Assembly (NCBI GenBank): GCA_012837605.1
Contig: DUQV01000107.1
Span: forward strand, 1 to 37,745
DNA length: 37,745 bases
Direction: 5' to 3'
Origin: Clostridiales bacterium
Lineage (GTDB): Bacteria > Bacillota > Clostridia > Lachnospirales > Lachnospiraceae
Positions 1-37,745 of the stretch are shown here, in pieces. The translations under genes and the position numbers were made by a program. Position 1 is the stretch's first letter, and the number at the start of each line of letters is the position of its first letter. The notes beneath the pieces are model-generated. The model ran no database searches, was not told where the DNA came from, and saw only the letters and a list, made by a program, of their open reading frames with translations.

Positions 1-446
1 CGGATCTTTCCGTATTCGGATTAACTCATTACCTTTCGGCTCAAAATAAAATTGATGACATACTATATGAAACCAATATTGATAATCTTGATATTATATT
101 TCCGGGACCTGTTCCCCCTAACCCGTCGGAACTGCTTGGCAGTGACAGCTTTAGCGATTTATTGGAGATATTTCGTACGGTATATGATTATATAATTATT
201 GACACGCCTCCAATCGGCAGTGTCACAGACAGTGCAGTTGTGGCACAAAAATGTGACGGAGCAGTATTGGTTATAGAGGCAAATACCATTGGCTATAAAT
301 TTGCACAAAGAGCTATTCATCAGTTAGAAAAGTCCGGGAGCAGAATATTAGGTGCAGTTTTGAATAAATATGATGATGGAAGGTCATATGGATATAAAAA
401 TATTAAATATAAAAAATACATAGATTACTACGCCGGTGGCTATTAA
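1..446 (+). CDS. CpsD/CapB-family tyrosine-protein kinase (BY-kinase), C-terminal part
   Basis: The gene is cut by the left window edge; the reading frame is open from base 3 to the TAA at 444-446. The visible part contains the Walker B-like run YIIIDTPPIGSVTDS, then VLVIEANT and LGAVLNKYD, typical of bacterial tyrosine kinases that control capsule or exopolysaccharide polymerisation together with a CpsC/Wzc-like membrane partner. The last 24 residues hold seven tyrosines (SYGY, KYKKY, DYY, GGY), the usual autophosphorylation cluster of this family. The Walker A region and any membrane partner lie outside the window. A terminator follows directly, so this is the last gene of its operon, and it is probably unrelated to the sugar genes downstream. 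Confidence 0.88.
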   Translation, partial: DLSVFGLTHYLSAQNKIDDILYETNIDNLDIIFPGPVPPNPSELLGSDSFSDLLEIFRTVYDYIIIDTPPIGSVTDSAVVAQKCDGAVLVIEANTIGYKFAQRAIHQLEKSGSRILGAVLNKYDDGRSYGYKNIKYKKYIDYYAGGY

Positions 447-470
447 GATCAATCGGTTATTTCTATGATA

Positions 471-498
471 AACAACGATCCGGGTCGTTGTTTTTTTT
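471..498 (+). terminator. Rho-independent terminator after the tyrosine kinase gene
   Basis: A perfect 8-bp stem (471-478 AACAACGA with 485-492 TCGTTGTT), a 6-base loop, and a run of eight T from 491 to 498. Confidence 0.9.
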
Positions 499-516
499 GT
501 TCAAAGTAAGTATAAT
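488..516 (+). promoter_or_regulatory. Candidate sigma-A promoter for manA
   Basis: TTGTTT (488-493), 17-base spacer, TATAAT (511-516). The -35 lies inside the preceding terminator stem and T tract. It would start a transcript near 523, about 38 bases before manA. Confidence 0.4.
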
Positions 517-560
517 GTGAATAAATGTTATTATAATTATTTAATCTAAGGAGAGGGAGA

Positions 561-1505
561 ATGAGAGAAATATTATTTATGAAGCCGATATTTAAATCTA
601 TGATATGGGGCGGCAACAGGTTAAGAACCGAATTTAATTATAAGATTACTGATGATAACATAGGGGAGTGTTGGGCAATCAGCGCACATCAAAACGGAGA
701 CTGCATAATAAAAACAGGTGCATATAAGGGGAAAACCTTAAGCTATCTCTGGAAAAACCATCCCCGGCTGTTTGGTAACAGAACAGAAAAAGCCTTTCCT
801 CTGCTTATCAAGCTAATCGATGCGAAGAAAGACCTTAGTATTCAGGTTCACCCCGATGATACATATGCAGATAGTTATCAACCCGGTTCTTATGGAAAAA
901 CAGAATGCTGGTACATACTTGGCTGTGATGAGAATACTGAGATTGTTATAGGCCACAATGCAAAAGATAAGAATGAGCTTAGAGATATGATTAATGAGGG
1001 AAGATGGAAAGAGCTTATTAGGAGAAGACCCATTAAGAAGGGTGATTTCTTTCAGATAACCCCCGGAACCGTCCATGCAATCAAGGCAGGAACAATGATT
1101 CTTGAAACACAGCAAAGCAGTGATATTACTTTTAGACTCTATGATTATGACAGGCTTGATAACGGTAAACCAAGGCAGCTTCATATCAAGGAAAGTATAG
1201 ATGTAATCAACTGTCCGCACAGGGACGTACTTATAGAGCCAAGAATAATAAAAAGCAGCGAAGGTACGATTGCAGAGCTGATTAGAGACAAGCATTATAC
1301 AGTGCAAAAGATTGACATAAGCGGAACGATGACGCTTGAACAGGACAAGGATTTCATGAATTTCAGTGTAATAGAGGGCGAAGGAGAAATCGATAAAACC
1401 AAGATATCAAAGGGAGATCACTTCATACTTCCATATAAATACGGACAGTTTAGCTTAACAGGAAGGATGTCATTGATTGTATCATATATAGATAAAGATA
1501 TATAA
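561..1505 (+). CDS. manA: Mannose-6-phosphate isomerase, class I
   Basis: The product (314 aa) interconverts mannose 6-phosphate and fructose 6-phosphate in the cytosol, feeding mannose into glycolysis or supplying mannose 6-phosphate for glycan synthesis. The zinc-binding cupin pattern is complete: Q95 and H97 in SIQVHPDD, E115 in KTECWY, H172 in GTVHAI, and the late TFRLYDYDR segment around residue 190. Length matches the short Firmicute type-I enzymes. The ATG at 561 follows AAGGAGAGGG at the right distance. Downstream lie a LacI regulator, an alpha-galactosidase and a GH113-like enzyme, which suggests a role in using mannose released from galactomannan oligosaccharides. Confidence 0.93.
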   Translation: MREILFMKPIFKSMIWGGNRLRTEFNYKITDDNIGECWAISAHQNGDCIIKTGAYKGKTLSYLWKNHPRLFGNRTEKAFPLLIKLIDAKKDLSIQVHPDDTYADSYQPGSYGKTECWYILGCDENTEIVIGHNAKDKNELRDMINEGRWKELIRRRPIKKGDFFQITPGTVHAIKAGTMILETQQSSDITFRLYDYDRLDNGKPRQLHIKESIDVINCPHRDVLIEPRIIKSSEGTIAELIRDKHYTVQKIDISGTMTLEQDKDFMNFSVIEGEGEIDKTKISKGDHFILPYKYGQFSLTGRMSLIVSYIDKDI

Positions 1506-1556
1506 ATCCTGTTGTGCTGTTATATACCGATTATCGAATGTGTTATCATAATTATC

Positions 1557-1585
1557 TTGAATATTATTTCATAATATAGTACACT
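1557..1585 (+). promoter_or_regulatory. Candidate promoter for the LacI-type regulator gene
   Basis: TTGAAT (1557-1562), 17-base spacer, TACACT (1580-1585), in the 184-base gap after manA. The leader would be about 95 bases. Confidence 0.4.
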
Positions 1586-1689
1586 TCTGTTATGCATTAA
1601 ATTGTGCATTTTGTTTATTGGTGAATATTGAGTGCTTGATAAATGCATCATAAATATTAATGCTGCTTAACCGGGAGGAAGTATTTATT

Positions 1690-2739
1690 ATGAAGAAGGT
1701 AACGATTCAAGATGTGGCAAGGGAATTAAATCTGTCAAGAAACACAGTGGCAAAAGCACTAAATAACAGTGATACCGTATCCTATGAGACAAGGTATCTT
1801 GTAATAGAGAAAGCTTATGAGATGGGATATTCAAAATTATCTCCGGTAGTACTTAATCAGTTTAAGCTTCGCAATAAGATGGATGAAACCAAAACTATAG
1901 TTGTTCTTAACCGCCGGGAAGTATCGGTATTTTGGAACAGTATTATAATGGGGATATCTGATGAGCTTAATGCGTGCGGATGTAAGCTGCAGTTTAATTT
2001 CATCAGTGAACAGGACGAGAAAAATTTGGTTTTGCCCTTGGATTTACAGGCTGACATAAGCGGTATAATAATATTAAGCGTGTTTTCAAAGGAATACATA
2101 AATCAGATTATGAAGAGGAATATCCCTGTTGTATTCTGTGATGCACCGTGCAATATTCAGGAAATTGCACCATATGGAGATATCGTTATATGTGAAAGCA
2201 TGGACAGTATCAAAACGATAACAAAAAGCCTTATTGACAAAGGTATGACCAAGATAGGCTTTATTGGAGATATAACATATTGCAAGACTATTTATGACCG
2301 CTATATAGGCTATATTAGTGCTTTGAAGGAGGCAGGGATAAAGCCTGATAAAGGGATTATGGCCACATACCATGCAAATACCAGATTCTATAAGCCTGAG
2401 GAGGTTGAGGAAGCCCTGCGTGGGTTTTCATATATGCCGGAAGCTATTGTGTGTGCCAATGATGACATAGCCTTTTATACCATACGATATCTGAATTCAA
2501 AGGGGTTGTCAGTGCCGGATGATGTGGCTGTAACAGGCTATGACAATACTGAGGAGATGTCTAAGATGTTGGATCCGTTTCTTACCACGGTAAGAGTCGG
2601 TAATCAAAGGCTTGGAAGAAGACTGGTACAGCAGCTGATGTGGAGACTGCAGAATCCGAATTTCCCTAAAGAAGTGATATATGTAGCCGTTGAGGTAATA
2701 TTTAGAAAATCATCAAATAAAAACATGGATGTGAAATAA
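1690..2739 (+). CDS. LacI-family transcriptional regulator
   Basis: A DNA-binding repressor or activator of 349 aa. Residues 4-23 (TIQDVARELNLSRNTVAKAL) form the family's helix-turn-helix; residues from about 69 onward resemble the sugar-binding periplasmic-binding-protein fold (CANDDIAFYTIRYL, VAVTGYDNTEEM). The hinge after GY at 46-47 does not show the usual PN..AR.L pattern, so operator recognition may differ from classical LacI. I chose the ATG at 1690 because GGGAGG stands 12 bases upstream; the in-frame ATG at 1660 lies ahead of that site and has no good one of its own. It directly precedes the alpha-galactosidase gene (53-base gap), so it probably controls that block; the effector sugar is unknown. 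Confidence 0.9.
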   Translation: MKKVTIQDVARELNLSRNTVAKALNNSDTVSYETRYLVIEKAYEMGYSKLSPVVLNQFKLRNKMDETKTIVVLNRREVSVFWNSIIMGISDELNACGCKLQFNFISEQDEKNLVLPLDLQADISGIIILSVFSKEYINQIMKRNIPVVFCDAPCNIQEIAPYGDIVICESMDSIKTITKSLIDKGMTKIGFIGDITYCKTIYDRYIGYISALKEAGIKPDKGIMATYHANTRFYKPEEVEEALRGFSYMPEAIVCANDDIAFYTIRYLNSKGLSVPDDVAVTGYDNTEEMSKMLDPFLTTVRVGNQRLGRRLVQQLMWRLQNPNFPKEVIYVAVEVIFRKSSNKNMDVK

Positions 2740-2792
2740 TTTCATAAATGTAATATTTAACTAACTATAATTATAAAAGGGGAGGAAACAAC

Positions 2793-3923
2793 ATGTTAGC
2801 ACAGACACCGCCAATGGGGTGGAATTCATGGAATACCTTCGGATGGGATATATCAGAGGAGTTAATAAAAGGGACAGCAGATATCTGGAACGACTTAGGT
2901 CTTTTGGACGCAGGATATCAATATCTTGTAATTGATGACTGCTGGTCACTAAAGGAAAGAGACAAGAATGGATATTTAGTACCGGACCCCAATAAATTTC
3001 CGAACGGAATGAAAGCAGTGGCAGATTATGTTCACTCGAAGGGGTTAAAATTTGGAATATATTCTTGTGCAGGGACTATGACCTGTGCAGGACATCCTTC
3101 CAGTCTGGAGCATGAATTCGCGGATGCACAAACCTTTGCAGATTGGGGTGTGGATTTCCTAAAATATGATTATTGCTACAAGCCTCATAATATTCCCGGA
3201 CATATTTTATATAAGCGTATGGGCATGGCTCTTAGAAACAGCGGGAGGGATATCCTGTTCTCAGCCTGCAATTGGGGAAGCGACAACTGCCATGAATGGA
3301 TCAGGTCTACAGGTGCACATATGTTCCGCTCCACAGGAGATATTCAGGACAATTGGGAGTCTATTAAAAATATAGCCCTTAGTCAGTGGAATAAAGAATT
3401 CTATAGTGCTCCTTACTGCTATAACGACATTGACATGCTGGTTGTAGGAATGTATGGAAAGGGGAATGTTGCTCTTGGCGGATGTTCTGATGAAGAATAT
3501 AAGACACATTTCTCCCTATGGTGTATCATGAATTCTCCATTGATGATTGGTTGTGATATCCGCAGCATGAATGAAGCAACACATAGCATATTGACCAATA
3601 AAGAGGTTATTGCTCTAAATCAGGATCCTGAAGGGCGTCAGGCATACAGTATGGAGCAGTGGAATAACAGCGATGTTAAGATATATATAAAGCCAATGAC
3701 TGACGGAAGCTTTGGCATAGGGTTCTTTAATATGGGAGATTCTGATGGAGAAGGCTCCTTACAGTTCTGGGATATCGGACTGACAGCCTCATCAGGCTAT
3801 GGGCTGCATTTTCGTGATTTGTGGGAGCATGAGGATGTTGGGGTATTTACCGAGAATTATACCTGTAAGCTTAAGCCTCATCATTGTAAGGTGTTTAGAG
3901 CAAGATTGGTAAAGACAAAATGA
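2793..3923 (+). CDS. Alpha-galactosidase, glycoside hydrolase family 27
   Basis: Expected to remove terminal alpha-1,6-galactose from galactomannan oligosaccharides, melibiose or raffinose-type sugars. The TIM barrel starts at once (TPPMGWNSWN, then IDDCW at 48-51). The nucleophile is D126 in KYDYC. The acid/base is D183, preceded by R179 in the family's RxxxD pattern (RSTGD). A short beta-sandwich domain ends the 376-aa chain. There is no signal peptide, so the enzyme is cytoplasmic. RBS GGGGAGG precedes the ATG. Its stop overlaps the next gene by four bases (ATGA), so the two are translationally coupled. The GH27 assignment is firm; the natural substrate is inferred from the neighbours. Confidence 0.95.
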   Translation: MLAQTPPMGWNSWNTFGWDISEELIKGTADIWNDLGLLDAGYQYLVIDDCWSLKERDKNGYLVPDPNKFPNGMKAVADYVHSKGLKFGIYSCAGTMTCAGHPSSLEHEFADAQTFADWGVDFLKYDYCYKPHNIPGHILYKRMGMALRNSGRDILFSACNWGSDNCHEWIRSTGAHMFRSTGDIQDNWESIKNIALSQWNKEFYSAPYCYNDIDMLVVGMYGKGNVALGGCSDEEYKTHFSLWCIMNSPLMIGCDIRSMNEATHSILTNKEVIALNQDPEGRQAYSMEQWNNSDVKIYIKPMTDGSFGIGFFNMGDSDGEGSLQFWDIGLTASSGYGLHFRDLWEHEDVGVFTENYTCKLKPHHCKVFRARLVKTK

Positions 3924-4123
3924 CAGATCATAATACATATTGTACAAAATGCAAAAAAGTACTTATAAGAGATGAGATAGCCATATACTTAAGATTAGTA
4001 AACAGGAATGCTAAGGAATATCTCTGTATTCCCTGCTTGGCAAAACATTTTAAGTGCAGTGAACAGGACATCCAGGTAAGGATAAAAAGACTTAAGGAAA
4101 TGGGATGCACCCTGTTCTCATGA
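3920..4123 (+). CDS. Small probable zinc-binding protein with two CxxC pairs
   Basis: A 67-aa protein with C8xxC11 and C36xxC39, pairs that could form one zinc ribbon, and the ending KEMGCTLFS. It resembles a widespread but uncharacterised Firmicute family of the pattern CxxCgk.Lt.dEi.ly.klvnR.a.e.lCi.CLa...GCtLF; that resemblance is from memory, not from a search. Its ATG overlaps the alpha-galactosidase stop codon (ATGA), so it is in the same operon and coupled to it. Function unknown. A role as a small regulator or accessory of the glycosidase block is only a guess from position. Confidence 0.8.
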   Translation: MTDHNTYCTKCKKVLIRDEIAIYLRLVNRNAKEYLCIPCLAKHFKCSEQDIQVRIKRLKEMGCTLFS

Positions 4124-4209
4124 ATATATAAGTACGAAAGCATTAATAAGTTTATGCAGTATGTACAAGAGAAAATAAACGCATATGAGATCTGAGAAAG
4201 GGACATATA

Positions 4210-5178
4210 ATGTGGATTAAAGGCTTTACATATGGTTGGATGGCAAAAAGGGGAGCTTATCGTACGGAAGAAGCGATTAAATCTCAAGATAAATTATTCG
4301 ATTTGGGGGTTAATTGGATATGCTTATCGTTTCCGGTGATGCAGCAAAGCTTTTCATCCACCCGTATTTATTTTGATTACAGAACAACAGTAACTGACAA
4401 GGATTTGATGTTTGTTATTAACAGAGCCCATGAACGGGGTATAAAGGTTTGTCTTAAGCCTGTGATTAACTGTGAAGACGGAATGTGGAGAGCTTATATT
4501 GACTTTCCCGACGAGGATATGTTAGGGCAGGATAAGTATTGGAATGAATGGTTTGAGTCTTATAGTGCATTTCTGTGTCACTACAGTGAGTTGGCACAGG
4601 ATACAGGCTGTGAAATGTTATGTATAGGCTGTGAGATGAGCAGTACGGAAAGAAAAGAAGAACACTGGAGAAGCCTGATAAAGAAGGTTCGCAGCATATA
4701 TAAGGGACCAATTGTATATAACACTAATCATGGAAGAGAAGATAAAGTAAATTGGTTTGATGCAGTGGACTATATCGGAATCAGTGCTTATTACAGGGCA
4801 GGTAAAAAGCCTTCCGACTCCAAGGAGAATATGCTTAAGGTCTGGGATAAGGTTAATACACAGATGGAGCAACTTAGCAGAAAATATAATAAGCAGATTA
4901 TATTCATGGAGGTAGGGTGCAGAAGTGCAAACGGCTGTGCCATGATGCCTTGGGATTTTGTTCATAAAGATTTGCCGTGGGATGAGGATGAACAAGCCAC
5001 TTTCTATGAATCCTGTCTGGAAGCATTTTATAACAAGAAATGGTTTGCGGGATTCTTCTGGTGGGATTGGAGTATTGAAATCTACGAAACAAGAGAGGAA
5101 GCCATGAGGGACAAAGGCTTCAATATCCATCTTAAAAAGACCGAAGATGTGATAAGGAAGTGGTACCAAAATCTATAG
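4210..5178 (+). CDS. GH113-like glycoside hydrolase (probable beta-mannanase or mannosidase)
   Basis: A 322-aa single-domain TIM barrel without signal peptide. The two expected carboxylates are E142 in LCIGCEMSS (acid/base at the end of strand 4) and E234 in IIFMEVGCRS (nucleophile on strand 7), with FFWWDWS near the end of strand 8. This layout fits family GH113, whose described members cleave beta-1,4-mannans or release mannose. Next to a GH27 alpha-galactosidase and ManA, it would hydrolyse debranched mannan oligosaccharides inside the cell. RBS AAAGGG stands 10 bases before the ATG. The family call is from motif pattern only; a related GH5- or GH53-like clan-A enzyme is the alternative. 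Confidence 0.8.
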   Translation: MWIKGFTYGWMAKRGAYRTEEAIKSQDKLFDLGVNWICLSFPVMQQSFSSTRIYFDYRTTVTDKDLMFVINRAHERGIKVCLKPVINCEDGMWRAYIDFPDEDMLGQDKYWNEWFESYSAFLCHYSELAQDTGCEMLCIGCEMSSTERKEEHWRSLIKKVRSIYKGPIVYNTNHGREDKVNWFDAVDYIGISAYYRAGKKPSDSKENMLKVWDKVNTQMEQLSRKYNKQIIFMEVGCRSANGCAMMPWDFVHKDLPWDEDEQATFYESCLEAFYNKKWFAGFFWWDWSIEIYETREEAMRDKGFNIHLKKTEDVIRKWYQNL

Positions 5179-5189
5179 AGAAATATTAT

Positions 5190-5359
5190 AAAATATACGA
5201 GGAAGCATGAGGGGTATACCCAACACACCGGTACAAGTACACCTGCCGGATTTGTATATCCAAGTCGGACATAAATGTCCGCCTTTGATAAAACAAATCA
5301 CAGCAGGTGTTCTTCTAACGGTGCATGGAATATACCCCTCATGCTTCCTCATATATTTT
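5190..5359. repeat. 170-bp imperfect palindrome, MITE-like, between convergent genes
   Basis: The outer arms 5190-5218 and 5331-5359 are inverted copies with one mismatch in 29 bases. Inward, the two halves remain complementary in register: 5226-5230 with 5319-5323, 5239-5246 (ACACCTGC) with 5303-5310, 5249-5255 with 5293-5299, 5257-5260 with 5287-5290, and 5266-5270 (CGGAC) with 5277-5281, leaving a 6-base loop. The whole segment could fold as one long hairpin with nearly symmetric internal loops. The 7-base word ATATTAT flanks it on both sides (5183-5189 and 5361-5367), like a target-site duplication, although the flanks are AT-rich. It has no coding content. It may be a miniature inverted-repeat element that also acts as a bidirectional terminator. 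Confidence 0.75.
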
Positions 5360-5409
5360 TATATTATAACGTTTTATGTAGTCGCATTTATGTATTAAAT
5401 TTTTTTACA

Positions 5410-7557
5410 TCAGTCATAGTCGGCAACACTTCTGATATCAATTATTTCGGTACGTGTATAGGTTACCGATTTCGGCCTTTCTCCGGCAACCAGGTAGTTA
5501 TACATGGAGATAACCGTATCATGACCTTGTCCAAACGGATCCTGACCGATAGCTGCATAGACTATGCCTTTTTGAATAAGCTTGATAATATCATCATCAT
5601 AGTCAAGGCATACTATTTTAACTTGTCCTACAAGACCCATTTCTTCAATTGCTCTTGCCACTCCGCTGACATTTCCTGTCAGAATAACTATACCTTTTAA
5701 GGTATGGAATTTATTAAGCAATTCCTTAGAATTCTTGTAAACACGAAGGGCGTCGCTTTCAGCCTCAATCTCGGTAGCAATCTTCATCTTTTTATTCTTA
5801 GCTATAACCTCATAAATGGCATCTCTTCGAACACTGTTGATAGAGGTTTCCAGCGGTCCGCGAACAATAGCTATCTCACCCTCATAATCTAGGGCTTTTG
5901 AAATGGTTTCAGCGGCCAGCTTACCTGAAATATAGATGTCAGGACCAAAATATGCCAGTCTTTCAACACCCTCATTAAAATCACAGTTAAACGCTATTAC
6001 AGCAATATTCTTACGCTGTGCTTTCATAACATCTTCATCTATTCCGCTTGTAAATCCCGGAAGAATCAGTCCGTCATAGTTTTTATCTATTCTATCCTTC
6101 AGATCGGTATTAAGCTTACCAAAATCCTTCGTGTAGCCAAGAAATTCCACATCAACATTTTTAGTCTTTAGTTCAGTCTGGGCATATAACACACCCTGTC
6201 GGACGCTTTCCCAGAAAGGATGATCCAGAGGACTGAACAAAGCAATCTTCAACCTCTTTGAGCTTGTCTGTTCAACAGGTACAACAGAGGTTCTGTATCT
6301 CATCAACAGATTCTCAATGCGGGACAGCATGTTCTGTAAAGATAATGCCTGGTTATTAATCTGTTCATTTTCAGCAAGTTCTTCCTCTGTAATAGCAGCT
6401 ACATCTTGAGTTATCGATGAAATCTCGATAGAAGCATCATGCAGGGTGTGACCCTGATTGCTGATATCCTTGGTGCTTTCATTAATCAATCGGGATTCCT
6501 CATATACATTCTTCATGTCATCACTTAATATGTATGTATTCTTATTGATAGTATAGAACGTATCCTTTACAGAATTGAAGATATCCTTACTAATATCAAA
6601 GCTCTCAACACAACTGGCAATACTTTCGCTTACCTTTGCGTTACTGCTGAGTATATTATTGAGCAGCTTGTCTATCTGTCCGATACTGTCTCTGGTGGCT
6701 GCGGATAGCTTATTCATTTCCTGAGATACTACTACAAAGCCTCTTCCGGCTTCACCGGCACGGGCTGCCTCAACGGCGGAATTCAAAGACAGAAGCTTTA
6801 ATTGTTCAGTTATATTAATAATTAAGCCGTTAACCTGGTCAATTTCCTTCAAATGAGAATTAAGTGTTTCAATGAATGCTGCCGTATCAGATAAATTAGC
6901 TGAGATAACATCCATCTGCTCATTGTACTTATCTACATGCTGTGAACCTTCTTGGGTTATCTTAACAGTGTTTTCTACAAATTCTTCGATTTTTGCCAAA
7001 GTGGCAGTAATATTGTTAGCCCTGTTTGCGACCTCATCGATACCGGCTAAAGTTTCTTTAACGATTTTAAGCTGCTGTTGTGCTTTTTCTGCAACAGTTG
7101 CCATATTGCTTGCAATATTTTCATTTCCCTTATAGCTCATATCCAGACTCTTAGTAATGTTATCAACCGCATCTGATAAAACAATAACATTAATCTTGGT
7201 TGACTCAATAAAGCTTAAAAGGTTTCTTTTCATTTCATTTACAGCAGAAGTTAAAGATTCCAATCCTCTGGTTTTGCTCTCTGTGATGTCACTTATATTA
7301 AGCTTACCTTGGGATAACAATTCTGCATTTTGATCAATATGGTGTACAGCACTGAAAAATCGTATTAATAATACCAGTAATGTTACAGCTAACGCTATTA
7401 ACAGTACTAAAATAAAATTAAAAAAAGCTTTGGACTGCATGTTTTGGTTTAGGATTATAAGCAAGACTAATAAAGCCAGTAAAGACAACAAAGAAGAAAA
7501 AATAAAAATTCTAGTATAATTCCGGTCTAAACGTCTCCCCTCCGATTGCTCAGACAT
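5410..7557 (-). CDS. Methyl-accepting chemotaxis-type transducer with C-terminal cytoplasmic sugar-binding domain
   Basis: A 715-aa protein with unusual order. Two membrane segments (about 17-37 and 45-67) are joined by only some 8 residues, so there is no extracytoplasmic sensor. A HAMP-like stretch follows, then a long coiled coil with the receptor hairpin tip near residue 269 (SLNSAVEAARAGEAGRGFVV pattern), which contacts CheA/CheW. From about 435 to the end there is an RbsB-like periplasmic-binding fold (KIALFSPLDHPFWESVRQG, GLILPGFTSG, AAIGQDPFGQG). With no signal peptide and both termini inside, that domain should be cytosolic and could sense internal sugars. I chose the ATG at 7557 because GGGAGG precedes it by seven bases; a GTG 15 bases upstream sits on that RBS. 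The neighbouring glycosidases suggest a sugar ligand. Confidence 0.9.
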   Translation of the reverse strand: MSEQSEGRRLDRNYTRIFIFSSLLSLLALLVLLIILNQNMQSKAFFNFILVLLIALAVTLLVLLIRFFSAVHHIDQNAELLSQGKLNISDITESKTRGLESLTSAVNEMKRNLLSFIESTKINVIVLSDAVDNITKSLDMSYKGNENIASNMATVAEKAQQQLKIVKETLAGIDEVANRANNITATLAKIEEFVENTVKITQEGSQHVDKYNEQMDVISANLSDTAAFIETLNSHLKEIDQVNGLIINITEQLKLLSLNSAVEAARAGEAGRGFVVVSQEMNKLSAATRDSIGQIDKLLNNILSSNAKVSESIASCVESFDISKDIFNSVKDTFYTINKNTYILSDDMKNVYEESRLINESTKDISNQGHTLHDASIEISSITQDVAAITEEELAENEQINNQALSLQNMLSRIENLLMRYRTSVVPVEQTSSKRLKIALFSPLDHPFWESVRQGVLYAQTELKTKNVDVEFLGYTKDFGKLNTDLKDRIDKNYDGLILPGFTSGIDEDVMKAQRKNIAVIAFNCDFNEGVERLAYFGPDIYISGKLAAETISKALDYEGEIAIVRGPLETSINSVRRDAIYEVIAKNKKMKIATEIEAESDALRVYKNSKELLNKFHTLKGIVILTGNVSGVARAIEEMGLVGQVKIVCLDYDDDIIKLIQKGIVYAAIGQDPFGQGHDTVISMYNYLVAGERPKSVTYTRTEIIDIRSVADYD

Positions 7558-7614
7558 GAAAATACCTCCCACTATTTTGTATTAATATAGTAATTACAAA
7601 AGCAACAGTATAAC

Positions 7615-7642
7615 TTGACACTTGTAATTATCTTCATATAAA
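7615..7642 (+). promoter_or_regulatory. Strong candidate promoter for the GH2 gene
   Basis: Perfect -35 TTGACA (7615-7620), 16-base spacer, TATAAA (7637-7642). The predicted start near 7649 leaves a leader of about 180 bases before the GH2 gene, in which I see no recognisable riboswitch. The rest of the 271-base gap is AT-rich and otherwise empty. Confidence 0.6.
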
Positions 7643-7828
7643 TGATATCATTAAAATCAAGTAAACACAATAGATAATAGTAGAAAAATGTCGTGTAAAT
7701 TAGAGAATATTAACCATTATATGATATAAAATTCCTGCATTCTTTGTAGAAATGTCATAAAATATCTGCATAATCTCATATTACATATCATATAATTGAT
7801 TATCAGTATGGACTAAAAGGAATGGAGT

Positions 7829-9676
7829 GTGTTTCGGTTGAAAATTAAGGATGCTGTTCGTACCTTGTTGTTTAAGAACAAGGATATTATATATAATCAG
7901 CTATATACTGAATGGGGAGAGAGATTAGATGCAGAATGTGTATTAGGCGAGTATCCCAGACCTCAGTTAAGAAGAAATAACTATACCATATTGAATGGTT
8001 ATTGGAATTACAATATTACTAAAGCTTCTGTTACCGTCAAACCAATGCATTATGACGGTAAAATACTGGTGCCTTTTTCACCTGAAAGTATTCTGTCCGG
8101 AGTAAAACGTCAACTTCAACCGGATGAGCTGCTTTGGTACGGGAAAAATTTATTTATTGACAAGAAGCATCCGGGAAAACGCTTAATTTTACATTTTGGT
8201 TCCGTAGATCAGACATGTGAGATATTTATAAATAATAAAAGCGTGATGAGACACATCGGAGGATATCTTCCGTTTTCTGCCGATATAACGGATTATGTAT
8301 TAGAGGGAGGAAATCTTCTGACCGTAAAGGTTAGGGATGCCTCGGAAACATCATACCACAGCAGAGGTAAGCAAAAACTAAAAAGAGGCGGTATGTTTTA
8401 TACCGCACAAAGCGGAATATGGCAGACTGTTTGGATGGAATGGATTCCGGATATATACATTACATCATTAATTATTACTCCATTAGTTGATGAGAGCATG
8501 GTAAATCTTACTGTCAATCTCAATAAAGACATCTGCAATACCGGCAGCAATGGTGCTTTTGCACACGAAAAGCAGGAGGATGTAAACAGCAAATATATGT
8601 TTCGGGTTGATGTCTATGATCATGGCACGAAGCTTATTTCAATTGTAACAAAGAATCCCACAATGAAAATTCCCATTAGAAATTTTACATATTGGAGTCC
8701 TGAAAATCCATATCTCTATGATATTGTTGTTTCGGTAGGAGAGGATGTTGTAGAGAGCTATTTCGCCATGCGAAAGATCGAGATAAAGAAAGATGAAAGC
8801 GGAAGAAGCCGAATATGTCTGAATGGTAAGCAGTATTTTCAAAACGGACTCCTAGATCAGGGGTATTGGTCGGATGGACTGTATACACCGCCAAGTGACG
8901 AGGCTATGATATTCGATATAGAGCAGGCGAAGAAGCTTGGGTTTAACATGCTCAGAAAGCATATTAAGATTGAGCCTTTGAGGTGGTATTACCACTGTGA
9001 CAGACTCGGTATGCTGGTATGGCAGGATATGGTCAATGGGGGAGGCAGATACAATCAGCTGCTGGTGGGATATCTGCCTACAATATTTCCATGGGTTTCA
9101 GGTCTGATTAGTGATAAATATCATTTTCTGTTTGGTCGAAAAAGTGCTGAAGGAAGGTTGGAATGGGTCAAGGAGTGTGAAGAAACGGTTAAACTTCTTT
9201 ATAATAGTCCGTCTGTTATTGTATGGGTTCCATTTAATGAGGGGTGGGGGCAATTCGATGCCGAGAGGATAACATCGCTTATACGCTCGCTTGATAATAC
9301 CAGACTGATAGATCAGTCCAGTGGCTGGTATGACCAAAAGGGTGGAGACTTTAAAAGCGTACATAATTATTTTCATCCATTAAAATATACTCCCGATAAA
9401 CATTGTCGTGCAGTCGTATTATCGGAATTTGGCGGGTATGCCTGCTATATACAGGGACATTCTTATTCACCGATGCTTTATGGCTATAGGATATATAATA
9501 ATACCAATGATTTGGAAGCTGCATTGCAAAGGTTGTATACCGGAGATATTATGAGGTTAAAAAGACAAGGTGTGTCGGCGGTTGTCTATACACAGCTGTC
9601 TGATATTGAGGATGAGGTGAACGGGTTATTTACTTATGACCGCAAGGTGTGTAAGATATCTAAACCGTTGATATAG
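7829..9676 (+). CDS. Glycoside hydrolase family 2 protein (beta-galactosidase/mannosidase/glucuronidase type)
   Basis: A 615-aa enzyme with the GH2 order: jelly-roll sugar-binding domain (about 55-210), immunoglobulin-like domain (about 215-320), TIM barrel (about 330-610). The catalytic acid/base is E471 in PFNEGWGQFD and the nucleophile is E533 in LSEFGGY. There is no signal peptide. It begins at GTG 7829 after AAAGG; a TTG at 7838 with GGAG upstream is a possible alternative start. Specificity cannot be read from sequence. Beta-mannosidase or beta-galactosidase would fit the nearby mannan/galactose genes. It converges with ftsH, with only 17 bases between the stop codons and no clear terminator. 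Confidence 0.88.
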   Translation: MFRLKIKDAVRTLLFKNKDIIYNQLYTEWGERLDAECVLGEYPRPQLRRNNYTILNGYWNYNITKASVTVKPMHYDGKILVPFSPESILSGVKRQLQPDELLWYGKNLFIDKKHPGKRLILHFGSVDQTCEIFINNKSVMRHIGGYLPFSADITDYVLEGGNLLTVKVRDASETSYHSRGKQKLKRGGMFYTAQSGIWQTVWMEWIPDIYITSLIITPLVDESMVNLTVNLNKDICNTGSNGAFAHEKQEDVNSKYMFRVDVYDHGTKLISIVTKNPTMKIPIRNFTYWSPENPYLYDIVVSVGEDVVESYFAMRKIEIKKDESGRSRICLNGKQYFQNGLLDQGYWSDGLYTPPSDEAMIFDIEQAKKLGFNMLRKHIKIEPLRWYYHCDRLGMLVWQDMVNGGGRYNQLLVGYLPTIFPWVSGLISDKYHFLFGRKSAEGRLEWVKECEETVKLLYNSPSVIVWVPFNEGWGQFDAERITSLIRSLDNTRLIDQSSGWYDQKGGDFKSVHNYFHPLKYTPDKHCRAVVLSEFGGYACYIQGHSYSPMLYGYRIYNNTNDLEAALQRLYTGDIMRLKRQGVSAVVYTQLSDIEDEVNGLFTYDRKVCKISKPLI

Positions 9677-9693
9677 TATTGCTGTATCATCAG

Positions 9694-11403
9694 TTATAAT
9701 ATTAGTCTGTCAATGTCTTCATCACATAGAGATTCCTTTGCAAGCAGTTCTTTTGCTATACATTCCAATGCTTCAATATTTCTACTTAACAGCTCCTTTG
9801 TTTCATCATATAGCCCGTTCATTATGGTTCTGCATTTTTCAAGCAGCTCATTGTCGATACCTTCATTAAATACCTGCGTACTGAACAGACCCATATCCGG
9901 ATCCATTCCGTATTTATTCGTATAATCCACTATAAGGGAGGAAGCCTTTTGAATATCATTGCTTGCACCGGTTGTAATCTCATCGGGTCCGTATATTAAT
10001 TCCTCGGCAGCTCTTCCTGCCAACAGTATCCTGATGCTTCCCAGTATCTGTCTTACGCTTCTGTACATAGTATCATTTGGAATTGACAGATTAAAGCCTC
10101 CCGCACCTCTGACACTGGGGATAATAGTTACCTTTGAAATATAATTTTCGGGAAGCAGAAGCTTGGTTGCCAGAGCGTGGCCTGCTTCATGATATGCGGT
10201 TACTTCCCTTTCATGTGTGGTGATATAGCTTAGATCTGTTTTGGGTGCACCTGCAAGGACTGTATAAAAGGCCCTGTCTATATTTTCTTTGGTAATAACC
10301 GGTCTTTTCTCATTGGCGGCAATTATGGCAGCTTCATTCAGCAGATTTTCCAGCATGGCTCCTGAAAAACCCACGGTAGATTTTGCCAATGAACCTAAGT
10401 CAACATCATCGGATAAGGGTTTATTCTTTGCATGAAGCTTAAGTATTTTTTCTCTGGAATTCACATCAGGAAGTCCTATCTCGATTTGTCTGTCAAAACG
10501 TCCCGGACGAAGCAAAGCTTCATCCAGGGTGTCCATACGGTTCGTGGCTCCAATAACAACTATTCCCTGATTATCATGAAAGCCCGACATCTCTGTAAGA
10601 AGTGCGTTTAAGGTCTGATCCCTTTCATCATTGCTTGCCGAGCTGCTGCGGGCTCTTTTCTTGCCTATGGCATCGATTTCGTCTATGAAGATTACAGCCT
10701 TGTTATGCTTTTTTGCTTTATTAAAGAGGCTTCTTATCCGACTGGCTCCCACGCCTACATACATTTGAACAAAATCAGAACCGCTCATGGCATAGAAGGG
10801 AACATTTGCCTCTCCCGCAATAGCTTTAGCCATAAGAGTCTTGCCTGTTCCGGGAGGACCATAGAATAATAATCCCTTGGGCATACGGGCACCAAGCTCT
10901 GTATACTGCTGAGGATTCTTAATAAAGCCTATGATATCCTCCACCATAGCTTTGGCTTCTGTATTGCCTGCTACTGAATTCAAAGTTATCCCAATACTTT
11001 CATCATTTTTACCGGCATCTTTTATAGTGATACCGGAAGTGCCGCCATTTCGTGTATAATAAATAATTCCAAATGCAATCACAGCCAAGATTAGTACGCC
11101 TGCTGCATTTGAAAGGCTGTTGCTCTTGTAGGATATTTCTATATCCTTAATAAGGAGGAACTCTATGAAGTCCTCTGTCTTTGGATTTGGAACCGTATAT
11201 TTAGTATCAGGGCTGTCCGACAGGAAGGCATCAAAGGTATTGCCTTCTTCGTCAATAGTGACCTTTGCTATCCTTCCCTCTTCAACTGCCTCCAAAAAAT
11301 ATGAGTATGACAGCTCATTATTAGGTTTATTCATACTATAAATTCCTGCCCCTATAAGAATAATAACTAAAGTTACCATCGCAGGAATCATAAATTTTCT
11401 CAT
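9694..11403 (-). CDS. ftsH: FtsH-family ATP-dependent zinc metalloprotease
   Basis: A membrane-anchored AAA+ protease that extracts and degrades membrane and regulatory proteins. Visible parts: membrane segments at about 4-24 and 98-117 flanking a small extracytoplasmic domain, Walker A GPPGTGKT (182-189), Walker B FIDEID (239-244), second region of homology ending in RPGRFDR (299-305), zinc site HEAGH (405-409) and the downstream acidic ligand region GASNDI (479-484). At 569 aa it is shorter than the 600-650 aa of main FtsH proteins, and it lacks the long C-terminal tail. It also sits away from the usual tilS-hpt neighbourhood, so it may be a second paralogue. RBS GGAGGAG precedes the ATG. 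Confidence 0.95.
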   Translation of the reverse strand: MRKFMIPAMVTLVIILIGAGIYSMNKPNNELSYSYFLEAVEEGRIAKVTIDEEGNTFDAFLSDSPDTKYTVPNPKTEDFIEFLLIKDIEISYKSNSLSNAAGVLILAVIAFGIIYYTRNGGTSGITIKDAGKNDESIGITLNSVAGNTEAKAMVEDIIGFIKNPQQYTELGARMPKGLLFYGPPGTGKTLMAKAIAGEANVPFYAMSGSDFVQMYVGVGASRIRSLFNKAKKHNKAVIFIDEIDAIGKKRARSSSASNDERDQTLNALLTEMSGFHDNQGIVVIGATNRMDTLDEALLRPGRFDRQIEIGLPDVNSREKILKLHAKNKPLSDDVDLGSLAKSTVGFSGAMLENLLNEAAIIAANEKRPVITKENIDRAFYTVLAGAPKTDLSYITTHEREVTAYHEAGHALATKLLLPENYISKVTIIPSVRGAGGFNLSIPNDTMYRSVRQILGSIRILLAGRAAEELIYGPDEITTGASNDIQKASSLIVDYTNKYGMDPDMGLFSTQVFNEGIDNELLEKCRTIMNGLYDETKELLSRNIEALECIAKELLAKESLCDEDIDRLIL

Positions 11404-11427
11404 ATAAACTCTCCTCCGGTCGTCATA

Positions 11428-11455
11428 ATATTACACAATTCTACATTAATTGTAA
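11428..11455 (-). promoter_or_regulatory. Candidate promoter for ftsH (minus strand)
   Basis: Read on the minus strand: TTACAA (11455-11450), 16-base spacer, TAATAT (11433-11428). The -10 is about 25 bases from the ftsH start codon, giving a short leader that contains the GGAGG site. Confidence 0.4.
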
Positions 11456-11490
11456 CATCTCTTGCGATTAAATCCACAATCAAAATATGG

Positions 11491-11534
11491 AAACAGACCT
11501 GACATGTTATAAACCATGCTACAGGTCTGTTTTT
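11491..11534 (+). terminator. Terminator-like hairpin between divergent ftsH and subtilase genes
   Basis: An 11-bp perfect stem (11491-11501 AAACAGACCTG with 11522-11532 CAGGTCTGTTT), 20-base loop, T tract 11530-11534. The orientation fits + strand transcription, yet no + strand gene ends upstream of it. It may insulate the subtilase gene from read-through or act as a leader element. Confidence 0.65.
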
Positions 11535-11551
11535 ATGTCATCCAAAAATAC

Positions 11552-11578
11552 TTAACTTAGCCTGTATGTGCATATAAT
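11552..11578 (+). promoter_or_regulatory. Possible promoter for the subtilase gene
   Basis: TATAAT at 11573-11578 with a weak TTAACT (11552-11557) 15 bases upstream. The consensus -10 is the main support. It lies after the terminator-like hairpin and about 73 bases before the preferred start codon. Confidence 0.35.
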
Positions 11579-11650
11579 TGAATAAAGCATAAGTGGCAAA
11601 GGTTTAATACTGTGCCGGCTTATCAGATGAGTTTATATCAGGAGGTTTGG

Positions 11651-13390
11651 ATGAACAGCGGCATTGTAGATAATCAATTAAATCTTGCTTTAGATGTGCC
11701 TGAAAGTGTCAGAGAAAGAACCTTGGATCTTGATGTGGGCTTTCAGCCTGAAACAAATACATGGGAATTAATCGTAAAGTATAGCGGCAGCCTTGATCGG
11801 ATAAGACAGGAGCTTAACATTGGTGTTGTGGAGCTTTCCGGTGGGTATGCGATAATAACGATACCTGAAAATTTGATAGATATACTGACAGGCTATGAGG
11901 AGATTATATTTATTGAAAAGCCTAAGAGATTATTCTATGAGGTCAACGAGGGCAGGCTGGCATCATGTATAAATCCTGTTCAGCAAGCTCCATACAGCTT
12001 ATTTGGCGAGGGAGTATTAATTGCGGTTATTGATTCGGGAATTGACTATTCGCATCCTGATTTTCGAAATGATGACGGTACTACGAGAATTGCGGCACTT
12101 TGGGATCAGACAATTCCCGGAAGTCCTCCACAGGGGTTTCGTATCGGTACTCTGTATACCAGAGAGCAGATTAATGAAGCATTACAGCTTCCTATGCCGC
12201 AGAGGCTGGATGTTGTGCCAAGCACAGACTTATCCGGCCATGGCACGCATGTGGCCGGCATAGCAGCCGGTAATGGAAGAGCGAGCAGCGGTCTGTACAG
12301 AGGAGTGGCTTCATCAAGTGAGCTGCTGATTGTAAAGCTGGGTGAGTCGGTGGGCAGTTCATTTCCTAGAACTACGCAGCTTATGGAGGCATTGGAATTC
12401 GCTGTACAATACGCCATATCGGTTGGAAAGCCCCTTGCGGTAAATATCAGCTTTGGCAATAATTACGGCTCCCATTCGGGAAGGTCAATTCTTGAAAGCT
12501 TTATTGATGATATCTCAAATATGGGCAGAACCGGTATAGTTATTGGAACCGGAAATGAAGGGGCTGAAGGAAACCACGCTCAGGGTATACTTCAAATGGG
12601 AAGTGTAGAAATTGTTGATTTTACCATCAGTAATTTTGAATTCTCACTAAACCTTCAGATATGGAAGAATTATTATGACCATTTTGACATTACAATAGTG
12701 GCACCTAACGGAGTGAGGGTGGGACCGATTCCTTCTATACTTGGCACACAGCAATTTCAAGTAGCTCAGACAGAGATTTTGCTTTATTATGGAAAACCCA
12801 CTCCATATAATGCTCAACAGGAAATATATATAGAATTCATACCAACAAACAGATATATTAATTCCGGAGTGTGGAGGATTGAGCTGGTTCCAAGACAAAT
12901 TGTTGTAGGAAATTATGATATGTGGCTGCCAACAGGAGGTGTTAAAAGTCCTGCAACCAGATTTTTGCTTTCTTCAGAATATACTACACTTACTATCCCA
13001 TCCACTGCGTTCAGAGCCATATCAGTAGGAGCCTATAATGCTTTTACAGGAAGCTATGCACCTTTTTCGGGAAGAGGGTTTACAAGAGATCAGGGCATCA
13101 AACCTGATATTGTAGCTCCCGGTGTTAATATAAATTCCTGTGCACCCGGGGGAGGTTACTCAAGACGTTCAGGAACCTCCATGGCGGCACCGTTTGTGAC
13201 CGGAAGTGCGGCACTCTTAATGGAATGGGGAATAATACAAGGTAATGACCCGTATATGTACGGAGAGAAGCTTAAGGCTTATCTCATAGACGGAGCAAGA
13301 CCGTTAAGGATAGAAACCGTATATCCTAACAGAACACTTGGTTATGGGGCATTATGTCTTGAGAATACATTTAGAAATATGTCTCTCTAG
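11651..13390 (+). CDS. S8 subtilisin-like serine protease with jelly-roll insertion (Csp-like)
   Basis: A 579-aa subtilase with the complete triad: D128 in VIDSGIDYSHPDF, H197 in SGHGTHVAG, S510 in GTSMAAP, and oxyanion N302 in GTGNEG. Residues 1-100 look like an inhibitory prodomain. About 130 residues (roughly 318-445) are inserted between the oxyanion Asn and the serine, matching the jelly-roll insertion of clostridial Csp germination proteases; the pattern is from family knowledge. There is no signal peptide, as in Csp proteins. The ATG at 11651 is preceded by a near-perfect AGGAGG five bases upstream; a GTG at 11612 would add 13 residues but has a weaker site. Both a germination role and a general intracellular protease are possible. 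Confidence 0.9.
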   Translation: MNSGIVDNQLNLALDVPESVRERTLDLDVGFQPETNTWELIVKYSGSLDRIRQELNIGVVELSGGYAIITIPENLIDILTGYEEIIFIEKPKRLFYEVNEGRLASCINPVQQAPYSLFGEGVLIAVIDSGIDYSHPDFRNDDGTTRIAALWDQTIPGSPPQGFRIGTLYTREQINEALQLPMPQRLDVVPSTDLSGHGTHVAGIAAGNGRASSGLYRGVASSSELLIVKLGESVGSSFPRTTQLMEALEFAVQYAISVGKPLAVNISFGNNYGSHSGRSILESFIDDISNMGRTGIVIGTGNEGAEGNHAQGILQMGSVEIVDFTISNFEFSLNLQIWKNYYDHFDITIVAPNGVRVGPIPSILGTQQFQVAQTEILLYYGKPTPYNAQQEIYIEFIPTNRYINSGVWRIELVPRQIVVGNYDMWLPTGGVKSPATRFLLSSEYTTLTIPSTAFRAISVGAYNAFTGSYAPFSGRGFTRDQGIKPDIVAPGVNINSCAPGGGYSRRSGTSMAAPFVTGSAALLMEWGIIQGNDPYMYGEKLKAYLIDGARPLRIETVYPNRTLGYGALCLENTFRNMSL

Positions 13391-13445
13391 TGATTATTGA
13401 CGGCATTTCAACAGGATTAAATTAGGTGAATTGTTCAAAATACGC

Positions 13446-14504
13446 CTATTTAATTATTTTCTGAAAAAGTGTTAGAGAAGATCTGATTATAGAATTATAA
13501 AGTTTTTCCAGATATTTATTTGCCAGAATAATAGTCAGAATTATGCTGCTCAAAAAGATTAGATATGACATATAATCCGGTTTTTTCTTTAAAGCAGAAA
13601 AGAAACCGCCATAAAGTAATGCATTGCGAAACCAGATGTGTGACATATATATCTGCATGGTTCGGGATCCATATTTGGAAAAAAATAATTTACAACGAGG
13701 AATCAGCAATAAAAAGGAAACCGATAAAATAATTGCAAAAAGATACCATATGGCTCTTATTAGGAATCCGTAGGGTGCCATATCCCCCAAATATGAGGAA
13801 TAGGGTAATCCGGCATATATGATTTTAACTATAGGCCTAAGGTCTTTACCATATATAAGTACAAATATTAGTATTATTATCATTACAGTAACTGCATATA
13901 AACGCAGCTTTTTATCAAGAAACCTTTGTAATCTGTCTGCGGAAAGGCAAAATCCAATGATAAAGAATGGAAAGAAGACAAATACTCTTGATAAGGAAAA
14001 AATATCTTTAATTGATCCTATGTATCCTACAACAAGACCAAGCAGAAAGGAACCTATAATCAGGCAGCTTGGTTTAATACGTTCAATCAGAGGAACAGAC
14101 AGATACCATATGAATAAAGCCACAAGATACCAAGGTGCCGATGTATCCCGAAATAGACTGAAAGATATATCTTTATTAAATACATAACCAAGTAACACAT
14201 TTCCTGTTTTAAACAAAAAATACATAAACATAATATTCATAATTTTATCAACGCGCAGCTTGCCACCTGCATTTATATTTTTAGCAAAATATCCTGAGAT
14301 AAAAATAAAGCAGGGCATATGAAATATGTAAATATAATACGTAAGATACTTAATTTGTGGTATATGGGATAATTTAAGTCCGAAATGACCTGCAACAACA
14401 AATATCATTAAAACAAACTTCAAATTATCCATATAATAATCTCTGTTAGCATTATTTAATATGTTACCTTCAGGATGATACCAAGTGTTTATAAGCTGTT
14501 TCAT
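13446..14504 (-). CDS. Acyltransferase family 3 membrane protein
   Basis: A polytopic protein of 352 aa with about ten hydrophobic segments, opening with NRDYYMDNLKFVLMIFVVAGH, the pattern of acyltransferase-3 enzymes that O-acetylate surface sugars (fucose-4-O-acetylase-like group). The His in VVAGH is the conserved catalytic-region residue of the family. I prefer the ATG at 14504, which has AAAGG 7 bases upstream; the ATG 15 bases further upstream lacks a clear site. The acceptor is unknown; exopolysaccharide or cell-wall glycan is the usual target. It is transcribed alone: a minus-strand terminator for the previous operon lies just upstream, and it converges with the subtilase gene. Confidence 0.82.
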   Translation of the reverse strand: MKQLINTWYHPEGNILNNANRDYYMDNLKFVLMIFVVAGHFGLKLSHIPQIKYLTYYIYIFHMPCFIFISGYFAKNINAGGKLRVDKIMNIMFMYFLFKTGNVLLGYVFNKDISFSLFRDTSAPWYLVALFIWYLSVPLIERIKPSCLIIGSFLLGLVVGYIGSIKDIFSLSRVFVFFPFFIIGFCLSADRLQRFLDKKLRLYAVTVMIIILIFVLIYGKDLRPIVKIIYAGLPYSSYLGDMAPYGFLIRAIWYLFAIILSVSFLLLIPRCKLFFSKYGSRTMQIYMSHIWFRNALLYGGFFSALKKKPDYMSYLIFLSSIILTIILANKYLEKLYNSIIRSSLTLFQKIIK

Positions 14505-14544
14505 ATGGTCGCCTTTCATTCATAAATTTATATCCTATTTATAA

Positions 14545-14596
14545 CAAAAACAGAGATAAAAATCAAATATATTATATACTAGATTTTTATCTCTGT
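14545..14596 (-). terminator. Terminator of the Na+ pump beta/gamma operon
   Basis: A perfect 15-bp inverted repeat (14550-14564 with 14582-14596) around a 17-base loop. On the minus strand the stem is followed by TTTTTG, so it ends transcripts coming from the small gamma-like gene at 14680-14829. Confidence 0.85.
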
Positions 14597-14679
14597 GTAT
14601 TTATATTTTAATACAAGTCATCAACGATACTTAGTACCGATAGTACATGAAACTTCTTAAATTAATATCATAATAGGTT

Positions 14680-14829
14680 TTATGCCTCGTCTTGACTGCT
14701 ATTTCTATTTTTAATCTCTGCAAATTTGCTCATCAACATAACAATTAGGGTAAGCAAAATGATAACCGCAAAGATACTGCCCATACCTTTACCCATTATT
14801 TCTAAAGCATACATAATATTTTGACTCAT
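14680..14829 (-). CDS. Small OadG-like gamma subunit of a Na+ pump decarboxylase
   Basis: A 49-aa protein, MSQNIMYALEIMGKGMG followed by one membrane helix (about residues 17-34) and a charged tail ending SSQDEA. GGAGG precedes its ATG by about six bases, and it starts 20 bases after the stop of the beta-subunit gene. Small one-helix gamma subunits (OadG/MmdD type) anchor the carboxyltransferase to the membrane beta subunit in oxaloacetate, methylmalonyl-CoA and glutaconyl-CoA decarboxylases. Position, size and topology support this; the sequence is too short for family proof on its own. Confidence 0.75.
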   Translation of the reverse strand: MSQNIMYALEIMGKGMGSIFAVIILLTLIVMLMSKFAEIKNRNSSQDEA

Positions 14830-14849
14830 AATAACCTCCATTCTCCACT

Positions 14850-16010
14850 TTATTTCGGCATATTAGCAAGAATATCACTCACAATTTTAATGATTGCACC
14901 ACCGGCAACAACCGAGGCAATCTGTCCGGATACGTTAGCACTGATTGCGTGCATCAGCAGGTGATTGGAAGGATCCTCTTTTAAGCCCATCTTCTGAACA
15001 ACTCTGGCTGACATCGGGAATGCGGAGATGCCTGCAGCTCCAACCATAGGATTGATTTTTTTGCCCTTTTTCAAAAACAGGTTAAGAAACTTCGCAAACA
15101 GCACGCCACCGATAGTATCAAACACAAATGCAACTAATCCTAAGGCTATAATCATCAAGGTTCGCCAGTTAACGAACCTGTCAGCCTGCATACTGAAGGA
15201 AATCGTAATTCCCAATAATAAGGTGATTAGATTTGCCAGAGCATTTTGTGCGGTTTCAGAAAGTGAATTAAGAACACCGCATTCACGAATCAGGTTGCCA
15301 AACATCAAAAATCCTACCAAAGCAACAGAGGAGGGAGCAACAAGCCCTGCCACAAAGGTAACTATTATAGGAAACAGAATGCGGGTGGTTTTAGTAACCA
15401 ACTTTGGATTGTATTCCATACGGATTAATCGTTCCTTTTTAGTTGTAACCAGCTTAATGGCAAAGGGTTGAACAAGCGGTACCAATGCCATATATGAATA
15501 TGCGGCTACAGCTATGGGACCTAAATAATTAGATTGTAAAATCTTTGATACCAATATAGAAGTAGGACCGTCCGCCGCACCGATCATGCCGATAGAAGCG
15601 GCATCGTTAATATCGAATCCCAATAACACTGCAAAGACAATGGTTGCGAATATGCCAAACTGTGCGGCCGCACCAAACAGGAACATTCTTGGATTAGATA
15701 ACAGCGGTCCGAAGTCTATCATCGCACCTATACCTATAAATAATAAAATTGGTAAGGCCTCTGCGGCTTCAATGCCTACACCAAACAACCATTCAATAAT
15801 ACCGACAGCCTTTTCGTTTAATCCCGGAAGCTCCTGGGTCAAGACACCTGAAAAAGGAAGGTTAACCAATATTGCACCAAAGCCCATCGGAAGCAAAAGA
15901 GAAGGTTCAAATTCCTTTTTAATGGCCAAATAAATTAGTATTAAACCAACAGCGTACATTATCCACTGTTCCGGGGTAACAGCCAATAGCCCCTCATACA
16001 AAAATTCCAT
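14850..16010 (-). CDS. Na+-translocating decarboxylase beta subunit (OadB/GcdB/MmdB family)
   Basis: A 386-aa polytopic membrane protein that decarboxylates carboxybiotin and couples this to Na+ export. The signature GMIGAADGPTSI is at 141-151, with the conserved Asp at 148, and the second conserved region SANVSGQIASVVAGG lies near the C-terminus. Start: ATG at 16010 has AGGAGG eight bases upstream on the minus strand; an ATG 51 bases upstream would add 17 polar residues ahead of the RBS. Only beta and gamma subunits are here. The carboxyltransferase alpha subunit and the biotin carrier are not in the window, so the substrate acid cannot be named. Confidence 0.93.
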   Translation of the reverse strand: MEFLYEGLLAVTPEQWIMYAVGLILIYLAIKKEFEPSLLLPMGFGAILVNLPFSGVLTQELPGLNEKAVGIIEWLFGVGIEAAEALPILLFIGIGAMIDFGPLLSNPRMFLFGAAAQFGIFATIVFAVLLGFDINDAASIGMIGAADGPTSILVSKILQSNYLGPIAVAAYSYMALVPLVQPFAIKLVTTKKERLIRMEYNPKLVTKTTRILFPIIVTFVAGLVAPSSVALVGFLMFGNLIRECGVLNSLSETAQNALANLITLLLGITISFSMQADRFVNWRTLMIIALGLVAFVFDTIGGVLFAKFLNLFLKKGKKINPMVGAAGISAFPMSARVVQKMGLKEDPSNHLLMHAISANVSGQIASVVAGGAIIKIVSDILANMPK

Positions 16011-16105
16011 AAGTAAATCCTCCTTAGCCTTTCCGGTAGCGACAAGTCTCAGGATTCTCATAAATCGCTTTACACTACCTTTAATCTATATATAAAATCG
16101 TTCTT

Positions 16106-16135
16106 ATTGTAGCCCAAAGAGAATACTTGTGTCAA
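16106..16135 (-). promoter_or_regulatory. Candidate promoter for the Na+ pump beta/gamma operon
   Basis: On the minus strand: TTGACA (16135-16130), 18-base spacer, TACAAT (16111-16106). The predicted start near 16099 gives a leader of about 90 bases. Confidence 0.6.
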
Positions 16136-16269
16136 TACGGATTTGCCTATTCTAATATACTGATTTGCCTTCTAACATACTGATAATCTCCATCTTTTAT
16201 CATGTCAAATATGTTTTGCCATATTCGCATGTAATATTACAAAAAATGGTTAAGCCAGATAGTTTTTAC

Positions 16270-16298
16270 TTGCACAAAATATGTAATCATGATATTAT
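16270..16298 (+). promoter_or_regulatory. Candidate promoter for the membrane pyrophosphatase gene
   Basis: TTGCAC (16270-16275), 17-base spacer, TATTAT (16293-16298). A start near 16305 would put the first in-frame ATG (16314) only about 9 bases into the transcript, which favours a later start codon for hppA. Confidence 0.55.
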
Positions 16299-16346
16299 CA
16301 GAGATGTGGCCAAATGAGCCAAATATATAATAGGGAGATGAGCATA

Positions 16347-18446
16347 TTGGGAAATGATCTGACTTTTTTTCAGGTAATATCTATTGTTGTTTCGGCCTTA
16401 GCATTTATAGTAGCTGTATGGCTTTATCGCTGGGTTGCATCGAGACCGTCCTCCAACAAAAAGGTGGCAGAGGTAGGGCAACTGATAAAAAATGGAGCCA
16501 ACACATTTCTTGCTAAGGAATATAAGGCTTTATTACGTTTTACAATAATTGTTACATTACTGATTCTCGTGTTTTTACCCGGACCGATTTGGAAAGGCGA
16601 TATTATAGCTAATGTTACTATGGCAGTATCGTACATTTTTGGTACTGTATTTTCAGCAATTGCGGGTAAAATCGGTATCAGTATTGCAACAATCGCCAAT
16701 GTGAAATCCGCAGAAGCAGCAACTAAAGGAATTAAGCCATCCTTCATGGCAGGATATCGCGGTGGTGCCGTTATGGGAATGGCAGTGGTTGGTTCCAGCC
16801 TGCTTGGAGTAACATTGGTTCTTTTGATTACAAAAAATACAACTGCATTATTAGGATTTTCATTTGGTGCCAGCTCATTAGCCCTGTTTGCTAAAGCCGG
16901 CGGCGGAATCTTTACAAAGACAGCAGACGTAAGTGCTGACCTGGCAGGTAAGGTAGAGTTGGGTATTCCGGAGGATGACCCAAGAAATCCTGCTGTTATT
17001 GCCGATAATGTAGGAGACAATGTAGGTGATGTAGCCGGTATGGGTGCTGACCTCTTTGACTCAAATGTTGCATCAATGGCAGCAGCTCTTGTTATGGCAG
17101 CTTCTTTAGGTAATGCCGAGAAGAATATGGCTATGGTTTTATGCTATGCAGGTATCGGTTTGCTCGCATCGATTATTGGTGTGTTTACAGCTAATATGAA
17201 AGAAGGCGGGGATCCGACCAGAGCACTTAACATGAATACTTATGTAACAACTTTAATATATGGCATATTAACAGCCGCAGCAACATATGTATTTGATTTT
17301 AACTGGCGTATATGGGGAGCAAGTGCATTAGGACTTGTTGTTGGTACTATTATTGGTGTAGCTACGGATTATTTTACTAATGATAATAAAAAGCCTGTTC
17401 GTATGGTTGCAAAGGCCTGTGAATCAGGACCGGCATTTACTATTACATCAGGTGTTTCTTATGGTCTTTTAAGTACGCTTCCTGCTATGATAGGTATAGG
17501 TATATCTGCACTTGTATCTTATAAATTAGTTGCCCCTCTTGGAGCAGGCGGCAGTGAGGTTGCATATGGTATGTTCGGTATATCTATGGCGGCAGTAGGA
17601 ATGCTCTCAATAGTAGGTATGATTATCTCTAACGATGCTTATGGTCCTATTGTTGATAATGCCCGAGGTCTTGTTGAAATGGGCAACCTTGGAGACAAGG
17701 CATTAGAAATAACAGACTCCTTAGACAGTGCAGGAAATACCGTTAAGGCGGTAACCAAGGGCTTCTCTATCGGTGCGGCAGGATTAACTGTTATTGCATT
17801 GCTTGGAGCATTTATGACCGAGGTTAATGATGCTATTGAAGCAATGAGTTTGGGTATTGAGAAAATTACAGGTTTTGATGTAACCAGTCCGGTAGTGTTC
17901 TTCGGATTGCTGGTAGGAGCGGCTATCCCTCCTGTATTCTCTGCAATGCTTATGCTTGGTGTAGACAGAAACGCACAGCGTATGATTGCTGAGATTCATC
18001 GTCAGTTCAGAGAAATTGTCGGATTAAAGGAAGGAAAGCCTGAAGCAAAACCTGAATATGATAAATGTATAGAAATTGCAACTGTCGGTGCACTTAAGGA
18101 ATTAGTACCTGCGGGTCTTGTTGCTATATTTGCCACATTGATTGTAGGATTTATCGGTGGTGTTCAAGCTGTGGGAGGCTTTATTACCGGTAATATCGTA
18201 AGCGGATTGATATTTGCATTGTTTATGTCAAATGCAGGTGGTCTGTGGGATAACACCAAGAAATACATTGAAGCAGGAAATCATGGAGGTAAGAATTCCG
18301 ACGCTCATAAAGCAGGAGTTGTAGGTGATACTGTGGGTGATCCATTCAAGGACACAGCCGGTCCTTCCATCAACACACAGATTACCGTAGTATCTTTGGT
18401 GGCGTCTATAATGGCAACATTATTCCTGACATTCTCTATATTCTAA
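16347..18446 (+). CDS. hppA: Membrane-bound pyrophosphatase, K+-independent H+-pump type
   Basis: An ion pump driven by pyrophosphate hydrolysis, about 699 aa with some 16 membrane helices. Substrate and metal motifs: DVSADLAGKVE (194-204) and DNVGDNVGDVAGMGADLFDS (220-239). The subtype region reads GNTVKAVT (463-470). K467 and T470 are at the positions that carry Lys and Thr in K+-independent H+-PPases, where K+-dependent enzymes, including all Na+ pumps, have Ala and Gly. Start choice is uncertain: TTG at 16347 has GGGAG nine bases upstream, ATG 16338 is directly abutted by that site, and ATG 16314 has no site and is close to the predicted transcript start. Pyrophosphate from biosynthesis is thereby turned into proton-motive force. 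Confidence 0.95.
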   Translation: MGNDLTFFQVISIVVSALAFIVAVWLYRWVASRPSSNKKVAEVGQLIKNGANTFLAKEYKALLRFTIIVTLLILVFLPGPIWKGDIIANVTMAVSYIFGTVFSAIAGKIGISIATIANVKSAEAATKGIKPSFMAGYRGGAVMGMAVVGSSLLGVTLVLLITKNTTALLGFSFGASSLALFAKAGGGIFTKTADVSADLAGKVELGIPEDDPRNPAVIADNVGDNVGDVAGMGADLFDSNVASMAAALVMAASLGNAEKNMAMVLCYAGIGLLASIIGVFTANMKEGGDPTRALNMNTYVTTLIYGILTAAATYVFDFNWRIWGASALGLVVGTIIGVATDYFTNDNKKPVRMVAKACESGPAFTITSGVSYGLLSTLPAMIGIGISALVSYKLVAPLGAGGSEVAYGMFGISMAAVGMLSIVGMIISNDAYGPIVDNARGLVEMGNLGDKALEITDSLDSAGNTVKAVTKGFSIGAAGLTVIALLGAFMTEVNDAIEAMSLGIEKITGFDVTSPVVFFGLLVGAAIPPVFSAMLMLGVDRNAQRMIAEIHRQFREIVGLKEGKPEAKPEYDKCIEIATVGALKELVPAGLVAIFATLIVGFIGGVQAVGGFITGNIVSGLIFALFMSNAGGLWDNTKKYIEAGNHGGKNSDAHKAGVVGDTVGDPFKDTAGPSINTQITVVSLVASIMATLFLTFSIF

Positions 18447-18488
18447 TATACTAAACTACAAATATATTAAATTACAAATTATGTGTCG

Positions 18489-18525
18489 CAGCCGGATGAG
18501 AATTAATATCCGGCTGTGGTTTTTT
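18489..18525 (+). terminator. Rho-independent terminator of hppA
   Basis: A 9-bp perfect stem (18489-18497 CAGCCGGAT with 18508-18516 ATCCGGCTG), 10-base loop, then TGG and six T. Confidence 0.9.
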
Positions 18526-18592
18526 ATGCAATAGAAAATTGCGGCTTATTGAATCATATAATAAAAAGACTGTTTTATAATGTCAGGAATTG

Positions 18593-18621
18593 TTGCTATA
18601 TCATGGATAGTGTTGTATAAT
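18593..18621 (+). promoter_or_regulatory. Promoter for the TPR lipoprotein-hflX operon
   Basis: TTGCTA (18593-18598), 17-base spacer, perfect TATAAT (18616-18621). The expected start near 18628 leaves a 53-base leader. Confidence 0.6.
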
Positions 18622-18680
18622 ATAACAGGACACAATATATTGTGGTAAAACATGATACCATATGTTCGGAGGCTGCCATA

Positions 18681-19871
18681 ATGAAAAAGCTATTACCTAT
18701 ACTATTTGTTATTATTATGATGGTAATATCGTCCGGTTGTTCAAAAGCAGATGGGTATTATAGAAATGGGAAAAAATATTTTTCCAACGGTAATTACGAA
18801 GAAGCAGCAAAGCATTTCTCATTGGCAATAGAAGGTAATCCCAACCGGGCTGAGTATTATATTGATTATGGAATGGCACTTATTGGGCTTTCAAAATATG
18901 ATGAAGCCATAGAGCAGTTTAATCGTGTTATCATAGATAAGAATATTGTAATAGTTTTAGGTAATAATAAACGTGCTTTAAGAGGGAAAGGTATTTCATA
19001 TTTTTATAAGCAGGACTACAGAGAAGCGATAAATCAGTTTGAGGAAGCATTAAGAATAGATGTATTATCAGATTTGGATATGGACATATTGTATTATAAG
19101 GGTAAATCACTTATGTATATTGGAGCTTACAAGCAGGCTGCTGAGACATTTACTGATATAATCGAACAGTTTGGAGAGGAAGCACAGGTACTGGCAGACC
19201 GTGCATTTACATATCAGAAAACCGGTGAATATCAAAAGGGTTTGGATGATTATGACAGGGCTATTGCCTTAGATACGAAAAATTATGAATATTATATAAG
19301 GAAATACTATCTTCTTAAGGATATTGGCAGAGATGCTGATGCCGATGAGGTGTTAAGACAGGCAGCAGAAATTGAGGTAAAAACAAAAGCCGATAAATTT
19401 TATCTTGCTAAGATACATTTTTATCAGGGGCTTTATGATCAGGCATTTTCTGAGCTTAGTGAGAGCTTTGCCAACGGATTCGCAGATGCTTATTTCTATA
19501 TTGGAGAGATCTATTATAACAGGAAGGATTATTCAACTGCAAAGTATTATTATGAGAAATATATTGAAGAAGGAGGAGTTAATGCTCCTGAGGTTTATAA
19601 TCAGGTTGCTTCTTGCCTGATTAAAATGGAGGAATACGAACAGGCCATACCGTATTTGGAAATCGGAATAGAATATGCACATAGTGATATGATGAGAGTT
19701 TTATTGAAAAATGAGATTATTGTATATGAGAAGATGGGAGATTTTAAGAAGGCTTTGGATAAGCTGCAGAGCTATATAGCCTCTTATCCTGAGGATGAGG
19801 ATGCAAAAAGAGAAAAATCTTTCGTGGTTTCGAGAATATCTAATACAGATAATGACATTAATAATCAGTGA
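18681..19871 (+). CDS. TPR-repeat lipoprotein
   Basis: A 396-aa surface lipoprotein candidate. A basic MKK start and hydrophobic stretch end in the lipobox ISSGC, with C20 the predicted lipidated residue. The rest is a chain of tetratricopeptide repeats (about nine; for example YFSNGNYEEAAKHFSLAIEG at 33-52 and YQKTGEYQKGLDDYDRAIA at 158-176), a protein-protein binding scaffold. ATG 18681 is used because GGAGG lies eight bases upstream and it gives a clean signal peptide. The stop codon overlaps a GTG of the next frame and hflX follows 11 bases later, so the two share a transcript. Partner unknown. Confidence 0.87.
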   Translation: MKKLLPILFVIIMMVISSGCSKADGYYRNGKKYFSNGNYEEAAKHFSLAIEGNPNRAEYYIDYGMALIGLSKYDEAIEQFNRVIIDKNIVIVLGNNKRALRGKGISYFYKQDYREAINQFEEALRIDVLSDLDMDILYYKGKSLMYIGAYKQAAETFTDIIEQFGEEAQVLADRAFTYQKTGEYQKGLDDYDRAIALDTKNYEYYIRKYYLLKDIGRDADADEVLRQAAEIEVKTKADKFYLAKIHFYQGLYDQAFSELSESFANGFADAYFYIGEIYYNRKDYSTAKYYYEKYIEEGGVNAPEVYNQVASCLIKMEEYEQAIPYLEIGIEYAHSDMMRVLLKNEIIVYEKMGDFKKALDKLQSYIASYPEDEDAKREKSFVVSRISNTDNDINNQ

Positions 19872-19882
19872 AAGAGGTAAGA

Positions 19883-21145
19883 ATGAAGGAAAACAGAACG
19901 AACAGACTATATGATTTGGAGGAACAGGAGGAACGGTTCATTCTAATAGGCGTTTCCCTTTCTGATAATGATGATACAGCAGATTCTTTGGAGGAGTTAA
20001 GTGAGCTGGTTGATACAGCAGGAGGACGTACTGTCGGAACTGTAATCCAGAACAGAGAAAAGATTCATTCTGCAACCTATATCGGAAAAGGTAAGATAGA
20101 GGAAGTAAGGCAGCTGATTTTAGAAACGGATGCAACCGGTGTGGTTTGTGATGATGAATTGTCGCCCATGCAGCTTAAAAATCTTGAGGATGCCTTACAG
20201 ACAGTGGTTTTGGACAGAACCATTCTTATTATGGATATTTTTGCGAGAAGGGCAACGACCAAGGAGGGTAAGCTTCAGGTCGAGATGGCACAGCTAAGGT
20301 ACCGTTCCACAAGGCTGATGGGGCTGGGTAATATCCTGTCCAGACTGGGAGGCGGTATAGGAACAAGAGGTCCCGGAGAGAAGAAGCTGGAGGTTGACCG
20401 CCGCCATATCAGGGAGCGTCTGGCACATCTGAAAAGAGAATTAAATGATTTGGAAAAGAACAGAGAGACAGCAAGAAACCTTCGAAGCCGAAGTCATATT
20501 CCTGTTATTGCCATTGTCGGTTATACCAATGCCGGAAAATCCACATTACTGAATTATCTTACTGATGCTGGAGTGCTTGAGGAGGATAAGCTGTTTGCAA
20601 CACTTGATCCTACCACCAGAAGCTATACAATGGACAGTGGTCAGCAGGTGTTATTCACAGATACTGTCGGTTTTATCCGTAAGCTTCCTCACCATCTGGT
20701 CAATGCATTCAGAAGTACGCTTGAGGAGGCCAAATATGCAGACATAATTCTTCATGTAGTTGACAGCTCTAATCCGGATGCATATAAACAGATGCATATC
20801 GTATATGATACCCTGACTGAGCTTGGAATAAAGGACAAAACAATTATTACTGTATTCAATAAGCAGGATAAGGTCGGGTCGGAGCAGGTTTTGAAGGACT
20901 TTAGAGCAGACCATACGATAAAGATTTCAGCCAAGACAGGCATGGGTGTTGACAAGCTGCTGAAGCTCATTGAGAAGGTGCTGATGCAGCAGAAGGTTCT
21001 TATTGAAAGTGTATTTTTATATAATGAGGCAGGTAAGATTCAAATTATCCGTAAATACGGTCAGCTGATTGAGGAAGATTACAGAGAAGACGGAATATTT
21101 GTCAAGGCTTATGTTTCAAAGGATGTTTACAATAGTTTATTATAA
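19883..21145 (+). CDS. hflX: Ribosome-associated GTPase HflX
   Basis: A 420-aa GTPase that binds the 50S subunit and splits or rescues stalled ribosomes under stress. The N-terminal HflX domain (about 15-195) ends with the family's glycine-rich GGGIGTRGPGEKKLE (156-170) and a helical linker. The GTPase domain has G1 GYTNAGKST (213-221), G3 DTVGF (260-264) and G4 NKQD (326-329). ATG 19883 has AGAGG five bases upstream; a GTG at 19868 overlapping the previous stop codon is less likely. Length is normal. Confidence 0.95.
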   Translation: MKENRTNRLYDLEEQEERFILIGVSLSDNDDTADSLEELSELVDTAGGRTVGTVIQNREKIHSATYIGKGKIEEVRQLILETDATGVVCDDELSPMQLKNLEDALQTVVLDRTILIMDIFARRATTKEGKLQVEMAQLRYRSTRLMGLGNILSRLGGGIGTRGPGEKKLEVDRRHIRERLAHLKRELNDLEKNRETARNLRSRSHIPVIAIVGYTNAGKSTLLNYLTDAGVLEEDKLFATLDPTTRSYTMDSGQQVLFTDTVGFIRKLPHHLVNAFRSTLEEAKYADIILHVVDSSNPDAYKQMHIVYDTLTELGIKDKTIITVFNKQDKVGSEQVLKDFRADHTIKISAKTGMGVDKLLKLIEKVLMQQKVLIESVFLYNEAGKIQIIRKYGQLIEEDYREDGIFVKAYVSKDVYNSLL

Positions 21146-21213
21146 TCGAATGCAATAATCAAAAACTGTCGGCATTTTTTTAAAAAACATTATAGGTATT
21201 ATTAACTATTTTT

Positions 21214-21229
21214 ATACTAGATATTGTGG
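21214..21229. promoter_or_regulatory. NrdR box 1 upstream of nrdD
   Basis: ATACTAGATATTGTGG agrees with the published NrdR consensus acaCwAtATaTwGtgt at 13 of 16 positions, including all core bases. It stands about 140 bases before the nrdD start codon. Confidence 0.7.
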
Positions 21230-21244
21230 GTGATTAATAAAATC

Positions 21245-21260
21245 CTCATATATCTAGTAT
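21245..21260. promoter_or_regulatory. NrdR box 2 upstream of nrdD
   Basis: CTCATATATCTAGTAT matches the NrdR consensus at 10 of 16 positions. It is centred 31 bp (three helical turns) from box 1 with 15 bp between them, the spacing usual for paired NrdR sites. Its right half (ATATCTAGTAT) is the inverted copy of the left half of box 1. Confidence 0.6.
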
Positions 21261-21307
21261 TTAATTATTGACTTAGTATTTTAATTCTGATAGTATTTAA
21301 TTGTTGA
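21255..21307 (+). repeat. Three tandem 17-base imperfect direct repeats in the nrdD leader
   Basis: TAGTATTTAATTATTGA (21255-21271), TAGTATTTTAATTCTGA (21274-21290) and TAGTATTTAATTGTTGA (21291-21307). They overlap NrdR box 2 and the candidate promoter. They may be chance AT-rich duplication or additional binding sites. Confidence 0.6.
21268..21296 (+). promoter_or_regulatory. Candidate nrdD promoter
   Basis: TTGACT (21268-21273), 17-base spacer, TAGTAT (21291-21296), directly downstream of the paired NrdR-like boxes. The leader would be about 65 bases. Confidence 0.5.
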
Positions 21308-21366
21308 GACGAGTGAGCAAAATTCTCTTAAAAATGAAATTGAAAAGGGAAGGGAGACTGTTACAT

Positions 21367-23745
21367 ATGATGATTAAAGTGCTGAAAAGGGACGGACAGG
21401 TTGCTGAATTTAATCTGAAGAAAATCAGTGATGCAATAACTAAGGCATTTATTGCCACAGAAAAGATATATACAGATGAAATTATTGGCTTACTGTCATT
21501 ACGGGTTACAGCAGATTTTCAGAATAAGGTCAAAGATAATACAATACATGTGGAAGATATTCAGGACAGTGTCGAGCGTGTACTTGAACAGACAGGCTAC
21601 ACGGATGTAGCTAAGGCATATATATTATATCGTAAAAACAGAGAAAAAATTCGAAACATGAAGTCTACAATCCTTGATTACAAAGAGACAATTAACAGCT
21701 ATGTTAAGGAAGAGGATTGGAGAGTCAAGGAAAACTCCACAGTAACATATTCTGTAGGAGGTTTGATTTTGCATAACTCAGGAAAAGTAACAGCTAATTA
21801 TTGGCTGTCTGAAATATATGATGAAGAAATAGGAAATGCTCACAGAAACGCAGATATGCATATTCATGATTTATCCATGCTTACCGGCTATTGTGCAGGT
21901 TGGTCATTGAAGCAGCTTATCAAAGAGGGCTTAGGCGGTATACCGGGTAAGATTACATCCTCTCCTGCAAGCCATTTATCCACCCTGTGCAACCAGATGG
22001 TTAATTTCTTAGGTATTATGCAGAATGAATGGGCCGGGGCACAGGCATTTTCATCCTTTGATACGTATTTGGCTCCCTTTGTAAAAGTAGATAATCTTAC
22101 TTATAAAGAAGTAAAACAGTGTATACAGTCCTTTGTATATGGAGTTAATACACCAAGCCGTTGGGGAACACAGGCTCCGTTTTCAAATATTACTCTTGAC
22201 TGGACCGTACCGGAGGATCTGGCTGAGCTGCCTTGCATAGTCGGCGGTAAGGAGAGAGATTTTAAGTATAAGGACTGTAAGAAAGAAATGGATATGATTA
22301 ATAAGGCCTTTATCGAGATTATGATTGAAGGTGACGCAAACGGCCGAGGCTTCCAATATCCTATACCCACATATTCAATTACCAGAGATTTTGACTGGTC
22401 AGATACGGAGAATAACCGTTTACTGTTTGAGATGACGGCAAAATACGGAACACCATATTTCTCCAATTATATTAACAGTGATATGAAGCCCAGTGATGTA
22501 CGTTCTATGTGCTGCAGATTACGACTTGACCTGCGTGAGCTTAGGAAGAAGAGCGGCGGCTACTTTGGTTCCGGAGAAAGTACAGGTTCAATAGGTGTTG
22601 TTACTATTAATATGCCCAGAATTGCATATTTATCTGCAAATGAAGAGGAATTCTTCAGACGTCTTAACAGAATGATGGATATAGCTGCCCGTTCACTGAA
22701 GGTGAAAAGGGATGTTATTACAAAGCTGATGAATGAAGGACTCTATCCGTATACAAAACGTTATCTTGGTACATTTGAGAACCATTTCTCAACCATAGGG
22801 CTTGTCGGCATGAATGAGGCAGGACTCAATGCCAAGTGGCTGGGCAAGGATATGACCCATAAGGAAACTGTAGATTTTACAATAAAGGTACTTAATCATA
22901 TGCGTGAACGCTTATCTGACTATCAGGAGCAGTATGGGGATCTGTATAACCTGGAGGCGACTCCTGCAGAATCTACCAGCTATCGTCTTGCAAAGCATGA
23001 CAGAGAGCGTTATCCGGACATTAAGACAGCGGGTAAACCGGGGGATACACCTTACTACACCAACAGCTCTCATCTCCCTGTAGGCTATACGGAGGATATA
23101 TTTGAGGCTCTTGATATACAGGATGATCTTCAGACCTTATATACATCCGGAACAGTATTCCACGCATTTCTTGGTGAAAAGCTTCCGGATTGGGAGGCTG
23201 CCGCTAAGATGGTAAGGACTATTGCCGAGAATTATAAGCTGCCGTACTATACACTTTCACCGACATATTCCGTATGCAGTACCCATGGATATTTGCAGGG
23301 CGAGCATTTTATCTGTCCTGAATGCGGTGAAAAAGCAGAGGTATACAGCCGTATAACAGGGTATTACCGCCCCGTTCAGAACTGGAATGAGGGGAAGGCT
23401 CAGGAGTATAAGAACAGAAAGCTTTATGATATCGATAATTCCAGAGAGATGCCTGTAAGTAGCGGTATTAACAGTGAAAGCCAAATCAATTATGAGTATT
23501 CTGAGATGAACGACGGATTATACCTGTTTACCACAAGGACATGTCCGAATTGTAATATTGCAAAGGAATATTTGAAGGGTATATCCTATACTTTGGTGGA
23601 TGCAGAAGAGAATGTGAAGCTGGTACAGGAATATAATATTTTTCAGGCACCAACACTTCTGGAGGTAAGAAACGGGGTAGCCAAGAAACACACTAACATC
23701 TCGAATATTAAGAAATTTGTTGATGAACGGTTAGTTGTCCTATAA
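21367..23745 (+). CDS. nrdD: Anaerobic (class III) ribonucleoside-triphosphate reductase with fused glutaredoxin-like domain
   Basis: Makes dNTPs from NTPs without oxygen using a glycyl radical; 792 aa. An ATP-cone (about 1-95, VLKRDGQVAEFNLKKI) is followed by the reductase barrel with candidate radical-chemistry cysteines C176 (GYCAGWS) and C382/C383 (SMCCRLRLD). A zinc site follows, C637xxH640...C650xxC653, then the glycyl radical loop RITGYYRPV with G665. After residue 700 there is an extra 90-residue domain with CPNC (C726/C729) and FQAPTLLEVRNG, a glutaredoxin/thioredoxin-like fold that could deliver electrons in cis. ATG 21367 (MMIKVL) follows GGGAG by ten bases. The activase gene nrdG, often adjacent, is not in this window. 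Confidence 0.95.
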   Translation: MMIKVLKRDGQVAEFNLKKISDAITKAFIATEKIYTDEIIGLLSLRVTADFQNKVKDNTIHVEDIQDSVERVLEQTGYTDVAKAYILYRKNREKIRNMKSTILDYKETINSYVKEEDWRVKENSTVTYSVGGLILHNSGKVTANYWLSEIYDEEIGNAHRNADMHIHDLSMLTGYCAGWSLKQLIKEGLGGIPGKITSSPASHLSTLCNQMVNFLGIMQNEWAGAQAFSSFDTYLAPFVKVDNLTYKEVKQCIQSFVYGVNTPSRWGTQAPFSNITLDWTVPEDLAELPCIVGGKERDFKYKDCKKEMDMINKAFIEIMIEGDANGRGFQYPIPTYSITRDFDWSDTENNRLLFEMTAKYGTPYFSNYINSDMKPSDVRSMCCRLRLDLRELRKKSGGYFGSGESTGSIGVVTINMPRIAYLSANEEEFFRRLNRMMDIAARSLKVKRDVITKLMNEGLYPYTKRYLGTFENHFSTIGLVGMNEAGLNAKWLGKDMTHKETVDFTIKVLNHMRERLSDYQEQYGDLYNLEATPAESTSYRLAKHDRERYPDIKTAGKPGDTPYYTNSSHLPVGYTEDIFEALDIQDDLQTLYTSGTVFHAFLGEKLPDWEAAAKMVRTIAENYKLPYYTLSPTYSVCSTHGYLQGEHFICPECGEKAEVYSRITGYYRPVQNWNEGKAQEYKNRKLYDIDNSREMPVSSGINSESQINYEYSEMNDGLYLFTTRTCPNCNIAKEYLKGISYTLVDAEENVKLVQEYNIFQAPTLLEVRNGVAKKHTNISNIKKFVDERLVVL

Positions 23746-23769
23746 GATAATGCTTATATAAAATCATAC

Positions 23770-23798
23770 CATCAGTAGAGATATTTCTGTCACTGATG
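23770..23798 (+). other. Small hairpin after nrdD
   Basis: A 7-bp perfect stem (23770-23776 CATCAGT with 23792-23798 ACTGATG) and a 15-base loop, with no T tract. It stands 31 bases ahead of the likely terminator and may protect the 3' end of the nrdD message. Confidence 0.4.
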
Positions 23799-23829
23799 AT
23801 AAAGGCTTCTATACGAAATGCTTAATAAT

Positions 23830-23873
23830 GGCACACAGATGTGAACCTTACAGCTGTGTGCCTTGTATATTTT
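23830..23873 (+). terminator. Probable terminator of nrdD
   Basis: A 9-bp perfect stem (23830-23838 GGCACACAG with 23854-23862 CTGTGTGCC) followed by TTGTATATTTT, an interrupted T tract. Confidence 0.65.
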
Positions 23874-23922
23874 GCAGCAGCATTTTTTCTCTTTTGCCTT
23901 TTGATAAATGGCAATTAAAGTC

Positions 23923-23951
23923 TTGCCCTCATAGGTCATGTGAGGTACAAT
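23923..23951 (+). promoter_or_regulatory. Candidate promoter for thyA-folA
   Basis: TTGCCC (23923-23928), 17-base spacer, TACAAT (23946-23951), giving a leader of about 60 bases. Confidence 0.5.
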
Positions 23952-24018
23952 AAATTAAGTATTAAGAAAACCTATTCATAATATAAGTCAATAACTTTGG
24001 AGAGAATGGAGGTATAGT

Positions 24019-24867
24019 GTGAGCTTAGCTGATCAGATATTTATTAACATGTGTAAAGACATATTAGAGAATGGAACCAGCACCGAAGGAGAAAAGGTAA
24101 GACCAAAATGGGAAGATGGAACACATGCCTATACCATCAAGAAGTTTGGAGTTGTTAATCGTTATGACTTGTCTAAGGAGTTTCCGGCATTGACGCTGCG
24201 AAGACTGGCATTCAAATATTGTATTGATGAAATATTATGGATATGGCAGAAAAAATCCAATAATATAAATGAGCTTAGAAGCCATATATGGGACAGTTGG
24301 GCAGATGAGAACGGATCCATCGGTAAAGCTTACGGCTACCAGATGGGTGTTAAGCATAAATATAAAGAGGGAGAAATGGATCAGGTTGACCGGGTCATTT
24401 ACGATCTGAAAAATAATCCTTTCAGCAGGAGAATGATTACCAATCTTTATGTTCATCAGGATCTTCATGAGATGAACCTGTATCCTTGTGCTTACAGTGT
24501 AACTTTTAATGTTACGGAGAGGAAAGACAGCGATAAGCCGGTATTGAATGCAATTCTCAATCAAAGGTCTAATGATGTTCTTGCAGCAAATAATTGGAAT
24601 GTGTGTCAGTATGCAGTACTCCTCCATATGCTGGCACAGGTCTGCGGCTACCAGGTGGGAGAGCTGGTACATGTAATAGCTGATGCCCATATCTATGACA
24701 GACATATTCCGATTGTTAAAGAGCTGATAACCCGTCCTACATATGATGCACCTGAATTCTGTATGAATCCGGATGTTAAAGACTTCTATCAATTTAAGGT
24801 AGAGGATTTTGAATTAAAAAATTATAAGCATGGTCCCAAGGTAGAAAACATTCCAATTGCAATTTAA
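24019..24867 (+). CDS. thyA: Thymidylate synthase (ThyA), divergent subfamily
   Basis: Converts dUMP to dTMP with methylene-tetrahydrofolate; 282 aa. The catalytic cysteine is C157 in LYPCAYSVTFNV, a variant of the textbook PPCH active site. The phosphate-binding arginine pair is in NPFSRRM (R138-R139), the QRSNDV segment follows (R183), and HVIADAHIYDRH corresponds to the dUMP-binding GDAH region. It starts at GTG 24019, with GGAGG six bases upstream. folA follows 41 bases later, the usual pairing because thymidylate synthesis produces the dihydrofolate that FolA recycles. Confidence 0.93.
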   Translation: MSLADQIFINMCKDILENGTSTEGEKVRPKWEDGTHAYTIKKFGVVNRYDLSKEFPALTLRRLAFKYCIDEILWIWQKKSNNINELRSHIWDSWADENGSIGKAYGYQMGVKHKYKEGEMDQVDRVIYDLKNNPFSRRMITNLYVHQDLHEMNLYPCAYSVTFNVTERKDSDKPVLNAILNQRSNDVLAANNWNVCQYAVLLHMLAQVCGYQVGELVHVIADAHIYDRHIPIVKELITRPTYDAPEFCMNPDVKDFYQFKVEDFELKNYKHGPKVENIPIAI

Positions 24868-24908
24868 AACATGATAAAGATTAAAACTGGAAAAAGAGGG
24901 TGAGATAC

Positions 24909-25403
24909 ATGAATATTATTGTAGCTGCAGATATGAACTGGGCAATTGGATATAAGAACAAGCTTTTGGTCAGAATACCGGCAGATCATCGATTCTTTAA
25001 AAAAACCACCTTACATAAAGCAGTAATTATGGGAAGGAAGACATTGGAGAGCTTACCCGGAGGACTGCCATTAAAGGATCGGTTAAACGTAATAATTACA
25101 TCCAATCCCGATTTTGAGGTAAAGGATGCTGTTGTAGTTAACAGTATTGAGAAAGCACTGGAAGCAGTAAAGGATTATGACAGCAATGACGTGTATGTAA
25201 TCGGTGGTGAAAGCATATACCGCCAGATGCTGCCTTATTGTGATACTGCGTATGTGACGAAGATTGACTATGCTTATAACGCAGATGTATATTTTCCTAA
25301 TCTGGATGAGATGGAGGATTGGCATGTAACAGAGGTATCAGATGAACAGACTTATCATGACTTGATTTATTTCTTTTATAAATATGAAAGAAAAAATCAT
25401 TAA
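24909..25403 (+). CDS. folA: Dihydrofolate reductase
   Basis: Regenerates tetrahydrofolate with NADPH; 164 aa, normal length. W11 and the flexible loop (MNWAIGYKNKL), catalytic acid D26 in IPADHRFFK, NADPH-binding MGRKTLESLP (41-50), LKDRLNVIIT, and VIGGESIY (97-104) are all present. ATG 24909 has GAGGG about eight bases upstream; an in-frame GTG nine bases earlier overlaps that site. It is likely co-transcribed with thyA. Confidence 0.94.
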   Translation: MNIIVAADMNWAIGYKNKLLVRIPADHRFFKKTTLHKAVIMGRKTLESLPGGLPLKDRLNVIITSNPDFEVKDAVVVNSIEKALEAVKDYDSNDVYVIGGESIYRQMLPYCDTAYVTKIDYAYNADVYFPNLDEMEDWHVTEVSDEQTYHDLIYFFYKYERKNH

Positions 25404-25448
25404 TAAGCTTGAAAAAACCATTAAAAAGGAATATTATAGATAAAACCA

Positions 25449-25496
25449 CTAATCAGAGCATACGGTTGGCAAAGCTGTTCGTGGGTATATGATTAG
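25449..25496 (+). other. Inverted-repeat hairpin in the ilvE leader region
   Basis: CTAATCA (25449-25455) pairs with TGATTAG (25490-25496), and an inner ATAC/GTAT can extend the stem. There is no T tract and no match I know to a T-box or leucine leader. The 141-base gap before ilvE otherwise shows nothing clear. Confidence 0.35.
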
Positions 25497-25544
25497 CATA
25501 TGAAGCTCATATATTAGATATTAACATGAAAGAAGGATAAGAAA

Positions 25545-26615
25545 ATGTTGGACATTAAAATTGAATTTAATTCTAATCCAAAGAAATTGCCAGATAAGGA
25601 TGATCCGTTGAAATTTGGTACAATATTCACAGACCATATGTTTATTATGGATTATACCTTAGGACAAGGCTGGCATGATGCCAGAATAATTCCGTACCAA
25701 CCCATATGTCTGGATCCTTCTGCCATGGTATTTCACTATGGTCAGGAAATGTTTGAGGGACTAAAGGCATATAAAACAAAGGATGGAAGAATACTGTTAT
25801 TCCGTCCGGATATGAATGCGAGGCGCACAAACAGAACCTGTAAGATACTATGCATGCCCGAAATTCCTGAGGAGGATTTCGTACAGGCAATTATGGAGCT
25901 GGTCAAAATAGATAAGGAGTGGATACCAACAAAGAAGGGTACATCCCTTTATATCAGACCGTTTATTATTGCGACTGATCCGTTTCTTGGTGTAAGACCG
26001 TCGAATATGTATAAGTTTATTATCATCCTGTCACCTGTAGGACCTTATTATCCGGAAGGATTGGATCCGGTTAAGATCTGGATTGAGGATACTTATGTCA
26101 GGGCTGTCAAGGGAGGTATAGGTGAAGCCAAAGCCGGAGGCAACTATGCAGCATCACTCAGAGCCCAGGTAAAAGCTCATGAAGAAGGATATTCTCAGGT
26201 GCTGTGGCTGGATGGTGTTCATAGAAAGTATATAGAAGAAGTCGGTGCGATGAATATATTCTTTAAAATAAATGGAGCAGTTGTTACACCTATGTTAAAT
26301 GGAAGCATACTTCCAGGTATAACAAGAGATTCCGTTATTAGACTGTGTAAGGACTGGGGATACGAGGTTCAGGAGAGATTAATATCTATTGACGAAGTAT
26401 ATGATGCACATCAAAAGGGATTGCTTGAAGAGGTTTTCGGGACAGGTACGGCAGCAGTTATATCTCCTGTCGGTCATCTCCGTTGGGGAGATCATGTTAT
26501 GCAGATTAATGATGGCGGTATAGGTAAGTTAAGTCAGAAACTGTATGACAATCTTACCGGGATCCAACTCGGTGATGTTCCGGATATCTATGATTGGACA
26601 GTAGAAGTTAAGTAG
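25545..26615 (+). CDS. ilvE: Branched-chain-amino-acid aminotransferase
   Basis: A PLP-dependent enzyme of fold type IV that transfers the amino group between glutamate and the keto acids of leucine, isoleucine and valine; 356 aa, the long BCAT form. The PLP lysine is K228 in LDGVHRKYIEEVGAMN. Also visible are FHYGQEMFEGLKAY (63-76), GGNYAASL and FGTGTAAVISPV, which binds cofactor phosphate. RBS AAGGA precedes the ATG. No other branched-chain biosynthesis genes are adjacent. Confidence 0.95.
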   Translation: MLDIKIEFNSNPKKLPDKDDPLKFGTIFTDHMFIMDYTLGQGWHDARIIPYQPICLDPSAMVFHYGQEMFEGLKAYKTKDGRILLFRPDMNARRTNRTCKILCMPEIPEEDFVQAIMELVKIDKEWIPTKKGTSLYIRPFIIATDPFLGVRPSNMYKFIIILSPVGPYYPEGLDPVKIWIEDTYVRAVKGGIGEAKAGGNYAASLRAQVKAHEEGYSQVLWLDGVHRKYIEEVGAMNIFFKINGAVVTPMLNGSILPGITRDSVIRLCKDWGYEVQERLISIDEVYDAHQKGLLEEVFGTGTAAVISPVGHLRWGDHVMQINDGGIGKLSQKLYDNLTGIQLGDVPDIYDWTVEVK

Positions 26616-26662
26616 TACTTGATAAGTTAATTTGTAATAACAGGAAAGGTACGGGTGTTGTA

Positions 26663-27160
26663 ATGAATCATTTATATGCGGAAACAGTAGTGAAAAGAAA
26701 AGATACGGCTGCCACTATTGGACTCAGGATATTAATGATCTTTGGGGTATTGATAAGCTTGTTTATGATATTACTTGGTCAGCTATTCAGTTTTTTAGGA
26801 ATAATTATTATTCTATTAGTGTTTTTCTTCTACCCAAGATTAAACGTGGAATATGAGTATGTATTTGTAGACGGACAGTTGGATTTTGATAAAATCATGG
26901 GTAAAGCAAAACGCAAGACTATGCTTCGAATAGACTTTGAGCAGGTTGAAATAATGGCTCCATATAATTCCCATGCTTTAGACAGTTATAATAACATCCA
27001 ACTGGAGCAGAAGGATTTCTCGTCTTTGAGTAAAGACAGTAAGCCCTATGCTATCATAGTCAGCAAAGATAATAAGAAAATGAAGATACTTTTTGAACCA
27101 AGTGAGAAGATGCTTGCAATGATTAAACAAAAGAGTGCTAGGAAAGTTGTCACATATTAA
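26663..27160 (+). CDS. Small membrane protein of unknown function
   Basis: A 165-aa protein with two adjoining hydrophobic segments (about 20-57, separated near GQLF), then a soluble domain of about 105 residues (YEYVFVDGQLDFDKIMGKAKRK, LFEPSEKMLAMI) that looks beta-rich, somewhat like bacterial PH-type domains. I believe similar proteins are common in Lachnospiraceae (a DUF6106-like family), but I could not check. It follows ilvE by 47 bases and may be co-transcribed. A terminator follows. Confidence 0.75.
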   Translation: MNHLYAETVVKRKDTAATIGLRILMIFGVLISLFMILLGQLFSFLGIIIILLVFFFYPRLNVEYEYVFVDGQLDFDKIMGKAKRKTMLRIDFEQVEIMAPYNSHALDSYNNIQLEQKDFSSLSKDSKPYAIIVSKDNKKMKILFEPSEKMLAMIKQKSARKVVTY

Positions 27161-27168
27161 ATATAATG

Positions 27169-27213
27169 AGGCTGTTGCAGGTTTTATAGTTTGCAAAAGC
27201 CTTATATTTTTGT
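27169..27213 (+). terminator. Terminator after the small membrane protein gene
   Basis: An 11-bp stem with one mismatch (27169-27179 AGGCTGTTGCA with 27192-27202 TGCAAAAGCCT), then TATATTTTTG. Confidence 0.75.
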
Positions 27214-27246
27214 TCCTATTAGGATGAGATTTGGTTTTTTTTAATG

Positions 27247-27275
27247 TTGACAATACTCGGATAATTAGATATACT
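27247..27275 (+). promoter_or_regulatory. Consensus promoter for guaB
   Basis: Perfect TTGACA (27247-27252), 17-base spacer, TATACT (27270-27275). The start near 27282 gives a leader of about 74 bases. I see no purine riboswitch fold in it. Confidence 0.75.
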
Positions 27276-27316
27276 TTTAAAAATATTTATTGGGAAACTA
27301 TCCCTGATGCATATGA

Positions 27317-28810
<1,494 letters not shown>

Positions 28811-28842
28811 ATAAAGTCGGTTTTTCCTGTACATTAAGAAGA

Positions 28843-28904
28843 TTCCAAGGTATGGATAATAACTTCGGTAAATTTAAGCCCGAATGAATATCCATATCTT
28901 GGAA
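28843..28904. terminator. Long hairpin between convergent guaB and dCMP deaminase genes
   Basis: A 16-bp stem (28843-28858 with 28889-28904; one G-T wobble) plus an inner 5-bp stem TTCGG/CCGAA (28864-28868 with 28880-28884). T-rich but not pure T tracts follow on both strands. It probably works as a bidirectional terminator, though it is longer than the usual one. Confidence 0.6.
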
Positions 28905-28939
28905 TTTATTATATTATGTATTGATAATACTTAACCTTT

Positions 28940-28958
28940 ATGTGAACTGTGTTCACAT
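28940..28958. promoter_or_regulatory. Operator-like palindrome ATGTGAAC-TGT-GTTCACAT
   Basis: A perfect 8+3+8 palindrome. It resembles a CRP/FNR-type or GntR-type site (TGTGA-N7-TCACA) but lies downstream of both flanking genes, so no promoter is in an obvious position to be controlled. Confidence 0.4.
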
Positions 28959-28999
28959 TATGGCAAGACGTAATAATATACTTATATATTTATTGCCTT

Positions 29000-29479
29000 T
29001 TATAATGAAAGAGTTATATCTCTTCCGATAGGAGTATATTTCCTATAGATTACTCCGGCAGCATCCAACATTCTCTTTGAAGCAATAACTGTATCGGTAT
29101 CGGCATATTTATCACTCTTATAGATTATTTCCTTAATCCCCTTCTGTATGATTGCTTTCGTACATTCATTACATGGAAACAGGGTGATATATATCTTTGC
29201 ACCTTTCATATTCCCTCCTGTATAATTCAGGATAGCATTAAGCTCCGCATGACATACATATAAATATTTGGTATTCAGAGCGTCTCCTTCCCTGTTCCAC
29301 GGGAATTCATCATCCGAGCATCCAATAGGCATTCCATTATATCCGACGGAGAGAATTTTATTATCCTTACTGACAATACAAGCACCTACTCTTGTATTAG
29401 GGTCCTTGCTGCGCTCTGTTGATAAAAGAGCAATACCCATAAAATATTCATCCCAGTTGATATAGTCTTTTCTTTTCAT
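29000..29479 (-). CDS. dCMP deaminase (ComEB-like)
   Basis: A zinc enzyme converting dCMP to dUMP, the substrate of ThyA; 159 aa. The signature is complete: H77-A-E79 in VCHAELNAIL, and C103xxC106 in FPCNECTKAI. The glycine-rich start NTRVGACIVSKDNKILSVGYNGMP fits the deoxycytidylate deaminase group. AAGGAG is eight bases upstream of the ATG on the minus strand. A short open frame that looks like a broken pyruvate kinase start overlaps its 5' end, so its translation may be coupled to that remnant. Confidence 0.93.
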   Translation of the reverse strand: MKRKDYINWDEYFMGIALLSTERSKDPNTRVGACIVSKDNKILSVGYNGMPIGCSDDEFPWNREGDALNTKYLYVCHAELNAILNYTGGNMKGAKIYITLFPCNECTKAIIQKGIKEIIYKSDKYADTDTVIASKRMLDAAGVIYRKYTPIGRDITLSL

Positions 29480-29594
29480 AAGCCGGACTCCTTATCTTTA
29501 TTGCAACATCCATTCCTAGGCATATCATTTCCCTAATAATTTCGTCATTATCGGTTGAGGGACCCAAGGTGCAAATAATTTTTGTTTTTCTCAT
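29448..29594 (-). pseudogene. pyk: Truncated 5' end of a pyruvate kinase gene
   Basis: A 48-codon frame beginning MRKTKIICTLGPSTD...REMICLGMDVA. These 31 residues (29502-29594) closely follow the N-terminus of pyruvate kinase (MRKTKI.CT.GP....E.L..L...GM.VARFNFSHG). The frame then diverges abruptly, missing RFNFSHG and all the catalytic domain, exactly where the ribosome binding site of the dCMP deaminase gene begins. GGAG with a 6-base spacer precedes the ATG, so it may still be translated as a leader peptide ending inside the deaminase gene (TGA 29450-29448). The family match is by recognition, not by a search. Confidence 0.7.
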
Positions 29595-29657
29595 TTTTTT
29601 CTCCATTTCCATAATATATAAGCTTATATTTTCACTATCTGACGCTATTATTATTAT

Positions 29658-30338
29658 TTATATTTTAATTCCTCGAATCTTGCGGTATTTTATTCCCGAA
29701 TGCTTTTTTAAATGCAGATATACTAAATACATAACCAAGCTGCCCAGCAGTATGACTGCTATAATAAGTATAGCACAGTGCAGGAAAAAAGCAGAGGGCA
29801 GGATGTTTATCACCGGATCGGTTATAGGATCAAAAAGCCAGTAATCATTATCGAAAAACAATCTATGGAATATCAAAAAGGTAGTGTCAAAATCTATTGA
29901 CACTAATAATCCTGCAATTACCGGAAGTATTACAGCGGTTATTGATGATACTGCCAGATAATTAAAATCTCTTTTGCGGGATTTATAGATGATTATTGCC
30001 GTTGCTGCAATTAATGAAACGGCACTGAGTAAATAAAAATAAATAAAAATTTCCTTTACCTCTTTGAAATGCTGAATGCCTGATGATGATGCTTCCAGCG
30101 AGGGGAAGATAAGATCGCCCTTATAAAAGGGAGAAGAGTAATCAATCAATGCATTATAGTTTTCAATAATGATTTCTTTAGGATATCCGGATATTTCGGG
30201 TATATTAAGCAGCTTCACATCGAGGTAATATAACGGTCTGAAATTAACAGTAAAAACTACTCCCAAAGATAAGAATAAGATGGTAAATACGAATCCGATG
30301 AATAAGTCAGATATTTTAAAGCGTCTTATCCTTCTCAT
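29658..30338 (-). CDS. TIGR01906-like (DUF1461) integral membrane protein
   Basis: A 226-aa protein with four or more membrane segments: about 12-33, 100-120, 128-150 and 190-212. The segment FHRLFFDNDYWLFDP followed by DPVINILPSAFF is the hallmark pattern of this uncharacterised Firmicute family (TIGR01906, from memory). ATG 30338 has AAGGAG six bases upstream; longer versions starting up to 54 bases earlier lack a site. It is divergent from purH, and its stop is 51-63 bases from the pyruvate kinase remnant. Function unknown. Confidence 0.82.
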   Translation of the reverse strand: MRRIRRFKISDLFIGFVFTILFLSLGVVFTVNFRPLYYLDVKLLNIPEISGYPKEIIIENYNALIDYSSPFYKGDLIFPSLEASSSGIQHFKEVKEIFIYFYLLSAVSLIAATAIIIYKSRKRDFNYLAVSSITAVILPVIAGLLVSIDFDTTFLIFHRLFFDNDYWLFDPITDPVINILPSAFFLHCAILIIAVILLGSLVMYLVYLHLKKHSGIKYRKIRGIKI

Positions 30339-30513
30339 ATCCTTCTCCTTCAGTTTATTTTCATAGGAATTATAGTATATTTTCAGGGGCATTGCAACCG
30401 CAAACAGACTTTAGTGATAAGCGTATATAATAAGAATGATTAGAAATAATGAATTGTATTTACAAATTAGGTGGGTTAATATTTTATTAGAATATAAAAA
30501 GAGGAGTGTTGTC

Positions 30514-32067
30514 ATGAGAGCGTTAATTAGTGTGTCGGATAAAAGCGGAATTGTTGAGCTTGCAAAGGAACTGGTGTCTCTGGGAATTGAGATTATATCT
30601 ACCGGCGGAACTTATAAAATGTTAAAGGGAGCTGATATACCGGCCGTTGAGGTATCGGAACTGACGGGTTTTCCGGAATGCTTGGACGGGCGTGTAAAGA
30701 CTCTTCATCCGGTGGTGCATGCAGGATTACTGGCAATCAGAAGCAATCCTTCTCACATGAAACAGCTTGCTGACCTGAATATAGAACCTATTGACTTAGT
30801 AATAGTAAACCTCTATCCATTTAAAGCTACTATTCTTAAGGATGGAGTAACAAGAGCCGAGGCAATAGAGAATATTGATATCGGAGGACCTACCATGCTT
30901 CGCTCGGCTGCAAAGAATTATCAGGATGTTGCGGTTGTTGTAGATCCAAAGGATTATGAAAAGGTATTGTCTGAGCTTAAGGAATATAAGGAGGTAACCT
31001 TAGATACCAAGCTCTATTTGATGCATAAGGTATTTATGCATACATCAGCATATGATGCTCTGATTGCAGAATATCTGAAGAAGGAGCGAAATGATACCTC
31101 CTTACCGGATACTTTGACAATGACCTTTGAAAAGGTACAGGACATGAGATATGGTGAGAATCCACACCAGAGTGCCGCATTTTACGGAGAGATAGGCAAG
31201 AGGAAAGGTTCTATCAGGGATGCCGTACAACTGAATGGAAAGGATTTATCATTTAATAATATTAACGACACAAACGGTGCCCTTGAGCTGCTCAAGGAAT
31301 TTAAGGAGCCTACTGTTGTTGCCTGTAAGCATGGAAATCCTTGTGGAGTCGGCAGTGCGGACAATATTAATGATGCTTGGACGAAAGCCTTCGCTGCGGA
31401 CAAGGTATCAATCTTTGGAGGAATTGTAGTACTAAACCGTGAGGTAACTCTTCAGATTGCTAAAGAGATGAATGATATATTCTTGGAGGTCGTGGTTGCA
31501 CCTTCATATGAAGAGGAAGCACTTAAACTGCTTCAAACAAAAAAGAACGTCAGAGTACTGCAGCTGGCTGACATAGACAAACCTCATGATGAGAATGCTT
31601 ACGATCTTAAGAAAGTAAACGGTGGACTTATAGTCCAAACAATAGACAGCAAGCTTCTTGAAGAGAAGGATCTTAAGGTGGTGACAGACCGTGCTCCTTC
31701 CGAGAAGGAAATGGAGGATCTGCTCTTTGCATGGAGAGTTGTTAAATTCGTTAAATCTAACGGTATAGCTCTTGCGAAAGACAAGCAGACAGTAGGAATC
31801 GGACCGGGGCAGGTCAACAGAGTATGGGCTACTAAGCAGGCAATCGAGCATGCTGCGGAATTAATAAATCCCGATGCAACAAAAGGTGCTGTTCTGGCTT
31901 CCGATGCATTCTTCCCCTTTGATGACTGCGTAGAAGCCGCACACCAAGCCGGGATCACAGCCATTATTCAACCGGGCGGCTCCATCAGAGACGCAGATTC
32001 CATCAAAAAGTGTAATGAGTACGGAATAGCCATGGTATTTACGGGCATGAGACACTTCAAACATTAG
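30514..32067 (+). CDS. purH: Bifunctional AICAR formyltransferase / IMP cyclohydrolase
   Basis: Catalyses the last two steps of IMP synthesis; 517 aa, normal length. The N-terminal cyclohydrolase (MGS-like) domain has [15 protein letters not shown] and DGRVKTLHP (58-66). The C-terminal transformylase has [10 protein letters not shown] (212-221), [10 protein letters not shown] (241-250) and the catalytic K272-H273 in [14 protein letters not shown] 30514 follows AGGAG by seven bases; an in-frame ATG 78 bases upstream has no support. It stands alone here rather than in a purine operon. The 121-base gap before it has only a TATAAT-like box at 30426-30431. Confidence 0.97.
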
Positions 32068-32077
32068 CTTGTTAACA

Positions 32078-32139
32078 GTGCCTGTCACCATTACGAAAAT
32101 GTTAACTACATGTAATATTTTTGTAACGGTGACAGGCAC
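32078..32139. repeat. Palindromic element with GTGCCTGTCACC arms after purH
   Basis: A 27-base inverted repeat (32078-32104 with 32113-32139) around an 8-base loop, with only one mismatch and two G-T wobbles. The GTGCCTGTCACC / GGTGACAGGCAC ends resemble the intergenic palindromes linked to REP-associated Y1 transposases in many bacteria, as I recall them. The word CACCATTAC recurs just outside the right arm (32138-32145 region). There is no coding content. It sits directly ahead of the purH terminator. Confidence 0.7.
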
Positions 32140-32146
32140 CATTACA

Positions 32147-32185
32147 AAACGGTGTCAGATTGATATCTGACACCGTTTGTTTTGT
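32147..32185. terminator. Bidirectional terminator between purH and the cold-shock gene
   Basis: A 14-bp perfect stem (32147-32160 AAACGGTGTCAGAT with 32165-32178 ATCTGACACCGTTT) and a 4-base loop. T-rich sequence follows on the + strand (GTTTTGTT), and on the minus strand the stem ends in TTTT. It serves both purH and the convergent cold-shock gene. Confidence 0.85.
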
Positions 32186-32241
32186 TACAACCCGCCCTTA
32201 AATATGTTTACATATATATAAACAATACATTAAGTATTCGA

Positions 32242-32442
32242 TTATAACTTGGTTACGTTAGCAGCCTGAGGACCTTTCTCGCCTTCGACTACTTCAAATT
32301 CAACATGGTCACCTTCTTCAAGTACCTTGAAGCCATCCATAAGTAATGCGGAAAAGTGTACAAACACATCATTTCCTTCCTCGTCGCACAAAAAGCCAAA
32401 CCCCTTTTTTGCATTAAACCATTTTACGGTTCCCTTTTTCAT
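32242..32442 (-). CDS. Cold-shock domain protein (CspA family)
   Basis: A 66-aa single OB-fold that binds single-stranded RNA and acts as an RNA chaperone. RNP1 KGFGFL (13-18) and RNP2 VFVHFS (26-31) are intact, and the ends [14 protein letters not shown] and [10 protein letters not shown] are canonical. AGGAGG precedes the ATG by eight bases. A promoter with a 55-base leader lies upstream on the minus strand. Confidence 0.97.
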
Positions 32443-32486
32443 AAAAAATGCCTCCTAAAACTAAATAAAATAAAATAAATAATATC

Positions 32487-32506
32487 AATTACCATATTCG
32501 GTAATT
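32487..32506. promoter_or_regulatory. Inverted repeat overlapping the cold-shock gene start site
   Basis: AATTACC (32487-32493) and GGTAATT (32500-32506) around six bases. It covers the -10 edge and the predicted transcript start, so it could be an operator or a 5'-end hairpin affecting temperature response. Confidence 0.4.
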
Positions 32507-32531
32507 ATAGACTAAACTTATCACATGTCTA
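32504..32531 (-). promoter_or_regulatory. Candidate promoter for the cold-shock gene
   Basis: On the minus strand: TAGACA (32531-32526), 16-base spacer, perfect TATAAT (32509-32504). The rest of the roughly 300-base gap up to the M16C gene (32443-32746) is AT-rich and shows no other clear element. Confidence 0.5.
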
Positions 32532-32746
32532 TTAAAAAGTCAAACCTTCTTTGTTGCTATTTGTAATATTTTATTAATATTTATAATATAATTTGGCTTT
32601 CGATATGATGTAATTTTTGAGTATATTAAATGACAAATAAAGCAATATATGTTATTATGAATAAGCAATTATAAGAATAAGATATACTTATAATATTGTA
32701 TTTCTGAAGCAATGAAATATTTCTATTTTATAACGGAGGAAAATGG

Positions 32747-35686
32747 ATGAAATTAAATACACCTTCTGGCTACCGATTTGTATTTGATGAAAAATTAGAG
32801 GATGTAAATGGGTGGGGAGCTTATCTTGTACACATAAAAACCGGTGCGAAGATTGCTCTAATTAAAAATGAGGATACTAATAAGGTGTTCTCTATTGGTT
32901 TTAGAACACCTCCAAAAAACAGTACGGGTGTAGCTCACATAATTGAGCATTCGGTACTGTGCGGATCAAAGAATTTTCCGGCAAAGGATCCTTTTATCGA
33001 GCTTGCTAAGGGCTCACTTAATACATTCTTAAACGCTATGACTTATGCTGACAGAACCGTATATCCGGTTGCCAGCCAAAATGACAAGGATTTTAAGAAT
33101 TTAATGCATGTTTATATGGATGCGGTATTATTTCCTAATATTTATACCAGAAAAGAAATATTTCAGCAGGAAGCTTGGCATTATGCTTTGGAGAACCCGG
33201 CAGATGAGCTTCATATTAACGGTGTGGTCTATTCGGAGATGAAGGGTGCTTTTTCATCTCCTGAACAGCAGTTGATAAGGCTTAATATGAATACTTTGTA
33301 TCCGGACACTGCATACGGTGTGGAATCCGGTGGAGATCCGGAGTATATCCCGGAGCTTACTTATGAAGAGTTTTTGGAATTCCATAGAACCTATTATCAT
33401 CCGTCTAACAGCTATATATATTTGTACGGTGATATTGATTTTGATGAACGGCTTATATGGCTTGACAAAGAATACCTGTCTAAGTTTGATTATTTAAAGG
33501 TGGATTCTGAGATAGCAACCCAGAAGAGCTTTGATACTTTTAAGGAGGTTGAAGCTTATTATTCCCTCGGTGAGGAAGATGAGCAAAAGGAAAATACCTA
33601 TTTTAGCCTTAATACATCTTTGGCAGAAAATAAAACCAAGGAGCTTATACTGGGCTTTCAGATTCTTGAATATGTACTGTTTGAGGCTCCGGGTGCTCCT
33701 GTTAAGCAGGCTTTACTGGATGCCGGTATCGGAAAGGATATTCTAAGCCATTTTAGCAGTGATTATCTTCAGCCTTTTCACTCAATAATTGCCAAGAATT
33801 CTGACGAAGCCAAGAAGTCGGAATTCATGTCGGTTATCCGCAACACACTGCAAAAGCTGGTCGACGAAGGATTAAATGAAAAATCTCTTCGTGGAGCAAT
33901 AAATATGTTCGAGTTCAGATACAGAGAGGCTGATTTTGGCAGTATTCCAAAAGGACTGATATATGGTCTAAGAATTTTAAAGAATTGGTTGTATGATGAA
34001 AATGACCTTTTCCAGAACTTAAAGGATAACATGCTTTATGACAAACTGAAAGATTATATCGGTACAGGTTTTTATGAACAGCTAATCAGGAAACATCTGC
34101 TGGATAATACCCATGCAACTTTAGTTGTATTAAAACCTAAGGCAGGGCTTAATAAGATTCGCGAAAAAAGCATGAAAGAAAAACTGACAGCTTATAAAAG
34201 CAGTCTGTCGAATGAAGATATTCAAAAAATAATAGATGAAACTAAGAATTTAAAAATATATCAGGAAACGCCTTCAACAAAGGAGGAAATAGAAACCATA
34301 CCTTTACTTAACAGGGATGACATAGGTACAAAGCCGCAGCCTCTATACAATGAAGAGAAGATGATAGAGGGCGTTAGGGTAGTGCATCATGAGGTATTTA
34401 CAAATGAAATCGCCTATATAAGATTGCTTTTCGATGTTAAGGATATACCAAAGGAGCTTCTTCCTTATATGTCTTTGCTGTCGGTTGTATTGGGGTTTGT
34501 GGACACGGAAAATTACAGCTATTTGGAATACTCCAATGAGGTAAATCTTAATACTGGCGGTATATATCATAGTGTTACAAGTTTTTCAGTTAAAGGCAGG
34601 ACTGATGAGTATTTACCCATATATGAAATCGGTACCAAGGTATTGTATAATAAGCTGCCGGAAGCATTCAGATTAATAGAAGAGGTGCTTTACCGTACGA
34701 GGCTGGTGGATTATAAACGCATTAAGGAGCTTATTGATGAGATGAAATCTAGGATGCAGATGATATTCCAGTCCTCCGGGCATTCGGTTGCCGCAAACAG
34801 AGCCATATCATATTACTCAACACACGGTATGTTTAAGGAGGTTACCCAGGGAATATCCTTCTATAAGTTTTTAGAGGAGCTGACAGCTAATTACGGTCAG
34901 ATGAAGGATACGGTGATCTCTAAGCTTAAAGAGCTTCTGGATATGGTATTTGTAAAAAGCAAGCTTACAGTGAGCATTACTTCAGATATAGAGGGCTATA
35001 ATAAATTCTCGAATAATTTTAAGTCGTTTGTTAGAGGTTTGCGTGAAAATACATCAGAAGGACAGTTTGAAGGCTATGACAGGATTCCGCTAAAGCCAAG
35101 GTGTTTGAACGAAGGCTTCAAATCAGCCATGCAGGTTCAGTACGTTGCAATGGCAGGTAATTATTTTAAAGCCGGATATGAATATACAGGAGCTTTAAAG
35201 GTTCTAAAGACGATTTTAAGCTACGGTTACCTATGGCAGCATGTAAGGGTAATGGGCGGTGCTTATGGATGCATGTGTGGTTTTTCAGGAGTGGATGGTG
35301 ATGTGTATTTTACATCCTATCGTGACCCCAACCTAAGAAATACGCTTCAGGTATATGAAAACATTCCTGAATTTATTAAAAATTATACAGCGGATGAGCG
35401 GGATATTACAAAGAGTATAATTGGAACCATCAGTACTCTGGATATGCCGATGACACCGCAGACAAAAGGCTCTAGGTCTTTAAGCATGCTTCTTTCGGGT
35501 GTAACCTATGAGGATCTAATTAAGGAAAGAGAAGACATAATAAATATTACACAGGAGGATATACGTTCTCTGTATAAATTGGTTCAGGCAGTTATTGCTG
35601 AAGGCAATATCTGTGTAATAGGAAATGAAAGTAAGATTGAAGAGGACAAAGACCTTTTTACTGAAGTTAAAAGCTTAATGATATAA
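32747..35686 (+). CDS. M16C-family zinc metalloprotease (PreP/falcilysin-like)
   Basis: A 979-aa insulinase-type peptidase. The inverted zinc motif HXXEH is H64-I-I-E67-H68 in VAHIIEHSVLCGS, and the distal zinc ligand is E164 in VVYSEMKGAFSSPE. Length fits the fused two-half M16C clan (presequence protease type), which forms a closed chamber and degrades short unstructured peptides. The C-terminal half contains VRVMGGAYGCMCGF and FTSYRDPN, features of the second homologous unit. There is no signal peptide, so it is cytosolic. The ATG at 32747 has GGAGG seven bases upstream. era follows after 43 bases and may be on the same transcript. Confidence 0.93.
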   Translation: MKLNTPSGYRFVFDEKLEDVNGWGAYLVHIKTGAKIALIKNEDTNKVFSIGFRTPPKNSTGVAHIIEHSVLCGSKNFPAKDPFIELAKGSLNTFLNAMTYADRTVYPVASQNDKDFKNLMHVYMDAVLFPNIYTRKEIFQQEAWHYALENPADELHINGVVYSEMKGAFSSPEQQLIRLNMNTLYPDTAYGVESGGDPEYIPELTYEEFLEFHRTYYHPSNSYIYLYGDIDFDERLIWLDKEYLSKFDYLKVDSEIATQKSFDTFKEVEAYYSLGEEDEQKENTYFSLNTSLAENKTKELILGFQILEYVLFEAPGAPVKQALLDAGIGKDILSHFSSDYLQPFHSIIAKNSDEAKKSEFMSVIRNTLQKLVDEGLNEKSLRGAINMFEFRYREADFGSIPKGLIYGLRILKNWLYDENDLFQNLKDNMLYDKLKDYIGTGFYEQLIRKHLLDNTHATLVVLKPKAGLNKIREKSMKEKLTAYKSSLSNEDIQKIIDETKNLKIYQETPSTKEEIETIPLLNRDDIGTKPQPLYNEEKMIEGVRVVHHEVFTNEIAYIRLLFDVKDIPKELLPYMSLLSVVLGFVDTENYSYLEYSNEVNLNTGGIYHSVTSFSVKGRTDEYLPIYEIGTKVLYNKLPEAFRLIEEVLYRTRLVDYKRIKELIDEMKSRMQMIFQSSGHSVAANRAISYYSTHGMFKEVTQGISFYKFLEELTANYGQMKDTVISKLKELLDMVFVKSKLTVSITSDIEGYNKFSNNFKSFVRGLRENTSEGQFEGYDRIPLKPRCLNEGFKSAMQVQYVAMAGNYFKAGYEYTGALKVLKTILSYGYLWQHVRVMGGAYGCMCGFSGVDGDVYFTSYRDPNLRNTLQVYENIPEFIKNYTADERDITKSIIGTISTLDMPMTPQTKGSRSLSMLLSGVTYEDLIKEREDIINITQEDIRSLYKLVQAVIAEGNICVIGNESKIEEDKDLFTEVKSLMI

Positions 35687-35729
35687 ATTTGCAGCATGAT
35701 TTGCCGTATAGACGGCAGATGGAGGTATT

Positions 35730-36677
35730 ATGTACGAAAACAAAATAAAATCCGGCTTTGTTACCCTGATTGGCAGACCGAATGTCGGCAAGTCCACATT
35801 GATGAACCTTCTGATTGGACAAAAGATTGCTATAACATCCGGCAAACCTCAGACTACGAGAAACAGAATACAAACCGTCTATACGGACGAACGGGGTCAG
35901 GTAATATTTTTGGATACTCCGGGTATCCATAAAGCAAAGAATAAGCTGGGTCAATATATGGTCAGCGTAGCTGAAAGAACACTTAAGGAAGTCGATGTTG
36001 TGCTTTGGCTTGTTGAACCCGGTACTTTCATAGGAGCGGGCGAAAGGCACATTGCCAAGCAGCTTGCGAAGGTTAAGACACCGGTGATGCTTGTTATAAA
36101 CAAAACAGATACCGTTAGTAAGAGTGAGATTCTTACGGCTATTGATGCATATAAAGATATTTTGAAATTTGCCGAAATTATTCCGGTGTCTGCACTTAAG
36201 GGTGAAAATACCGACAAGCTAATGAATATAATATTTGATTACCTGCCATACGGACCTATGTATTATGACGAGAATACCATAACCGACCAGCCTGAAAGAC
36301 AGATTGTGGCAGAGTTTATCAGAGAGATGGCATTAAGATTTCTGGATGAGGAAATACCTCATGGTATTGCAGTAATTATAGAACAGATGACAGAACGAAA
36401 TCACAGCAGGAATGCGGATTCTGCAAATGATGGCAATGCATCCGGTATTATGGATATTCATGCCACCATAATATGTGAGAAGGACAGTCATAAAGGTATA
36501 ATAATTGGTAAAGGCGGCAGCATGCTAAAAAAAATTGGTTCTCAGGCAAGAAAAGTGATTGAAAATCTCCTTGACTGTCAGGTTAATCTCCAGCTTTGGG
36601 TTAAGGTTAAAAAGGATTGGAGAGACAGTGATTTTTTGTTAAAAAATTATGGATATAATATTAGGGATACAAGATAG
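35730..36677 (+). CDS. era: GTPase Era
   Basis: A 16S rRNA-binding GTPase for 30S subunit assembly; 315 aa. G1 GRPNVGKST (15-23), G2-region GKPQTTRNRI (38-47), G3 DTPG (62-65), G4 NKTD (124-127), and a C-terminal KH domain with IIIGKGGSMLKKIGSQAR (257-274). Compared with the usual Era there are about 15 extra residues (about 224-239, HSRNADSANDGNAS) just before the KH strand MDIHATIICE. Start ATG 35730 has GGAGG only four bases upstream, a short but workable spacing. era-yqzL-recO is a conserved Firmicute order, although a terminator separates era from the next gene here. Confidence 0.97.
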   Translation: MYENKIKSGFVTLIGRPNVGKSTLMNLLIGQKIAITSGKPQTTRNRIQTVYTDERGQVIFLDTPGIHKAKNKLGQYMVSVAERTLKEVDVVLWLVEPGTFIGAGERHIAKQLAKVKTPVMLVINKTDTVSKSEILTAIDAYKDILKFAEIIPVSALKGENTDKLMNIIFDYLPYGPMYYDENTITDQPERQIVAEFIREMALRFLDEEIPHGIAVIIEQMTERNHSRNADSANDGNASGIMDIHATIICEKDSHKGIIIGKGGSMLKKIGSQARKVIENLLDCQVNLQLWVKVKKDWRDSDFLLKNYGYNIRDTR

Positions 36678-36786
36678 ACAACACAGTACTGATTTATATT
36701 TGATGCCGGAATATTTGCTTGGGCTGAGTATAAAAATTCAAATGGGATATTCTAACCAGTTTAGAAAAATACCAGATGGGAAAACT

Positions 36787-36820
36787 AAAAGATAGATGCA
36801 AAACATCTTTCTATCTTTTA
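36787..36820 (+). terminator. Terminator of era
   Basis: Stem AAAAGATAG (36787-36795) with CTATCTTTT (36811-36819), extended by ATG/CAT with a 4-base bulge; the T run forms part of the stem. Confidence 0.65.
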
Positions 36821-36888
36821 TAACAGGATGAAGGTAAAATCATTCATTCTGAACGACAAACATATTATCATGGTTAGGGGGCTCATTT

Positions 36889-37089
36889 ATGAAGAATTAT
36901 GATTATTGGAGAGATTTTATCAAGACAGGAAAGATTGATGACTATCTGAATTATATTGCATGTACAAGGGAAGAGAGTTTTAAGGATTATGGCAGGTCAG
37001 TAAACAGTAAAGAGGAAGGTGGATTCAATGCCGGCAGCAATAACCGTGACGGGAATGGTTCTATCAGCCATGCCGGTTGGAGAATATGA
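36889..37089 (+). CDS. YqzL-like small protein
   Basis: A 66-aa protein whose first half (YWRDFIKTGKIDDYLNYI) fits the short YqzL pattern (W..F..TG.I..YL) and which lies between era and recO, as yqzL does in Bacillus. Function is unknown in the family. AGGGGG is about nine bases upstream of the ATG. The last 20 codons overlap the start of recO in another frame; described YqzL proteins are near 47 aa, so the tail may be a simple extension read through the recO start. Confidence 0.7.
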   Translation: MKNYDYWRDFIKTGKIDDYLNYIACTREESFKDYGRSVNSKEEGGFNAGSNNRDGNGSISHAGWRI

Positions 37090-37745
37090 TAAGCGTTTAG
37101 TTATTTTAACCAAGGAGCTTGGGAAAATATCGGCATTTGCTAAAGGCGCCAGAAGACCAAACAGCGCCTTGTTGGCATGCAGTCAGCCGTTTTCTTTCGG
37201 ACAGTTTTCTATATTTACGGGTAAATCATCATACACTGTTACATCAGCCGATATTTCAAATTATTTTCCTGAGCTTCGTGAGGATATCGAAAGATTATAT
37301 TATGGTATGTATTTTTGTGAATTTGCAGATTTTATGACCAAGGAAAATAACGATGATAAAGAGATTTTAAAGCTCCTGTACCAAACACTGCGGGCAGTGG
37401 CAAAAGGAACCATTGAACTTCCAATTATTCGTCTGGTATTCGAGTTTAAGATAGCGGCATTAAGCGGAGTTGCACCTCAGGTATTTGAATGTGTAAGGTG
37501 TGAGAAAACAGACACAAGCTATTCGTTTTCTGTCTTTAGTGGCGGTCTGCTGTGTGAAGACTGCATATCAGATGACAATACAGCTGTCAAGCTCTGCACT
37601 TCCTCCGTATATACACTGCAGTACATAATGTCAAAGGATGTGGAAAAACTATATACCTTCAGAGTAAGTAATGAGGTATTAAATGAGCTTGAAAGCTGTG
37701 CCGGACGTTATATTAAGCATTATATAGATCACGAATTCAAATCGA
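37028..37745 (+). CDS. recO: DNA repair protein RecO, cut by the window end
   Basis: RecO loads RecA with RecF/RecR during gap repair. The frame is open from ATG 37028 (GGAAGG eight bases upstream) to the last base, 239 codons. The N-terminal OB-fold reads ITVTGMVLSAMPVGEYDKR and ILTKELGKISAFAKGARRP, typical of RecO. A zinc site CVRC...CEDC follows in the C-terminal domain. The stop codon lies beyond the window; only the last few residues are likely missing. It overlaps the YqzL-like gene by 62 bases, which implies coupled translation. Confidence 0.95.
   Translation, partial: MPAAITVTGMVLSAMPVGEYDKRLVILTKELGKISAFAKGARRPNSALLACSQPFSFGQFSIFTGKSSYTVTSADISNYFPELREDIERLYYGMYFCEFADFMTKENNDDKEILKLLYQTLRAVAKGTIELPIIRLVFEFKIAALSGVAPQVFECVRCEKTDTSYSFSVFSGGLLCEDCISDDNTAVKLCTSSVYTLQYIMSKDVEKLYTFRVSNEVLNELESCAGRYIKHYIDHEFKS

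Follow-up and report, generated by a model that had tools for sequence, protein, structure and literature searches.

Chemotaxis arrays are thought to read mainly the outside of the cell. One study treats receptors whose sensor is C-terminal as a subfamily that is poorly characterised, counting at least 17 sensor types in Pfam (PMC7390727), and another notes archaeal cytoplasmic receptors with such sensors (PMC9680633). TlpD, in which a CZB domain forms a cytosolic sensor behind the hairpin, is reported to lack canonical methylation sites and to show that a sensor at the C-terminus can be coupled to a kinase interface lying far from it (PMC12871147). In a survey table, Peripla_BP_5 is listed once as a receptor sensor, with no stated position (PMC8547431), and no recognisable study of a receptor carrying Peripla_BP_4 at its C-terminus was found in the open-licence literature, the supplement of PMC7390727 lying outside the scope of this search. 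The C-terminal sensor layout is known in general.

We analysed a window of 37,745 nucleotides from a Lachnospiraceae genome (Clostridiales bacterium, contig DUQV01000107.1), in which one gene encodes a receptor of this kind. Like the canonical Firmicutes methyl-accepting chemotaxis proteins, it has membrane helices, a HAMP-like stretch, a hairpin of equal length and a CheA in the genome; these canonical counterparts are of the long-hairpin class, known as 44H. The window family differs from them in lacking an extracellular sensor, the sensor being fused behind the hairpin, in the replacement of the tip threonine with leucine, and in mostly lacking strict methylation motifs. The predicted cytosolic sensor behind the hairpin is shared with TlpD, but the window sensor is a two-lobed sugar-binding domain rather than a zinc helix bundle, and 61 of the 62 members of the window family have a membrane helix. 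We favour, with a probability of roughly 60%, a membrane-anchored chemoreceptor that senses from inside by means of a cytosolic sugar-type binding domain and signals to CheA.

Domain order and distribution of the receptor family

The receptor frame runs uninterrupted on the minus strand from an ATG at 7557 to the stop at 5410 and encodes 715 aa; the mechanical start of the open reading frame is a GTG at 7572, five codons upstream of this ATG. The following features were assigned:

5410..7557, minus strand: receptor gene with C-terminal binding domain, 715 aa (ORF, Pfam, orthologues)
7565..7570, minus strand: likely ribosome-binding site GGGAGG, 7 nt before the ATG (read from the sequence)
7453..7509, minus strand: membrane helix 1, residues 17-35 (hydropathy)
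7363..7419, minus strand: membrane helix 2, residues 47-65 (hydropathy; Lys/Arg pattern of 37 two-helix members)
7207..7368, minus strand: HAMP-like stretch, residues ~64-117 (alignment to HAMP as called by Pfam in the canonical receptors L020 and L025)
6286..7206, minus strand: receptor signalling hairpin, residues 118-424 (MCPsignal; tip-to-end length matching canonical receptors)
6718..6807, minus strand: hairpin tip, residues 251-280, with Leu253 where Thr is usual (family alignment)
6256..6285, minus strand: short linker, residues 425-434, with invariant Thr423 beside it and Pro427 within it (alignment A2, n=48; spacing)
5413..6255, minus strand: type-1 sugar-binding domain, residues 435-715 (Peripla_BP_4, PDB sequence matches, pocket comparison)

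Pfam identified MCPsignal at residues 194-368 (E 7.5e-24, 84.9 bits against a curated cut-off of 34.6) and Peripla_BP_4 at residues 443-690 (E 1.1e-36, 127.1 bits against a cut-off of 35.1), the latter spanning positions 7-255 of the 258 in the profile, and called no HAMP domain in the window receptor protein. The domain order proposed by the first-pass annotation was confirmed by the ORF and Pfam. Its two adjacent membrane helices with almost no loop were recovered by hydropathy, 11 residues apart, and the complete RbsB-like fold that it placed at about residues 435-715 agrees with the nearly whole Peripla_BP_4 match and with the sugar-binding solved relatives, as judged from profiles. The hairpin that it described is complete, according to MCPsignal and the canonical length, but the tip lies at about residues 253-263 and not near residue 269. 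The altered tip, the scarcity of methylation motifs and the breadth of the family go beyond that annotation.

The closest solved relative of the hairpin by sequence is the receptor 2ch7/3ja6. In the canonical controls, the hairpin ends 161-162 residues past the tip Glu in 16 of 18 proteins (157 in one, 170 in one), and the linker of the window receptor begins where canonical hairpins end (Thr423 = Glu263 + 160). The hairpin is of full length, and the binding domain is therefore an addition to a whole receptor and replaces no part of it. An assembly chimaera is unlikely, because a separately assembled genome (L050) encodes the same receptor, also of 715 aa and 84% identical.

Within a class sample of 291 genomes, the family was found in seven, including the window's own, with 40-48% identity in the other six; at least nine further genomes hold a distant group (22-27% identical) with the same domain order. 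Scanning named genomes gave 67 loci, from hosts including a Herbinix-like clade, Mobilitalea, Acetivibrio, Herbivorax, Pseudobacteroides, Thermoclostridium, Clostridium puniceum and many rumen Lachnospiraceae, together with more distant matches in Chloroflexi and two Proteobacteria. The scan relied on a pair of peptide patterns, of which one lies at the hairpin tip, and tip counts lean on that pattern; Leu253 is equally present in members from the whole-protein search, which is free of tip-pattern selection, and rumen members carry it too, though their tips fail the scan's tip pattern. The check suggested by the first-pass annotation, a search for the same domain order in other genomes, was run on this material: 62 family proteins, including the window's, were compared (60 loci, several of the proteins coming from one genome), plus nine retrieved members of the distant group, whose domain order was checked with Pfam. 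The fragments L052, L064 and L101 were excluded throughout and L104, which is cut short, from the pocket count; the Chloroflexi loci L110, L112 and L114 lay outside the Pfam scan, and L115 and L116, which are other receptors, were not used. MCPsignal and the binding domain were both matched in 48 of 48 aligned members (Pfam, E up to 0.1), and the 47 other rows of alignment A2 are 30-84% identical to the window protein, with invariant residues in the binding domain. The receptor is a member of a conserved clostridial family.

In a binding-domain tree of 31 rows, the distant group was set apart (support 87/77), and the family lay nearer three binding proteins with signal-like N-termini, with no firm separating branch. 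A single origin of the family and the distant group was considered and found no support in this tree. Two genomes carry neighbouring paralogue pairs of the receptor, all within one family (L037:6695-8881 and 9411-11564; L077:2716-4863 and 7809-9959), and a plasmid search gave a single record, for a binding protein that lacks the receptor part. Other arrangements were seen in Chloroflexi, where N-terminal membrane helices are followed by a related binding domain and then by an MCP domain (L107:7467-10139, L109:7566-10154) or a GGDEF domain (L111:7620-9635, L113:3213-5366). The binding domain of these four proteins matches the later part of the profile only and is probably inside the cell, since no helix separates the domains.

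Membrane topology, spacing and the binding pocket

Hydropathy, calculated with a simple 19-residue window and not with a trained topology predictor, gave no membrane segment after residue 65 of the window receptor. Among the 62 members, two helices were found in 37, one in 24 and none in one (L038, which begins at the HAMP-like stretch); no member has a membrane segment between the hairpin and the binding domain by this measure, and one marginal segment falls within the binding domain in 2 of 62. Mean Lys/Arg numbers in the 37 two-helix members were 5.0 for the N-tail, 0.8 for the loop and 2.6 for the 25 residues after helix 2, the N-tail exceeding the loop in 37/37 and the stretch after helix 2 exceeding it in 32/37. 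The 24 one-helix members have a mean of 1.5 before the helix and 7.1 after it, the latter being the larger in 23. Given this charge pattern and the lack of a later helix, both ends of the protein are predicted to be inside, with the hairpin and the binding domain in the cytosol, which is where the first-pass annotation had placed the latter. Two of the nine distant-group receptors (L040:6142-8076 and L041:3404-5350) have no membrane helix, with in-frame stops upstream, and are soluble receptors with the same domain order.

It is very improbable that the protein is inserted in the reverse orientation, with an extracellular binding domain. Such an orientation would suit the names of most solved relatives of the domain, which are those of periplasmic or transporter binding proteins, but the receptor hairpin is on the same side as the binding domain, the N-tail is richer in Lys/Arg than the loop in every two-helix member, other members have one helix or none, and no helix follows helix 2 ahead of the domain.

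Glu263 at the tip and Thr423 lie 160 residues apart in all 62 members, and the binding domain starts 185 residues after Glu263 in 59 of them, 184 in two and 187 in one; in the distant group, the latter distance is 180 residues in 8/9. Both Thr423 and Pro427 are invariant across alignment A2 (n=48). This constant spacing suggests rigid coupling, and with a fixed register, lobe closure could well be coupled mechanically to the final helix of the hairpin. The C-terminal end of a folded-back hairpin sits at its membrane-proximal foot, where ordinary receptors get their HAMP input. In the internal-sensing model, the two helices would serve as an anchor only and the binding domain would lie in the cytosol at this foot, next to the HAMP-like stretch and held firmly against the last hairpin helix by the short conserved linker. 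Closure of the lobes on a sugar-type ligand would shift this helix, the shift would travel along the coil to the tip, the presumed site of CheA and CheW, and an internal sugar signal would in this way join the array common to ordinary receptors. With few methylation motifs, the signal might be tonic and poorly adapting, and so suited to metabolic state.

Among solved structures, profile comparison places the binding domain closest to 6gq0, 2qvc/2h3h/3c6q and 5xsj/5xss/5xsd, which we take to be a Geobacillus protein, the Thermotoga glucose-binding protein and XylFII, respectively, the last presumably the sensor protein of a xylose kinase. Most solved relatives are named as sugar-binding, and some names are unclear (CbpA, CbpD, 'sensor protein'). 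The proteins 6gq0, 2qvc/2h3h and 5xsj are separate, extracellular proteins, whereas the window domain is fused and predicted to be inside. A related fold is used inside the cell as a sugar sensor by LacI-type regulators, in which the output is a DNA-binding head and not, as here, a receptor hairpin.

The pocket of 61 members was compared with that of E. coli RbsB, for which Asp89, Arg141, Asn190 and Asp215 are reported as pocket residues and Phe16, Phe164, Gln235, Asn64, Asn13 and Phe15 as further tested residues (PMC5557919). Phe15 is kept in 61/61 members and Arg141, Asp215 and Gln235 in 53/61 each, and Phe16 is replaced with Trp in all. Asp89 is Asn in 59/61, and Arg90, which we also take to be a pocket residue, is Cys in 40/61; Asn190 is Thr, Gly or Ser in 61/61, Phe164 gives way to other residues in most members, and Asn64 lacks an equivalent in all 61. 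The pocket is therefore not that of the known ribose binder, owing to the changes at Asp89, Arg90, Asn190, Phe164 and Asn64, and is likely to be live, for a sugar-like ligand. Some of these changes would also be expected of a decaying remnant without function, a reading that can hardly be correct, as both the hairpin and the binding domain are under constraint (dN of 0.042 and 0.105, respectively, against the 84% identical relative, with dS saturated or undefined) and the domain retains invariant residues over 48 members, the others being 30-84% identical to the window protein.

The hairpin tip, methylation motifs and CheA

The window receptor has an antiparallel hairpin with the conserved tip Asn, Glu and Gly-Phe-x-Val; Asn259, Glu263, Gly268, Gly273, Phe274 and Val276 are invariant in 62/62 members. 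A Q-T-N tip, or at least T-N, is absent from the window receptor: the Thr position is Leu in 62/62 members, the Asn position is Lys in 44/62 and Asn in only 4, and the Gln position is Gln in 39/62 and Ser in 20. The 18 canonical controls, which are similarity-search matches to the window protein and not a random set, have T-N in 17 and the whole Q-T-N in 13, and the distant group has Thr in 9/9 and Asn in 8/9. Contact with CheA and CheW may therefore differ or fail in the family.

No strict methylation motif was found in the hairpin of the window protein; 49 of the 62 members have none and 13 have a single one, against none in 3/18 controls. Such motifs are also absent in 5/9 of the distant group, whose tips retain Thr, and their scarcity is therefore not special to the family. 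The tip change and the scarcity of motifs may together reflect weak adaptation and a special contact with the kinase. It may also be that CheA is not driven at all by a receptor with such a tip, and loss of CheA control is the main rival to the internal-sensing model. The protein would then keep the packing of dimers and trimers and act as a scaffold, as a damper of mixed trimers or with another partner. We consider this unlikely. The substitution of Leu253 throughout the family, the contrast with the controls in methylation motifs and the retention of Q-T plus N or H in nine other receptors with readable tips from flagella-less relatives all speak for it, but the other tip residues do not vary, the distant group combines a Thr tip with few motifs, and CheA accompanies the receptor in nearly all genomes tested.

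The window's own genome (2.11 Mb, 85% complete) has one CheA, four CheW-domain matches, five receptors, FliG and FlhA. Tests for CheA and FliG covered 51 genomes: the window's own and those for 50 of the 67 loci. CheA was present in 50 of them, the exception being the sole Chloroflexi genome included, and the link to CheA suggested in the first-pass annotation is supported by this co-occurrence (50/51, against 116/291 genomes of the class sample with CheA over the cut-off, a comparison that ignores kinship). A CheW domain was found in all 16 genomes that the first search gave, among them those of the distant group. FliG was present in 43/51 genomes; the eight without it also lack FlhA, which is present in 6/6 others tested. 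As CheA is kept where FliG and FlhA are missing, its presence follows that of the receptor more closely than flagellar genes do.

These eight genomes (L082, L083, L085, L088, L091, L100, L102 and L105) are rumen-type Lachnospiraceae with CheA and 3-5 receptors. In all of them the receptor adjoins tgt and yajC, a context also seen in the FliG-bearing L095, L098 and L106. One flagella-less genome has a che operon (L133, ~5900-12734) between codY and rpsB, in which a CheY-like receiver, CheA, CheC and a sigma factor were identified by Pfam, and CheB, CheW and CheD were assigned by position and size only.

Gene neighbourhood and meaning of the family

The genes around the receptor in the window include manA and the following:

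1660-2739: LacI-type regulator
2793-3923: GH27
4210-5178: GH113 (Pfam E 2.7e-112)
7829-9676: GH2 (Pfam)

The glycosidase genes of the first-pass annotation (GH27, GH113-like and GH2) were all three identified. The receptor gene is convergent with GH113 and divergent from GH2, and lies outside their operons. Hydropathy shows no signal peptide on the receptor-adjacent enzymes of the window, and the local island would therefore appear to serve the intracellular breakdown of galactomannan fragments. At least one of the gene clusters manA, LacI, GH27, GH113, GH2 and GH1 is held by 13/17 loci of the close clade, and no member of these clusters was found in the 55 other loci compared, a comparison with differing flank lengths that covers those six clusters and not other glycosidase families. 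The glycosidases suggested as a hint at the ligand are thus, among the loci compared, confined to the close clade, and their presence is weak evidence for the ligand in the window's clade only.

The context in rumen relatives includes housekeeping genes (tgt, yajC, leuB, ilvD) or sugar permeases. This variation by lineage, from glycosidases to tgt, yajC, leuB and ilvD, and the family-specific changes in the pocket would be compatible with an internal ligand other than plant-polymer sugars, such as a phosphosugar, a nucleoside or another metabolite. We regard this as possible but rather doubtful, as the solved relatives are for the most part named as sugar-binding, if not always clearly, and several of the named hosts are degraders of plant fibre.

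No convincing operator shared between the upstream regions of the receptor and its neighbours was found among palindromes and repeats; one pair of AT-rich 20-nt stretches, at 1562 and 7573, shows 80% similarity. A search for sigma-28-like promoters upstream of the family genes showed no overall enrichment (17/59 genes at no more than two mismatches, against ~12.5 expected); at one mismatch, four sites were found against 0.9 expected (L068, L077 with two, and L079). Elsewhere in the window, we noted an FtsH-family protease of 569 aa at 9694-11403 (561.6 bits, under the NCBIfam FtsH cut-off of 600), whose cluster occurs in eight receptor loci including the window, a subtilase with a CspB prodomain at 11612-13390, related to the CspBA germination protease, and a large M16C/PreP-type peptidase at 32747-35686. 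At two other loci, members of a single gene cluster are found immediately upstream of the receptor and in its orientation (L093:5260-7842 and L087:2857-5097); the product of the L093 gene is a hybrid histidine kinase that contains a LacI-type binding domain.

Many hosts of the receptor family come from plant-fibre habitats, and an internal sugar clamshell on a clostridial receptor would provide a direct molecular route for metabolism-dependent behaviour. The altered tip would also constitute a natural test of the tip residues needed for kinase control. More tentatively, and with considerable doubt, these proteins may form a class of receptors that feed the cell's own sugar state to CheA, having no outside sensor, a re-cut tip and little methylation, and giving a tonic rather than a gradient-following signal; in the flagella-less rumen relatives, the receptor and CheA may then serve a non-swimming output.
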